This document shows positions 1 through 64,000 of a stretch of DNA of 64,000 bases, one piece after another. The notes under the pieces were generated by a model that was not told the DNA's origin, made no database searches, and saw only the letters and a list, made by a program, of their open reading frames with translations. Within the stretch, counting starts at the first letter, position 1; each line of letters begins with the position of its first letter. The position numbers and the translations under genes were made by a program. Source of the stretch: Stentor roeselii (Eukaryota; Ciliophora; Heterotrichea; Heterotrichida; Stentoridae); the NCBI GenBank assembly GCA_006503475.1, contig RSEH01000031.1, forward strand, positions 62,001 through 126,000, given 5' to 3'.

Positions 1-103
1 AATTTCTGCTTGAAAAAGGGTTTTTTTCAGACTTATTTTAAATTTTCATCTTGTCATCTTTATCCACTGTAAAATGATCAGTAACCATTGCATATAAATA
101 TTA
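1..103. other. AT-rich leader, no gene seen
   Basis: This stretch precedes the zinc-finger start codon. It is AT-rich and ends in the start context TATAAATATTAATG, with a TATA-like string a few bases before the ATG. Nothing else is recognisable. Confidence 0.5.
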
Positions 104-514
104 ATGAAAGACATCACAAAAGAAGACCCCTGCTTGCTAGGAATCGACTCAGGCGATGTATTCAACTTCAAATGCAAATACTGTTCCAGGAACCTATCTT
201 CCAGACAAAACTTACGAGAACACATCTACATCCACACAGGAGAACGTCCTTACATATGCAAAGAACCAGGCTGCAAGAAAAGCTTTAGACAAGGCTCTTT
301 ACTTTCAATTCACCGAAAAGCTCACAAAAAACCATCCCACCAATCAAAACAAACAAAAAAACGCGAAGCCCTTACAAGTTACTTGAAACTCACTGACATT
401 TTTTCCAGTCAACAAGATATTTTTACGACATTGGAAAAATCTTCAATCATTCAAGAAATCGGTGAGGCTGACTTCAAGTTTGCAGAAAAATTCTTAAAGG
501 CTTTAATATGCTAA
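104..514 (+). CDS. two-finger C2H2 zinc-finger protein
   Basis: This 136-residue protein carries two adjacent C2H2 fingers at about residues 24-74. Finger 1 is C-x2-C-x12-H-x3-H and finger 2 is C-x4-C-x12-H-x3-H, joined by a canonical TGERPY linker. That linker is typical of sequence-specific DNA-binding fingers, so a nuclear transcription-factor role is the inference. The tail after the fingers is Lys/Gln/Ser-rich and then helical, with no recognised domain. The start is the first ATG, in the TTAATG context common to this window. The gene ends in TAA and converges on gamma-tubulin, whose stop lies 18 nt away. The zinc finger is clear; target and role are unknown. Confidence 0.8.
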   Translation: MKDITKEDPCLLGIDSGDVFNFKCKYCSRNLSSRQNLREHIYIHTGERPYICKEPGCKKSFRQGSLLSIHRKAHKKPSHQSKQTKKREALTSYLKLTDIFSSQQDIFTTLEKSSIIQEIGEADFKFAEKFLKALIC

Positions 515-532
515 AACATTATTTTATTACTG

Positions 533-1891
533 TTAATCAGCATCCATCTTAGAGTCCTCCATTCCCCAGTTCATATAATTGTCTTTTCCTGCTGCTTTGT
601 ATTCTTCTATCAACTGAGTCACGACTTCAGCACTTGAGTCGAATTCTTCAAAGTTTTCGTCAAATCTTTTTTCTTTTTTGTAGTTTTCCATGAAAGCGTT
701 TCGTGATCTTAGCTTTTTGTAGTGTTGGTGAATTCGGTCGAATAACTTGTAAATGCAAGTGTGATTTGCGAGCATTAGTCCTGCTACTTTGTGAGAGGTC
801 TCCACGTATGGACTTTTTCGGGATAAGGCTACTTGAATTGAGGCTGGACCCCAGGATATGAAGTTGGCTAGTTTTCTTTCACGGATTCTTTGGAGGGACT
901 TGTGAACTTGGGTAGGGTCCACGTCTCCTTGGATTATGTTCAGGATGCTCATGTATACACCGTCTTTTAAGTTTGTTGAAACCATGATGTTTTTGGTTTG
1001 AAGCAGTCTTCTCATGACATCAAGCACAGTGGTTTTCCTAACAGAGCTGACATGTCTATCAAGAGTAAGAGGAGTATATCCAGTCATCAAGAAGTGACAT
1101 CTAGGAGTAGGTATCAAAGAAGCCACCAATCCAACCAGATCATTATTCATATACCCAGGATACCTTAAAGTCGTAGTACTCGCAGCCATGACAGTTGAAA
1201 CCAAAGAATTAGTCTGTGAAAAGCTAGGATTCGGTATTTTCAGCCTATCAACCGCAATATGATTAAGTGCAGCATTATCCAAAACAACGACACAATCAGC
1301 ATTAAGCGTAAGTCTCTTCAAAGTAAGCAAACTATTATAAGGCTGCACAACGACATCAGTCTGCTGCTGATTCGGAAACACAGAATAAGTCTGAATAAGT
1401 TTTTTCGGAAACCTCTCATTAAGCCTTTCCAACAAATAAGATCCCATGCCAGACCCAGTTCCTCCAGCAATCGAATGCAAAAGAACAAAGCCTTCCAAAG
1501 AGTCGCTTCCATCAGCTTCTCTTTCAATCATGTCTAAAATTTCCTCTTGGACCTTCTCAGCTTGGTTGTACCCAGAAGCCCAGTTGTTCCCGGCACCGCC
1601 TCCTTCTTTGCTGATGAAAACGTTTTCAGGGTTGTATAAAGAAGAATAGTTTGACGTCTGGATTGAGTGAATCACTCGAGGCTCCAAGTCTATTAAAAGT
1701 GCCCGCGGAATGTAGTGCTCGTCGTCGGCTTGGTAAAAAAATACGTCTTTTCGGTCGTCCCCTGATGTTGCGTATTCTTCTAAGAGGCCTTCGTGGTTTA
1801 TCCCGTGCTCTTGGCAAAGCTGTTTCCAGAACTCCATTCCGATTTGGTTTCCACACTGACCTACTTGGAGAGTTATGATTTCTCTTGGCAT
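533..1891 (-). CDS. TUBG: gamma-tubulin
   Basis: A 452-residue tubulin-fold GTPase of full family length. The N-terminus [18 protein letters not shown], the GTP-binding GGTGSGMGS loop near residue 145 and the region around [10 protein letters not shown] are characteristic of gamma- rather than alpha- or beta-tubulin. It nucleates microtubules in the gamma-tubulin ring complex at basal bodies and spindle poles. The Trp codons checked (for example in NNWASGYNQ and FISWGPAS) are TGG, one of the signs that TGA is not read as Trp here. The gene is intronless. Only 23 nt separate its start from the stop of the next minus-strand gene, and that spacer holds a GGATTA repeat. Confidence 0.97.
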
Positions 1892-1899
1892 ATTTATGA

Positions 1900-1920
1900 G
1901 GATTAGGATTAGGATTAGGA
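1900..1920. repeat. (GGATTA)3.5 hexamer repeat in a 23-nt spacer
   Basis: Three perfect GGATTA units plus GGA lie between the gamma-tubulin start and the stop of the neighbouring gene. Read on the minus strand this is TCCTAA repeated, so the stop codon TAA (1915-1917) is followed by two more in-frame TAA codons at 6-nt intervals. It resembles a telomere-type motif but is not the 8-nt heterotrich unit seen at 37450. Confidence 0.85.
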
Positions 1921-2520
1921 ATAGACTCGCGGGGAATCTAAGGCTGATCTTCCTGCTGATTGTAAAGCTTTTGGAGAACGGAGATTTGACTGGCTGTAAG
2001 TTGGGCTGATCATTCCAGACTCAGCAGGTTCGACACTATTACCTCTTGAATTATAAGCAGATCTCGTCTTGGTAGTTCCAGCGAGACGATTTTCAACTTC
2101 CTGGCGTTTTTGCATGTCAATAGTAGGACTAAAAATTTCCTTGACAATATTAGCATACCTCGTGCGCTTATCAATCATTTTGAGACGATTGACCTGACTA
2201 GCATGAGCTTTATTGACCCTTTCAGCTTCCAGTTCTTCAAAGCGATTTAAATGTCTAGGCTTCATCTGTTTAGGTTCCTTATTATTAGGACTCTGTAGAT
2301 GTTCATAGACCTTTTTATTGTATTCTTTCCTATCAGTGCTAAGAGTTTGCCTTACTTTTCCACTGACCCCATCCCTAAAATGCGGAGAACCTTCAAAACC
2401 TCCTTTCCTCTCAATTTCCTTCTTCCTTCTCCTCAGTTCCTCAAGTCCTTTCTGCCTTTCCTCCTTATCAACAGCGATTTTCTCAAGGATCTTTTTAAAC
2501 TCCTCATCATTCGGTTCCAT
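1915..2520 (-). CDS. charged coiled-coil protein, function unknown
   Basis: A 201-residue hydrophilic protein not recognised as a named family. The N-terminal 45 residues are highly charged and helical ([19 protein letters not shown]), a middle segment is also Lys/Glu-rich, and the C-terminal 55 residues are Ser/Pro/Arg-rich and probably disordered. This composition suits a cytoskeletal or axonemal accessory protein, but that is inference only. It starts 24 nt from the divergent p24 gene, so the two probably share a promoter. Its stop codon lies inside the GGATTA repeat. Confidence 0.8.
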
Positions 2521-2544
2521 TCTTTTTTAATAATCCAGTCATTA
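2521..2544. promoter_or_regulatory. 24-nt bidirectional spacer between divergent starts
   Basis: These 24 nt are all that separate the start codons of the minus-strand coiled-coil gene and the plus-strand p24 gene. They are AT-rich with TTTTTTAATAA. Any promoter must be shared or lie inside one of the coding regions. Confidence 0.4.
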
Positions 2545-3246
2545 ATGGTAGCTGTCAAGTATCTGCTTATCTTTTTAGCTTTTTCAACTTCCCAACAATT
2601 GAACTCTCTAGAAATGATTCAGCCTCTTGTAGAAGTCGATGCAGAGTCCGAAACAAAACAGTTCTCTCGTGACTGGGAAGCACTTTCAGGCTTTTCCCCT
2701 GAACAGATGATGACAGTCGACTTGCCAGCAGGTGCAGATTGCGAGTTCTTCGAAAAGATTGAAGTAGTTCCAGGAAAAATCCAAGGTGCCTGGTTTTTGG
2801 CTTCGGAAAATGCTGAAAATATCGACTTCTTCGTGAAAGACCCAAGTGGCAGGGTGTTATTCAAGAAGCTGAATAATAAAGAAGCTGTTTTTGATGTTGA
2901 AGTCAAGGTGTTAGGGGTTTACTCTTTAGTGTTTTTGAATCGAAAAATCATGGGAACACAGCCGATTACTTTCACATTCTCAACAGATAGTTCAGAAGGT
3001 CTTTTGAAAGGCGAGCATCTTACACCTGTAGAGGAAAAAATCCTGAAAGTGGACCGGGCAGTGAAGGACTTCCAGGTGGACAACCAATTCGCGCAACTTC
3101 GTCAAGAGACTCATTTTCAAACAGTTTCTTCAGCGAATCGAAACGTGTTCTGGCTCTCTTTAGCCGAATCTCTAGGAGTCCTTGCGGTGACAGCCTGGCA
3201 GATCTACTACATCAAGAAGCTGTTAGATAATCGAAGGGTGTTATAA
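2545..3246 (+). CDS. p24/emp24 (TMED) GOLD-domain cargo receptor
   Basis: A 233-residue type I membrane protein with the standard p24 layout: signal peptide (VAVKYLLIFLAFS), a beta-rich GOLD domain at about 25-140 starting with the AGADCEFFEKI segment, a coiled coil around 165-200, one membrane helix (WLSLAESLGVLAVTAWQIYYI) and a short basic tail KKLLDNRRVL. The p24 family cycles between ER and Golgi and helps load COPII and COPI vesicles; the di-lysine-like tail fits COPI binding. I chose the ATG at 2545 because it begins the signal peptide; the frame is open upstream but runs into the divergent neighbour. It converges on a coiled-coil gene with 21 nt between stops. Confidence 0.9.
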   Translation: MVAVKYLLIFLAFSTSQQLNSLEMIQPLVEVDAESETKQFSRDWEALSGFSPEQMMTVDLPAGADCEFFEKIEVVPGKIQGAWFLASENAENIDFFVKDPSGRVLFKKLNNKEAVFDVEVKVLGVYSLVFLNRKIMGTQPITFTFSTDSSEGLLKGEHLTPVEEKILKVDRAVKDFQVDNQFAQLRQETHFQTVSSANRNVFWLSLAESLGVLAVTAWQIYYIKKLLDNRRVL

Positions 3247-3267
3247 TCAACGTTACGATAAGGAGGA

Positions 3268-3819
3268 TTAGATTACAAGACATTTGCACCCGTTCAGTTC
3301 GTGGGTGGTTTTTACTTCTTCTTGAACTGTCACCAGACTATTCTTGAGCACCGTGTTTTCCATTTCACGTTCACTTATTTCATGCTCGTTTTGACTTAAT
3401 GTCCGCTTCGCATGGTCGAAGTCGCTTTGAAGTTTCAGGATTTTGTCGAGTAAAGACTTTAAAGCTTCGTTTGAAGAAACCACCTGGCTCAGGTCTTTCT
3501 TAGACTCGACTTTCGCCATTGGGTCAGTCGGTTGATTAGGAGGAATTTGGGAACTTGACTCGGAATCTAACACGCTTCGAGAGGAACTCTTGAAGTTCAT
3601 TATTCCTAAAGTTAGGTCTTTTTGCAACTTTTTATTCTTTTTACGAATTTCTATTATCTCAGGCGGAAGAGGGTTACCTGATGTGTCTTCTTCTGTCACT
3701 AGACTGCTTTCTTCACTTGAGAGAGATTTCGACTCTTCTGCTTGCTCGACAACGATTTTTGAGGACTCTTCTCGGAATTTGAATCGAGGTTCGTCTGTTA
3801 TGTGGACTGCGTATTGCAT
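3268..3819 (-). CDS. coiled-coil protein with CaaX-like C-terminus
   Basis: A 183-residue Ser/Glu-rich protein. The middle is low-complexity (SLSSEESSLVTEEDTS) and about residues 115-172 form a heptad-like coiled coil. It ends in GCKCLVI, so the last four residues CLVI fit a CaaX prenylation box, with a second Cys two residues earlier that could be palmitoylated. I infer a lipid-anchored coiled-coil protein; no family is recognised. The gene at 20707 has the same overall plan. The start ATG has the context AATAATAAATG. Upstream lies a 1-kb spacer, downstream the p24 gene. Confidence 0.75.
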   Translation of the reverse strand: MQYAVHITDEPRFKFREESSKIVVEQAEESKSLSSEESSLVTEEDTSGNPLPPEIIEIRKKNKKLQKDLTLGIMNFKSSSRSVLDSESSSQIPPNQPTDPMAKVESKKDLSQVVSSNEALKSLLDKILKLQSDFDHAKRTLSQNEHEISEREMENTVLKNSLVTVQEEVKTTHELNGCKCLVI

Positions 3820-4880
3820 TTATTATTCGAAATGGGTTAATGGAGATGTTTAGAGGAGAAAGAATTGAGGAGATTTGAATTGGGTTTAATGAGGGGAGAA
3901 TTGGAATTTTTCGGGTTGGTAGAAGGGGTGAAGGAGTTAGTGGTTTTTATTGGGGATTGAATTGAAGAGTGAGAAGATTGTTTTTTAAGTTATGTTTTGA
4001 GGTTGCTGGTTAAGTTAATCGATTTTGAATTAGTTTTAGGTTTTCTTTTTTGTTGCTTTTAATACAATTTTATCTGAAACTTTCAAGGTGATATGACATT
4101 AAAGGTTGTGTTAATAATAATAGCTAGGTGTTTTATAGTATTTCGTTATTTCGACTATTCCAAGTAGCAAAGATGTTGTTATGAATCTGATAATAATTTT
4201 TTACTTTACCTATTAGATGCTTTGCACCTCTTTTCTTAATAATTAAATAATTCAACACTTAGTTCAGCAAAGCTTGCAGAAAATTGTTTATTAATTGAAA
4301 ATCACTAATGTTTTTTATGATTCTAGTGAATTTTTCTTTAGATTATGATGATTTCTTAGTTTTTAGAGGCTTTGAATTTTTTATTTTCGAGTTTTTTATC
4401 TTGTTTTAGGTAAAATTTTATTTTTATTAAAGAAATCAAAATGATAAATCCTAAGATTACTTTCCCTATCATTTATATTTAACCGCAGGCTTACACGATT
4501 GATTTTTTATGGGTTGAGATAGGATTTTATACCAAAATGTTTTAAGAATTTTAAAACTTAATAGTCTTGCCCTTTATACTTGTATTATATACGAATCTTG
4601 ACTATATCTGGAAGATGTTTGCTTTTAAAGAGTTTCTTAATCAAAATTATTTTCGTCAAATTTTCATCTTACTGATCAATATATGATTAATTCTCTGCGA
4701 ATATAAAAAGACATTATTTTTCAATGAATAATCAATTCAACTTCTCATTCTGACAGTTCTTTAGATAGATACAGAAAGAATTAGAATTAAAGTTTAATTA
4801 AAGTTCTCCAAATAAGCTAATTATTCAAGTAAGTCTTCAAAGAGATGATTTAAATGAAGATAAAATAAGAAGTTTGTAAG
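3820..4880. other. 1.06-kb AT-rich spacer, no intact gene
   Basis: From about 3830 to 4010 the plus strand is G-rich and C-poor, which is C-rich as seen from the minus-strand gene it precedes. On the minus strand at about 4130-4270 there is an open stretch of about 40 codons (VLNYLIIKKRGAKHLIG...) with a coding-like composition but no start codon. It could be a gene remnant or chance. Confidence 0.4.
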
Positions 4881-5792
4881 ATGGATGATCACATCAACAA
4901 GTTCCAAGAAAATAGTGCAAGGTTTTACGTCATTCAAGTTCTAATGTCAATCGCTTACAGTTTTCTGATTTTACTTACATTTTTCCGACTTTCTCGATCA
5001 TTCGACTTATACTACAAGACCCGTGTAAAGCTATCACTAATTGTAGTGATTCTAACATCGTCTTGTAACCTATAAACAGTTCGTTTACTGAATAGTCTTC
5101 CAGTCTTTTTCAAGTTCAGCAAAGTAGCTCAAGACCTAATAATTAACATCATGCTGGTCTTTTACCTGCTACTAGGCATATTGTTGCAGTATCTCTTTTT
5201 AGATATACAGAAAAACTCAGCTCTTCAGTTCAACTTATCTTTGCAGAAGTTTTTTGTTTTTCCCTTAAAAGTTGTGTCTCTTTCAAGCTACTTCATTTTC
5301 GTGTTTCTGGTTCTCTTGATTCCGGTGGTTTATTATATTGATAGTCTCTGGTATTCAAAATTTTTAGATGTTTTGTATGTGGTGGAATTTACAACTTTGG
5401 TTATATTTTGTGTTACTTTTGCACTTAGTTCAAGTCTGATGTTGAAGGCAATTGAAATGATGTATTCGGAAATGACGAAACTTGCGATTGATAAGAAGAC
5501 GAAGTTTATTGTTTTTCTTGCTCTTGTTAACTTTTCACTTGCTATCATGAGTCGCGTGGTTTTTGAGATATTGAAGCCTGGCTCGGAAGATTTGAGGTAA
5601 GTGGTATTAAGGATTACTTTGTATTGTGGGTACTTCTTTTTTGGAGATATGATTCCACTGTATGCCTTTGTTCTTTACATAATTTTTTTGAAATTTAATG
5701 ATGTTAATACTTCGAGTATCATTCATGAACTGTTTGAAAGGACGAATTCTACTGATATTCGAAATCGCTCGATTTATCAATCTAATGATTAA
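4881..5792 (+). CDS. seven-transmembrane receptor-like protein (3 exons)
   Basis: Exons 4881-5064, 5080-5596 and 5612-5792 join through two 15-nt introns into 293 residues. The joins restore frame across a TAA (exon 1 end) and another TAA (exon 2 end), giving the junctions TSSFRLL and EDLRITLY. The protein has seven hydrophobic helices at about residues 13-34, 50-66, 83-105, 118-140, 152-174, 193-215 and 235-258, followed by a hydrophilic tail, the topology of a GPCR. No signal peptide or diagnostic family motif is visible, so ligand and coupling are unknown. The start ATG is the first one, after GTAAG. Stand-alone ORF calling breaks this gene into three pieces. Confidence 0.8.
5065..5079 (+). 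other. 15-nt intron 1 of the 7TM gene
   Basis: GTAACCTATAAACAG: GT...AG, A at position 10. It contains the in-frame TAA that otherwise ends exon 1. Removal joins codon T|TT (Phe) and restores the frame of exon 2. Confidence 0.9.
5597..5611 (+). other. 15-nt intron 2 of the 7TM gene
   Basis: GTAAGTGGTATTAAG: GT...AG, A at position 10, containing the TAA that otherwise ends exon 2. Removal joins AG|G (Arg) to the last membrane helix. Confidence 0.9.
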
Positions 5793-6486
5793 ATAAAAAT
5801 ATATGATTAGTACGTAATATGTTTTATAATTCAAATGTTACACTTATAAAATTATAAAAAATATAAGGCATCTAATGAGAACTTATTCAACCTTTTAAGA
5901 TAATGAAAACTTGTTGAAATCTTATTATTAGATTGAGTTTTTTATAATTTTAGTTCTGTTCCTACTCACTAAAATTGTAATTAAATAAACCTTTAAATTG
6001 GTATAAGAAATTTTTTAGTATATCACAACTCAGCCCTTAAATTTTCATTCTTCATATTACAAGATATGATGCAACTTCTCAACATATCCGACTGATTCAA
6101 ATAAAGACTATCTAAATGATTTATTAAACAATTAATGATGCTAGAGAATCGATCTTTATTTATTCTAACAAAACGATGAGTTAATATTTCAACAGCTGTA
6201 TTTACATAGAACGTTATAATTATAAAATTTATTAGGATGTTTAGAATCAAATTAAAGTTGCTGTGCATTTTTTATAGAGCAAAAATTTCAATTATAAATA
6301 TATATACATTCACAATCTGCATTTAATCATAAATTTAATCGACAATCGAAGCCACTTGTTTATCAATCTCTCTTGAAATCAATAGAAATATATAAAAAAT
6401 TCTAAATTCTTCCAAATCATTAAAAACCCCAAAATCATCAAGGCATCAATCCTAATGAGAAATAATTTCACATCTCTAAAAAAATA
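5793..6486. other. 0.7-kb AT-rich spacer
   Basis: A strongly AT-rich spacer. It holds one small minus-strand ORF (6023-6268, listed separately). The last 100 nt before the gene at 6487 are C-rich and G-poor on the plus strand, the pattern seen before most starts here. Confidence 0.5.
6023..6268 (-). CDS. possible small secreted or membrane protein
   Basis: An 81-residue ORF with a hydrophobic N-terminus (residues 6-25, NLILNILINFIIITFYVNTA) that could be a signal peptide or anchor. The rest contains Cys, Asp and Arg and is not obviously low-complexity. The start context is CTATAAAAAATG, the TATA-plus-ATG arrangement of confident genes in this window, and it ends in TGA. No homology is recognised, and an ORF of this length can occur by chance in such AT-rich DNA. 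Confidence 0.3.
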   Translation of the reverse strand: MHSNFNLILNILINFIIITFYVNTAVEILTHRFVRINKDRFSSIINCLINHLDSLYLNQSDMLRSCIISCNMKNENLRAEL

Positions 6487-7614
6487 ATGGAAAATTTTAG
6501 ACAAAACTTCTCAACCCAAGTAAACCAACTTGCCAAAGATCGATCAATCCAAAAGGCCGAAACCCTTCTCCAAGATCTAAAAACTCATTTAAAATCCTCA
6601 GAATTCAAAATCGAGCTTCTAAAAAATTTCGAGTTCTGGTTCCATCATTGTTCAATCCTAAATGAACAAATCTTAAAAACCTTCCCAAGCCTATACCTCA
6701 AGCTAGAAAAAGACCTTCTTCAATGGCTCTGTCATCCAAACGAAACCCTAAACAACTTTTCACTCTTCCTACTATCTGACCTTCTTCAACAAGTCCCGCG
6801 TATCCGAGTGCTTCAAATAAGCGATTATTTAATAAAGTCTTTGAAACAGATCTCTAACTTTAATGAGTCAATTTTTCGTTTATTATCTTCAAAAGACTCA
6901 GTTTTTCACTCAATTCAAGTTCTAATCAAAAGCAACTCTCCTGGCCTTGCATGCAAAGTGGCTTTTTACATGCAGCCCAATCAAGAAGTCTTCGAATTCA
7001 TCAAGTCTTCTCTGACCCTCGAAGGCAGTTTTGAACTTCACTACATCTTGGCAAGGGCAGCACATCTGGAAAACCTTTCAAGTTATTTAAAAAACTGCGC
7101 TTCCAGGGTTTGGGCCTTGAACAGCGCGGGAAGTAAAAAAAAAGAAGAGGTTTTGGCTTTAGTTGAATACTGCTCGTGTAGGTTTTTGATTAATGAACTG
7201 AAAAATATTGAAGTGCTTAAGTCTGTGATTGTCACTTTAACTGCTGCTGGTGATTATTTGGCTGGAAATGATGACTTTGGATTGGTTGTTAAATTAAGGA
7301 AAATTTTTGATATTGTTGAATCTGCTGCCTTGCAAGAGAGTCATAAGAGGAAGATTAAGGAATTGATTGATAGGATCAGGGATAAGACTGAAGAGTTGGA
7401 AGATGGGTTTAAGGGGTTTGATATAAGTTATTTTGAAATGAAGTATGATCGAGAAAGGTCTTGTCTTTCTGCACCTATTAATGAAATTGCGATGATACTT
7501 GGCTTGAGGATACCTTTTTGTGGAGAGTCTCGTGAGGCAGCTATTTCGGCACTTGAAAGCATTACTGATCACTTAAAAAATACTCATGAGGTAAATGGCT
7601 TGAATGATGATTAA
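6487..7614 (+). CDS. alpha-helical repeat protein, function unknown
   Basis: A 375-residue, mostly helical protein without signal or membrane segments. The pattern of amphipathic helices (LLQWLCHPNETLNNFSLFLL) suggests an ARM/HEAT-like solenoid up to about residue 290, followed by a charged helix (RKIKELIDRIRDKTEELED) and a less charged C-terminus. No named family is recognised. The start ATG is the first in frame (CTAAAAAAATAATG). Codons are C-rich and G-poor early and G-rich late. A GTAA...AG 15-mer at 7133-7147 is in frame and stop-free, so a hidden intron there cannot be excluded; removing it would delete five residues from a Lys-rich stretch. Confidence 0.75.
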   Translation: MENFRQNFSTQVNQLAKDRSIQKAETLLQDLKTHLKSSEFKIELLKNFEFWFHHCSILNEQILKTFPSLYLKLEKDLLQWLCHPNETLNNFSLFLLSDLLQQVPRIRVLQISDYLIKSLKQISNFNESIFRLLSSKDSVFHSIQVLIKSNSPGLACKVAFYMQPNQEVFEFIKSSLTLEGSFELHYILARAAHLENLSSYLKNCASRVWALNSAGSKKKEEVLALVEYCSCRFLINELKNIEVLKSVIVTLTAAGDYLAGNDDFGLVVKLRKIFDIVESAALQESHKRKIKELIDRIRDKTEELEDGFKGFDISYFEMKYDRERSCLSAPINEIAMILGLRIPFCGESREAAISALESITDHLKNTHEVNGLNDD

Positions 7615-7729
7615 ATGTAAATAATAATTCAACATTAAATATAATAAATCATCAAAAAACCAAAACTTTCCTCTATCTCAAAAATAAAACTGACTATAAA
7701 TCAACCATAACCCTTAAAAACCGATAAAA

Positions 7730-8497
7730 ATGCAATCTTCATTCAAACTATCTAAAAAACTCACCAATTCGAACCTAAAACTTTCAGTTTACAACAAAAA
7801 ACTAATAAAACCTTCAACTTCTCTAAAAAAGACCCCACTCAAGTCAAGAACTTTAATAACAACAGAAAGTTCAGAACATCTACTCACAGTCCAAAATTTC
7901 ACAAAACCAATTAAAAAAAGACACATCACTTGTAACTTAGACACTCGAAAGCTTGATGAAGACAAAGCAAAACTTTTAGAAGACCTTTTAAATGAACGAC
8001 TTGAGCAACTCGCTCAAGGAAAATATTGGAAGTCAGAACTAGAAGTAATTGACAGTATTTATCATGAAATTTATGAGTTTTTTCACAAATTTCGCACGAT
8101 TTTTAAAGTTTTGAAAGAAAAACTGGAAAAAAGTGTAAAAGAAGAGGTTTTGAATCGAGTTGATTCGAAGATTGAAAAGTTTCGAGTGGAAAATGAAAAA
8201 TTGATTAAGAAGATAGACTCTATTTCTAAGATTCATGAAAATCTTCTTGGAAAGTATGAAGCTTTGAAGGAGAATCATAGTTATTATGAAAGGATTTTAA
8301 TTAAAAATCCTGGGTTTTTAGTTAATTACCGCAATGTTGTTGATATTATGATAAAACAAACTGAAAAAATTGAGCTGTTAAAGATAGAAAATCGAGCTCT
8401 CAATGAGAAAATCCGTGAAAACCAATTTTTCAAATCAAAAAAATCTGAAATTTATGAATTTAATTCAAATCCTAAAGAAATATCAAACCAAAGCTAA
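7730..8497 (+). CDS. coiled-coil protein, function unknown
   Basis: A 255-residue protein. The first 70 residues are Lys/Thr/Ser-rich and basic. From about 75 to 235 it is a nearly continuous charged helix with heptad character (RVDSKIEKFRVENEKLIKKI). There is no membrane segment or catalytic motif. It probably assembles into a filament or basal-body structure, but that is inferred from composition only. It lies in a same-strand run with the genes at 6487 and 8587, separated by spacers of about 100 nt. Confidence 0.75.
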   Translation: MQSSFKLSKKLTNSNLKLSVYNKKLIKPSTSLKKTPLKSRTLITTESSEHLLTVQNFTKPIKKRHITCNLDTRKLDEDKAKLLEDLLNERLEQLAQGKYWKSELEVIDSIYHEIYEFFHKFRTIFKVLKEKLEKSVKEEVLNRVDSKIEKFRVENEKLIKKIDSISKIHENLLGKYEALKENHSYYERILIKNPGFLVNYRNVVDIMIKQTEKIELLKIENRALNEKIRENQFFKSKKSEIYEFNSNPKEISNQS

Positions 8498-8586
8498 AAA
8501 AATCCAGCTAATAAACCTTGAAGTAATTATCACCTTCTAAAAAACCCTAAACATCCAGCAACAATCCTCATCAATATTATCCTAAA

Positions 8587-9387
8587 ATGGAACCCTCATC
8601 TCAAAAATTAGAACCCAGGTCTCTAACTCCAAACAAAGCAAAGCACTTAATCGAATTTGGAAAATCAAGAGCAATCAAAAAGTTCATCTCATCCGTTTTC
8701 AGAACAATAAACAGATACCGTTCCCGTCTTTTCCAAAACTTTCAAAAAGTGATAAAAGTCCAGTTTTTCCTGAAAACCCTTTCAAAATTTTTAAACCCAA
8801 CCCGGAAAAAGTTCGAAGCTTTTTGGTTCCTTAAACAACTCGACCCATCATCAGAAGAATTAAAAATTATTCAACTTTTTTCGACTCTTTCCAAGATTTC
8901 CTCAAATTTTACAAGCCGGATTCAGTCAGCTTGTTTTCATCGAATTTTATTTCACAGGAAAAGTGTTTTTATTTCAGCTCCTGAAAAGACTTTTCTTCAA
9001 ATCAAGAATTTTTATTTCAAAGAGGTTGAAAAGTCATTTTTGAAATTAGAGAAAAGGATGAAAAATCATGAACTTATTAGTAAAAACAGGGCTTATATGA
9101 AAATAATTGCTTATTATAAGTACTTGAAAAGTTTGTCATTGTTTCCTTATCGAAACTCGCCGTCGAAATCTCCTCAAAACAGTCCTTCGGCCTCTCCGAT
9201 GAGGATGGTTCCTCGTTCGAGTTACTCTCCGGAGAGATATAAGGTTGTTCCGATGTCGAAAAATTCGGACCCACTTTACTACCCGTTGTTCAAGATGGTT
9301 GTTTTTATTGAGCAGAGTAATTTTATGGCTTGTGCAAAGTCATTCAAATTCTGGAAGTTTCAAAAGATTTTTTATTCTATTAACTAA
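8587..9387 (+). CDS. basic helical protein, function unknown
   Basis: A 266-residue Lys/Phe/Arg-rich protein. Repeated helical segments with aromatic residues (FWFLKQL, SFKFWKFQKIFY) faintly recall centrin-binding Sfi1-type motifs, though no clear repeat is present. A Ser/Pro segment at about 190-220 (SPSKSPQNSPSASP) is a likely disordered, phosphorylatable linker with several SP sites. Its TAA stop overlaps the TAG stop of the convergent dehydrogenase gene by 4 nt (9384-9387). No family is recognised. Confidence 0.75.
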   Translation: MEPSSQKLEPRSLTPNKAKHLIEFGKSRAIKKFISSVFRTINRYRSRLFQNFQKVIKVQFFLKTLSKFLNPTRKKFEAFWFLKQLDPSSEELKIIQLFSTLSKISSNFTSRIQSACFHRILFHRKSVFISAPEKTFLQIKNFYFKEVEKSFLKLEKRMKNHELISKNRAYMKIIAYYKYLKSLSLFPYRNSPSKSPQNSPSASPMRMVPRSSYSPERYKVVPMSKNSDPLYYPLFKMVVFIEQSNFMACAKSFKFWKFQKIFYSIN

Positions 9388-10274
9388 CTAGCTTGTTCCA
9401 TATCCTTTTTTATTTTCTTACCGTATTTGTAGAGGAGTAGGTCGTATAGGTCGTAGAACCAGAACTTTAAGAAGTACATAACTCTATGCTTCAACTCACA
9501 TATAAAAACATGTCTTTCCCTATGAAAAATTCCCTCAGCAGCTATCTTAGCAAAAACCTCAGGTTTCATTCCATTTTTCGTAGTTTCCACATCTTTACCA
9601 AAGCAATCTCCAGCAGCATTAATCGAATTTTTTGAAAAGTTTGTATTAACATACGAAGGATAAACTGTTGTATAATCCAATTTATCATCTTCAGCAAATA
9701 AAACATCAAGAAAATGACTAACAGCACTTTTGCTTCCAGTATAAGCAGGACGATAAGGGCTAGCGACGATTCCAGCGACACTACTAATCAACACAATTTG
9801 CCCACCAGGACTCATAACCTCATAAGCAGCTTTAATAAGAGCAACAACACTGAAATAATTAACTTCAAGTAAAGCTTTTTCAATTTGAATGCTATTCAAG
9901 TCATCTAAAAATCCAGCTCGTTGACCTCGGCCTGCATTGTTGATTAAGACGTCAATTTTATGAGACTTCAGAAATTCTCTTGACTTTATCAGCGCCTGGT
10001 CTGCGTCTGACAAGTCCAAAGCGAAGACTTCTATCATTGAGGACAAGGCCCCTGCTGAGGTCTTCACTCGGTTTAGTTCTGAAGTGTTTCGACCTGAAAT
10101 AATCACCTTTCCGCCGAGACGTAACATTTCTAGAGCTAGTGCCTCGCCGATACCTGAGGAACCTCCTGTTATCCAGATTGTCTTGTCTTTGAAGGAAACT
10201 GATCCTCTTTTAAGGTGCTTTCGGAATTGCAGTAGGATGATTAGGATGATGGTTATGTGGACCCATATAGGCAT
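9384..10274 (-). CDS. membrane-anchored short-chain dehydrogenase (DHRS7-like)
   Basis: A 296-residue SDR-family oxidoreductase. An N-terminal hydrophobic helix (residues 4-16) likely anchors it in the ER. The Rossmann fold shows the cofactor motif TGGSSGIG at 36-43, the NNAG motif near 111, a catalytic Ser before it (VLISSVAG) and the YTGSK active-site Tyr/Lys pair near 178. The small basic residue after the first strand (SGRN) suggests NADP(H). The overall pattern is nearest the DHRS7 / 11-beta-HSD-type group; 3-ketodihydrosphingosine reductase is an alternative. The substrate cannot be set from sequence. It converges on and overlaps the gene at 8587. Confidence 0.88.
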   Translation of the reverse strand: MPIWVHITIILIILLQFRKHLKRGSVSFKDKTIWITGGSSGIGEALALEMLRLGGKVIISGRNTSELNRVKTSAGALSSMIEVFALDLSDADQALIKSREFLKSHKIDVLINNAGRGQRAGFLDDLNSIQIEKALLEVNYFSVVALIKAAYEVMSPGGQIVLISSVAGIVASPYRPAYTGSKSAVSHFLDVLFAEDDKLDYTTVYPSYVNTNFSKNSINAAGDCFGKDVETTKNGMKPEVFAKIAAEGIFHRERHVFICELKHRVMYFLKFWFYDLYDLLLYKYGKKIKKDMEQAS

Positions 10275-11239
10275 TTTATGGAATATTTGAGATTTTTTGG
10301 AGATTGGGTATGTTTGGACTTAATTGGGAACTTTTTGTTGGATATTAGGTGAAAGATTTAGGATATGGAAAATTTTGGGTTTTAGGTGATTTTCAGTAAT
10401 TTTTTTAATAATTGGATAGTTTTATGATGTTTTTAAGGGACTTGAAATTTTAACAATTTATGTAATCTGAGGTTCTTGATTATTTTAATTGTATTTAGAA
10501 ATGTATCACAAGAAAAATCTTATTATTTTTATTGATATTATCTAAAATACAGTTTTTTACTCATTAGTGCCAACTGATATTTACATTTTATTTCAAAGAC
10601 TTGAAATTGATAAATACTGATTTATAACTATTCTTATGAGGATTCATAACTAAATCTTTAAAAAAACTTGGGTTTTTGTCTGAAACATCAATTCTCATCT
10701 TGGTTAATGCATATTGGTAGCCATCTATATTTTTAAATTTAAATTCAAATATAATGTTATTTAACTTCTTGAACTCATCTTTTAATTAATCAGTGAAGTT
10801 TAAGAGGCCTTTAGTAAGAATTATTAGTTTAAAATCCACTTAAATTGTTTATTGGTACTTTTACTATATTTTTAAAAATTCATTTATAGTGATCATTTAA
10901 TTAAGAATAATTTAAATTACACTTTTTTCGGCCCACACTTATTTATAATTCATTTAGATTTATGATCCTGAAAATGACCTTAATTTAGTACAGGATTGTA
11001 ATAGACACTCAATGATTAAATAATAAAACCTGATAAGAATTTAAAACTATTGAACAATTAAAACTTCTTAAACATTTAAACTTCATAATTAATAAAACCA
11101 TATCAACCTAATCCACAATCAAAATTCCAGTATTGTTAAAATATGTTTAATCTAATTACCTGCATTTTTAATAAAAACAAGTAATTCAAAGTAACTAAAA
11201 AACAAGAATCAATTTCATAATATTAAAACTCCTATTGAA
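10275..11239. other. 0.97-kb AT-rich spacer, possible gene remnant
   Basis: The first 150 nt are G-rich on the plus strand. On the minus strand at about 10588-10839 one frame reads as a coherent peptide (FEFKFKNIDGYQYALTKM...VFINFKSLK) interrupted by one stop and lacking a start context. It could be a decayed gene. No other feature is seen. Confidence 0.4.
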
Positions 11240-11851
11240 TTATTTAGACTTTTCTAATAACTCAATCAATATACGATCAAGTTCACTAACAAGTTCATTT
11301 TCCTCTTCAAAATTTTGCGATACACTTCTAATAAACTCAAAAGCATTTTCAGAAACTTCCAAATCTTTAAAATATTCACACTTCACATTTTTGCTAGTCA
11401 TTAAAATTTTTTTAATCTCAGGACAATCTAGTAGTTTCAATGAATAATTTTGAATTTTCTCATCATGCCCTCTAAACTTATTGAATCTTCTGATATTTCT
11501 TCTCACAGTAGAATTGATGTAGTTTTTCAGCTGGTTTTCACTGCGCCCTGGTAAAAACTCGCAGATTTTCGTCCAGGAAGTTCCGAAAGTGTCTAAAAGT
11601 TCAGAAAGTTTCATCTCTTCTTCAGCTGAAAACGGTTCAGATCTGGCTAATCCTGGCTTCAAGTGATTAAGCCAACGATCTCGGCATTGTTTGGTTGACC
11701 TTCTGACGTTTAATTGCCTGAAAAGTTCTGAGGTGATTTTTTTCCAATTCTTGAGACCATGGGTCTGAATAAGTAGTTTGAGAACCTTGTCTTCCTGTAT
11801 TTGTCTTACTTTTGGAGTCCAGAGTTTTAGTTTCTTTAAGTGGTAAGGCAT
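11240..11851 (-). CDS. two-repeat MYB DNA-binding protein
   Basis: A 203-residue protein with two SANT/MYB repeats at about 9-65 and 70-118. The repeats show spaced aromatic residues (WTPK...NWKKI...RDRWLNHL; PFSAEEE...SWTKICEFL) and the recognition-helix-like segments STKQCRDRW and RSENQLKNYI. This R2R3-like layout is typical of sequence-specific transcription factors. The acidic, Leu-rich C-terminus could serve in activation or dimerisation. It sits alone between two long spacers. The start ATG is the first in frame. Confidence 0.88.
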   Translation of the reverse strand: MPYHLKKLKLWTPKVRQIQEDKVLKLLIQTHGLKNWKKITSELFRQLNVRRSTKQCRDRWLNHLKPGLARSEPFSAEEEMKLSELLDTFGTSWTKICEFLPGRSENQLKNYINSTVRRNIRRFNKFRGHDEKIQNYSLKLLDCPEIKKILMTSKNVKCEYFKDLEVSENAFEFIRSVSQNFEEENELVSELDRILIELLEKSK

Positions 11852-13287
11852 GATACTCTTTTAATTTTTTTTATTACTTATGTGATTATTTGTCTCAGAA
11901 CTTAAAGTTGCCTTAATTAGATTTTTTATCATGTATTTAAAGTATTTTTGTTGTTAAAATGAATTAAAACTTAATTTTTGTGAATTCATCAAATTTTAAG
12001 ACCTTAAATGCTTTCAGCTTTTTCGATTTCCACTAATTTTAAATAATTAACTTTTAATATCGTTTCTGGAATTTTTGGCAGTGGGGAATGAATGGAATAA
12101 GGCTCGAGATATTAGATTTTAGACATACCTGAAATTAGTGCTGGATCATTTTTGATATCTGTGAAAAATTTGTAATTTATAATAGGGTTTATTATTATAT
12201 TATATTGGAAAACCTGAAATAATGTGAAAAATGATAAATTTATTAGTTTAGGGTTTAATTGGAGCATTAAAGATGAGGTGGGATATATTTAAAGGAACAT
12301 TTGAATGTTGAAATTTTAGAATTTAGTTTATTTACATCGAATCTTTACTGTTAATAGTTTTTGAGCTTTCGATGATTTTATTAGTGCTTTAGAACAGTCT
12401 TTGGATAAATAATTTGGAAATATACATTTTTCAATATTTCTTTCAAAGTTTATATAAATTTCTAATTTAATATCATATCAAAATTTCAAAATTTTTAGAA
12501 AATAGTGAAATTTTAGGTTTAATTAGGAAGTAACAACCTTTTTGTATTTCTAATATCCAAATTCATTTAGTGTATAGTTCTTTTGAAATTTCTTTGTCAG
12601 TTGTTATTTTAAGTCATAGATCTGTGAATGAAAAAACTTTTTAAATTGGTAAGCTATGTTTAAGATGCCGGGTAAATTTTGATCTTATTGAAAGATTCAT
12701 TATTCAATCAAAATGTACTGAAATAAGCCTTGCATATTATATTAAAACATTTACATTGAATTATTCAATATTTTTCATTAAGAAATGTTTATCTGTTGAA
12801 TGTTAGATTATGTCCTATAAACTTTATTATAAGTAGCTACTTATCTAATTAAAAACCTTCATAATCAATACAATATCTCATAGTTTGTAATATCTAAAAA
12901 TCTTGTATTATTTCATATCAGATTAAATCTAAGTTAACTAATTATCTAATTTGCATATCTCGACATATTTGATAATTTCATAATATAAGACCTATTTTTT
13001 TTACTCTCACCAAATACGATATTATGAACAGTTACGAAATCTGTTATTGTCTTGATAAATACTTAATAATCACCTTGTATTAAAAGAATTGATTTTCAAT
13101 TTCATTAATTCCTTAAATCTTCAAAAATAAATGATCTCATATCTAGAGGATAATAACTCAACCAAATTCCTTGCATAGTCAAGAAACTCGAAACAACCTT
13201 GTAATTCAATAATAATTTCAATCTCATAAAATACTAATATATACTCTTTCTAATGGGATATTTTAAACTTTTTCAAATAATTAACAA
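11852..13287. other. 1.44-kb AT-rich spacer, no gene seen
   Basis: One of the longest gene-free stretches. I see only AT-rich sequence, a somewhat G-rich patch at about 12060-12270 and a C-rich, G-poor segment before the next start (about 13020-13287). No structured RNA, repeat array or convincing ORF was found. Confidence 0.5.
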
Positions 13288-14127
13288 ATGATATCACTTC
13301 TATACATGATTCTTGCCATAGCATGTTTATTCAGCATAGTAGGCTGTGTCTGCTTTTTGTTATTATTTATTAAAATCAAAACAATACGTCTTACCTTCGG
13401 AATGAAACATGTCGCAATCCTTCAAACAATCGATCTTTTCTTTACTTTTACGATATTATTTCAGGTAATAGACATAAACTTAAGCACTATTGAATGTGAA
13501 GTCTTAGTTTTTTCATGCCACTTCTTAGCTCTCATGCAAGCCTATTGGGTTTCTATTATTTCTACATATAACTATCAAGTGATTTATAAAGGGCTAGAAA
13601 AAGAAAAGTTTCTGACACTCAAACCAGCCCTGCTAGGAGCCGTTATTTCTGCAGGGTCTCCTTCACTTGCATTGGCATTTGGTTGTTATAAAAAATCAAA
13701 AAATACTTGCATTTTTCAGTGTTCTGAAAAAGTAATTCTTACAACTTCTCTAATTATGTGTTTTATTATCTTTAGTTGTTTTCTTTGGAGTTTTTATACA
13801 AATTTTAAAGCTCTTCAAACTATCAGAAAGCAGTTTTATGAGAATTCAAATAGAATGAGATGGACTTTTGCTAGGCTTTGGGTTTATCCTTTTGTTTCTT
13901 TTGTTTGCTGTTTGCCTTGGGTTATTAGTTATGTGTTTTATTCGACACATACTGAGTGGAAATACTTGATTCATGTTTCTGCTTCGATTTTGTTTAGTCT
14001 TGTTGGATTTTTCGATAGTATATGTCTTGGATTTACTCCAGAGTTGAAGGAAGCGATAAGAATAGACGAAGATTTAAAAAAGCAGTCAATAATTTATAGA
14101 AATGGGTATAATACTTTAATTAATTGA
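13288..14127 (+). CDS. 7TM receptor, Dictyostelium cAMP-receptor-like
   Basis: A 279-residue intronless protein with seven hydrophobic helices (about 4-27, 38-60, 71-93, 109-131, 148-171, 193-215, 227-247). Two features point to the cAMP-receptor-like GPCR class: a Cys pair suited to the extracellular disulfide (IECEV and CIFQC) and the pattern around helix 6-7 (WVYPFVSFVCCLPWVI and VGFFDSICLGFTPELKEAI). It would act in the plasma or alveolar membrane; ligand and G protein are unknown. It ends in TGA. Spacers longer than 1 kb flank it on both sides. Confidence 0.78.
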   Translation: MISLLYMILAIACLFSIVGCVCFLLLFIKIKTIRLTFGMKHVAILQTIDLFFTFTILFQVIDINLSTIECEVLVFSCHFLALMQAYWVSIISTYNYQVIYKGLEKEKFLTLKPALLGAVISAGSPSLALAFGCYKKSKNTCIFQCSEKVILTTSLIMCFIIFSCFLWSFYTNFKALQTIRKQFYENSNRMRWTFARLWVYPFVSFVCCLPWVISYVFYSTHTEWKYLIHVSASILFSLVGFFDSICLGFTPELKEAIRIDEDLKKQSIIYRNGYNTLIN

Positions 14128-15331
14128 TTCAACTTAGGGTTAATGATTAGAAAAATTATAAAATATTTTAAGTTCTATTGAGTTGTAATTTTTAATCATT
14201 TGTGATTTCAGCTGGTGTAATCAACTCAAAAATGAATAAATAGTTACTTAAATAGTTTTTAGAAAGTTTTTAATAGAACTAATTTTGATTATTCGCATGA
14301 TAAGACTTAGTAAATAATATTCATTAGTATATATTTTACAAACTTTATTAAGCTGCAATTTTTAAAAACTAAAAAAATTTTTTAAGAACTTTTTATTTTG
14401 ATTCATCGTTTTTACTCAAGATTCCCTAAAAAATATTAATTTCCAAATCGATTCAAACCATTTATCACTTAAAAATCCTTATCTTAATATAATTTTAAAT
14501 GTTCTTCTTAATAATATAAAGCTAATTTTTTTCAACGATTAAAACTATTTTATTTTGATGATACTGAAAGTTTGAATAGATTTCCTTCGAATGCTTAAAC
14601 CTTCTGATATTTTCTTATTTCTCCAGTCAAGTGTTTATTGATTTGATTCTTCCAGCAAGAAAATAATACATTTTGATAAAGCCAGTCCCGAATCTTGAAC
14701 AACGAATCGATTTCTCTTTGTTCAGATAATTAAGTTTTGAAAGTAAATCCTCATTCAAATGGATATTATAATGATATCTGCAATAATATGCTAATCTTTC
14801 AACGTTTTTTTTTTAAATAATCAGTTTTAGGTTGCTTCAACAGTGAAAACTATGTTTTAAGTGGACTTTTAAGAAATTTATTTTTTAGATAATGATCATA
14901 GCTGAACACCAGAGTTTTTACCTTTTGATGCAGAGGCATTGCTGAAAGTACATAATATCAGCTTAATGACACATATGATATGAAATGAGCATAAAGTTCT
15001 TTAAAATAATTTCATTTTTTCTATTTCCATTGAGATGGTATAGGATAGGGTAAATAACTACCATTAAATGATATAAAAAATTTGATAATCAAAGTCAGAT
15101 AATAATTTCTTCTAAAATATTTGACTTAATTTATTATAAAAAGTTTCATTTTCTAAAATTATGTGAATATCTAAATAATCCTTCAAGATCAATAAATTTT
15201 TAATATAAACTCGCATCATCTCTTAAATAGATGTGAAACAAATCCTATTCTACCCAAGAATCCAGATTAAAACTATAAAATTTCTCAATTATCCCTCTAA
15301 TCAGTATATCCTCTTCTTTACATTTACATTA
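14128..15331. other. 1.2-kb AT-rich spacer, possible gene remnant
   Basis: On the minus strand, 14627-14803 is open for 58 codons (AYYCRYHYNIHLNEDLLSKL and onward) and continues after stops to about 14520. There is no start codon context and a homopolymer tract sits at its 5' side, which fits a decayed gene, although runs of this length can arise by chance in AT-rich DNA. Confidence 0.4.
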
Positions 15332-17251
15332 CTACTCATCACTTTTAATCCAAGTGCTTCTAAGTAAATTTAAATCAAACCCCTTGGACCTAATTCGATC
15401 CTGTTTAACAATCAACTCCTCATCACTATCAACGACCTGCTCATACCCCCTAAAAGAATTCAAGTACTCCGAAACCTCTTCATCTCTACTAAACAAGCTA
15501 ATCCTGGGAGAAACACAACTTTCCTGATAATTAAAATTAGCCGAAGACGACCTGATAAAATTCCTAAAATTCTGTTGAAGTGGGTAAAGTTCCTTAAGTC
15601 CTCTTTTTTTCCCAAAAACATTTTTCGTATAAATCCTTCCAAAATCAAGTTTTTTCTGTTGTTTTTTATAAGCAATTTTAAATAAATGATTGGAAACTCC
15701 TAAGACCTGAGTTTTATTCCTAGCAGCCAACCACTTCATTTTATTTTTTTGCTTTTCCGTCATAATTTCACAGTTTTTTGCCAGATGTCCTTTTCCCTTG
15801 CAAAGATAGCAACTGATTCCAAGTACAGAAATATCTTGTTTATCAGCAGATTCCTGTATTTTTTCCAGTTTTTCTTTAAGAACTGGAAATTGTTTGCTTA
15901 CTTTTTCTAGACTTGCAAGGTGCAAACAGAGAGTTTCAGTGAAAATCACTGAATAAATCCCTGCACTTCTCGGTTTTTTCATAAGCATGCCGATTTCCCC
16001 GAAATGTTCATTTTTTGATAAGAAACTGATGCAACTAGCAGTTTTCAAGTCGATTACCTGAACAACTCCTTTAGTGATAAAAAACATGTTAAGAGCTTCT
16101 TCATTTTCCTGAAAAATTACTTCATTAGGACTATTCACTTGTGGTTCAAGTATTCTTGAAATCCTTGAAATGCATTTAAATCCAAGTCCTTCAAACACAA
16201 GAAAGCCTTCAACGAGTTTTCCATTAATATGAGTAAAAATCTCTTCTTTTAAAGCAAAGGACAAGTCCTGTAGTAGTACTTGTAAATCAATGCGATTATT
16301 TGACTTGCTATACAAATAATTGATATAATTGACAGACCTTCTTTTGATATCATTTCCAAGTCCATGGTTTTTCATAAACTTATTGACATTGGCAATCATT
16401 CCTCTTCTTAGCCTGTCCTTCTGCCTTGTTTTAGCAACGACGTCTCCGAAGTTACCAGCTAAAAATCCAAAAGTGACAGAAGAACAGTTCATAATCAAAA
16501 TTCCAACAATTCTTTCCGCAGTCGTCCTTGGGTGGAGGTCCCCGTAGCCGATAGAGACCATTGTAACGAATGCCCAGTACAAGCTGGTCACATAAACATC
16601 ACGTGTTTCAATCTCATCTCGATTCTGCATCAGTCCTACAAACGAGTCAGGTTCCAGATTTCGACTTGAAACGAAAAACATCAAACAAGCAGTTCCATTC
16701 GCTACCAGGAAGAGATAGTAAAAGATTTTCACTATTTTTAACAGGAAAAAACTGGTTTGCCTTATCAGTCTTCCTTCTACTTCAAGTAAAGCCTTTTCAA
16801 TACGAGTCAAACGCACAAGGCGGAAAAGTTTCAAAAGTTTGGATAAGACTTGATTGGAGAAGGTCTTCGAATCACTGAAAAAAGAATGAATTATAAGCAA
16901 GTCAAAAGGGACTGTCGATATCAAATCAACCCAGAAGTGAAAGGAAAGATACTTGGTTAAAATTGTGGAACGCTTTAATATCGGCTCACCTTTTATGTAA
17001 AGACCAGTATTTAGGGTGATAAGTATGTCCATGAAATATAAACAGGAAGTGAAAATTGACAGGTTCTGGGAAAATTCACTTTTCACGTCAAAAAAAGCTG
17101 CGTCGATTGGAATGAGAATTCCTAGAATCATGACTGTTCCGACAAAGAAGAGTTCCCAGAGATATCTTGAAAAACTGTCAGGTTTTAATAAAAGTGTCTG
17201 GCTTAAGTTTTTTTGTATTTTTTTCCCTTTTTTCTTCGACAGATCATTCAT
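15332..17251 (-). CDS. cyclic-nucleotide-binding K+ channel (EAG/HCN type) with CCHC zinc knuckle
   Basis: A 639-residue voltage-gated-type channel. It has S1-S4 at about 30-165 with a basic S4-like helix (FRLVRLTRIEKALLEVE), a pore with the K+ filter SIGYGD near residue 235, S6 and a C-linker, then a cyclic-nucleotide-binding domain at about 335-450 (FGEIGMLMKKPRSA). After the CNBD, near residues 480-493, comes CYLCKGKGHLAKNC, a C-x2-C-x4-H-x4-C zinc knuckle of the kind that binds single-stranded nucleic acid, followed by a basic tail. The channel part is secure; the knuckle function is unknown. It starts 48 nt from the divergent gene at 17300. Confidence 0.92.
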   Translation of the reverse strand: MNDLSKKKGKKIQKNLSQTLLLKPDSFSRYLWELFFVGTVMILGILIPIDAAFFDVKSEFSQNLSIFTSCLYFMDILITLNTGLYIKGEPILKRSTILTKYLSFHFWVDLISTVPFDLLIIHSFFSDSKTFSNQVLSKLLKLFRLVRLTRIEKALLEVEGRLIRQTSFFLLKIVKIFYYLFLVANGTACLMFFVSSRNLEPDSFVGLMQNRDEIETRDVYVTSLYWAFVTMVSIGYGDLHPRTTAERIVGILIMNCSSVTFGFLAGNFGDVVAKTRQKDRLRRGMIANVNKFMKNHGLGNDIKRRSVNYINYLYSKSNNRIDLQVLLQDLSFALKEEIFTHINGKLVEGFLVFEGLGFKCISRISRILEPQVNSPNEVIFQENEEALNMFFITKGVVQVIDLKTASCISFLSKNEHFGEIGMLMKKPRSAGIYSVIFTETLCLHLASLEKVSKQFPVLKEKLEKIQESADKQDISVLGISCYLCKGKGHLAKNCEIMTEKQKNKMKWLAARNKTQVLGVSNHLFKIAYKKQQKKLDFGRIYTKNVFGKKRGLKELYPLQQNFRNFIRSSSANFNYQESCVSPRISLFSRDEEVSEYLNSFRGYEQVVDSDEELIVKQDRIRSKGFDLNLLRSTWIKSDE

Positions 17252-17299
17252 TTTAATTAATTTTATGAGATAGGAATCTTTAATTTAACTTACTTATAA

Positions 17300-17854
17300 A
17301 TGAAAAATATGATGCGACTCTTTTCGTCGGTCAAAAAATTATCGGTATATCAGGCTCCTTACTTTGAAGCACTGAATGGAATCAAGTCTGACTTTATTAC
17401 TGAAGCTCCGGAGATTATGAAGGAAAAGTATTATAAGTTTTTACCTTTTTACCTTGAGTCACGACTCACACCCACTGAAAAGCTGTTCGTTGTCAACATG
17501 GAGGTGGTCCCTGAGAGGTCGGTTTTGGTTGTCACTGCACTTCAAATCGGCTCACTAATCACGAAAGAAATTCCAATCAAAGATGTCCAGCCTGTGACAG
17601 TAGAAGACTACGAGTGCGGTCATTTTGGAGGAAAGCTTCTTGAATCAGCTGATTTCTTCGACCTCGAAATGATCTACATTAACAGACCAATGCAGCAATT
17701 CTTAGTGTTTGACAAAGAAGGAAAGTGGAATGAAGAAGGAGTGAATCATTCAGCCCTGAGCATGGAAAAGACCTTTAACGAGCACAAATGGTATGACTAT
17801 GGCTGCGGGCCTAGCGCTAATCACCAAGGAGGAAACCCGAATCCTTGGCCTTAA
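17300..17854 (+). CDS. probable mitochondrial protein, function unknown
   Basis: A 184-residue protein. The N-terminus MKNMMRLFSSVKKLSVYQAP is basic, Ser-rich and free of acidic residues, as in a mitochondrial targeting peptide. The rest is a compact beta-rich domain with a conserved-looking Trp/Tyr/Gly/Pro-rich end (HKWYDYGCGPSANHQGG). No family was recognised and there is no membrane helix. It is divergent from the K+ channel gene (48 nt between starts). The start context is CTTATAAATG. Confidence 0.7.
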   Translation: MKNMMRLFSSVKKLSVYQAPYFEALNGIKSDFITEAPEIMKEKYYKFLPFYLESRLTPTEKLFVVNMEVVPERSVLVVTALQIGSLITKEIPIKDVQPVTVEDYECGHFGGKLLESADFFDLEMIYINRPMQQFLVFDKEGKWNEEGVNHSALSMEKTFNEHKWYDYGCGPSANHQGGNPNPWP

Positions 17855-17956
17855 TAGTTAGTTTTTAGATTAGAATCCTTGTTGTCTGGTAAAGAAAGAA
17901 TCAAGGTTGATTGAAATTTAGTTAATTGGGATCTTAACATTTATGGATTTGGTTAT

Positions 17957-18733
17957 TTATTCATTACAGAGGAAATTATGTTTCATCACTTCATCTATGC
18001 ATGGACGGTCTTGAGGGTTTTCACTAAGCATCCAGTTTATGAGGTCTATTGCATCTTCATCGAGTTTAACGTTTCTATAAATTTTAGTTAAGTGAGTCAT
18101 CATTCGTTCCCAATAAGCTTGCTTACTCTGTCTAAACAGTTTATATCTAGAACTACTCAAACAAGCCGCCGGAAAAGGGTACTCCCCAGTAAGCAGCCTA
18201 AACAAAACAACCCCAAGACTAAAAATATCAGCTTTATATCCAGAATACTGATTAAAATTCCTTTCAGGTGCATTATACTTATCAGATCCTAAAGTCTCTT
18301 CAATATTCTCACAGTTAACATTAGTCGAATGTTCAAAGTCAATAAGTTTAACACCCTGATCCTGATCCAAAACAAAGTTATTAATCCGAATATCAAGATG
18401 AACAAATCCCCTGCAATGAATGACCTGAACAGCTTGAACCATTTGTCTGAAAATGTTTTTAAGTCGATTGACTTCCATCGGCTGATCACTTCTGATGTTT
18501 CCTCCTGAGTAGTATTCAATTAAATAAGACTTAGAACTGACCTGTCGAATAACTTTTCCAATGAAAGGACTGTCAAATACCTTCATGTTTTCGAATTCTT
18601 TTTCTAATGAATGAGCAGAAGTCTTGAGAATTAGAAATTTTCCGTTGTGGTCCACGAGTTGAATGTCACGTCCTTCGATGTGTTTTGAACTCGTCAGTGT
18701 TGGGATGATGAGACCTGGTGAAGACTGAATCAT
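17957..18733 (-). CDS. atypical protein kinase-like protein (HLD, DFE motifs)
   Basis: A 258-residue kinase fold with a short N-lobe. The ATP-site Lys is visible in FLILKTS, the catalytic loop reads HLDIRINN instead of HRDxKxxN, the Mg motif reads DFE instead of DFG, and APE, the C-lobe ADIFSLGVVLFRLLTG segment and a final Arg (RPCIDEV) are present. There is no glycine-rich loop. The catalytic Asp and the Mg-binding Asp/Asn survive, so weak activity is possible; it may instead be a scaffold pseudokinase. It resembles CAMK/ULK-like kinases in the C-lobe. The start lies just after TTTATAAAT. Confidence 0.82.
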   Translation of the reverse strand: MIQSSPGLIIPTLTSSKHIEGRDIQLVDHNGKFLILKTSAHSLEKEFENMKVFDSPFIGKVIRQVSSKSYLIEYYSGGNIRSDQPMEVNRLKNIFRQMVQAVQVIHCRGFVHLDIRINNFVLDQDQGVKLIDFEHSTNVNCENIEETLGSDKYNAPERNFNQYSGYKADIFSLGVVLFRLLTGEYPFPAACLSSSRYKLFRQSKQAYWERMMTHLTKIYRNVKLDEDAIDLINWMLSENPQDRPCIDEVMKHNFLCNE

Positions 18734-18812
18734 ATTTATAAATTATTGACAAATGTAGATTTGGATGATTAAATTGTCTCAGAAGACATTTTTTTCATTA
18801 TTTTAAAAGAAA

Positions 18813-20291
18813 CTAGTCAAATGAACTACAGCTGAGAGAAGGACTCACTTGACAAGGAGAATTCACCTTTCGTGCGAATAGGTTTTTTACTGCTTCTTTT
18901 CGCATTTTTGCAGTATTTGTTGCACTATTTTCAGGTTTCCTGCTAGTTGAAAGGGGTTGTAAAGAGATTCTTCCAACCAGGTTATCAGGGATTTTGAAAG
19001 CTTTTATCATTTTCCTGTAGTTTTTATGAACATTGGTGAGAAGGACCTTAGAAGTGTTTTCAATTTTATTAACATTCAAAAAAACATCTTTTCCTATTTT
19101 CAAGTATTTATTCATCACTTTTTCAGAAAATTCCAGTTGTTGTTCAAGACTCATGCTTAAATCACTATTAAGACAAAGTCGAAACAATTTAAAATCTTTG
19201 CGAAATTCAATAAACCTAAACAAATCCTTCAATTTTTTCGTAATTTTCGCTTGCCAGTACTTCTGAATAAGAAGCACAGCTTTTGGCAGTAATTTTTTCT
19301 GCACCCTGGACTTGAATCTAATAAAAGTCGCAAGTTTCAACTCTTCAGTGCTCAAAGAAGAGAGTTCTCGAAAGGCAGTTACACTGTAAGAAAAGATAAA
19401 AACCCCGACAACAGACCCGATGCCCGCGAAAAGCCGTCCGATGTGAGTCTTGGGGAAGAAGTCTCCATATCCGACAGTGCTTTCAGTTGTAAAGCTGATC
19501 CAAAAGGAATCCCAAGCGGAGCCGATATGCAAATGTTTTTCAAAAACTCTTAAATTTATTCCAAGTAAAACCAAAAAACTGGCAAAAATTATAATAAAAC
19601 ATGTATAAGTCCATTTCCTGATGAAACATTTCATTACAAAGAAAATGTGACTCTCGATTTTGAATACTTTTCCCCATAAAAGAGACTTTTTACTACTTTC
19701 AGATGCTTGTTGACTGATAAATAAAAAAATGAACTTGATTCGTAGAAGGCTGAAGGGAAAAAGTATGTCGGAGTAAGAAAGAGTTGACTTAAAACCCAGT
19801 TGAGTGAATTTTAAAGTTGTGTAAATACCTGGAGGTGTGTGGATCATGGAAATTACCACGTCGAACAAGAAGTACTTGAAACGAGACATGTTTCGGAAGA
19901 GGTCATAAAAGTTGTCAAAGAAAGAACGAGAAAACCGCTCGTCTATCGCCATGTGGACTACAAGAATAGTCAATGTTTGACAGATGCAAAGGATTAAAAT
20001 TATACCTCGCACTGTTTCGGTTTTGCTGGAATATAAGAAATTTTCACTGAAGTTCAGCTCGGTTTCGTAAAATATTAGGGAAATGATAACGAAGCTTAGT
20101 AAGGCTAGTAAAAGTACTAACCATTTTAAGTTCTGGGTTGGATTTTGATAGATTTTCTTTTGGTTTAATGAGGTTCGACGGAATCTGAAGTGCTTTTGGA
20201 GGATGTCTGGCTCTATTCGATTTGATATTAGGCTGTTGAAGCAACGGTGGGTTCCTCTTCGATGGTGGTTTTTCTGGGTTCCTGCGATCAT
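18813..20291 (-). CDS. small-conductance Ca2+-activated-type K+ channel
   Basis: A 492-residue six-helix channel. Hydrophobic helices begin near residue 52; the pore helix and filter STVGYGDFFP lie near 270, followed by S6. S4 lacks the regular Arg/Lys spacing of voltage sensors. After S6 comes a basic helix with an IQ-like calmodulin-binding stretch (LLIQKYWQAKITKK, about 335), matching the SK/IK family, in which bound calmodulin opens the pore. The basic N-terminus and Ser-rich C-terminus look disordered. It follows the kinase-like gene on the same strand (79 nt apart). Confidence 0.88.
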   Translation of the reverse strand: MIAGTQKNHHRRGTHRCFNSLISNRIEPDILQKHFRFRRTSLNQKKIYQNPTQNLKWLVLLLALLSFVIISLIFYETELNFSENFLYSSKTETVRGIILILCICQTLTILVVHMAIDERFSRSFFDNFYDLFRNMSRFKYFLFDVVISMIHTPPGIYTTLKFTQLGFKSTLSYSDILFPFSLLRIKFIFLFISQQASESSKKSLLWGKVFKIESHIFFVMKCFIRKWTYTCFIIIFASFLVLLGINLRVFEKHLHIGSAWDSFWISFTTESTVGYGDFFPKTHIGRLFAGIGSVVGVFIFSYSVTAFRELSSLSTEELKLATFIRFKSRVQKKLLPKAVLLIQKYWQAKITKKLKDLFRFIEFRKDFKLFRLCLNSDLSMSLEQQLEFSEKVMNKYLKIGKDVFLNVNKIENTSKVLLTNVHKNYRKMIKAFKIPDNLVGRISLQPLSTSRKPENSATNTAKMRKEAVKNLFARKVNSPCQVSPSLSCSSFD

Positions 20292-20706
20292 TTTTATTAT
20301 ACTTTAAAATTATGAACTATAAACGAATCATTAGGAATTATAGTCATCAATTCACTTATGATTAATAAATGTTTTTTGATTTTATGAAAAAATTTTGTAT
20401 CAGATTTGACTGAAGTTCAATTAATATCTTTATTTTTTCCAGCCAAACTATATAGAATCAAACTTCATGATCAAAATAAAAAATTCATCCTCATAAACTA
20501 AAAAGAATTCCATAAATTATTTTGAGATAACAACCAGTATTAAAATATTCCTTCACTAAATCTCCCATTATTCAATTAACATAACTCAAAAAACCTAAAA
20601 ATAATCCCTAAAATGTCTATAATATAAATCAAATTCTCTAAAAATCCCTACTCATAAAAAATAATCTAAAATGATATCTTAAAACATATCTCATAATCTA
20701 CTCCGT
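20292..20706. other. 415-nt AT-rich spacer
   Basis: AT-rich DNA between two minus-strand genes, C-rich and G-poor toward its right half. No gene or repeat seen. Confidence 0.5.
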
Positions 20707-21153
20707 TTAAAAAACTCTACACTTATTATTACAAGTGCAGTTGATAGACCCTTTATCAATACGATCATCCTGTTCCTTACCCAGACTTTCCTCAAGTCTT
20801 CTAATCATTCCTTTCAAATCTCCATTCTGTTCTTTCTTCAAGTTTAAAATTTCATTAGTAGCACAGATCTCTTGATTCATTTTAGTGATATCTCCTTGTA
20901 AACTAGTAATTTTTTTCAACAGCTTACAATGAACACAGGTATTCGGTGATAATGGGTCATGTTTCAAAGGGTCGGTTTCAGTCACCAGAGAGTCTTCTAT
21001 TCCCAGTTCTTGGATAAGGTTTCTGAGTAAGGCTGAATCGTTGAAGTCTTCCATTTCAGGCTCTATTGTGAAAGACTTGCAAGAGTTTTCTGGCTCCAGA
21101 GGGTTTGGCTTGTTTTGAGTTAGAATGTTCAAATCTTTTTCAGCTCTTTCCAT
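20707..21153 (-). CDS. coiled-coil protein with Cys-rich, CaaX-like C-terminus
   Basis: A 148-residue acidic protein. The first half is unstructured, then a CxxC pair (TCVHCKLL) leads into a coiled coil at about 80-130. The end INCTCNNKCRVF holds three Cys, with CRVF in the position of a CaaX box, though Arg at the second place is atypical. Lipid attachment is a plausible inference. The overall plan matches the gene at 3268 (acidic head, C-terminal coiled coil, Cys-rich tail). The start context is GCTATAAATG; the next gene upstream ends 27 nt away. Confidence 0.7.
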   Translation of the reverse strand: MERAEKDLNILTQNKPNPLEPENSCKSFTIEPEMEDFNDSALLRNLIQELGIEDSLVTETDPLKHDPLSPNTCVHCKLLKKITSLQGDITKMNQEICATNEILNLKKEQNGDLKGMIRRLEESLGKEQDDRIDKGSINCTCNNKCRVF

Positions 21154-21180
21154 TTATAGCAGAGATTTTGAAAGGATTAT

Positions 21181-21669
21181 TTAGATGAGGGAAAGTTTTG
21201 AATCTTGCTGGCTGGATACTAACGGAAGAAGTTGCTTGTATCGCGCCTCTGTCAGGAGAGAGTGGATTTCTTCTTCTGGGTAGTACTTTTTTATGTGGTT
21301 TTTGAGGATCCCCCTGTTTAGTAAGAGTTTTTTCAGGTTGAAATCTGGGTGGTTTAGGAAAAATCTTATTGGGTCTAAGTGGTATGGAACGCCTTTTGAT
21401 TTACATTCTTGGTATGCAGCCAACGCCCATAAAATTGGAACACTTCCACCTTCATTTGAATAGTTTACTTTAACTTTAAAATTCTGTGTTAGCCATGACG
21501 AAATGGAAGTGCCGTGAATGACATCATTCCTAGCAGCTATGTGCAAAACAGTAGCATTTTCCCATATAATTCCTTTCACTAATTCAGGAAAATCATTCAA
21601 AATTTTTGAAACTAGTTCCAAAGAAGGTGTAGCAGAAGTAATCTGCTTAACCAAATCCTCGATTTCCAT
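21181..21669 (-). CDS. short ankyrin-repeat-like protein
   Basis: A 162-residue protein. The segment ENATVLHIAARNDVIHG near residues 37-55 matches the ankyrin core (TxLHxAAxxG), and GGSVPILWALAAYQE may be a second, weaker repeat. The remainder is helical. It is probably an adaptor; partners are unknown. Its start codon is 8 nt from that of the divergent RAP-like gene, with the spacer TATAATAA. Confidence 0.7.
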   Translation of the reverse strand: MEIEDLVKQITSATPSLELVSKILNDFPELVKGIIWENATVLHIAARNDVIHGTSISSWLTQNFKVKVNYSNEGGSVPILWALAAYQECKSKGVPYHLDPIRFFLNHPDFNLKKLLLNRGILKNHIKKYYPEEEIHSLLTEARYKQLLPLVSSQQDSKLSLI

Positions 21670-21677
21670 TATAATAA
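21670..21677. promoter_or_regulatory. 8-nt TATAATAA spacer shared by divergent starts
   Basis: The whole interval between two opposed ATG codons is TATAATAA, giving CAT-TATAATAA-ATG on the plus strand. It is TATA-like in both directions. If both genes are transcribed from start-proximal sites, the core promoter or transcript start must overlap the coding regions. Confidence 0.45.
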
Positions 21678-23297
21678 ATGATTTTTATACGGAGACTGTT
21701 GAGCACTAAAACCATAACCAACCTTAGTGATCAAATCTCTCTCCTTTACAATCATAAATCCGCATCAGAAATTCCGATGTCAACCTTAAAAAACCTTCAG
21801 AATCTTTACTTAAATTTCAAGAAAGAAAATGAAATAAACTGGAAGGATAAGTTAAAACTTTTCTGCATTCTTTATCGTAGTTCCTACCAAAATGAATTCA
21901 TAAATCTAGAAGAAGACCTACTTGAACATATCTCATCATTCGATGTAGAGTCCTTAACAAATTTCTCAAAAATGATAAGGTCAGATAATTCGAAGAAACA
22001 TGTAGAAAATTATGTCATTAATAACATCTCAATCTTCACCCCAGCTCAATTGATGAAAATTGCGATTTTACTGAAAAGTGAAGAACTTCTGTCAGTACTA
22101 GAAAAAAAAGGAAAAATCGATATTCAAGACTTTAAAGATCTAATTAGCGCAGTTCACTTCACAAATAAATACACTGTTCTTGTTGAGCTAGCGAAAATCG
22201 CAAATGAACTTTCTGGTCAAGCCAGTTTTCAAGCTCTTATTAAAATTATTGAAATTTTTGAAATCAAATACCCTGACCTTACTTTGAATTTAGTGGAAAA
22301 ACTTGAAAATAAGTTGTTTTCAGCTAAGACTAGATTTAGCGTTGATGATATTAGAAAAGTTATGCATCTTTTGAGACTTCAAGGAATTCATCTTTTATTT
22401 AGCAAAAATTTTAAACTACAATTTGAAAATTTAGTCTTTGAAACTTTGGAAAGTTTAAAGTTTGATCGACCTACTTTTTATTTAATTATGCTGAGCAAAG
22501 AAGGGTATTATTCTTGTAAAATCTACTCGAGGTTAATCAATGAACTCTTTATACAGGGCCCATATTCTGTTAACTTTCAACAATTGATCACATCTCTTCA
22601 TGGAATCTCGAAATTTCATTATTTCTGTGAAAGGCTAAAAGGATTATTTAAAAATGTAGTGGAAAATTCAATACAATCAGCAGGACACTTTGAAGTGAAA
22701 AATATTTTGAGAATAATGATCTTACAGAACTATTACGATGAACAAGTCCTCAACATAACTCTTGAAAAGTTTAAAGAATTAACTGATTCTAGAATAACTT
22801 TAGACAATTACTCTTATCATGTGCTTATGCAGTTAAAACTAGACTGTCCTGAGAAAAGTGAAGTTTTAAACAAGTTTCTAGAGCGGATTAAGCCTGGTCC
22901 TTTAGAAGCCCATATGCTGTCAAAGACTCACGGGTATATATCAGAGATCTTAAAAAGTTTTAACTATGAATATAAAGAAAGTGTCGTTATTTTTAATGTG
23001 TATGAAGCTGACTTTCTGATCGAAAAAGAAAAAATCATTGTTGATGCAATAGGCACACTTTACCACTTCGCTAATACTGATTACATTCTATCACCAAAGG
23101 AACTTATTCGCATTAAACACTTGGTTAAGCTTGGGTATAAAGTCATTCTTACAGTTAACAGAGAAAGCACTGTAAAAAACCTGAAAAAAGCAATATTTGT
23201 TCTAACTCATTTTAAAAATCAGAACTTGGTAGTCCTTACAGAAAATAAACTCGAGTTTTTTGATGTTTTTGGTAATATTAAATTATTAAATGGGTAA
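21678..23297 (+). CDS. mitochondrial helical-repeat protein with RAP-like C-terminus
   Basis: A 539-residue protein. The N-terminus MIFIRRLLSTKT is a convincing mitochondrial presequence. A long alpha-helical solenoid follows (about 60-410). The last 100 residues, with IIVDAIGTLYHFANTDYIL then ELIRIKHLVKLGYKVILTV, fit the RAP domain, a small fold in RNA-binding proteins of organelles (FASTK, OPR and related families). It probably handles mitochondrial RNA processing or translation. A similar gene lies at 41388. The family assignment is by pattern and moderately sure. Confidence 0.7.
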   Translation: MIFIRRLLSTKTITNLSDQISLLYNHKSASEIPMSTLKNLQNLYLNFKKENEINWKDKLKLFCILYRSSYQNEFINLEEDLLEHISSFDVESLTNFSKMIRSDNSKKHVENYVINNISIFTPAQLMKIAILLKSEELLSVLEKKGKIDIQDFKDLISAVHFTNKYTVLVELAKIANELSGQASFQALIKIIEIFEIKYPDLTLNLVEKLENKLFSAKTRFSVDDIRKVMHLLRLQGIHLLFSKNFKLQFENLVFETLESLKFDRPTFYLIMLSKEGYYSCKIYSRLINELFIQGPYSVNFQQLITSLHGISKFHYFCERLKGLFKNVVENSIQSAGHFEVKNILRIMILQNYYDEQVLNITLEKFKELTDSRITLDNYSYHVLMQLKLDCPEKSEVLNKFLERIKPGPLEAHMLSKTHGYISEILKSFNYEYKESVVIFNVYEADFLIEKEKIIVDAIGTLYHFANTDYILSPKELIRIKHLVKLGYKVILTVNRESTVKNLKKAIFVLTHFKNQNLVVLTENKLEFFDVFGNIKLLNG

Positions 23298-23380
23298 CTT
23301 CTGAATTTTTCTCGATTTCAGATATTTTATCCGCACTTCAATTAGAGGCGGCAAATGAAGATTTGAATAATTATTATTTT

Positions 23381-24925
23381 ATGAACCCCAACCCAATTGA
23401 GCACTTTAGCCAAGTAATAGAAAAACTGTCAAAAAACAAACTGAACAAAAGCAATGCCTTTGAAAACAGAATAATTGACTCGATAGAACAGTTGATTTGT
23501 GAACAAAATTCAAATGATATTGACTGGAACAAATACTCAGCCGGGGTAGATGGATGTGGAATTATTTACGCTTTTTGTGTTGATTCTTTACATTCTGACC
23601 TCCTGCAGATTCTATCTGGTCTCAACCTCAACCTAAAAAAAGAAAATGAAGAAAAAGTCATCAAAAGTAAAACAAGGGTCATCAATGGAACCTCGACACT
23701 TGAAAAAAATGAAAATATTTCAAACTCTCAGATAGAAAAAAACGAAAAAACTGACTTTTTGTTTAAGTCTTATTCGAAAAAACTGGATTGTAATAATTAT
23801 GCGGGACTTTTGATGAACAGCTTTTCGATTAACTCTTGTATGGACTTTGAAATACATGAAGATAAAATTGAATTAAAAGAAATTCTGCCTGAAGATCAAC
23901 GTTTTGAGCTTGTTGTAAGAGATTTACCGAAAAATGAGGAAATTTTTGTTGGGGTTGATAAGATTTTTAAAGAAATACGGCATGATGTTAGTTACTTTGA
24001 GGAATTTTTTAAGGATATTTTAGATAATGGGCTGGAAACTGTTGGATTTCAAGAAAATCAGGTTTATATTGAGGAAAATCGAATGGATGAAGTTGATTTA
24101 AATGAAAATAATGGAGTTCGTTTTAACAATTTTCAGGATGATCCAGTTGATTCCTCCTCAAACTCAGAGGACTCAGACCATGAAACAATAGAAGAGCCAG
24201 TCTTCAACCTAGACCAAAAACTTGTGAATTTAGTTCAAATGAGTTCTTCAAATCTCCTATTTTCCACTAAAAACAACCTGCCCTATTCCGACTTTCTAAA
24301 GTCAGTGAAGAGGCCTCCACTACTCAGAAAGAAAAACCTTGAAACCCCAATCCTATTACCAAACATTTCTCTTTCAAAATCAGAAGTTTTCAAAGAACAT
24401 CGTAAAGGCTACTTCAATTCTTATTCAAGCTCAGTGATATCCAACATGAAAGAAAACCTTTCAATTCTCCATGAAGATTTTCAATACACTTCTAACAGTC
24501 TTACAAGTCTTTACAACTTTCCCGTACCAGAACTATCTTCAAAACGACCTAATCAAGAAAATCCTTCATTTTCAGCTTCAGAAGTATTTTTTTCATCAAT
24601 GGAACCAGAGGTTGCTTTTGAGAGTCATTCACAAGGTCCTGCTTTGAAGTCTGGAAATGTTTCGTTGGTGTCTAAGACTGTTAATATTAAGAAACTCAAG
24701 GAAGTTATGTGGATGGAACTTTGTGAACAAAAGGAAAATTGCTTAGATACGGATCAGAATCAATCTTTTTTGGGCATTGTTAAGCAGTTACCGAGGACTG
24801 TTTGTGAAAATGACTTGTCTAATTTAAGTGTTCATACTTGTTTTATTGCTCTTTTGCATCTCGCTAATGAGAAGAACTTGCAATTGCTCAAGAAAGGGGA
24901 ATGTGATTTTTTGATTAAGAATTAA
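23381..24925 (+). CDS. large acidic protein, function unknown
   Basis: A 514-residue protein with no recognised domain. A small folded-looking N-terminus (about 1-85, including CGIIYAFCVDSLHSDLL) is followed by long, acidic, Asn/Ser-rich disordered segments (SSSNSEDSDHETIEEP near 260). The C-terminal 90 residues are again more ordered. I start at the ATG at 23381; the frame is open about 95 nt further upstream but without an ATG. Its TAA stop is only 2 nt before the ATG of the MORN gene, so the two may be co-transcribed. Confidence 0.65.
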   Translation: MNPNPIEHFSQVIEKLSKNKLNKSNAFENRIIDSIEQLICEQNSNDIDWNKYSAGVDGCGIIYAFCVDSLHSDLLQILSGLNLNLKKENEEKVIKSKTRVINGTSTLEKNENISNSQIEKNEKTDFLFKSYSKKLDCNNYAGLLMNSFSINSCMDFEIHEDKIELKEILPEDQRFELVVRDLPKNEEIFVGVDKIFKEIRHDVSYFEEFFKDILDNGLETVGFQENQVYIEENRMDEVDLNENNGVRFNNFQDDPVDSSSNSEDSDHETIEEPVFNLDQKLVNLVQMSSSNLLFSTKNNLPYSDFLKSVKRPPLLRKKNLETPILLPNISLSKSEVFKEHRKGYFNSYSSSVISNMKENLSILHEDFQYTSNSLTSLYNFPVPELSSKRPNQENPSFSASEVFFSSMEPEVAFESHSQGPALKSGNVSLVSKTVNIKKLKEVMWMELCEQKENCLDTDQNQSFLGIVKQLPRTVCENDLSNLSVHTCFIALLHLANEKNLQLLKKGECDFLIKN

Positions 24926-24927
24926 AT

Positions 24928-26697
24928 ATGGATAGTTATGTAAATATAGAAATGTCTCATCCTTATCAGGGTCAAATGGTTGATGGAAAAAGAGAAGGCC
25001 AAGGTGACTACCTATATCCAAGTGGAAATAAATACTCAGGAAGCTGGAAAAATGATAAAAAGCACGGTGAAGGTATTCTTTACTTTACAAACGGTGACCA
25101 CATCCAAGCAGAATGGTCAGAAGGCTCTCCCTTAAAAGGTCACTACATATATGCTGAGAATGGAAACTACTACCAAGGTTCCTTCACCAACGAAAAATTC
25201 ACTTCAGGAGGTTATTTTGTCTTTAAAAGCACTGAAATGTACTATCAAGGCGAGTACCTCGACAACAGGTTCCACGGCCAAGGCAAGATCTTCAACCAAG
25301 ACCAGTCTCTTTACTACGAAGGGATGTTTCAAAACGACCAGTTTCATGGACCAGGAACAATTTTCCTTCCAGGTTCAAATATTTCCATTAAAGCCATCTG
25401 GGAGAAAGGTGCAAACTCTTCACTAGCTGAGATCTTCGAAAACGAAGTATGCATCTTTAAGTCCCCTGTGAAATCTGGAAAAAAGGAAGGAAAAGGTGAA
25501 TATTTTCAATTCGATCTTCAAAAATGGGGAGAAATTTCCTTTAAAAATGACCAAATCGAGTACATTTTAACCTTTCACCTGCCAAACAACGATTACTACT
25601 CAGGACATTTCGACATGAATCTAACAGGCAAAGGAAAATATTTTTCTCATGAAGGGTCCGAACTAGACGGGACCTTCGAAAAAGGAATTTGTGTGAAAGG
25701 CCGAATTACTTACAAAAATGGAGACATCTACGAAGGCGACTTGAAGAACAATGAAAGGTCAGGTGTTGGAAAATACACTTTTACCTCCGGCTCTGCAAGT
25801 CACTACTCAGGCGAATGGCTCAACAGCAACATGCACGGAAAAGGTCAACTTTTCTTTAAAGATAAAAGTCACTATAACGGCACCTGGCATTTCGGAAAAA
25901 TGGCAGAAGGCGAATTAAATCTTCACAATGGTGACAAGGTTCAAGGCACTTTTAAAGATGATGAACTTTTCATTGACGGAACTTATTTCTTTAAAAATGG
26001 AGACCGCTTTGAAGGCCCTTTAATCAACTTCAAAAAAGATGGACCTGGAAAGTACTTCTGGAATGATAAAAGCTTTGTGGAAGGGTATTGGGAAGAAGAC
26101 CTTCAGTTTAACTCTGCGAAAATTGTGTATCAGGACAATTCAAGATTTGAAGGAATTTTTGAATATGGCCTGAGGACTGGCGAAGGAGTTTTTTTTTATC
26201 CGGATGGGCAAAAAGTGCTGAAAGTGACGAGTTCTTTTGAAAAAGGAGTCAAACATGGAATGGAACAGGTGGACTTCAGTGATGGAAGCGTTTTTAAGGT
26301 TAACTGGATTAATGGAAAGATGGATGAACATGTTTCATTCAAGGCGAAGGACTACAGCTATGAAGGCGCCATGGTCAATTACAAAAAGCACGGGCAAGGC
26401 AAAGAAGTCTTCTCAAACCAAGACATCTACGAAGGGTCCTTCAAAGATGACCTCCGGTCAGGCCTCGGGCTTTATTTCTTCGCAGACGGGTCCCATTACA
26501 ACGGCTCATTCAAAAACGGTTTATTTCACGGTAAAGGCCTTTTAACCTACTCAAACAAAGACACTTACGAAGGCTCTTTCAAAAAAGGCAACAGAAGTGG
26601 AAAAGGGACTTACAAGCCTTCAACGTCGAACATCAACAACGGTCAGAGTGTTTCAGGTACTTGGAAAGAAGAAGGAAAAGTAGTAAGTCAAGAGTAA
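24928..26697 (+). CDS. MORN-repeat protein
   Basis: A 589-residue protein made almost wholly of about 20 MORN repeats of about 23 residues (YSGSWKNDKKHGEGILYF, IYEGSFKDDLRSGLG and so on). MORN repeats form elongated beta-hairpin rods that organise membranes and cytoskeleton; in protists they occur at basal bodies and cortical structures. There is no kinase or SET domain. The start could be the ATG at 24928 or the one at 24952; a GT...AG 15-mer (24935-24949) between them could even be an in-frame intron. The gene ends 1 nt from the convergent REI1 stop. Confidence 0.92.
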   Translation: MDSYVNIEMSHPYQGQMVDGKREGQGDYLYPSGNKYSGSWKNDKKHGEGILYFTNGDHIQAEWSEGSPLKGHYIYAENGNYYQGSFTNEKFTSGGYFVFKSTEMYYQGEYLDNRFHGQGKIFNQDQSLYYEGMFQNDQFHGPGTIFLPGSNISIKAIWEKGANSSLAEIFENEVCIFKSPVKSGKKEGKGEYFQFDLQKWGEISFKNDQIEYILTFHLPNNDYYSGHFDMNLTGKGKYFSHEGSELDGTFEKGICVKGRITYKNGDIYEGDLKNNERSGVGKYTFTSGSASHYSGEWLNSNMHGKGQLFFKDKSHYNGTWHFGKMAEGELNLHNGDKVQGTFKDDELFIDGTYFFKNGDRFEGPLINFKKDGPGKYFWNDKSFVEGYWEEDLQFNSAKIVYQDNSRFEGIFEYGLRTGEGVFFYPDGQKVLKVTSSFEKGVKHGMEQVDFSDGSVFKVNWINGKMDEHVSFKAKDYSYEGAMVNYKKHGQGKEVFSNQDIYEGSFKDDLRSGLGLYFFADGSHYNGSFKNGLFHGKGLLTYSNKDTYEGSFKKGNRSGKGTYKPSTSNINNGQSVSGTWKEEGKVVSQE

Positions 26698-26698
26698 C

Positions 26699-27691
26699 TT
26701 AATTTATCTGTCGCCGAAAATGAGGTTGCAACATGTTGTTCTTTAGTCCTTGTCTCAGCCGGGCTTCTTCAAGACCTTCGTCATTTCGAAGACCTTCTAA
26801 TCGAGGACTTGAGTCTTTTCGACCGGCTTGTTGTTCACTTGCAATAGCGACGAATTCTTGAATTCTTTTGGGAACTGGGCGGAAGTACTGCTTGTAATAC
26901 CTCCAAAAGTCCTTTGTGCCTAATATTTTTCCGCTTGGAAGACGTAACTCGCCTAAAGTTGATACTTCACCGTTTACTGTTGGGTGGTGGGAACTTAACA
27001 GACTGAATGAACAGGTTTCTGAACTTTGAGAACCTAGGTCTACGTAGTGGTCTAGTCTTATATCGTCTTCGGAACTTATTATTTCGAAACTACGCTCGTT
27101 CTCGCTTGTGAAGTAGTCTTCTAACTCTTTTGGGTCGTCGGAGGATAGGAAACAGTGCTGCTTGTCTCGCATGTGCTGCTGGACTGCTGAAACTGAACGG
27201 AAAGAGTACCCGCTATTGCAATATAAACAAATCAAAAGTTCTCTTACTTTCCGATGAAGGTAAGTAAGAAGTCCTTCAAAACTTTTCACATGTTCCATGT
27301 CAGGAATAAAGAACCCATGAGTGACCATCATATGCTTCAAGTTGCTCTGCAAATCTTCAGCAACAAAAGAACAAAAAAGACAAGTCTTCTGAACGTCTAA
27401 GTCCCCGATATTATCTCCTGATGTTTTCTGTTGGCTTTTCAAGTGTTTTGCTAGTTGTTTTTGAGTATCAAAACCTTGGTTGCAGCATTCACACTTGATT
27501 GTTTTCACAAAGGCAAGACTAAGCTGCTCCTTTTCTTGCATCATTTTTAGGAACTTCTCTGATCCAACTGGCTCCAGTCCTACATGCTTTCTTTTTAGGT
27601 TGTAGGTGTGGAAGTCTGACTTGTAATGAGATCTAGCTTCTTCTTGAGTTGTTAGAGAGACCCGACATGCAGTACATAAAACTTTATCCAT
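26699..27691 (-). CDS. REI1: 60S maturation zinc-finger factor REI1/ZNF622
   Basis: A 330-residue cytoplasmic ribosome-assembly factor. Its layout matches the REI1 family: finger CTACRVSL...SHYKSDFH at the N-terminus followed by the YNLKRK signature, a second C2H2 finger (CECCNQGF), then the paired CLFC...HMMVTHGFFIPD and CLYC...QQHMRDKQHC fingers, an acidic linker and a C-terminal LRLPSGKILGTKDFWRYYKQ segment. The family releases and recycles the export factor Arx1 from pre-60S subunits. I use the Met at 27691 (MDKVLC); six more codons exist upstream but would overlap the divergent start. Spacer to that start: 4 nt. Confidence 0.93.
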   Translation of the reverse strand: MDKVLCTACRVSLTTQEEARSHYKSDFHTYNLKRKHVGLEPVGSEKFLKMMQEKEQLSLAFVKTIKCECCNQGFDTQKQLAKHLKSQQKTSGDNIGDLDVQKTCLFCSFVAEDLQSNLKHMMVTHGFFIPDMEHVKSFEGLLTYLHRKVRELLICLYCNSGYSFRSVSAVQQHMRDKQHCFLSSDDPKELEDYFTSENERSFEIISSEDDIRLDHYVDLGSQSSETCSFSLLSSHHPTVNGEVSTLGELRLPSGKILGTKDFWRYYKQYFRPVPKRIQEFVAIASEQQAGRKDSSPRLEGLRNDEGLEEARLRQGLKNNMLQPHFRRQIN

Positions 27692-27695
27692 TATA
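27692..27695. promoter_or_regulatory. 4-nt TATA spacer between divergent starts
   Basis: The two opposed start codons are separated by exactly TATA, giving the palindrome-centred CATTATAATG. It parallels the 8-nt case at 21670 and is too short for any conventional intergenic promoter. Confidence 0.45.
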
Positions 27696-28403
27696 ATGAG
27701 TATCAACATTCACCGAAACATGGGGTCCCAAGAAGTAATAGAAGTGATCGAGTCAGAGCAAGAAGAAAATAACTCAAACTGGTACAATGTTTCCGAATTA
27801 AGCCTTTTGAAAGAAGGTTTCGACCTGGAGCGTTTCGTTGACCATCCAAGAAAAGACTTTCACTGTCCGATATGCCTAGGTGTTGTGCGAAACCCTTTAG
27901 AATGTTCTCAATGCGGAATCCTTCTCTGCAAGAAATGCGCCTACAGTTGCGTGAAGCACCAAAGTACTTTTTTCACCTTAACCTCTTCCTCCTCAAAGTT
28001 CAACTGTCCAATTTGCCGGGGTCGTCAGCCTCCGCGTGAGCCAAGTCAAATCCTAAAGAACATAATAAGCGCACTTCAAGTCTTCTGCAAGAACAAGTCT
28101 CACGGTTGCCTCCACAGCTGTTCCCTGGGCGAGTTGAAGTCTCATCAAAAAGACTGCGAATTCAAAGCAATCAGATGTGCGAATCATCATTTCTGTAAAA
28201 AAGAAGGAAACAAAGGAGACTTCTTATCAGTCGAATTTCCTCGAGTCGGGAAAAGCAACTTGCCGGGCAAGTCGAAGCTGGTCTGCAGCGAAGTCTGTCG
28301 AAAGGTGGTCTTTATGGACTACTACCTTCGCACTGAGCAGACGGAGAAGGCGATAAGCGAGTATAAAAAAGAACTAGACGCTTGGATATCTCTTAAAAAA
28401 TAG
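27696..28403 (+). CDS. RING plus TRAF-type zinc-finger protein
   Basis: A 235-residue protein. A RING finger occupies about 52-110 (FHCPICLGVVRNPLECSQCG ... FNCPICRGRQPP), followed by a TRAF-type zinc finger (VFCKNKSHGCLHSCSLGELK ... HQKDCEF). This pairing is typical of TRAF-like E3 ubiquitin ligases. The C-terminus is a short helix without a MATH domain. A second Met at codon 9 is an alternative start. It is divergent from REI1, and its TAG stop directly abuts the TAG stop of SCOT. Confidence 0.88.
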   Translation: MSINIHRNMGSQEVIEVIESEQEENNSNWYNVSELSLLKEGFDLERFVDHPRKDFHCPICLGVVRNPLECSQCGILLCKKCAYSCVKHQSTFFTLTSSSSKFNCPICRGRQPPREPSQILKNIISALQVFCKNKSHGCLHSCSLGELKSHQKDCEFKAIRCANHHFCKKEGNKGDFLSVEFPRVGKSNLPGKSKLVCSEVCRKVVFMDYYLRTEQTEKAISEYKKELDAWISLKK

Positions 28404-29864
28404 CTAATATTTTATTACCCGCACCTCAGGAGAGACTTTGAATGATGCACGAGTCTTGCTTCTGACCTCGTCGATGGAAGAATCCGCCGCGACTTCAGTT
28501 AAAATCATTTTTTCTTCATGGAATTGAAATACTGCAAGGTCGGTTACGAGAAGACTTACTTTTGCGCTGCCTGTTATGGGCAGCGAACATTTTTCAAGAA
28601 TTTTTGAAGACCCTTTTGTAGTGTGCTCCATGCATACTACGAGTTTTGTCCCTGATGAGGCTAAGTCCATCGCACCCCCCATGCCTTTCACCAGCTTGCC
28701 GGGGACTATCCAGCTGGCGAAGTCACCGTTTTGAGCAACTTGCAAGGCACCGACACATGTAAGGTCTAAATGTCCGCCCCTAATAACTCCAAAACTTGTA
28801 CTTCCTGAGAACAAAGAAGCTCCAGGCAGCATAGTCACTGTTTCTTTCCCAGCATTGGTCAAGTCCGCGTCTTGCTTGCCGGGCTCTGGATAGGGTCCCA
28901 TCCCAATCAATCCATTTTCAGAGTGCAGAGACATTTCAACTCCCTTCGGAACAAAATTCGGAATTAAAGTAGGAATCCCAATTCCCAGATTCACTGTCAT
29001 TCCTGTCTTCACCTCTTGCGCAGCTCGTCGAGCGATTTTTTCTCTAATTTTTTGCTGGGCGGGGGTACCTGGAAGTTGAAGGGTTTCGCCTGTGTTCAAC
29101 GTCAGCTTTTCAATTATCTTGTCGAATCTCTCACCTTTTATTACTCTTTGAACGAAAATTCCTGGAACGTGAATCTCGTCTGGGTCAAGGTCACCGGTTT
29201 TTACTATTTCTTCTACCTCGGCGATTGTTACTCGTGATGATCCTGGAAAGTCTTGGTTTGAGTTTCGGGCTGTCTTGCGGAAGACTAGGTTTCCTTGTGG
29301 GTCTGATTTCCAGGCTTTTATGAAGGAGAAATCGGTTTTTATTGACTCCTCGAATAGGTATTTTTTGCCGGATTTTTCACGGGTTTCTTTTGCGCGTGAA
29401 TGGATTTCTACTTGTGACCCTCCAGGTGAGAATTTTTCAGGGAATCCCCCAGTTTCAATAACAGTTCCAACGCCAGTTTGAGTATAAAAGCCTAAAATTC
29501 CAGACGCTCCACTTCGAAGCTGTTCAATAAGAGTTCCCATAGGAGTAAATGTGATCCTTAAAGAACCATTCAGATATTGAGACTCAGCCTCTTCATTAGC
29601 TCCGATGTATGAAGTGATTAAATGAGACACTTGATGATTTGATATCAGGATGCCAGGGCCGAGGCTTGGAGTGCCTGAAAGCGTAGTGTAAATCGATAAG
29701 TTGTTTTTTTCCTTCTGGCTTGACAGCGCCCGGATTAGATTTTCAGGAATACCGCAAAGGCCAAAGCCTCCGATTGATATGGAACTACCTGAGGTTAAGT
29801 CAGAAATCGCTGAAAGACTTGATGGGAAGACTTTGGATATGCTTCTTTGAATGGATTTAAGCAT
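28404..29864 (-). CDS. OXCT1: succinyl-CoA:3-ketoacid CoA-transferase (SCOT)
   Basis: A 486-residue mitochondrial CoA-transferase that moves CoA from succinyl-CoA to acetoacetate in ketone-body use. The N-terminus MLKSIQRSISKVFPSSLSA is a mitochondrial presequence. Both halves are present as one chain: the alpha part with SISIGGFGLCGIPENLI and the beta part with VNLGIGIPTLIPNF and SENGLIGMGPYP, whose Glu is the catalytic residue in the family. The length is normal and no intron is needed. Its TAG stop adjoins the TAG of the convergent RING gene with no base between them. Confidence 0.95.
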   Translation of the reverse strand: MLKSIQRSISKVFPSSLSAISDLTSGSSISIGGFGLCGIPENLIRALSSQKEKNNLSIYTTLSGTPSLGPGILISNHQVSHLITSYIGANEEAESQYLNGSLRITFTPMGTLIEQLRSGASGILGFYTQTGVGTVIETGGFPEKFSPGGSQVEIHSRAKETREKSGKKYLFEESIKTDFSFIKAWKSDPQGNLVFRKTARNSNQDFPGSSRVTIAEVEEIVKTGDLDPDEIHVPGIFVQRVIKGERFDKIIEKLTLNTGETLQLPGTPAQQKIREKIARRAAQEVKTGMTVNLGIGIPTLIPNFVPKGVEMSLHSENGLIGMGPYPEPGKQDADLTNAGKETVTMLPGASLFSGSTSFGVIRGGHLDLTCVGALQVAQNGDFASWIVPGKLVKGMGGAMDLASSGTKLVVCMEHTTKGSSKILEKCSLPITGSAKVSLLVTDLAVFQFHEEKMILTEVAADSSIDEVRSKTRASFKVSPEVRVIKY

Positions 29865-30180
29865 TGATTATTGAATGTCATATTTTAAAAATAGACATTT
29901 TATGGTTAGGGCTATTGGATTCTTTTTGGTAGATTAGAATGGAATTGATTTGGAGTTTTGATGGTTTGTCGAGGTGAATTTAATTTTAGGAGTATACAGA
30001 GAAAAGTGAGAGTTAGAAGAGTTATCTATGAAGTGTGAATAGATTTATTTTATCTTTGATTTTTAGAGATAGATTATGATTTTGTAAAAGTAACAAAATT
30101 AACTACTGATACCACATCCAAACATCTCTAAATCTCAGGTAAAGTCTATTCAAAATACGTAAATGATTACATAAACCAAT
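29865..30180. other. 316-nt spacer before the FHA array
   Basis: It is G-rich on the plus strand at the left (upstream of SCOT) and C-rich and G-poor on the right (upstream of the first FHA gene), so two back-to-back upstream regions. No gene. Confidence 0.5.
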
Positions 30181-31644
30181 ATGGAGACAAAATGTGTCGA
30201 TATCCGAGTATCTCTCAAGACTTTCATGAAAAGAGCTGATTTACCTCAAGATCTTTTCCAAAGACTCCAAAGTCTAAGAGGAATAATCTTAAGACTATAC
30301 CAGTCAAATCTCCATTCAGTCTGGGTAGAAGACTTGTTGAGATATTTCGAAGTTTTCATAAGTGAGATCACCAATAGTTCTTTAAAAGCCATTGAATCAA
30401 AACTAGAAAAACTAGAAACCCAAACCCTTGGCAGTCTTGTAACAGACCTAAAAATTCCTGTAAAAACTTCAAAAAAACTTTACACTCAGTCTGTGAAAAA
30501 AAGTAAGAAAAAGGCCAGATTATGCGAAATTCTTCCAAAGTTTATCTCAGAATACTTGAAACTAACTATTAAAAAAAATTCTCTAGCAAAAGATGAGTTC
30601 GAGAATTGTATCTTAAGTGTATTTGATTGTTTCAAAATTCCTTATAACTTTTACGTTGAAGCTTTAGCTAACAAGTATTTAGGCGATTCTAAAACTTATA
30701 ACATCTCAAAACTTGAGGATTTTTTATCCCTTTTTTTCGGGTCAATAGAAAACTACAAGTTTTACGTGAAAATTTCAAGAGTTGTAGAGTCATTTAAATT
30801 TCCGATTGCAAATGGTACCCTTCCGTTCAGTTATCGAATAACTTTAACATCGCTCAAAAAGTGTTATACAGGAAACCAGAACACTTTGGTTGAAGGGCAA
30901 AGTTTAGATATCACTCCTCTTGGAGTTAATGATCAAAACAAACGAGGAGATAAACTTGTTATTTTCGGAAGACATCCAGGATCCGACATAGTTCTACCCG
31001 CTGATGAAAAGGAAATCGACTATGCAGCGTTGATTTTACTGAACTTACCTGATAATGTTTACGCTGTTGATATTTCTAAAAAAACCAACATTGGCTTTAA
31101 ACTTGAAAATGGTAAATTTTTACATCTTCGCAATGGAATGCTGCTAAATTTAGCTAAAACTACTACTTTTTACATTGAAAATATTTCATTTACTCCACGG
31201 TCTCAAGAAGGTGATGTTGATGGTGAAGATGTCGTCAAAGAGAATGAATTTATTGTTGATTCTCATGTAAATCTTCAGTGTGTTGAAGGAATTTACAAAG
31301 GATTCAAGTTTTTCTTAACTACTAAAGCAAAAGACTCGGAACAACAGAAGCTTGTTTATGGATTTGGAAGTGGAGTTGAAGAAGAAGCTACTGATGTTTT
31401 TATTCCTAGAGAATCTGGTCTCAGTAGAAAACATCTTGAGTTTTTATTTGACTCTAATTCGAAGGAATGGAATGTGAATGATAATAAATCAACTAACGGG
31501 AGTTATCTTTTATTTAAAAACTTTGAAAAGTGGTCACAGAGAAAGTACTCTGATTTGCAGATTGTTTTTGATGATATCAAATTAGATACTTTTAAGGAAA
31601 TTCTTATTGGGAGATATGTCTTTTCGTTAAGGATAGTTAATTAG
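30181..31644 (+). CDS. double-FHA protein, array copy 1
   Basis: A 487-residue protein. Residues 1-220 form a conserved helical module found in all copies (LRGIILRLYQ, LCEILPKF, VPYNFYVE-like IPYNFYVE, FLSLFFGSIENYKFYVKI). A first FHA-like fold follows (about 225-340) with GRHPGSDIV but no Ser-Arg-x-His or Asn-Gly motifs. A second FHA (about 365-485) has the canonical set: ESGLSRKH and STNGSYLL. FHA domains bind phosphothreonine peptides, so a phospho-reader or adaptor role is inferred, with the second domain as the likely binder. There is no kinase or membrane segment. Function of the N-terminal module is unknown. Confidence 0.88.
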   Translation: METKCVDIRVSLKTFMKRADLPQDLFQRLQSLRGIILRLYQSNLHSVWVEDLLRYFEVFISEITNSSLKAIESKLEKLETQTLGSLVTDLKIPVKTSKKLYTQSVKKSKKKARLCEILPKFISEYLKLTIKKNSLAKDEFENCILSVFDCFKIPYNFYVEALANKYLGDSKTYNISKLEDFLSLFFGSIENYKFYVKISRVVESFKFPIANGTLPFSYRITLTSLKKCYTGNQNTLVEGQSLDITPLGVNDQNKRGDKLVIFGRHPGSDIVLPADEKEIDYAALILLNLPDNVYAVDISKKTNIGFKLENGKFLHLRNGMLLNLAKTTTFYIENISFTPRSQEGDVDGEDVVKENEFIVDSHVNLQCVEGIYKGFKFFLTTKAKDSEQQKLVYGFGSGVEEEATDVFIPRESGLSRKHLEFLFDSNSKEWNVNDNKSTNGSYLLFKNFEKWSQRKYSDLQIVFDDIKLDTFKEILIGRYVFSLRIVN

Positions 31645-31958
31645 TAATAGAGAAGTTGATAAATAATAAGGTTTATGATTTTAGATTAATTTTGATGAGT
31701 TTAGATAAAATTTTTAGGCTTTCATAAGAAAAAAATTTAAGACTTATTGTAAAATGCTACTTGGTTTAGTTATTATAATTAAAGCAAGCTAAATATACTC
31801 CTAATAAATTTTATCTATTTAAATGACCTCAATAAATAAATCTAACCAAAAATAATTCAATATAAGTTAATCTCAATCTTCAAGTTACCTTAAAATATTC
31901 CAAATTATATCAAGTCTTTTATCCAATTTGTAAAAAACTTAAATAAAATATAGACAAT
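31645..31958. other. 314-nt spacer between FHA copies 1 and 2
   Basis: AT-rich spacer, ending in the AAATATAGACAAT string that is shared with the upstream region of copy 3. No gene seen. Confidence 0.5.
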
Positions 31959-33423
31959 ATGGAGACCAAGTGCATCATCATCCGACAAGCACTAAAAACT
32001 GCAATTAAAAACAACTACTTCTCTCGAGATCTAATTGATCGACTCAACAGCTTAAGAGGAATGATATTAAGAATGATCCAGACGAGTCTTCAGGCAGTCT
32101 GGATTGATTATATTCTAACTAATGTTAAAGCCTTCATCAGCTTAATGTCCTCCAGCCCTGCTAACATTGTTGATTCAAAACTAGAACTACTTGAAAAAGA
32201 AGTAATGGGTGGTTTATTGACAGGACTTAGCATACCTCCAGTTAACTTCGAAAGAATTTATTCTCAAGTAATAAATCAGTGCAGGGGAAAGCCTTAGCTA
32301 AGTGAAATACTTCCGAAGTTTCTAGGACACTACTTAAAACTGACAATTAATAACCAATTCCTTGCAAAAAATGACTTCGAACTTAATATTTCACCGATAT
32401 TTATCTGCTTCCAAGTTCCTTACAACTTTTACGTTGAAGGTATAGCGAATAAGCATTTCGGCAACAGTTTAAATTACGATATGTCAAAGCTTGATGATTT
32501 TTTATCTTTTTTCTTCGGTTCATTAGAAAACTACAAGTTTTACGTAAAAATCGCAAGAATAGTAGAACCTTTCAAAATGAATATTGAAAAAAAATTCTTT
32601 CCATATGATTACAATATCACCTTAACAGTTCTCAGCAGGCAATACACAGGAATAATGAACACCCTGGTTCAAGGCCAAGCATTTCCCATAAGCCCAATCG
32701 GCATAGTCACTCAAAACAGTCGAAACGATAATCTCGTAATATTTGGAAGGCATCCAGAATCAGACATAGTTTTTCCTCCAGATGAAAAAATGATTGACTA
32801 TGTTGCTTTAATATTTCTGAATTTTTCTGATAATGTCTATGCAATCGACGTTTCCAAAAAGGCCAATATTGGTATGAAGCTAGAAGAAAAAAAACTTTAT
32901 CTTCTTTTAAAAGGATCTTTGATTAATATTGCGAAAACTCAAACTTTTCATATAGAGGATATTAAAATGAACTCTGGGGGTTGAAGATGCAGGGGAAAGT
33001 CCTTTTAGTTATGTATATGAAGATGATAATGCTGTTGTTGATTCTCATGTTATTCTTGATTTTATTGAAGGGAGTTATCAAGGGAACAAGTTTTCTTTAA
33101 CTACCAAGACGAGAGATCCTTGCAATAAAAAACTAGTTCATACTTTTGGATGTGGAGGTGGAGGCGAAAGTCCAGATTTTTTTATTCCTAGAGAATCAGG
33201 AATCGGTAAGAAACATCTTGAGTTTAGATTTGACTCTGTCACGAAAATATGGAGTATGTTTGACCAGGGATCAGTTAATGGGACTTATTTTCTATTGAAG
33301 AATCTTGAAGAGTATCGAAATAAAAAATATTCTGGTTTATATGGTATTTTTGATGAAGTCAAACCTGGTGCATTCAAAACTCTTTTGGTTGGGATGTATA
33401 TCTTTTTTCTGGTAATAAATTGA
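31959..33423 (+). pseudogene. double-FHA gene, array copy 2, broken
   Basis: It aligns end to end with copies 1 and 3, but is interrupted by an in-frame TAG near 32295 (between CRGKP and LSEILPKF, where the intact copies have Leu-Arg or Ala-Arg) and by a one-base frame shift at a G run near 32970. After that the third frame continues (VEDAGESPFSY ... FFIPRESGIGKKH ... SVNGTYFLLK) to a TGA at 33421. No 15-nt intron explains either break. The rest of the sequence is well preserved, so the decay looks recent, or the breaks are assembly errors. In FHA2, SRKH has become GKKH. Confidence 0.8.
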
Positions 33424-33692
33424 TCAGAGATGTTAATTTAGGTAATTATATAAATTTTATTTTAGATAATCTTTGTTAATTGTTAATTTGATTCATGATA
33501 CAGAATATCGAGCTATCAGATGATTATTTGATTGAAAATAAGATTAAGACTACATTTTACTCTCTAAATCATATAAATAAACAGAAATAACAATTTGCTA
33601 TTCTTACATATGAGTAGTAATTTAATATGATTGTGAACTCAATATAATATTGAACCTAGTCATCCTGATTTTCATGGTGAAATATAGACAAT

Positions 33693-35159
33693 ATGGAGAC
33701 CAAGTGCATAAACATCCGACAAGCGCTTAAGACAGCAATGTTAGGAAACTACTTTTCTCGAGATCTGTCTGACCGACTGAGCAGCCTAAGAGGAATGATC
33801 CTAAGACTGTACCAAACAAGTCTCCAGGCCGTGTGGATCGAGTCTCTTTTACATAATGCTGAGACTTTCATCAGTCAAATGAACAGTAGTCCAGCCAATG
33901 CCGTTGACTCCAACCTTGAAAGACTTGAAAAAGAAGTAGTCAGTGCTCTAGTGACTGGACTAAACATCCCTTCATCCTACTTTGAAAGCTTCTACTCTCA
34001 GGTCATCAGTCAAAGCAGTTCAAAACTGAGATTATGTCAGATTCTTCCAAAGTTTCTGTCGAATTACTTGAAATATACAATGAGGAATAATTCTCTTGCA
34101 AAGAGTGACTTCGAGCATAACATGTTTGGAACTTTTCATTGTTTTCAAGTACCTTATAACTTTTACGTTGTTGGAATAGCGAATAAGCACTTCGGCAATG
34201 ATTACACTTACAACATGGAACGACTTGAAGAGTTTTTGACGTTTTTCTTTGGACCAATTGATAATTATAAGTTTTATGTGAAAATTGCTAGATGTGTAGA
34301 ACAGTTCAAAGACTCTTTAAATGGTTTCTTTGGTTTTAATTACAATATCACGCTAACAGTGCCGAATAAGCAATATACAGGCAGCATGCACACTTTAATT
34401 GAAGGCCAGTCATTCAAGATATCTCCGATTGGGATTAACACCCAAAAATGCAGAAAGGATGGACTGGTCATCTTCGGAAGACATCCAGATTCAGATATAG
34501 TTTTTCCTCTAGATGAAAAAATGATCGACTATGCAGCTTTAATTCTAATTAATCTACAAGATGGTGTTCGTGCAATCGACATTTCAAAAAAGACCAACAT
34601 TGGCCTGAAGCTAGAAAATGAAACAGAATCTTTCATAGAAAAAGGAATGCTTATCAATATAGCGAAAACTCAAACTTTTCATATTGAAGATATTAAAATG
34701 GACTCAGAAACTGCAAAGCCTGATGATAGTGCTGTGACTTTTTCTTATGATGATGATGATGCTCATGTCAATTCTGTCATTACTTTGGAGTATATTGAAG
34801 GAGTATATAATGGAAGCAAGTTTTTTATTACTACGAAAACAAGAGATCCTGCAAATCCGAAAATTGAACATATATTCGGATGTGGAGGCGGAGGTGAAGC
34901 TCCTGATTTCTTTATTCCCAGAGAGTCGGGTGTGAGTAGAAAACATCTGGGGTTTAAGTTTGATGTCGAGAATAAATTATGGAAAATGATTGATTATAGA
35001 TCAACTAATGGAACTTATATTTTGTTGAAGAATCTTGAACAATGCAGGAATAAAAGACCTTCTCATCAAAAACTTGTATTTGTAAGTAATAGAGCTGATC
35101 AGTTTAAGGCTATATTGGTTGGAAAATATGTGTTCTTTTTAACTGTTGGTGATGAATAG
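33693..35159 (+). CDS. double-FHA protein, array copy 3
   Basis: A 488-residue intact copy, closest to copy 2. It has the N-terminal helical module (LRGMILRLYQTSLQAVWIES; LCQILPKF; VPYNFYV; FFGPIDNYKFYVKI), an FHA1-like fold with GRHPDSDIVF, an acidic linker with an Asp run (SYDDDDAH) and a canonical FHA2 (FFIPRESGVSRKH and STNGTYILLKN). A glycine-rich turn FGCGGGGEAPDF precedes FHA2, as in copy 2. The ATG context AATATAGACAATATGG is shared with copy 2, marking a recent duplication that included the start region. Confidence 0.88.
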   Translation: METKCINIRQALKTAMLGNYFSRDLSDRLSSLRGMILRLYQTSLQAVWIESLLHNAETFISQMNSSPANAVDSNLERLEKEVVSALVTGLNIPSSYFESFYSQVISQSSSKLRLCQILPKFLSNYLKYTMRNNSLAKSDFEHNMFGTFHCFQVPYNFYVVGIANKHFGNDYTYNMERLEEFLTFFFGPIDNYKFYVKIARCVEQFKDSLNGFFGFNYNITLTVPNKQYTGSMHTLIEGQSFKISPIGINTQKCRKDGLVIFGRHPDSDIVFPLDEKMIDYAALILINLQDGVRAIDISKKTNIGLKLENETESFIEKGMLINIAKTQTFHIEDIKMDSETAKPDDSAVTFSYDDDDAHVNSVITLEYIEGVYNGSKFFITTKTRDPANPKIEHIFGCGGGGEAPDFFIPRESGVSRKHLGFKFDVENKLWKMIDYRSTNGTYILLKNLEQCRNKRPSHQKLVFVSNRADQFKAILVGKYVFFLTVGDE

Positions 35160-35917
35160 AGAATTAGACTAGATTATTTAGTTAGTTTTTGATGATTGTT
35201 CTAGTTTAGATAGGGGTCTATTTTTAGGGATGGTCTGAATAGGAATAGAAAATGATTGAAATAAAATTATATATTAAATATACCCAATGCAATACCTTCA
35301 ATGGGCTTAATGCACTTTGTGACAAATTTTCTGATATTGAAAGTTGAATCATTTCCATAGGAGTTATAATCTAAAATCGATTAGATAACTTTTTGAAATT
35401 CAGATCATCAAAACAAATCTCATACCAATATTTAGGTAAAACTTAAATCATCCAAATGCAAGCATCAGTGATTATGTTGGCATCAAACCTTAGGTAATTA
35501 GAATGAAAAATTTTGTACCAAAAATCAAGAAATTTAATTGATCACACAAGATATTTATGAAACTCTAGTAATTTTAGAAATGCTAAAGGTATTTTGTTTC
35601 TTTATTTAACAGATATCAGAGTAAAAATTTCTCTTATCTGGTAAATTCTCATAAAGTATGTTTTTTAGAGATTCATACACGATAAAACGTTTTGTGTTTA
35701 ATTTATCTAAAAATATCAAACAAATTTAGAAATTTAATTATAATTATTTAAGATAGAACCTTATCTTAAAATATCATAAATTATAAACTACCTGAATCAA
35801 TTTATGATCTTACTGCCAAAGAAGATAATTAGCTTTAGCTATATCAATTCGATATTATATTACTTTAATAATCTTGTAATTAAACTTTTGTCAAATCTTT
35901 AAAATATAGAATAAAAT
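35160..35917. other. 758-nt spacer with possible gene remnant
   Basis: An AT-rich spacer. On the minus strand, 35267-35541 reads as two adjacent coding-like blocks (IKFLDFWYKIFHSNYLRFDA ... and NDSTFNIRKFVTKCIKPIEG ...) broken by stops and a frame change. They do not resemble the FHA family. This may be a decayed gene of unknown type. Confidence 0.4.
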
Positions 35918-37453
35918 ATGGAAACAGTGTGCAACAGCATCTGTGAAGATTTAAAATTGATCTTGAAGCAAAGAAGTCTATCTCAAGATCAAGAAGCCCG
36001 ATTCAAAAGCTTAAAAGGAATGGCTTTAAGATTATCAACCTCAGAAATTAAACTAGAATGGATTGAAAACCTGTCTAATCAAATCAAAGCCTTGAAAGAA
36101 AGTAAAAGTTGGAATATCGAACCTGATCTTCTTAATCTTGAAAAAAACTTCCTCTTAGGACTTTTGTCACCTTTAGAAATACCACCGAAAAACTTTGATG
36201 ATTTTTATAGTCAAGTCCTCAAAGAAAGCAATCAATATCCAAAAATATGCGAAATCTTTCCAAAAATTCTATCAAAATATTTAAAAAACAAAATCAATAC
36301 AGAAAAAATATCTCAACTAGACTTTAAGCACATTATTCAACATATTTTTCAAATTTATCATGTTCCTTATAATTTTTATGTTGAAAATCTTGAATTCTGG
36401 TGCTTCAACAAAAAGTATAATTATAAATTGTCAAGATTGGAAGAATTTTTGTTACTTTTTTTCGGGTCTTCAAAGAATTATAAGTTTTTTGTTAGAATCG
36501 CAAGAGAAATTGACCTGTACAAAAATATGTGTTTTTATGAAAATCCTTACAAAATAACTTTAACACGTATGAGCAAATCGTACATTGGCTCAAACAATAC
36601 TTTAGAATTACAAAAATCTTTTGAGGTAAAACATGATATCAGTGTTAAAAAATATAAATGCCCCCAACTTGTAACATTTGGAAAGCATCCGGAGGCTGAC
36701 ATTGTATTTCCACCTGATGATAATACAATCGATCAGGTTGTATTGATTTTAATGAATTTAAATGATAATATTTATGCAATTGATGTAGGAAAAAAAACTT
36801 CAACCAGTTGTATGTTAACAGGGCAAAAAGAATATGATGTTAGAGAAGATATGATAATAAATCTAGCCAAAACTCAATTTCTTCATATCGAAAGTATTAA
36901 ATATATCGATGAGGATGAATCATCTTTAGAAGTTAAACAGTTTAATCCAAATCCTGAAAAAGTAGATATCTCTGACAATGAATCTTCATCAGAAATTAAA
37001 CAGCAAGACCCAAATCCTGATCAAATAGATTATTATTCAACTATAGAAAACTTCGAGAAAAATTTTGAATCTCGCATCACTTTAAAAAGTATAAAAGGAT
37101 TTTATAATCAACAAAGCTTTCCCTTCCAAACACAATTAAAAAACGAAAAATCCGTTTTCAGAATATGCAGAGGAGGAGAAAATGGAGGTCCAGATCTATT
37201 TTATCCAGAAGAATCAGGAGTAAGTGGCCATCATTTAGTACTCGCCTTCAATAAAAAATGGACAATACAGTCATTCGGTAAAAACGGTTCATACATACTC
37301 TTAAAATCATTTTCCGAATACGAAAACAAAAAAGTATCAAAGCTAATTCCAATTCTAGAAAATCAAGACTCATCATCACCATCATCTCCAAATTTCCGAT
37401 ACCGCATCATTCTAATAGGTCTTTACTTATTCTACATTGAAGAAAACCACTAA
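35918..37453 (+). CDS. double-FHA protein, array copy 4 (divergent)
   Basis: A 511-residue protein, the most divergent copy. The N-terminal module and FHA1 are recognisable (VPYNFYVE, GKHPEADIVFP near residue 255). The linker is longer, about 345-385, and contains a short internal duplication (SSLEVKQFNPNPEKVD and SSSEIKQQDPNPDQID). In FHA2 the phosphopeptide-binding SRKH is replaced by SGHH and STNGS by GKNGS, so the key Arg is lost and binding may be altered. The stop codon TAA lies in the first unit of the telomere-like repeat at 37450. Confidence 0.85.
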   Translation: METVCNSICEDLKLILKQRSLSQDQEARFKSLKGMALRLSTSEIKLEWIENLSNQIKALKESKSWNIEPDLLNLEKNFLLGLLSPLEIPPKNFDDFYSQVLKESNQYPKICEIFPKILSKYLKNKINTEKISQLDFKHIIQHIFQIYHVPYNFYVENLEFWCFNKKYNYKLSRLEEFLLLFFGSSKNYKFFVRIAREIDLYKNMCFYENPYKITLTRMSKSYIGSNNTLELQKSFEVKHDISVKKYKCPQLVTFGKHPEADIVFPPDDNTIDQVVLILMNLNDNIYAIDVGKKTSTSCMLTGQKEYDVREDMIINLAKTQFLHIESIKYIDEDESSLEVKQFNPNPEKVDISDNESSSEIKQQDPNPDQIDYYSTIENFEKNFESRITLKSIKGFYNQQSFPFQTQLKNEKSVFRICRGGENGGPDLFYPEESGVSGHHLVLAFNKKWTIQSFGKNGSYILLKSFSEYENKKVSKLIPILENQDSSSPSSPNFRYRIILIGLYLFYIEENH

Positions 37454-37494
37454 CATCTTAACACCTTAACACCCTAACACCCTAACACCCTAAT
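37450..37494 (+). repeat. interstitial telomere-like repeat (CCCTAACA)n
   Basis: About five and a half 8-nt units: CTAACATC, TTAACACC, TTAACACC, CTAACACC, CTAACACC, CTAATA. The last three repeat starts match CCCTAACA and the first ones differ by C-to-T changes. The tract fills the spacer between the FHA copy 4 stop codon (which it contains) and the BUD23 start at 37499. I recall CCCTAACA as the heterotrich (Blepharisma) telomere repeat. Confidence 0.88.
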
Positions 37495-37498
37495 AAAA

Positions 37499-38320
37499 AT
37501 GAGCCGACCCGAACAAGTAGCCCCAGCTGAGTACTTCTACGATTCAACAGAAGCCGAGAAGTACACATCGAACACACGAATCATTGAAGTGCAAGCCCAC
37601 ATGTCCCAAAGAGCAATCGACTTGCTTCAGCTTCCAGAGCCTGGCAGTCTAATTCTCGACCTCGGCTGTGGAAGTGGCTTAAGTGGTTCAGAGCTTTCAG
37701 ACCAGGGGCACTTCTGGGTGGGTCTCGACATCAGCCCGTCAATGCTTGAAGTGGCCTTAGACCGAGAAGCCGAAGGCGACCTTCTCTTATCAGACATCGG
37801 GCAAGGTTTCAACTTCCAAGCAGGTGTTTTCGACGGTTGCATCAGTGTCTCTGCCTTACAATGGCTGTGCAATGCAGAAAAGGCCAGCCACAACCCATTC
37901 AAGCGATTTGCTCGTCTTTTTGACAGTTTATATAAGGTGCTCGCGCGAGGCGCGCGAGCTGTTTTTCAGTTTTACCCTTCTCATCCTTCCCAAATCGAGA
38001 TAATCACGCAAGCTGCTGTCAGGGCAGGGTTTCTGGCAGACCTCATTGTAGACTTTCCAGAGTCGACTAAAGCGAAGAAGTATTATTTGGTTCTTCATTC
38101 TGGCAGCAAAGTAACTTCTTACAACGCGAAACCTTTGCAAGATGGAGACGAGGTAAAAGTTAGTAAAAGGAAAAACTTGAAGACTGGGAAAAAAAATAAA
38201 CATGTGAAGACAAAGAGCAAGGAATGGATTCTTGTCAAGAAAGAAAGACAGAGAAAGCAGGGACAGAATGTGAGACCTGATTCGAAGTACTCTGGAAGGA
38301 AGAGAAATCCGATGTTTTAA
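37499..38320 (+). CDS. BUD23: 18S rRNA (guanine-N7) methyltransferase BUD23/WBSCR22
   Basis: A 273-residue SAM-dependent methyltransferase of normal family length. The N-terminus RPEQVAPAEYFYDSTEAEKY is diagnostic of BUD23. Motif I is ILDLGCGSG (52-60), followed by GLDIS (motif II), SVSALQWLCNA and the FPESTKAKKYYLVL segment. The C-terminus is Lys-rich and nuclear/nucleolar-targeting in type. It methylates a conserved G of 18S rRNA in the small-subunit precursor with TRM112 as partner. The base composition is visibly more GC-rich than the FHA array beside it. It contains a GC hairpin at 37939. Confidence 0.96.
   Translation: MSRPEQVAPAEYFYDSTEAEKYTSNTRIIEVQAHMSQRAIDLLQLPEPGSLILDLGCGSGLSGSELSDQGHFWVGLDISPSMLEVALDREAEGDLLLSDIGQGFNFQAGVFDGCISVSALQWLCNAEKASHNPFKRFARLFDSLYKVLARGARAVFQFYPSHPSQIEIITQAAVRAGFLADLIVDFPESTKAKKYYLVLHSGSKVTSYNAKPLQDGDEVKVSKRKNLKTGKKNKHVKTKSKEWILVKKERQRKQGQNVRPDSKYSGRKRNPMF
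37939..37959. other. GC-rich inverted repeat inside BUD23
   Basis: GCTCGCGC and GCGCGAGC form an 8-bp perfect stem around a 5-nt loop. It codes for VLARGARAVF. It is preceded by TTTATATAAGG. Such a GC-only stem is out of keeping with the AT-rich surroundings. Confidence 0.8.
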
Positions 38321-38330
38321 CTTAGACTAA

Positions 38331-39362
38331 CTAATTTCGGTGAAGATCGTCTGACTTTCGGAAACAGAATCCGCGGACTACGAAAGCTAGAGCTAGGATT
38401 AATGTGATCCCGCCTACTACGATGTAAGCTATTCCTAGAAAACGATTGTCACCACCAAGAGCGTTTGCTGTTGAGATCACCACGTGTTTGTGACCGTCGA
38501 AGTCTTTTACACCGTAATTGCTTTCGATTTTTACTGTATATTTTCCTTTGTCTAGACCGTCTTCGATTCTTCCCCATAATTTGCGGAAGTTCGGAAGACC
38601 TGATGTTCTCATCCAGACGATGAAGTGCTCTTATTAAAGGTTACCATTTTCAACGTCCATCCATTTTTTTATGCTTTTTTTGGAGTTTTGCTTGAACTTG
38701 TTGTCTCTGTCGGATTTCCAAGATATGTCGTCTTCTTCTATTTTTACCTTGTCACCATTTTCATTAAACATTTCAAAAGTATCATTAAAGAACGTCTGCG
38801 CGATTTTTCCACAAGGATACGCAATAATATCTTTACTATTAGCTTGTGCTGGAGTCCACTGCTCTTTAAGATCGTACTTTTTACTGATTAAATTAAGAGT
38901 ATCAGCACTTAAATCAAGGTCATTCATATAAACAATAGGGTCGCAGTCTAGTTCCGCTGCAGACTCAGAAATTTTATTTCCTTTCAGTTGATCACTTGAC
39001 TTAGACTTGACATATCTTCTGTGATTCTGATAAAAGTTATCAAGTTGATAGTAAAAGTAAACCGGTCCATCCATATCTTCATCAACGTCAAACGTGACAC
39101 TGCAAAATTTCGTCTTTCCATGTTTCGTGTCTTTACAGTCGTCTTTGTCGTCGTATTGCTCTTTGTGTTCTTTGATTTTTAAAGAATAGTAAAGCAAAAC
39201 TGACCCGACTATTATGAAAATAATGCCGAGTACTGTGAAGATTATCGCTGCGGATTTTACTGTTGGTACTGGCTTGTAGGCTTTCATTGTTTGTTGCTTG
39301 AAGTTGCTGTTTCTGGGAGGTCGCGGGTTTGAAATTTCTTGGTTTACTGGGACTACACTCAT
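38331..39362 (-). CDS. CDC50: CDC50/LEM3 phospholipid-flippase subunit
   Basis: Exons 38645-39362 and 38331-38629 join through a 15-nt intron into 338 residues. Membrane helices lie near 37-60 (AAIIFTVLGIIFIIVGSVLL) and near the C-terminus (FLGIAYIVVGGITLILALAF), bracketing a large extracellular domain with Cys pairs. The splice restores the family hallmark HFIVWMRTSGLPNFRKLWG, which spans the junction and is unreadable without removing the intron. CDC50 proteins escort P4-ATPase lipid flippases from the ER and are needed for their activity. Its stop is 10 nt from the BUD23 stop (convergent). Confidence 0.95.
38630..38644 (-). other. 15-nt intron of CDC50
   Basis: On the minus strand GTAACCTTTAATAAG: GT...AG with A at position 10 and an in-frame stop. 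Removal joins AAT G|AG and rebuilds the conserved CDC50 motif, the strongest proof of 15-nt splicing in this window. Confidence 0.95.
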
Positions 39363-39524
39363 TTTTTATTAGGCTGGGAGTTATAAGATAATAGGATGTA
39401 GCTGATGTTATTCGTGAAATTGCATCAAAGGATTAAATTATTAAAAAAATGAATCCTGTGAATTTAAACAACATATTGAACAATAAATTTTATCACCCCA
39501 CTCAAAATTGCATTTATTTACTCA

Positions 39525-41381
39525 CTACATTTCACTCTCTTCAAACAGTTTCCTTTTTTTGACAGGCATCGGTTCGGCTCTGGACTCCATTCTTTCGCTT
39601 TGTTGATCATCCAAATCTTTCACAATTCCAAAATCCCTGACTTTGTATTACCCTTGATAATTTCCCCTGAACCTTTCAAATCCCAAGGCAAGTTCATGCA
39701 GTCCGATTTTCCTCAAAGTAAGAAAAATCCTAGAATTCAAAACAGAAGCGATTTCCGAGTCCTTGACCTTAAAGCAAACACTAAGCGCGACGGAAAAAAC
39801 AAGATTTTCCTTTAAACAATTTTCCTCTAAACAGTTCAAAACAAGTTCAATTGCTTTAAACCTCAAGAAAAACGATGAAAAAGACTTATTTTTCCGACTT
39901 ACCAAAGCGCGAAGTAGCTTCAAGACATGAATGGAGACATGTTGATCACTTTTCATCAACTTAGGAACAACCGGCATAAAATTTTCAATAAGGCCAGAAA
40001 GACTTTCCAAGTCCTGATGTTTTTCAATGCACTCAGAGAACAAGTCAAGTAATTCATTTGCAGTCTCAGGATTTTGACAATTTTTCAAAAATTCCAAAAA
40101 CTCAGGAACAAGTTCAACATAAAAAATCGTCTTCACTTGATCAAAGACTCCATAGTCCGGGTCAATTAAACTCTTTAAAAACTTAGAAATATCTTGAATA
40201 ACTGCAAGTTCAACAGAATTCATCATTTTTTTTGAAATATGAGAAAGAAACTTGCAGCCCAAATCTTCAGACCCGCTGAAAAAAAGTGTCTTGATGATAA
40301 AAGGAGACACGTCAATCAAGGAACTAAAAAAATCGCCGATAAATTCAAGAAATTTTTCATCTTCATGAGAGTTTTTTTCTACTAATGAAACAATTCCATC
40401 ACGGAAGAAACTTTCGAAAAGTTCATGTCTTTCACGGGCTGTGCAAGTTTTACTGATTCCGACTAAATCGATTAAAAAGTTCAAGGCTTTTGGCTGTTTT
40501 TCTTCAAGTTTTTCGTATAAAGAGTTTCTGATTTGAAGATTTTTTGTGTAAAGGTCTAAAAGGTCACGAAGGGCTGATTGAAGTTTGACTACTAAAAAAA
40601 CACAGGCGTGGTCGTCGAGGCTTCGGGTCAATGCTGTGTCTTTTATGAAGATTAGCTTGTTTATGTGGGAAATTTTTTCGAGGAATTGAGTTTCTTGGAT
40701 TTGAAGGATGTTTGAAAAATTGGAATTTGTGTAAAGATCGAGCAAGTCGAGTTCTTTACCGTCTAGGGAAGGGTCGAATTTTAAGACTTTTAAAGTTGTT
40801 TCGAAGTTTTGGTCTAGTAGAGAGTCTATGATTTTTTCTGATGATAAATGAACTATGTGTGAATTACAGAGTTGCTTGTAGATTAGGAATAGGATGTGAA
40901 GTTTTGGCTTGTCCATCTCCAAAACATCAAAAATCTTTCCAATTTTTTCCAAAAACCCAGAATCCAAAATATCAATTTCAAGTCGTTCTTTAAGTCCATA
41001 ACTAAGTTCATCAAGTACCGAGTAAAGATTATCTTTGCTAGGATTCAAAATCGAGTATTCATTATCAGACCCTTCATCAAAATCCTGTTGTTTTTCCTGT
41101 ATTCTGCAAATTTCCTGTAGAACCTCTTGAACTTTATTCTTATCCAAAAAGTTAAGAGCGAAGCTGACCTGTTCATGACCCATCCATGTTAAAATCGTAT
41201 CACCTTGTTTATGATACTCTTCTTCTCTTACCTCAAAAGCTTTCAACACCTGTTGCGGGTCTTCTTCCTTGTAAACAACGATAGAATTCTCCTGAAACTC
41301 TAAAATTCCAATTCCAAGGTCGAGCCAATCACTATTTCCAGCAGTTTTAAACAACCTGACAGTCCACTTTTTGGCTGACAT
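39525..41381 (-). CDS. PP4R3: PP4 regulatory subunit 3 (SMEK/PP4R3/Psy2)
   Basis: Exons 39652-41381 and 39525-39636 join through a 15-nt intron into 613 residues. The N-terminal PH/EVH1-like domain (WTVRLFKTAGNSDWLDLGIG, then DTILTWMGHEQVSFALNF) and the following SMK-1 domain with ARM-like repeats (about 130-560) match PP4R3. It targets protein phosphatase 4 to substrates in DNA repair, centrosome and mitotic functions. The second exon adds 37 residues ending in a basic PVKKRKLFEESEM, a likely nuclear localisation signal; without the splice the protein would end at GNYQG. It starts 6 nt after the upstream gene's stop. Confidence 0.9.
39637..39651 (-). other. 15-nt intron of PP4R3
   Basis: On the minus strand GTAATACAAAGTCAG: GT...AG with A at position 10, containing the TAA that ends the unspliced ORF. 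Removal opens 36 further codons to a TAG at 39525, including PVKKRK. Confidence 0.88.
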
Positions 41382-41387
41382 AAAATA

Positions 41388-43682
41388 TTAATTATTATCT
41401 TTAATGAGTCTTTTCACTAGTTCCAGACGTTCTTTTGTTGATGACCCGACCCACTTGCCCCTGAAGATTTCAAAGTAAGGAATATTCTTAGCTTCCAGAA
41501 CCATTCTCTCAACTTTAACAGGACCAAGTAGTCCCTGATGACTATTCTGTGACATAAACCCAGGAGACTTAAAGCAATAATGTTCATTTTCATACAAAAG
41601 TACTTTTTTTCCATTCGCTACCAAACGATTATCAATGATTTCCACATCCGCTTTAGCCTTATTCAAAGTACTCAAAACATCTTCTAAAAACTCTTTCGAG
41701 TTCTGAACAAAGTTAAATTTCCCTTCTTTGTACTCAGAAGTGACAAGATTCATGACTTGTCCCAACAATGCAAAGTGAAAATTGTCAACAGCAGTCACGA
41801 ATTCTTCCTCGTCCTGTAAAGTCCTCGCAGTCCAAACCCAAGGATTCAACAAGTATGGCTTTTGACTAAGTTGGACTGAGCGCAGTTTGTTAAGCAGCTT
41901 TTCATTCCAGAACTCTCTGTCCTTCACCCCGACACTTGCCACAAGCCAGGCCAGTTGAACGACGGCTGAAGCAGGAAGGTCTGAAGTGAATTCAAGGTCT
42001 TCAGTGTTTAAAAGAACGAGTTTATTGCTGGTAAAGTCTTCTTCGTCGGTATCTGAGTAGTCTTCGTATTCGATTTTTTGGTACTTGTGGAAGATGTCGT
42101 TGATTGATGGAAGGACTTTTAAGCAGAAGTCTTCTTGGGCTTGAATCCCGAAACCTAAACAGGCCATTCCGAGTTGAACTGGAGGAAGACGGCTTAGGTC
42201 GGACTTTAGGATTTGGGTTGAAAGAAGGTCGAAAAGTTTTGGATCTCCTCGGTTTAAACGTGAAAGGGAATAGACTATTCGTGAGATGTCGCCAGGCTTC
42301 ATGTGATTTGAGGATTTTAAAGCTTTTGAAATTAAGGAGGATAGGAAGGAATCTGATTGAAGATAGGGACGCTCGAAGGTGGAGAGAATTGCTATTGAAA
42401 GGTCTTGAGGGTGGCTTGGGGGAAGACGTGATGGAGATGATAGCTCTTGGATTGCTTTTGATATGAATTCTCCTTGGTTTATTAGGCTTAGACCTTTTAC
42501 CAGATAATGATCTTGTATACCCTGTGTTTCAATACACCTACAAGCAACACTATCAATAAACTCTTCAACACCCTGCACACGAATACCAGAATTAACAATC
42601 GAATTGATAAAATAACTGAAATGTCTAAAAGGCACAATTGAAACATCTTTACCATCCTCTTCATTCCTCAATTTTTCCATGACCTTAACAACCAAATCCG
42701 AAACAAACTGTTCTTCAGCCTTATTATGACGACAATAAGCCCAAAGTACCTGAATGATTTCCTTAACATTCATGTTATCCAAAGAATCCCTAACAAGCTG
42801 CTTCAACAGCAAGTCAAGAGGCTTATAAGCGATGATATAATGCGTGAAGGCAGTAGTCACCTGGCAAAGACGACTAATCGTGATCTGATTTTTCGGTTCA
42901 GTTAAAAACCGAAACAAAGTAAATTCCAGAAGTGCTCTTAAATCATTACTTCCAATATTTCCAGGAATCACGTAATTAATAACTCCAGTAATCTGTTCCA
43001 TTTCATTCAACTTTCCATGATGTATCCCATTCCACAGCTTTTCCTCCACAAATCTAATAAACTTCGCAGCTCTTTCTTTACTCGTCGGGGTTCTCGAGAA
43101 GTAATAAGCAAGTCTCGCAAGGTGCTGATACTTCAAAGTAGGAAGATCTTTATGATAAAGTAAAGTTTCACTAATCACATGAAAAAACATGGCACTTCCC
43201 ACATTTTTCAAAGTATAACTTGCCAGAAGACTTTCCAATTCATTTAACTTTAAAGTCTTTAGCTCTTCCCAGTCAGTTTCCTCTACTTCTTTCGAAAGTA
43301 CCTTTAAAACGTTTTTAACAGCAGGGTCCTGAGTTTTGACAGTGGAAAAAACCTCGACAGTCTTCACAATGTCTTCTAACTCGTAGTCCTTGTTTCTTTT
43401 CACGAGTTCCTCAGAGATGCTTTTCCAAAAAGCAGGAGAAATCGAGTCAATCGACTTGAACTTAGAGAGATGCTTCAACATTTCATTGATGTCTGAAGTT
43501 TGCATAGACCTGGCACTTCTGGGCACTGACTCAAAGAATTGTTTCATTGTTTCTTGTTTCAAGAAATAAGAACTTAACTGAGAGTCAGGAAGAGAAGAGA
43601 GTTCTTTGCAGGTGGTCACTAGTTTTTCGTGGGTGTAAGAAAAGTACTTCGAAAAGCGACGGACTAACATTTTGATTATCAT
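41388..43682 (-). CDS. mitochondrial RAP-domain-like helical-repeat protein
   Basis: A 764-residue protein, or 760 if the second Met (MLVRRFSKYFSYTHEKLV) is used; that second start makes the better mitochondrial presequence. A long helical solenoid resembling FASTK/OPR-type repeats follows, with an acidic patch (DYSDTDEEDFTSN). The C-terminal 85 residues (VLLYENEHYCFKSPG ... MVLEAKNIPYFEIFRGKWVG) fit a RAP domain. It likely acts on mitochondrial RNA, as does the gene at 21678. With the first Met the ATG overlaps the upstream stop as TAATG; the downstream PP4R3 start is 6 nt away. Confidence 0.78.
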   Translation of the reverse strand: MIIKMLVRRFSKYFSYTHEKLVTTCKELSSLPDSQLSSYFLKQETMKQFFESVPRSARSMQTSDINEMLKHLSKFKSIDSISPAFWKSISEELVKRNKDYELEDIVKTVEVFSTVKTQDPAVKNVLKVLSKEVEETDWEELKTLKLNELESLLASYTLKNVGSAMFFHVISETLLYHKDLPTLKYQHLARLAYYFSRTPTSKERAAKFIRFVEEKLWNGIHHGKLNEMEQITGVINYVIPGNIGSNDLRALLEFTLFRFLTEPKNQITISRLCQVTTAFTHYIIAYKPLDLLLKQLVRDSLDNMNVKEIIQVLWAYCRHNKAEEQFVSDLVVKVMEKLRNEEDGKDVSIVPFRHFSYFINSIVNSGIRVQGVEEFIDSVACRCIETQGIQDHYLVKGLSLINQGEFISKAIQELSSPSRLPPSHPQDLSIAILSTFERPYLQSDSFLSSLISKALKSSNHMKPGDISRIVYSLSRLNRGDPKLFDLLSTQILKSDLSRLPPVQLGMACLGFGIQAQEDFCLKVLPSINDIFHKYQKIEYEDYSDTDEEDFTSNKLVLLNTEDLEFTSDLPASAVVQLAWLVASVGVKDREFWNEKLLNKLRSVQLSQKPYLLNPWVWTARTLQDEEEFVTAVDNFHFALLGQVMNLVTSEYKEGKFNFVQNSKEFLEDVLSTLNKAKADVEIIDNRLVANGKKVLLYENEHYCFKSPGFMSQNSHQGLLGPVKVERMVLEAKNIPYFEIFRGKWVGSSTKERLELVKRLIKDNN

Positions 43683-43915
43683 TAACTAGACCTAAATATT
43701 TTGAAGTTAAGGTAAAGACATGACAGGAACAGTAGAAGGATTACTAAGGACTGCATGATAACTAAAAGGATCTTCGTTTGACTGATTTTTTCGTATTTTT
43801 TTGATTTCTCACGAAGAGAACTTTTTTGACGTAGTCGCAAGTCAGGTGGAAGCGAATGTGCCTTGTGAAGTCGATCTGAGGGGTCTGAGAGAGTTTCTGA
43901 TGACCTTTCACTCAT
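43682..43915 (-). CDS. 77-residue tail-anchored-type membrane protein
   Basis: A short protein with a charged, Ser-rich N-terminal half (RQKSSLREKSKKYEKISQTK) and one C-terminal hydrophobic helix (about 49-68, ILLVIMQSLVILLLFLSCLY) followed by a few residues. This fits a tail-anchored ER or mitochondrial membrane protein, though no family is recognised. The context TTTATAAAAATG before its start supports a real gene. Its TAA stop shares a base with the next gene's possible ATG (TAATG), and the CDK stop is 51 nt upstream. Confidence 0.65.
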   Translation of the reverse strand: MSERSSETLSDPSDRLHKAHSLPPDLRLRQKSSLREKSKKYEKISQTKILLVIMQSLVILLLFLSCLYLNFKIFRSS

Positions 43916-43966
43916 TTTTATAAAGAATCTGCGATAAACCTATTATAATCATTTATATCAACGTAC

Positions 43967-44863
43967 TTACATTGAGTCAGGGTTGAAGTCGTGGAAATAA
44001 GGGTGGTTCAAAGCTGCCCGGGCTGAAATACGCTTTGCAGGGTCATAACAGACCATTTGAGCAAGTAAGTCGATTCCATTCGCGCATAAGTTTGGAACTA
44101 GTCTTTCTAAAGACTGTTGTCTCCATTTGGGAAATGTCGATTTGAAGTCAGGAAGGGCAGAAACTCCGGGAAAAGTGTCCTCGTTTGGAGTTCCTAAGAC
44201 TTTAAAGATTTTGAATAACTGGTCGATTTCGGAGTCTCCCATGAATAATGGTCGCTTTTGAGCCATTTCTGCAAAAATGCAGCCCACGCTCCATATGTCG
44301 ACTGGAGTAGAGTATTGACGACCGCCGAGTAGGATTTCAGGGGCACGGTACCACAGGGTGACAACTTCATGAGTATAAGTTTTAATCGGTAGTCCAAAAG
44401 CTCTAGCCAATCCAAAGTCAGCAAGTCGTAGACTTCCTTGTTTATCAATAAGTATATTCTGAGGTTTCAAATCACGATGCAAGACTCTATGGGTATGACA
44501 AAAGACCAAAGCCGAGAGCATTTGAAACATGAAACTCTTAACAGTGTGTGGCGGGAGACCAGTGCCGACAGTATTCATGTATTTTTTCAAGTCCTGATCC
44601 AGGTACTCAAAGATCAAGTACAGCTTAGTCTCGTCATGCACCACGTCTCGCAAGCGCACAACATTAGGGTGGTTCAAAGACTTCAACAGAGAAATTTCTC
44701 GAATTGCTGTCGATGGCACTCCTTCATTGTCGTCTTCTAAACGAATCTTCTTCAGCGCTATTGTATCGCCTGTTTGTTTGTCTCGTGATTTGTAAACCAC
44801 TCCGTATGTCCCTTCACCGATCTTCTCGAGTTTCTGATATCTTTCCATCGGGGCTCTTTCCAT
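43967..44863 (-). CDS. CDK1: cyclin-dependent kinase, CDK1/CDK2 type
   Basis: A 298-residue serine/threonine kinase with all marks of a cell-cycle [13 protein letters not shown] (with inhibitory Thr-Tyr), ALKKIRL, a perfect PSTAIRE cyclin-binding helix at 50-56, [13 protein letters not shown], the T-loop [15 protein letters not shown] with its activating Thr, and DIWSVGC. All catalytic residues are present. Met 6 ([13 protein letters not shown]) is an alternative start that fits CDK alignments better. It drives cell-cycle transitions with cyclins. It is first in a tight minus-strand block of four genes running to 39525. Confidence 0.96.
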
Positions 44864-45336
44864 TTAAATTATCGTCGAATTTAAATTATGAAAGATTTAA
44901 ACCTGGCGATTTCTTTTTGAAAAATTTGAATTTTAGACTTTGGAAGGGTTTATTGGGGTTTAAATGATTTTTGGGTTTTTTGGGAGGAGAAAGATTTGGA
45001 TTTTTTTGGTTTGGAAAGAGTTTGGGGTGGTTAGGTGGATTTGATGAGGATTTTTAGTTGTTAAGGATTAGTTGATTTCTGAGAGTTTTTGGAAATCGGT
45101 AATTTTTGAAGTTGTTTTTATTGGGGTTGGAGAGATGAGGGTTTTATTGTTGATTGATTGTTTAATATTGTTTTTTTGTTATTTTTTTGCTTTAAATTCG
45201 CAAAATAACTTTGAATGAAAGAACCTTTCAATAATCCCCAGTTTTTCTCTTCACTTATAGAAAAAAAACAGCTTCTAACCCCATCTTTCTCTAACAACCT
45301 TGAACAAGTTCGTTACTTCAAACCAACTCATATTTA
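44864..45336. other. 473-nt spacer between divergent genes
   Basis: The left two thirds is strikingly G/T-rich on the plus strand (CDK upstream side), and the right third is C/A-rich with few G (side of the gene at 45337). The skew flips near 45210. No gene seen. Confidence 0.55.
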
Positions 45337-45957
45337 ATGAAACCTACCCAAAAAAAAAGTCCAAAATTTACCCAAAAGTTCCACTCAGAACTAGCAAGTC
45401 CAGAAAAAACCCGAAAGCCTTCCAAGAGATCCTCATTAAAAACACTAACCTTGCACCCATTATCTCAAAATCAAAACCGAGAATCCCTAGAAAATAAAGA
45501 CTTTTACCTTAACAGCAGAATCAAAATATTCAGAACTCACACAATCACAGAAGCTTCTAATTCAGGGTCTTCAGGAAACATCTGCAGAATGAATTTGAAG
45601 ACTCAAAGAAGAGTCGAATCTTTAGATTTTCTTGTCAATAAATGCAGTGATGCTCAGTTTGGCTTCGATAATTTCGAGGTGTTGAAAGGTGTTAAAAGAA
45701 TTAGTCAAGACTATGGAAAACTTAAGAAAACTGTTGAAAAGTTTCAAGATGATAATCCTGAAGAGCATGTTAGTTCTGGAATTAACTTTAAAGGACATCA
45801 GGCAAGGAAAATGAAAAGTTTCATGAGGTATGATGGAAAATTGAAAATGAAACAGACAAGTGGTTGGAAATATAAAGTTAATACTTTTACTAGATGTACT
45901 AGTAAAGCTACTGCAAGTGTTGGATTGGAAATTAATAGGAAAAATGGGTTCTTTTAA
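45337..45957 (+). CDS. basic protein, function unknown
   Basis: A 206-residue Lys/Ser/Thr-rich protein. The first 65 residues are basic and disordered-looking; a helical segment lies at about 100-140 (KCSDAQFGFDNFEVLKGVKR). The end contains VNTFTRCTSKATASVGLEIN. No membrane helix or known motif. The start has the context ATATTTAATG. Possibly a cytoskeletal or nuclear accessory protein; no family assigned. Confidence 0.65.
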   Translation: MKPTQKKSPKFTQKFHSELASPEKTRKPSKRSSLKTLTLHPLSQNQNRESLENKDFYLNSRIKIFRTHTITEASNSGSSGNICRMNLKTQRRVESLDFLVNKCSDAQFGFDNFEVLKGVKRISQDYGKLKKTVEKFQDDNPEEHVSSGINFKGHQARKMKSFMRYDGKLKMKQTSGWKYKVNTFTRCTSKATASVGLEINRKNGFF

Positions 45958-46256
45958 ATGAAGATAATTAATAATTATTGGTTGTTTGAATTGATAATTA
46001 GGTTTTTAGAGTAATTATAGGGAGTAGGCAAAAGATTTATTTTTTAATGAGGATATTATTTTAGGGGATTATTATAATCTAACCCATCAACCATAATCAA
46101 CACATAAAAATCTATGAAAAAATCATAATATTCAAAATATAAACATTAATAATTTTATCCAAAAACTTAAATGAAACAAGAAACATTAAAATCATATCTT
46201 CACTTTCGATCCTACATATTCAAGATAAACTTATTAATTCCAGAAATCATTAAACA

Positions 46257-47060
46257 TCAGGATTTCTTTCTAAGCAAGCTTTCTCCTCCCTGTGGAAAAA
46301 TAAAATACTCAGCAGCAGGACTCTGTTCAATAAACTTACAACTAAGAGGTTTAACAGGAGAATCATAAAAATTCAAAGGCTCCATGATCTTCGAAGCAAC
46401 ATGAATACCTTTTTTGCTTAAAGCCCTTTTAACCAATTCAAATTCTTTCATATTCGGAGTAAGAGCCGGGAGTTTTTCTTTATAATCCTGTTTCTCAAAA
46501 TCAAAGAAAAGCGGGTTGATTAACTTTTTATGTTTTTTATAAACTTTCTTCAGATTTTTTAAATGAAAAGACGAACTAATATTCCTTTTCTTTCCAGTCC
46601 TTTCATGCGATATTGATTTAGTTTCAAGTTTATATAAAAAATTTTCATCGCTTCTCGATTTTTCAATTCCCCACTTAATTAATTTTTTTTGTTTTCCTTT
46701 CAAAAATCTCCAGTCTTCAAGTACAGAATTTTTTAACTGTCGACTTTGACTGAGACTTTTTTGTTGTTTTTTTATCTTGATAGGTTTGGCTTTAGGAAGA
46801 AGAGGACTCAGTTGTTTGACTGGCTGAGGTTCTAACTTGCCTGAATGTTTTTTGAACCAGGTTAAAACTTTAGTTAAAAACTTGAGTTGAATATCTTTTT
46901 GGGAGATGACGCTTAGTTGGTGTAACAATAAGTTAAGCTTTTCTAAAAATACCGGCTTTACATTTCCAAATCTTTGAGAATTGTAAAGTCCTGTTAAAGT
47001 CTTCAACTCTTCATACTCCGGGGTACCCGCTAGCCAGTTGCAAGTCCAAAGAGAATCCAT
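46257..47060 (-). CDS. basic protein, function unknown
   Basis: A 267-residue protein. The N-terminal 75 residues are helical and may fold (LTGLYNSQRFGNVKPVFLEKL). The middle is Lys/Gln/Ser-rich (IKIKKQQKSLSQSRQLKN) and basic, and the C-terminus has a few hydrophobic patches (SKKGIHVASKIMEPLNFYD). It ends in TGA. The start is in CATAAATG context, 186 nt from the divergent ArfGAP gene. No family is recognised. Confidence 0.65.
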   Translation of the reverse strand: MDSLWTCNWLAGTPEYEELKTLTGLYNSQRFGNVKPVFLEKLNLLLHQLSVISQKDIQLKFLTKVLTWFKKHSGKLEPQPVKQLSPLLPKAKPIKIKKQQKSLSQSRQLKNSVLEDWRFLKGKQKKLIKWGIEKSRSDENFLYKLETKSISHERTGKKRNISSSFHLKNLKKVYKKHKKLINPLFFDFEKQDYKEKLPALTPNMKEFELVKRALSKKGIHVASKIMEPLNFYDSPVKPLSCKFIEQSPAAEYFIFPQGGESLLRKKS

Positions 47061-47246
47061 TTATGATAAAAAAAGTACTCAAAGAAACTCTAAAAAAATC
47101 ATAAAAACTCAAAATTTTTCCCTTTTTTTAAAGATTCTGATATTTTTACCTAATTTTTTATTGTCTTTTGTTAAAGTTGAAAAACTGATTCAAGAGGATG
47201 AATTTTTTTTTCTGGTTTAATCGATTCCATTCAAATTACTGTATAA

Positions 47247-48368
47247 ATGGACTACCAGACCCGACTCAACAACATTCTGAACAAACCTGGAAACAAGATG
47301 TGTGCTGATTGCAACGGACGGAACCCGAGATGGGCCAGCATTTCACTTGGAGTCTTTGTCTGTATTCGTTGCTGTGGTATGCATCGGGCGCTTGGAACTC
47401 ACATTTCAAAAATGAAGTCAACCACGTTGGACAAATGGTCTCCACAGATGTTTCATCTCTTCGAAACAGTGGATAATGAAATCTCAAATGCTTATTGGGA
47501 GGCCAACATGCCGAAAGGCTACAACAAGCCAGTCGAGAGTTCAGGAAGCTACGCGGTCGAAATGTTTTTAAGAGACAAATATGAGAGAAAGCTGTGGATC
47601 GGCGGAGGTCCAGACCCTTTGACACTTTCAAAGCAGCCTAAAAACTCAGACCGTCCTCAACTGAAATTGGAGAAAAAGGAAGAAAAAAGAACTTTGTCTG
47701 CAGGTCCTTTGGATGCAGATTTACTTTCAGACTCAACGCCACACTTACACTCTCATACAGCGAGTCATCTGCCACATCTGAGTGCATCAAGTCTACCGCT
47801 AAGCAAGACAGCTCCTCAAGTGAATCACTTGCACAGTCAGCAAGTGTCTTTTCCTCAGACAGTTCCTACTTACAACCAGAATAATGTCAACCTCTTCCCA
47901 AACAGCCAGCCCTTGAGTCAATTCCCTCCAACGACCGCCGCAGGCGGGAACTTCGGAAACCCGGTCCAGGTCCCGCCGATAACCCAGCCAGTCCCAGCCT
48001 TTCCCCAGGCGCCATTGGTTCAAGCAAGCACACCTCAGAGCTTCCAGGCTTTTCCTGCACAGAGCACCTACCCTCCTCAGAGTTACCCTCCTCAGAGTTA
48101 CCCTCCTCAGAACTACCCTCCTCAGAACTATCCTCCTCAGAACTACCCTCCTCAGAACTACCCTCCTCAGAACTTTAACAACCCTGGGTTTAATGCTCAT
48201 GCTGAAGCGGAAAAAAATATGAAAATCAACCAGGTGCTTTCAATGTACTCTTCACAACCTCCTCCTGCTCAGAATTCTGGAAGTACTGGGTTTAAACCTT
48301 TAGGGGCTATAGCTGCTCAGAACTTTTTTAATCAAGGAGGACATTCTCATCCTTACCCAACATTTTAG
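47247..48368 (+). CDS. ArfGAP (SMAP/AGFG-like) with Pro/Gln repeats
   Basis: A 373-residue protein. The ArfGAP domain fills about 5-120: zinc finger CADCNGRNPRWASISLGVFV with CIRCCGMHRALGTHIS next, holding the four Cys and the catalytic Arg. It stimulates GTP hydrolysis by Arf proteins in vesicle traffic. The remainder is a disordered Pro/Gln/Ser-rich tail with seven YPPQ units. The short-domain, long-tail plan is closest to SMAP-type ArfGAPs. The start context is TGTATAAATG. Confidence 0.93.
   Translation: MDYQTRLNNILNKPGNKMCADCNGRNPRWASISLGVFVCIRCCGMHRALGTHISKMKSTTLDKWSPQMFHLFETVDNEISNAYWEANMPKGYNKPVESSGSYAVEMFLRDKYERKLWIGGGPDPLTLSKQPKNSDRPQLKLEKKEEKRTLSAGPLDADLLSDSTPHLHSHTASHLPHLSASSLPLSKTAPQVNHLHSQQVSFPQTVPTYNQNNVNLFPNSQPLSQFPPTTAAGGNFGNPVQVPPITQPVPAFPQAPLVQASTPQSFQAFPAQSTYPPQSYPPQSYPPQNYPPQNYPPQNYPPQNYPPQNFNNPGFNAHAEAEKNMKINQVLSMYSSQPPPAQNSGSTGFKPLGAIAAQNFFNQGGHSHPYPTF
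48069..48173 (+). repeat. 15-nt minisatellite coding YPPQ(S/N) x7
   Basis: Seven in-frame copies of TACCCTCCTCAGARC with very few base changes, coding for YPPQS or YPPQN in the ArfGAP tail. The near identity at DNA level points to recent unit duplication. Confidence 0.92.
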
Positions 48369-48599
48369 TAGAATAATAGAATTTATATGAAAGGTTTGGA
48401 CTTTAGTAAGAGATTGAAATATAAATCGATGAGGTTATAAGGGTGATGTATTAGTTGTTGGCCTTAACTAACAACTTTCGTATTTTTATGAGTAATGGTA
48501 AAAACTATTTTTGAGTTTCGAAGATGAAATTTTTATTGATCTTTGAAAACTATAGTATATTGTTCTACGCTGATATATTTGAAACTATTAGCCTAATGA

Positions 48600-49652
48600 T
48601 TAGTTAGCTGTAGGGAAGGAAGGCTCCATATTAATACCACAGACACCGTTTCCAGTGCTGATTCCGATCTGGATGTATCCACCCATGCCCCAGTCAGTGC
48701 CCCAGGAATTCTTCACAATCCAGTAAGGAGGTGAAGCTCCATTGTTGTATCCGACTGCTAAGACTCCATGGTCAAGATTAGTACCACATCTGGAGGTAAC
48801 AGTTCCACCAGTGTACATTTGCCATGCGGATTGATCAGCTTCAACAGCAACTGATGTGGGTTGTTGAGCGACAGCAGCCATCAACGAGTTAGGACTTCCA
48901 GGTGCGACATCTTGAAATCCAGCAAGTTTAACAGCGACTTGTCCAGCAGCAGCAGTATTACAGCTCTGATCATTAGCAACATAAGGATAGTTACTTTCAG
49001 TAGTAATTCCATTGTCAATGATATACTTGAAAGCATTGTCCATAAGTCCTCCATCACATCCATAATTTCCATAGTTTCCGGAGCAGTCAACAAGTTGTTG
49101 TTCAGAGAGAGAAACAAGTCCATGTCCCTTGATCTGCCAGATGCCTTCAACAGATCCAGTGGTTGAGAAAGCCCAGCAAGAGCCGCACTGACCCTGGTCC
49201 TTCACAGGTGTCACAGCGCCCTGAGTCCTCCAGTCGACACTAGTGGGTGCAGTGAAGATGCCATCCCACTCAAAGTACTCCGAACTCGAAACTCTCGGAA
49301 CATGAGAAAACTTCTGAACAAAGGTCTTATATTCATCCCTAGTCATATCAGCGAATCTCGTCATTCCCAGAGTCCAGTCCAAGTTTTCTTTATTGCTCAG
49401 TCTTGCGAAGGCCATATTATCTTTAAAGATCTTGAATCTTCTCATCGACTCCTCATGTGAATCGTATTTTTTATTGAATCTATCAACGAAAGCTGAGAAC
49501 TCTTGATGCTCAAGTTCAAGTGTTGACAGAACAGAATCATTCGACGGTGGTCTTGAGAGAACCACTGCTAAAGTGCCGACAACTGCCACTAAGGCCAATG
49601 CTCCAATAAGTATTTTTCTGATTGGCTTTCTTGAAGAGACTTCCTGATACAT
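48600..49652 (-). CDS. papain-family cysteine protease (cathepsin L-like)
   Basis: A 350-residue proenzyme. An N-terminal hydrophobic segment (about 15-34, [18 protein letters not shown]) acts as signal or signal-anchor. The I29 inhibitor propeptide lies at about 50-110, and the mature C1A domain begins near [14 protein letters not shown]. The active site is complete: [11 protein letters not shown] (oxyanion Gln and catalytic Cys), [10 protein letters not shown] (His) and [11 protein letters not shown] (Asn). Expected location is food vacuoles or lysosomes. Trp codons are TGG throughout. Confidence 0.95.
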
Positions 49653-49832
49653 TTATTTCCCCAGAAAAATGGAGGATTTGTGGAGAGATAATGAAAATTG
49701 AAATTTTATGAGTGTTGAAGAAATGTCTAGAAAGGAAAGTTGAAAGAGTTTGAGGGATGTTGAAAGTTGATGAGTTGGTTAAAAGTTTATATTGTGGATT
49801 TCTTATGGTTCAAAAAGCATGAAAGCCACTTC

Positions 49833-50465
49833 CTAGCAACATGTATTATTTTTCTTAGACGCATCTAAATTGGGAGTTAACTTGTTAGCAATATCTCCTT
49901 TGCCATTCGCATTTCCACTTTTCACCTTAGCCTCATAAATCGCTTGTAGCAAGTTCTCAAAAGCTTCCTTGACTCTAACAACAGTAACAGCAGAAGTTTC
50001 TTCAAACAAAAGTTTATTTTCCTTTGCAAAGTTTTCACCTTCATTTCTAGAAACTCTTCTAGCATCAGGTCGACTATCACAGATATCGACTTTATTTCCA
50101 ACAAGCATGATGACGATATCAGGTTCAGCATGATCTCTAAGTTCTTCCATCCATCTCTTTGCAGCGGCGAAGGACTTTTCATTTCCAATATCATAGACCA
50201 AGAGGGCTCCAACAGCCCTTCGATAATGTGCACTAGTGATGGCTCTGTACCTTTCCTGCCCTGCAGTATCCCAGATCTGCGCTTTGACAGTGCCTCCACT
50301 GGCGAGGGTCACTGTACGAGTGGCGAATTCGACTCCAATAGTCGAGGTGGGGTTTTTCGGGAGAGTTCCTTTGATATACCTGCTGAGAAGATGAGTTTTT
50401 CCTACAGCGGCTTCTCCGACAAGGACGATTTTATACAAATAATCGTATTCTTCTTCCCTTTTCAT
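49833..50465 (-). CDS. RAB11: Rab11-family small GTPase
   Basis: A 210-residue Rab. It has the P-loop GEAAVGKTH (note Ala-Ala where many Rabs have Ser-Gly), switch I STIGVEFATRTV, switch II WDTAGQERYRAITSAHYRRA, NKVD and ETSA motifs, and a C-terminal NNTCC double-Cys tail for geranylgeranylation. The switch II YRAITSAHYRRAVGALLVYD pattern is that of Rab11, which works in recycling endosomes; in ciliates Rab11 also serves contractile vacuole and cytoproct membranes. It lies 11 nt after the IDH stop on the same strand. Confidence 0.92.
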   Translation of the reverse strand: MKREEEYDYLYKIVLVGEAAVGKTHLLSRYIKGTLPKNPTSTIGVEFATRTVTLASGGTVKAQIWDTAGQERYRAITSAHYRRAVGALLVYDIGNEKSFAAAKRWMEELRDHAEPDIVIMLVGNKVDICDSRPDARRVSRNEGENFAKENKLLFEETSAVTVVRVKEAFENLLQAIYEAKVKSGNANGKGDIANKLTPNLDASKKNNTCC

Positions 50466-50476
50466 TAAATTCTAAA

Positions 50477-51706
50477 CTAAGTTAGCTTTGCCCTCAAGTT
50501 TTCAGCGACTTTATCTAAGAATTGCTCAGTGTTAAGCCAGTGCTCACGTTTCATGTTCTTCTCGTGAATGCAGAGCGCCAAGTCTTTTGTCATGAAACCG
50601 GATTCGATGGTTTCGACGATGACGGCTTCGAGAGTCTCGCACCAGTGCTTTAAGTCGTTGTTGTTGTCGAGTTTTGCTCGGTGAAGAAGTCCTCGGGTCC
50701 AGGCGAAGATTGAAGCGACTGAGTTTGTGGAAGTCTCTTCACCTTTTTGGTGTTGTCGGTAGTGACGAGTCACTGTGCCGTGAGCGGCTTCGGACTCTAT
50801 CGCACCCGATGGGGAGACTAAGACACTTGTCATTAGGCCGAGGGAACCGTAGCCTTGAGCTACTATGTCACTTTGGACGTCTCCGTCGTAGTTCTTGCAG
50901 GCCCATACGAAGCCACCGTTGCTCTTTAGGGCTTGGGCTACCATATCATCAATAAGTCTATGTTCATACCAAATGCCCTTCTCCAAATACCTCGCCTTAT
51001 AATCCGAGTTATAAATCCTCTCAAAGATATCCTTAAACCTTCCATCATACTTCTTCAAAATCGTATTCTTAGTCGAAAGATAAAGAGGGTACCCTCGATC
51101 AAGAGCATACTGAAAAGAAGAATGTGCGAATTCTTCAATAGACTCATCAGTATTATACATAGCAAGTCCAACCCCTGCCCCCTTATAACTAAAAACTTCC
51201 GTTTCAAACCCTTCACTTCCATCTTCCGGAGTGAATTTGACAGTAAATCGTCCTGGTGCCTGTACCACGAAATCAGTGGCTCTGTACTGATCAGCATGGG
51301 CATGTCTTCCAATCACAATCGGGTTGGTCCATCCAGGAACAAGTCTCGGAATATTCTTGCAAACGATAGGCTCTCGAAAGACAGTCCCTCTAAGTTCATT
51401 TCTGATGGTGCCATTAGGAGACTTCCACATCTTTTTCAAGCCAAACTCTTCTACTCTCGCCTCGTCTGGAGTGATAGTCGCGCATTTAATTCCGACTTTA
51501 CAGTCAAGAATGGCTCTTGCAGCGTCAAGAGTCACCTGGTCGTCGGTCTTGTCACGATATTCCATTCCTAAGTCGAAGTAAAGAATTGGAATGTCGAGAT
51601 GAGGAAAGATGAGCTTTTCCTTGATCATGGTCCAGATGATTCTGGTCATTTCATCACCGTCTAACTCTGCTACTGGGTTAGAGACTTTGATCTTAGGTCT
51701 TTCCAT
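50477..51706 (-). CDS. IDH: NADP+-dependent isocitrate dehydrogenase
   Basis: A 409-residue homodimeric-type IDH, full length. Hallmarks are [66 protein letters not shown] and [20 protein letters not shown]. It oxidises isocitrate to 2-oxoglutarate, making NADPH. There is no mitochondrial presequence, so it is probably cytosolic. It ends 11 nt before the Rab11 start. Plus-strand composition flips abruptly from G/T-rich to C-rich near 50940 inside the gene. Confidence 0.96.
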
Positions 51707-51781
51707 TTATTCACCATTGGTTAAATAAAGAACTCTTATGGCGCGAGCAGGTCTCAAGAATAGCAGATTATTATCCATTTA

Positions 51782-53215
51782 TCAAAAATCTGACTTCATG
51801 CTTAGATATCTTTCGATTGACTCTTTTCCTCGACTTCTTAATCTTTTGTAGAGGATTGAAACTTGACTTCCTTCGTTTTGGATGTCTTTTAAGATCTGGT
51901 TTTCAGTGAAACCGAGTCTTTTCTATGTTTTGGTTACGATTCCTGAGATTATGTCTAAGTCGATTGAGTTGCTTTCGACTGATCGGATTGGGATGTTTTG
52001 GGTTGTTGAACGGAATATTGACCTTGAATTTACCCAGTCGTCTTCGAGAAGGGCCTTGATGCTTGGCCGACGACGAGGATTGATGTCCAGCATCTTATTT
52101 AATAAGTTCCTAAGTGTTTCATTGCAGTTATTGGGAAAGGAAAACGATCCTTTTTCTATCCTCCTAAAAAGTTCCTTATCATTATAAGCCTTAAATGGCA
52201 TTTTTCCACAGACCATAGCATAAAGAAGTATCCCAAGAGCCCAGATATCAGCATTAAGTCCATGATAATCTTTGCGTCCAACGATTTCAGGTGCCATGTA
52301 ACTAGGAGTTCCACAAAAAACCCTACTTTTTTCATCATTCAAAGTAGAAAATCCAAAATCGATAATTTTCACATTAAACTTCTTATCAAGTAAAACATTA
52401 TCAAGTTTAATATCTCGATGGGCAACGCTCTGTTCATGACAATAATCAAGAGCAGACAAGACCTGTTTAAAAATCCTTCTTGCCTCAACTTCCTCAAGAG
52501 CGCCATTAGGTTTCGACTTAATAAAATTATAAAGTGAAGACCCTTTGACATATTCTAAAACAAGATGAAAATGTTTTTTCCCTTCAATAGTTTCTTTCAA
52601 CTTGACGATATTCGGATGATCGAGTTTCTTTAAAATTTCAATCTCTCTTAAAAGGTTATTTTTTTTGATAGGTTCAATGATTTGGTATCTTTCATAAGTC
52701 TTTATCGCGACTTTCTTGCCTGAATCATTGTGTAAAGCAAGTCGAACAACTGCATAGGCCCCTCTTCCCAGGACCGTCTGAACCGTGTACCCCGAAAGAC
52801 TTTCTTTGAAGTGGTCCTCGTCAGTCTTTCTAGGAACTGAAAGTCGCCGAGGGTTGGAAGTCAATCCTGTCATAGTAAGTCCAGGTGCGAAAGTGACAGG
52901 CCGTTGTCCGAAATCTGTTTTTTCTTTTAAATTAATGAAATTTCCAATATTTTGTTTAACTTGAGGATCTTTTCCAGTAATTCCAAAGTTTAGTTTGTTT
53001 TTTTCAATGTCTTGTTTCAGCTTTGTGAGAAAGTTTAAAGTCGTTTTAGTCCTTGGGTCTTTTGGAGGCTTTGAAGAGTTCTCAGCTACTGTTGTTGGTC
53101 GTCGGTTGACTTCTTTTATTTCGTAAAGACCGGGGATGATGTTTGTGTTGGACTTGATGCCGATAGTTGTCGTTTTCGAAAAGTCTCTTTTGTTGAGTCG
53201 AAAGTTTTCAGACAT
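51782..53215 (-). CDS. SNF1/MARK-like serine/threonine kinase (2 exons)
   Basis: Exons 51938-53215 and 51782-51922 join through a 15-nt intron into 472 residues. A disordered N-terminus of about 130 residues precedes a complete kinase domain: LGRGAYAVVR, VAIKTYE, HRDIKLDNVLL, DFGFS, a short activation loop VFCGTPSYMAPE, and DIWALGILLYAMVCG. The second exon adds RLGFTENQILKDIQNEGSQV, which resembles the UBA-like helix bundle found after the kinase domain in SNF1/MARK kinases. It ends in TGA followed at once by TAA. Confidence 0.92.
51923..51937 (-). other. 15-nt intron of the SNF1/MARK-like kinase
   Basis: On the minus strand GTAACCAAAACATAG: GT...AG, A at position 10, carrying the TAG that ends the unspliced ORF. 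Removal opens 46 further codons with UBA-like character. Confidence 0.9.
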
Positions 53216-53269
53216 TATTTGAATAATAAGATAAAGTAGTTGATATCTAGTTTATCAATCTTTATATAA

Positions 53270-54322
53270 ATGGGTGCTCTTTGCTCTCGAGAAACTACTG
53301 CTGCCCCTCAGAAATTAAACAAATATTTTTGTCAAAATGATAAAAGAGTCTTCAATGTTTCTTTTATTTCTTGTCAAGATCATCGACTTTGTGTTTATTG
53401 TTCTTTTCAAAGTGTTTCAAAGAAATGTTGCATTGTTTGTCTTAGAAGTTTAAGTCTAGAGGAACTTGGGCAGAAGGTGAAGATAGAAAATACTTGCTTT
53501 CATTGCAACCGGATTTTACTTTCAATAGTGAAAAGTCCTTGCAAATGCTTATTATGTGAAGAATGTTTTTCTCTCTCCTTGACTTCTGATAGATGTTTAG
53601 TTTGCAAGTCTTTTATTTCCACAAAAGTTTCAGTTGAATGCCTTATCTGCACTTCCAAAATGATGAGGGAAGAAATGTTGACTCTCGAATGTGAACACTT
53701 CATTTGCAAAGGTTGTCTTTTGTACTACGTCGAAAGCTACATGAAGGAAAAAATAAGAGAATTAAGAAATGATAAAGGAATCCCTTGTTACCTCTGTTCT
53801 CAGATCATCGGATTTTACATCATTCAATCAGTCCTCTCAAAGGAAAAGTTCGATATTTACGCCAGGAACTTAATTGAAGCAAATGAATGTCCAAAGTGCA
53901 AATTGCCTTATGTCACTGATGAGGTTAAAATCAGATGTTCTAGTTGTTTTTATCAGTTTTGTGATAAATGTCTCAGGGACCTTGAGAACTGCAAGTGTCT
54001 TGATGATGAAGAGATTTTTGGAAGTGACTTCAGCGCTTGTCCTGGATGTAGATGTCTTTATGCCAAGGACTTAGGGTGCAGTCATGTTAAATGCTTGAAA
54101 AAAGAATGCGCCGTTGAGTTCTGCTTTCAATGCTCTGCGTTTAGAAGTCCTACTCTTGCTCATGGAAATCATTATCATCGACCTCAGTGTAGTTTTTTTA
54201 GTGAGTATTTGAATGGTGATGTTTTTGATCAGAAATGTGAAAAATGTAATGAAAGAGGAACACTTTGTGAAAGGCCGAAAAATTTAAAGGTTCCTAGAAG
54301 GATCTCTGCGGGTGAGGTTTAA
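53270..54322 (+). CDS. RBR (RING-IBR-RING) E3 ubiquitin ligase
   Basis: A 350-residue Cys-rich protein. RING1 begins at CLICTSKMMREEMLTLECEH near 125, the IBR at CPKCKLPYVTDEVKIRCSSC near 208, and RING2 at CPGCRCLYAKDLGCSHVKC near 260. RING2 holds the expected catalytic Cys in GCSH, which forms a thioester with ubiquitin. The first 120 residues add two more Cys-rich, RING-like blocks (CVYCSFQSVSKKCCIVC; CFHCNRILLSIVKSPCKCLL), which is unusual. Start context CTTTATATAAATG. It is divergent from the kinase with 54 nt between starts. Confidence 0.9.
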   Translation: MGALCSRETTAAPQKLNKYFCQNDKRVFNVSFISCQDHRLCVYCSFQSVSKKCCIVCLRSLSLEELGQKVKIENTCFHCNRILLSIVKSPCKCLLCEECFSLSLTSDRCLVCKSFISTKVSVECLICTSKMMREEMLTLECEHFICKGCLLYYVESYMKEKIRELRNDKGIPCYLCSQIIGFYIIQSVLSKEKFDIYARNLIEANECPKCKLPYVTDEVKIRCSSCFYQFCDKCLRDLENCKCLDDEEIFGSDFSACPGCRCLYAKDLGCSHVKCLKKECAVEFCFQCSAFRSPTLAHGNHYHRPQCSFFSEYLNGDVFDQKCEKCNERGTLCERPKNLKVPRRISAGEV

Positions 54323-54710
54323 TTTATAGAATTTTGAGTGGTGGTTAGGGGTATTTAGGAAGAGTGTAATCCTTATATTATCATCAATATTATCAAATCA
54401 TTTATCGATTTTATCAATTCAAAAACTTATGAATCAAAAGTAGTTAATATTAGAATTGAAAATGAAAAAAAAAAATGATATACAGACAAGTATGATTATT
54501 TAAATATAATCTATTTAAAAGCATTTTTTGTATCATTATAAAATTGATAACCCTTGCTTATAGTACTAAACTTCATTCATTATGTTAAAAAAAAATAAAA
54601 ATAAATTCTGATTTGAAACTTTTTATAAATCATTCTAATATTCAATCCAATCCACCTTCAAAATAATCCAAATTCAAACCCTCCACAAACTTAAAACCTT
54701 TATAAAAAGA
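54323..54710. other. 388-nt AT-rich spacer between convergent genes
   Basis: Very AT-rich, with A-runs at 54465-54475 and 54585-54600. No gene or structured RNA recognised. Confidence 0.5.
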
Positions 54711-55937
54711 TCATTCATTATTAATATTTAAAGATTTATCAAGTTTCTCTTCAAAAACCATCATCCTCTTAACCAAAGTATTCAAAGCTCGTTTTTCTTT
54801 GGGTATATGTCCGAAATCATCATAAAACACGGAAGACCCTCTAATACTTTCAATCAAAACCATGCCAATATCACTTTTCCTCCTTTCATTCACTTTCTGT
54901 ATTTTCTCCAAAGTCATTTCTTCCTCAGGTGACAAATAAAGCCAGCTACTTAAAAAAATAAGCACCCAGGACAAGCTAAACCCTCCCCAAAACGTAGAAA
55001 TAAGACAAATGAACCTTCCTCCCGAAGTCTCAGGTGCAAAATCGCCATACCCAACAGTAGACATCGTCGTGATAAGTGACCAAATCGCGTTTTGGAAGCT
55101 GTCGTAGTTTAACCTCGAAATATCTGAATAAGGTCTTTCGAATACTCTTAAAACCTCTGCCAGAAGAAGGAGACTCGGAGTTACGATGAAGAAAAAGACT
55201 TTGTATTGATGCTTTGAAATAAGACTTTTTAAGGCGAATCGAAAACCGGCCCGGGTGTTGAACTTGTTGCAGAAGTAAATTGAGAACATGTCTCGGTATG
55301 AACTGCTGTTTAATACGAATTTTAAGATGAAGTAAAATCTTGTTGACATTGTGATGAAGGCGAGTTCGGCGTAAGTGTAGCATAAAGAATAGGTTTTGGA
55401 TTTTCCTCCTGATAGATTTGCTTCTCTTGAGGATTGATTAAAATAAATTTCAAATTTCGCATGAGGCAAAGGAAATATCCACAAAAGGACAACCTCACCA
55501 ACCATAGTCAAAATTAAAAAAGTCTTCCTCTGAAACATATGCCTAAAATGTCCTTTATACGGATTTTTCGACTGAATTTGATAAAAAGCTCTCTGAACCC
55601 TATACCTGACATACACCACAACCGAAGCAATAACACTAGTACTCATAGTAAACCACCTCAACACATCATTTTGCGAGTTCTTACAATTAAAATGATTCCT
55701 GTCCTCAGAAAAGCAAGTTTCATATTCCCAAAGACTAATAAAATACCCAAAAATTGCAAAAACACAGATAAGATTATCAAGTTTCCTCCATTGTTTAAGC
55801 AGTTTATAAGAATAATGCTTCATATAGTTCATGTTAAACCTTTCCACTTCTTGCGGTCCTTCCACAGTAAGAACACTGAAAAATTTACTGGCAATGTCGA
55901 GATGTCTTGCAGCGATTTGCTTGAAAGTCAGTCCCAT
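54711..55937 (-). CDS. K+ channel, SK-like
   Basis: A 408-residue channel with about six hydrophobic helices (first near 57-71) and the filter STVGYGDFAP near residue 292, followed by an S6 rich in Trp/Phe (FWGGFSLSWVLIFLSSWL). There is no charged S4 and no cyclic-nucleotide domain. The C-terminal helix (TLEKIQKVNERRKSD) could bind calmodulin but has no clear IQ motif. It groups best with the SK-type channel at 18813. The start lies in TTTATATAAATG; the divergent neighbour starts 43 nt away. Confidence 0.85.
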   Translation of the reverse strand: MGLTFKQIAARHLDIASKFFSVLTVEGPQEVERFNMNYMKHYSYKLLKQWRKLDNLICVFAIFGYFISLWEYETCFSEDRNHFNCKNSQNDVLRWFTMSTSVIASVVVYVRYRVQRAFYQIQSKNPYKGHFRHMFQRKTFLILTMVGEVVLLWIFPLPHAKFEIYFNQSSREANLSGGKSKTYSLCYTYAELAFITMSTRFYFILKFVLNSSSYRDMFSIYFCNKFNTRAGFRFALKSLISKHQYKVFFFIVTPSLLLLAEVLRVFERPYSDISRLNYDSFQNAIWSLITTMSTVGYGDFAPETSGGRFICLISTFWGGFSLSWVLIFLSSWLYLSPEEEMTLEKIQKVNERRKSDIGMVLIESIRGSSVFYDDFGHIPKEKRALNTLVKRMMVFEEKLDKSLNINNE

Positions 55938-55980
55938 TTATATAAATTGAATCTTTGACTATTTCATTATAATCTCAGGA

Positions 55981-56496
55981 ATGCTTCTTCCACCTATTAA
56001 GGTCTCTCCACCGAGACCCAAGAAGTTTTTATTGAAGTTTTCAGGTCCTTTGAAACAGCATATCCGAAAACACCCGGCTTTGATTAATAATCAAGAAAAG
56101 TACTTCGTGATTTCTCCTTTTATACCTAACAAGCTAGTCGCATGTCGAAGTACGAGAAAAAACTTTAAAAGTCCTTTTAGAGTGGTTGATGTTTATAGCA
56201 AGGAAAAGTCTGAATCGACTGAAAGAGTTTCTAGGTTCTTTGAGTCGATGACTCCGAAAATGATGAATATTGTGAGTCCGATTTCATTGAACAATCGGCT
56301 TAAAAGAGGGAAACTTCAGTCATTGTCGCCTGCTTGTCATAGCAAAGGGGAGATTTCTTTGTTGAATTCTTTGCAAAAAAGAAGACTTGTACCGAGACAT
56401 ACTCCGGACCTTTATCGTCCATCATCCACAAAGTCATCATCAGACTCAAACCACGAGATTGACTTACTAAGACTGTATCCTAACTACTTCCATTAA
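55981..56496 (+). CDS. basic Ser/Pro-rich protein, function unknown
   Basis: A 171-residue, strongly basic protein (PPIKVSPPRPKKFLLKF at the start; many Arg/Lys-Ser-Pro sites). No membrane segment or domain is recognised and most of it is probably disordered. Such compositions occur in microtubule-associated proteins, but this is inference. Its TAA stop overlaps the TAA stop of the convergent MAM33/p32-like gene (56493-56496). Confidence 0.65.
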   Translation: MLLPPIKVSPPRPKKFLLKFSGPLKQHIRKHPALINNQEKYFVISPFIPNKLVACRSTRKNFKSPFRVVDVYSKEKSESTERVSRFFESMTPKMMNIVSPISLNNRLKRGKLQSLSPACHSKGEISLLNSLQKRRLVPRHTPDLYRPSSTKSSSDSNHEIDLLRLYPNYFH

Positions 56497-57098
56497 CTTG
56501 CATTAATAAAATCAAAGACCCTCTCAAGCCATTCCACTTTGAGTCTCTCTTCCTTGTCCCTAGCAATATCAACACAAAGGTCAATAAGTTTCTGATCGAC
56601 TCCTTTTTCTTTAATCATTGAGTAGAATGAATCATTAGTTTCTTTTTTAAAATGCAAGGGAAGTCGCCCACGGTAATTGGAATTGTTAGGATTTTCTAGA
56701 AGTGAACGAGGGATCTGCACCGGGTGACTTGTTATAATAGAGGATAACATATCAAAGCTATTTGAAAGGCAAATCGACTCGCAGAGAAATGAAGTTGTTT
56801 CGAAGCTAAATGAAATCTGCAAAGGAAAATAGTTCTGTAAATCTGCTGATATTGGCTTCGAGTAATTCGGGTAAAGTCCTGAGGAAAATGTGAGAGTTAA
56901 GATGGACCGAGATTGATGAAGCTCTAGCTTTATTGATCTTGATAAGGGCTTTTCTCGTAGTTTTAGTGATCTTTCACGGATTGAACTGAATAGGTTTTGG
57001 TTTAGAATGAAATTTTTGTTTAGATCATTTTTCTTTTGGAGAAGAAGAGTGTGCAACTTCTTGGTCACTTTCTTGAAGTAGAGATTGGAAGATTGCAT
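56493..57098 (-). CDS. MAM33/p32-like mitochondrial matrix protein
   Basis: A 201-residue protein. The N-terminal 60 residues are basic with few acids, fitting a mitochondrial presequence. The C-terminal block YRGRLPLHFKKETNDSFYSM then KEKGVDQKLIDLCVDIARDK and EWLERVFDFI matches the MAM33/p32 pattern (Y-x-G-P-x-F, then a long helix with RGI..., then K-E-x3-Y-x2-WL-x2-L-x2-F). The central acidic beta-sheet region is less typical. p32 proteins form trimeric rings and support mitochondrial translation. It is an assignment by pattern, so moderate confidence. Confidence 0.6.
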   Translation of the reverse strand: MQSSNLYFKKVTKKLHTLLLQKKNDLNKNFILNQNLFSSIRERSLKLREKPLSRSIKLELHQSRSILTLTFSSGLYPNYSKPISADLQNYFPLQISFSFETTSFLCESICLSNSFDMLSSIITSHPVQIPRSLLENPNNSNYRGRLPLHFKKETNDSFYSMIKEKGVDQKLIDLCVDIARDKEERLKVEWLERVFDFINAS

Positions 57099-57329
57099 TT
57101 ATTTGGAAGATGGTGGATTTTAGGGTTTTTATAAAGGATTTAAGTTTTGATTAGATTTTAGAGGTTTTAGAGAGCGAAATTTTTTAGTTATATGAATATT
57201 TGGAGGTTTTCAAACAATTTTATATTTTAGATGATTTGACTTAAAGAATATTTAGAATATTCTCATTTCACTTATTGGATATCATTATTATAAAATACTC
57301 TATTATAAGTACTTTAATATAATTTAGAA

Positions 57330-57914
57330 ATGATTGAAAATTTTCAAGGGGTACACAGACATCAAGCTTATGGAATTATTTGCTCACAGGTGCCGTGGAA
57401 GGCTTTAACACAGGGCCAAGCAAAAAAGTCTTATAAAAGGGTAACGAATATTCAGAACTTGAGTTTAATGAACTTAATTCCAACGAATGAAAATTTTTCA
57501 CTGAAAATTTCTAAAAAATTGAGTTCAAAAATAACAAAAAATCCGAATTTCTCTAGTTTAAAGTCTTTTGCTGATTTAAATTCTCGGAACAGATTAAGAC
57601 CAAGATCTTCTATTAGTTCAAGCAATAGTTCTATTGATGCTTATAAACAACTTGCGATAAAACATATCAGAAATTATGTCGATTCAGAAGATGATGATTT
57701 CACGAATAGGACTAGAATTAACAGCACCTTGCATCATGGAAATAATGAATTGGAACTTATTGATGAATCTAGATGTACTTATGCTTCTAGTTTGAATGTC
57801 AGTGTCGTTGTAAGACCGTTTTTTAAGACTGTTAAAAGAAAGTTTGTGGTTAAAAAAGTAATAAGGCCTACTTACTCATTATCGAAGATTAATATTAATT
57901 ACAATGAAAAATAA
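57330..57914 (+). CDS. basic protein, function unknown
   Basis: A 194-residue Ser/Asn/Lys-rich protein. The N-terminus (MIENFQGVHRHQAYGIICSQ) is more ordered than the rest. An acidic patch (DSEDDDF) and a basic end (VKRKFVVKKVIRPTYSL) are the only notable parts. No family recognised. Start context TAATTTAGAAATG. Confidence 0.6.
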   Translation: MIENFQGVHRHQAYGIICSQVPWKALTQGQAKKSYKRVTNIQNLSLMNLIPTNENFSLKISKKLSSKITKNPNFSSLKSFADLNSRNRLRPRSSISSSNSSIDAYKQLAIKHIRNYVDSEDDDFTNRTRINSTLHHGNNELELIDESRCTYASSLNVSVVVRPFFKTVKRKFVVKKVIRPTYSLSKININYNEK

Positions 57915-58813
57915 TAATTGGTAAATCGAGTGAGAGATTAGAATTATTATAGGGTTAATGAATATGATCATTAAATGAACTGCTATGATTACTCAAAGTA
58001 AGAAAACCACATAGGGATACCATCTGGGATATATGAGGGTTTTAATTATAGTAATAATAAATTGATATTTTACAAAGTATGAGATTTGCTTTATGCATTA
58101 CTCTAGATATTTATAATCAAAAAAATTAATAATTTGAAATACTTAAATATCATGTTTACTTATGTAATAATACCTAGAAATTATTCTTACAAGTTAATAA
58201 TATAAATCTTGAAAAATTATTAGGTCTCCATTTTTTTTCAAATTTGAAACAGACATATATTGAGGCAAATAATATTGTCTATAAATTATCTATAAATGAA
58301 ATCATGGGAATTAGACCAGCCTGGCTAAACTATTGAAGAATCTTGCATAAAATATCATAGATAAAAAGAAATAGCCCAAGAATTCAGAAATAGACAAAAA
58401 TATTAATCATTTGAAGTTACCCCATTGAATAAATTGAAAAGTATGATATAGATTTACAACCCGAAAGCTACATTATATGAATATAAATATGCATTTAGAA
58501 ACGGGCACAAATATATCAATCTTGTTATTGGTTCGAGTGAACTTAAAAGTTTTAATGTTTTAACAGAAATCTAAATTTAAGGAATCTTGACAAAAAATAA
58601 ACAAAAATCAGATAAATTCTGATAGATCAAATGAAAATAATTGTAGATCCTAAGAAAGAAGCCTCATTAAGGAAATCCTGAAACAATGATCAAATAAATT
58701 TGAATCAAATTTAGCTCTTGCTTACGATACATAATCATATCAAGTTATATAGAATTAATCATGCTGATAACTATAAATATAAATATAAGGATTTAACTTA
58801 CTTTACCTAAAAT
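57915..58813. other. 0.9-kb AT-rich spacer
   Basis: No intact ORF or recognised RNA. A GGTTCGAGTG string near 58530 resembles a T-loop but has no matching tRNA around it. Confidence 0.5.
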
Positions 58814-59131
58814 TCACCAGAAATATTTTGGGTCGATACCCGAGTATTCACTGATATTCCTTCTAGTAGCTGTTCCTTGACTACCTTTATTATCAAAACT
58901 TTGGGCTTCTAGACAATGAATCTGAATATCAGATTCAAAGTGAAAAAAACCCTCTAAAAATTTTCCATTGATTTGATCTTGATGCTTTCGATCGAAGTGC
59001 TTTGTTTTTAAGAGTGGACAAAGGTTTTTTTTAGTTTCAGAGTTACTTTCTTTTCTTAATAACGAAAAATCGATTGAAAGTGCATCAGATCCAGGGAGTT
59101 CTTGATAATCATAGCTCTGCATTTTTTTCAT
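58814..59131 (-). CDS. small hydrophilic protein, function unknown
   Basis: A 105-residue ORF starting MKKMQSYDYQELPGSDALSI; Met 4 is an alternative start. The composition (Asp, Gly, Cys, His and mixed charges) looks coding rather than random. It ends KYFW then TGA; a TAA follows 6 codons later. It stands alone between two long spacers, and no family is recognised. Confidence 0.5.
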   Translation of the reverse strand: MKKMQSYDYQELPGSDALSIDFSLLRKESNSETKKNLCPLLKTKHFDRKHQDQINGKFLEGFFHFESDIQIHCLEAQSFDNKGSQGTATRRNISEYSGIDPKYFW

Positions 59132-60644
59132 TGATATTATTGTTTATACTGGTAACCCAAGAATATACAAAGAATTACGATTGAAATAAAATGATAAAAG
59201 GTAATTTTTTATTGTTTTTGAAAGAGAGAAAATTAAAAAGAGCTTTTGAAACTGCTTTAAAAGTCTAAAAGAGTAGATTATAAATAATTCTTGCTTATAA
59301 TCATTTTGTATTTATAAATTAATCTAAATAAAGATTCATTACTTCAAATAAAAATACTACTTTAATAAACTTCCCTACGATATCAATTGTTAATTCATCT
59401 CAGAAGCATCGTAGACTGAAGTTAAGTAAATACTCTGTAGAAGATTTAGTTTTATCAGTATCGATCGTAACCTTAATTTATTTTGTATATTATGTCTGAA
59501 CTGATAAATTGATAATCATATCTAGAAAACATTAGTTCATAAGTAATGGAACTACCAAAATTAAAAAAAGCCTGTAGTATATCTATTTTCGATATAACCA
59601 GTTGTATATGTTTTGAATATCTGATTGAAATTTTGTAATTAAGATAAATACAACTCATAAACCTCAACTGGCTTATGAATTTTTCTATTTCATGTTAATT
59701 TTATTTGAAAGAAGAAATTTTTATTTGCATTCTTTTTTCAGCTACATTATCATCTTCTGATTTCTTCAGTAAATTTGTATATTTGGTAATTATTTATACA
59801 AAAGGATTACAAATTGGATTTAAAGAGTTAAGGAAGAGCTTGAATCTTATGAGCATAACGAGGGTGTTAGTTTAAAATAATGATATAAATTGTTTTTATT
59901 TTATAGATGACACTGATTAAATTTTACTAAATAAGTCCTAAAAATCAATTATTTTTGCTTGGACTATGATAGGGTGAAGAAGAAAGACTAAACCTATATT
60001 ATAAAGTGAATTACATTCTAAATTCTAATAAAAAGAATAAGCGTGGCGTTGTCTGTATGGACGTATATTCATAATTAATCCTAATTAGAGCTAATGAATA
60101 TTTTTTTCTATGTATAGAGTATCTTCAGTTTGTATTGATAAGCCAAAGTTTAAAGGTATGATGAAATATATTAATTTAGCTTCTTAATAATAATTATTGT
60201 GATGATATTCATATGATAAACTTTACTATTTCATATCAAATATAATGAATACTTATTGTGTTAAATACCTTAAAATTCTGAAGTAATATTATGAGAATTC
60301 TTACTACTATCAAAAACTTATGCTTCAAGTATCAACTTGAAATGAATAAACTATTCAAAAAATAATGAAGTTTAAATTTATATATTTTCTTTACTCAAAC
60401 TTCATTAGGACTTTTTTATTATTTGCTTTTCGAAATCGAATCAAGATATTATGATCTTTTTTTTTTCTCACGAAGTCAAAGATTCTAGATATATATTTAT
60501 TCAATATGTGAACAATTTAACTTTGATTATACCTTTTTTGAATCATAAATCCGTATACCTAAAAGAAAACTAAGAAAATTGATACTAAAGATAGTTTTAC
60601 CATTCTAAATTTATCTAATTCTATATTATTTAACTATTATTTTA
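59132..60644. other. 1.5-kb AT-rich spacer
   Basis: No intact gene. A plus-strand open stretch at about 59340-59495 (QKHRRLKLSKYSVEDLVLSV...) ends in a hydrophobic segment and TGA but lacks a clear start; it may be chance or a remnant. Confidence 0.45.
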
Positions 60645-62144
60645 CTATTTGAAAATTAGATCAGTAATGATGCTAACAAACTCATTATTCTTCAGTGTCT
60701 CAAAAAATTCAATACATTCTATTTTTTCAACCATTCTAATTAATTTTTTTCTATCTTCTAATTTGTTTAAAATATCTTCAATGAGTTTTATGATCAGTTC
60801 CCTGTATTTCCTTATATTTTGTATAAAAGTGCGATTATATGCCATCTGAGACACTAGTTCTTTAGTCATGATTCCGTTTAACCCATCTAAATCTCCGATA
60901 TGCATTTTTATTTTCCTGAAAGATTCATAAAATTCATTATTTTCTTTCTTATTATCATCATTATCATCTATACATTCAACTATACTTATTTTAAATATTT
61001 CAACAATAAAAGGTGTCAAGAATCTAAAAAAATTTCTTCGAAAATTTGTTTTAAGAATTCTTTTTGGTTTAAATTTCGCAGAAATAATTTTTTTTATTGT
61101 TATGACAAGATCTCCTAAGTCAACTTGAGAAAAAATATAATTTTTTGATTCGATAAATTTCAAGGTTTCAATCTTTATGAAAAAAGCATCTTTACTGTAA
61201 TTTAAGTTTAAACTTATGAAAGGTAAGTATTTTGAAACTAGTGTAGATGGTTTCAATTGTAATTTATTTACTTTTTCCTTATTATTACAAATTAAACTGT
61301 TTAATCTTTGTTGAAATTCAGGGAAGTGCCCTTTGTAAATTTCTGGATAAGAGTCTTTTCCAGGAAAAATAATTACTTTGAAATCCTTATGGATAAGAAT
61401 GAATATCCCTGAGAAAATCAAGAACAATCTTCCTAAATGAAATTCATTTTTTTTTAAGTCTATAGCTACACACGGAGCAGGGTGAACTATTTTTATGATA
61501 ACACATTTATTTTCATTATTTTCTGAGTGAGAAGACTTTCTCGGTAGTTCAATTTCAATACTTTCCTCATTTTTCGCATAACTTAGATCATTTTTACAAT
61601 CAAATTCATTTAATATAGCTTCGACAGATATAATTTCATTATTTTTATTTAAAGTAATCTTAAATTTAGATTGAATTTCTGAAGCATTTTTTTCAAAAGA
61701 TTCTGTTTTACTTAAAGCATCAGAACTGGCTACCATTCGATCAGCCTCATTCGTATTATAATTTTTAGTTGTAATATCAAAATTATGACATTCATTTGAA
61801 CCTTTTATAGTATTATAATCAAAATTATTTTCTGATTCAACATATTTCTCATCATCTGGCTCATTATTTTCACATAAATTGTCGAAGACTTCATGAACTT
61901 CTTTACATTTATTATATTTTTGGCATTCAGAACTATTTTCTTGGTTTAATTCATCAGACAGTACTTCTGATGAGATTTCTGTATGAGAGTCATTTCTGTC
62001 TTGAGGCTCCTTTAGTCTTTTATCATATTGAAGCTGAGTCACTTGATAATCAGGACTTTCAATTTCTCTCTCTTCACTTTTTTTCTGACCTTCAGAATCA
62101 GTTGTATTTCTTTTTGATAAAGAAGTCCTACCCTTATTTTCCAT
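60645..62144 (-). CDS. large Asn/Glu-rich protein, function unknown
   Basis: A 499-residue protein. The first 210 residues are acidic, Asn/Ser/Glu-rich and disordered-looking (TDSEGQKKSEEREIESPDYQ). From about 215 to 499 it is better ordered, with beta-like segments (NKCVIIKIVHPAPCVAIDLK; LGRLFLIFSGIFILIHKDFK) and helical C-terminal segments (LIKLIEDILNKLEDRKKLI). No membrane topology or catalytic motif is certain. Start context TTTGAATATAAAATGG. It is very AT-rich in codon choice and isolated in a gene-poor area. No family recognised. Confidence 0.65.
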   Translation of the reverse strand: MENKGRTSLSKRNTTDSEGQKKSEEREIESPDYQVTQLQYDKRLKEPQDRNDSHTEISSEVLSDELNQENSSECQKYNKCKEVHEVFDNLCENNEPDDEKYVESENNFDYNTIKGSNECHNFDITTKNYNTNEADRMVASSDALSKTESFEKNASEIQSKFKITLNKNNEIISVEAILNEFDCKNDLSYAKNEESIEIELPRKSSHSENNENKCVIIKIVHPAPCVAIDLKKNEFHLGRLFLIFSGIFILIHKDFKVIIFPGKDSYPEIYKGHFPEFQQRLNSLICNNKEKVNKLQLKPSTLVSKYLPFISLNLNYSKDAFFIKIETLKFIESKNYIFSQVDLGDLVITIKKIISAKFKPKRILKTNFRRNFFRFLTPFIVEIFKISIVECIDDNDDNKKENNEFYESFRKIKMHIGDLDGLNGIMTKELVSQMAYNRTFIQNIRKYRELIIKLIEDILNKLEDRKKLIRMVEKIECIEFFETLKNNEFVSIITDLIFK

Positions 62145-64000
62145 TTTATATTCAAAGCATCCAAATAAGTAAATAATTTAAATTTGGATAACTTTGATCA
62201 ATGTTTATGATCTGAAGGAATAAAAATTTTAAGGATTTAAAACTAAGAAAGATTTTTTAGTCAAATCTGCATAATAGTTGAAGCTAGAGAAGAAATGCTT
62301 CAGTTTTACAGAAAATTTTTTATATTATTTGGATTTTGGATACTTTTTGATGTTCAGTTTAATTTCATTGTGAAAAAATCGAAAATTATTGAAAAATTAT
62401 CAGAAATATAAGAAAATTTAGCATTTTTAGGAATATTATATAAACTCTCTTCAGAGTGAATATTCAAGTACTTAAAGATAGTAAAATACATGAAATATTG
62501 AAGAGAAATGAGCTGGTTAATACAAATGATTTTCAGGAACAAGGATTCAAATAAATTCGATTTGGTTAATTGAAAAAAAAATATGTTTGGGGAGATTGTT
62601 TAGAGTCTAAAGATTAGACTAGATTTATTAGATCTGATAAATTTAAAATTATTTGGATTACTACGATATAATATATAATTAGTTACTTTAAGAGATTGCT
62701 CATATGATTAAAAAAAAGTCTTAGATCCTAAACATTGAAAGAAAGGCATAAACTCGTCCATAGTTATAACTAAAGAAATCCTGATAGCCAAAATAATTTA
62801 TATAAATTTTGTGTGATTTGAATAAAAAAGCTTGTTTTTATAGGTAATATTTCACTATTTCCAAACAAAATTATCCATATGAATTACTGTACGAGAATTT
62901 TATATATAAAAGAATTACTATTAATTTTTGATTATTATTAACCTTAGTGATATATAGATCACACTATGTCCTTCCCAAGTCCTTAAATAACCTTTTGATA
63001 CCACTCCCTTTGTAAGAAGCCTTCTCAATATTCCGACTCCAGTTCTTCTAAACTCAGTCCATCATCCAGGAATCTCAAATTATCAATTCAAAGCCTTTGT
63101 AACATCAGACATTTTCCCTTGAAGTTCATATCGATGATAATAGCCTGATTATTCTTCATATTTTCTAAGTTTTTGATTGAAACTTCTAAAGAGATCACCT
63201 TGTTAAATTTCTTTTGGTTATAAACAGTTTTTCATATATAAATAGAGCTCGTTATAGTTGTTTATTATAGCTGAATAAGTAGAAAGTCTTTACTTGGTTA
63301 TTTTTAACACTAGTTGTATGTGTTCAGGTTCAACTACTGATACAATCGAATTAGTATATCAGTTATAAAACTCTGAAACAAGTTTATTTGATTTATTAAG
63401 CTGATAAAGTTTTAAGTGAAAGAGGTCTTGAAACAGTTTTTTACGATTGAAGCAAGTCTATAGATCTTGGATGTTGAATGTACAGACTGATTTTTTTTAT
63501 TTTCATTTTTCGGTTTTTCTTATATTTCGATTTTTAATTATCATTTGCTGATTAGTTTGTTAAAAAGTCATAGTTAAATAGATTGCACAAAAAAATTATA
63601 TTAAATAATTTCTTATATTTCCAAATTCTAAAAAGTAGTTCGATTTATTAATTCTTGATAGAGATTCTTTAATAGAGGGAATATCATCAAAGTTCCTTGA
63701 GTGTACTAATTAATTGTCTGTTTGATTTCTAATAATATAAATTTCTATCATTCTTTCTTATCCAAAACTGAAAATACTTAAGCATTAAAATTTTCTTCCA
63801 CATAAGTAAATTTTTCTTGAACAATATATTATTTTTCTTATCTCCAACTCAAAGAAAGTATTCAATGTTTCCTTTTTTTCGATAAATTATTTTCTGTCAA
63901 TATACTCAATTAGTACCTTGACTGAATATAGAAAATTTATATATTCAAGGATTTGATCAATGTTTGATTTTTACTTTTGATAAATGATTCTATGGAAAGA
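62145..64000. other. 1.86-kb gene-poor AT-rich end of window
   Basis: No intact gene. On the minus strand 62983-63225 reads as a coding-like peptide (SIKNLENMKNNQAIIIDMNF ... LDDGLSLEELESEY ...) interrupted twice, both times by TGA, and lacking a start context. It is locally less AT-rich than its surroundings, so it may be a decayed gene. Confidence 0.4.

Follow-up and report, generated by a model that had tools for sequence, protein, structure and literature searches.

Telomere units at internal chromosomal positions have been described in several systems. In mammals, short interstitial telomeric sequences are made up of a small number of telomere units, exact or slightly diverged, that lie within the chromosome, and those of rodents and primates are described as having been inserted at double-strand breaks (PMC2246262). 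Plant telo boxes are telomere-unit motifs near gene 5' ends; one account places them in 5' flanks and in ribosome-biogenesis promoters, and models the insertion of telomeric units (PMC3022908). Telomere-like repeats are also mentioned inside macronuclear chromosomes of Oxytricha (PMC3558436), where both the repeat and the type of chromosome, the nanochromosome, differ from those considered here. A further system is that of Blepharisma stoltei, for which the genome report likewise gives CCCTAACA as the telomere unit (PMC9942806); Blepharisma shares with the present genome both this unit and a compact, gene-dense organization.

The window analysed here is a stretch of 64,000 bases (G000:C220:62001-126000) from an assembly of 44.4 Mb in 522 contigs, and it contains a telomere-type array in the spacer between an FHA-family gene and a gene for a BUD23-type methyltransferase (Table 1). 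Read directly, the spacer is CATCTTAACACCTTAACACCCTAACACCCTAACACCCTAATAAAA. The array is 43 bases in length and is made up of five 8-base units of TAACACCC type and a partial one, which together fill the spacer as the first-pass annotation had described. That annotation had also placed the upstream stop codon within the array, and this is correct, as the TAA at 37451-37453 is formed by the first, degenerate unit. All of the units run in a single direction; the array is degenerate on its left side and its 3' edge lies 5 bases ahead of the BUD23 ATG. Tandem Repeats Finder reports it at 37450-37493 with a period of 8, 5.5 copies, 91% matches and a score of 67, which ranks second among the 68 rows for the window, with only a 15-base array at 48068-48174 above it. 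The window reaches four consecutive units that each differ from CCCTAACA at no more than one position, whereas the maximum in each of 40 dinucleotide shuffles was one.

Table 1. Coordinates of the array, its spacer and the flanking genes (positions in the window).
Feature	Position	Strand	Content or evidence
Upstream FHA-family gene, 511 aa	35918..37453	+	Pfam FHA, E 2e-4 (22.1 bits, cut-off 20.7, partial); paralog alignment
Interstitial telomere-type array	37451..37493	+	Units TAACATCT, TAACACCT, TAACACCC x3, then TAA; C-rich strand on +
Spacer between the FHA-family gene and BUD23	37454..37498	.	45 bases, almost wholly array
BUD23-type 18S rRNA (guanine-N7) methyltransferase	37499..38320	+	Pfam WBS_methylT, 4.9e-16; homologs

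At the loci seen, arrays of CCCTAACA stand at contig starts in the + orientation and at contig ends in the − orientation, so the heterotrich telomere repeat named in the first-pass annotation is the right one for this genome. The window array aligns with the repeats of many contig ends over a length of 44 bases, at 93%. It is itself internal, lying at C220:99450-99493 on a contig on which matches extend to 187,563. As in the mammalian short interstitial telomeric sequences, the unit is thus identical to the terminal telomere repeat and the position in the chromosome is internal. We read the array as a short interstitial telomeric sequence, in which telomere units were put into the spacer during the repair of a break and were then altered, and we give this reading a probability of about one half. 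Taken singly, the locus is an ordinary member of this class, one of dozens of internal patches in the genome.

The most likely course of events would begin with a break in the spacer that was repaired with a few telomere units, either copied by telomerase or captured. Slippage would probably have lengthened or shortened the array afterwards, and point changes may have decayed it, here mostly on the left side. No independent function need be assumed for the array, which provides the upstream stop codon and the bases just ahead of the BUD23 start. The earlier suggestion of a telomerase-made patch at a break is retained as our leading reading in the broader form of a telomerase-made or telomere-derived patch; the insertion is a step that we infer. 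In this respect the patches differ from mammalian interstitial telomeric sequences, as they also do in the strong T bias of their left edge and in the multiplication of some of them in minisatellites. There was no second copy of the locus lacking the array among the scored candidates (40 of 96), and one scan for BUD23 relatives with DNA in viral contigs found none.

A telomere unit at the edge of a gene cluster, where the GC content changes, might be left by a past chromosome end, by the fusion of two ends or by their joining during assembly, and both a healed fusion and a shift in composition at the array had been proposed. The GC content does rise, from 0.30-0.36 in the four FHA frames to 0.47 in BUD23, but it drops again in the three genes that follow (0.36, 0.35 and 0.39). 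The change in composition is therefore local, reflecting one GC-rich gene and not a domain boundary. Two joined ends would face each other, whereas the array is short, has one orientation only and is degenerate at the left, and neither facing arrays nor broken genes are seen at the supposed join. Among the complete FHA-family genes of the cluster the upstream gene is the third, and in the alignment its C-terminus falls a few residues from the ends of two complete paralogs. BUD23, directly 3' of the array, has an intact N-terminus from the ATG at 37499: the MSRPE start is common to the 13 aligned BUD23 proteins (that of the window and 12 others); in one of the others the predicted protein has additional residues ahead of it. 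Homologs of BUD23 are found in public contigs at 84-72% identity. With a single direction, intact neighbours and a GC drop one gene further on, nothing points to a fused chromosome end, and similar patches are present at dozens of other loci; we consider a past chromosome end or any joining of ends at this site extremely improbable.

The other patches were located by pattern searches of the whole genome. The pattern for a pair of exact units whose left edge is broken at the T position gave 89 matches at 67 loci. Two of these loci stand at the start of a contig, and every one of the 30 retrieved matches, from 25 loci, is internal and has complete flanks of 1.5 kb; because closeness to contig starts was checked for the 67 loci and right ends for the retrieved matches only, the number of internal loci is inexact. 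Shifting the break one base leftward gave 12 matches, at least one of which is terminal and one of which is at a place shared with the 89-match pattern, and a break before the whole CCCTAACA unit gave nine, three of them internal. The right-edge pattern gave 32 matches, and among the 30 retrieved 18 are near contig ends and 12 are internal; the latter include the window site, and one other is in a long frame. The reversed patterns, used as controls, gave no matches genome-wide in any of the two-unit searches, and another 8-base unit of equal composition and its reverse gave no dimers genome-wide. The parsed sites (34) contain two units in 19 cases, three in six, four in four, five in two, seven in two and one in one, the window site being one of the two with five units; arrays near its length are found at C213:175046 and C196:76474.

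The empty controls bear on the most credible of the alternatives, itself unlikely, namely that the array is a microsatellite: a seed present by chance in a leader rich in C and A and poor in G would have grown by replication slippage, and its likeness to the telomere would be coincidental or would only aid its persistence. Leaders in the window are indeed poor in G (10.5% G and 17.2% C in the 60 bases ahead of the ATG of 43 frames). Other 8-base arrays occur in the window with up to 3.1 copies, units of two types are mixed within patches, and many patches lie within minisatellites, all of which count in favour of slippage. However, the absence of dimers of the same-composition units, against 89 matches for the telomere unit, indicates an excess peculiar to the telomere unit, and not one that slippage produces generally in spacers rich in C and A. 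The dimer of the T-type unit is also rarer, with 14 matches on ten contigs, and on eight of the ten it coincides with a place of the 89-match pattern.

No long flanks common to different loci were seen, the longest match being 74 bases at 70%, and on partial inspection many of the flank matches appear to come from the patch itself. This favours the view that the patches arose separately many times. A dispersed element with shared flanks was considered and rejected, as only short or weak matches were found between loci. At 13 of the 67 loci there are several matches within 500 bases, so local duplication also makes copies. Two-unit patches spaced by about 40 to 127 bases, in a minisatellite-like arrangement, were observed at L049-L051, at L069-L071 and for matches on C268, C232 and C135. 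A known RNA gene at the patches, telomerase RNA included, was rejected on the basis of Rfam scans: that of 39 loci returned three tRNAs only and no telomerase RNA, from a library that may contain no heterotrich telomerase RNA, and that of the window returned nothing. Two of the tRNA genes stand in a row near a telomere-type patch (L055:987-1276) and the other is in L048.

The edges of the patches are not what a simple insertion would give. The base ahead of the first TAACACCC is T in 77 of the 89 matches and at 58 of the 67 loci, set against an assumed background T frequency of 0.40 (our own figure). Where the edges were parsed (27 sites), T precedes the first unit in 23; the last unit is followed by T in 20 and by A in seven, and G comes after this T in 12. 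Units of the T type are followed by units of the C type (TAACACCT with TAACACCC) in 26 matches at 23 loci, the loci having been counted by hand, and the swapped order is found in 14 matches; a strict order from T type to C type was accordingly rejected, the preference being a mere tendency. The mixed units at 23 loci and the T-biased left edge both count against simple insertion, as random flanks predict neither. A fixed T edge could be given by telomerase copying to a fixed template end or by a binding site, whereas random insertion with random flanks would not give it.

This lineage adds telomeres en masse during macronuclear development. A more specific reading, which we regard as decidedly doubtful, is that the patches are direct DNA copies of the telomerase RNA template, synthesized at spacer breaks in a single non-processive pass or in two, and that some of them, including the window array, still seed telomere addition upon macronuclear fragmentation. 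Were this so, the nearly fixed left edge, with T ahead of TAACACCC (or GGGTGTTA and then A when read along the G strand), would mark the template end plus one base, and the telomerase RNA template would be expected to read TTAACACCCTAAC. If the patches are telomerase copies, the genome preserves a record of past telomerase action on internal breaks, from which the telomerase RNA template can be predicted; if they seed telomere addition, the choice of site in chromosome fragmentation becomes testable.

The window array might also act by itself as a putative macronuclear seed for telomere addition, either as an alternative telomere-addition site or in the manner of a yeast SiRTA, and so cap a fragment that carries BUD23. 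Judging the geometry from the sequence alone, the lower strand GGGTGTTA runs 5' to 3' leftwards; after a break on the FHA side this G-rich strand would end 3' leftwards and could prime telomerase. The B. stoltei report counts 46,705 potential alternative telomere-addition sites (PMC9942806), and TG-rich internal seeds of yeast are reported to act likewise (PMC8012806). The Blepharisma sites are defined by telomere-bearing reads, whereas the repeat here is built into continuous assembled sequence. We consider a seeding role for the array very unlikely.

The patches are concentrated outside long frames: three of 35 distinct sites (L039, L056 and L057) are within them, compared with a frame coverage of 71% in the window (frames of at least 150 aa; binomial p 2e-14). 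With these three dropped beforehand, 32 sites remained for orientation, five of which were undecided and were left out. The 3' side of the C-rich strand faces a gene start at 19 of the 27 decided sites and a gene end at eight (two-sided p 0.052), and among spacers between tandem genes those whose genes run in the direction of the array outnumber those whose genes run against it by 12 to 3 (p 0.035); both counts rest on hand-made assignments from frames and Pfam matches, some of them on short frames. These figures, and the position of the window array immediately ahead of the BUD23 ATG, are consistent with a telo-box-like cis-element, a patch in the 5' leader that would be bound by a telomere-motif protein and would aid transcription of the downstream gene, here BUD23. 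BUD23 is a ribosome-biogenesis enzyme, and the plant telo boxes described above offer a parallel.

We nevertheless think such an element rather unlikely. The orientation bias is weak, and the lower content of G than of C ahead of gene starts could alone yield part of it; patches also occur between converging genes (L011, L047, L064 and L074), and within the window the BUD23 spacer is the only one with at least two telomere-type units. None of the 30 flanking proteins scanned (E 1e-4) has an accepted match to a ribosomal or translational Pfam family. The 17 with a Pfam match belong to diverse families: LRR, ankyrin/SAM, B-box, 3-dehydroquinate synthase, short-chain dehydrogenase, ubiquitin, RCC1, Ras, methyltransferase, PX, glutathione transferase, S1/P1 nuclease, CH domain, WD40, metallophosphatase, Piwi and SAPS. 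For the WD40 protein of L074, the matches to several propeller families, the ribosome-assembly protein WDR3 among them, are weak and all under the Pfam cut-offs; the Ser/Lys-rich protein of L073 has no Pfam match. BUD23 therefore does not mark a class of ribosome genes here, and a ribosome-gene telo box as a property of the group was rejected once the neighbours had been read, BUD23 being the only such case seen. The patches differ from plant telo boxes in this lack of ribosome-gene enrichment among the scanned neighbours and in consisting of tandem units, mostly two to seven at the 34 parsed sites. The single-unit motif TTAACACCCTRA gave 362 matches compared with 14 for its reversed control, the only control that was not empty. 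As a promoter word TTAACACCCTRA was rejected, because 16 of the 20 retrieved TTAACACCCTGA sites are in frames that run open through the site for 250 bases or more (hand count).

In the titles and abstract openings searched, mostly of non-subscription literature, we found no description of interstitial telomere patches in heterotrich spacers, and we do not claim that none exists.

Three further features of the window were observed. In the FHA cluster, an additional copy lies at 31959-33414, after the first complete one and before the second. It is interrupted by a TAG within the match, and its later part continues in another frame; on its sequence, it may be either a pseudogene or a gene with tiny introns. 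The array at 48068-48174, the strongest tandem array of the window, has seven copies of its 15-base repeat with a 94% match and lies inside a 373-aa frame (47247-48368), so it probably encodes a five-residue protein repeat. The 43 long frames of the window end in TAA in 27 cases, in TAG in 12 and in TGA in four, TGA thus being rare as a stop.
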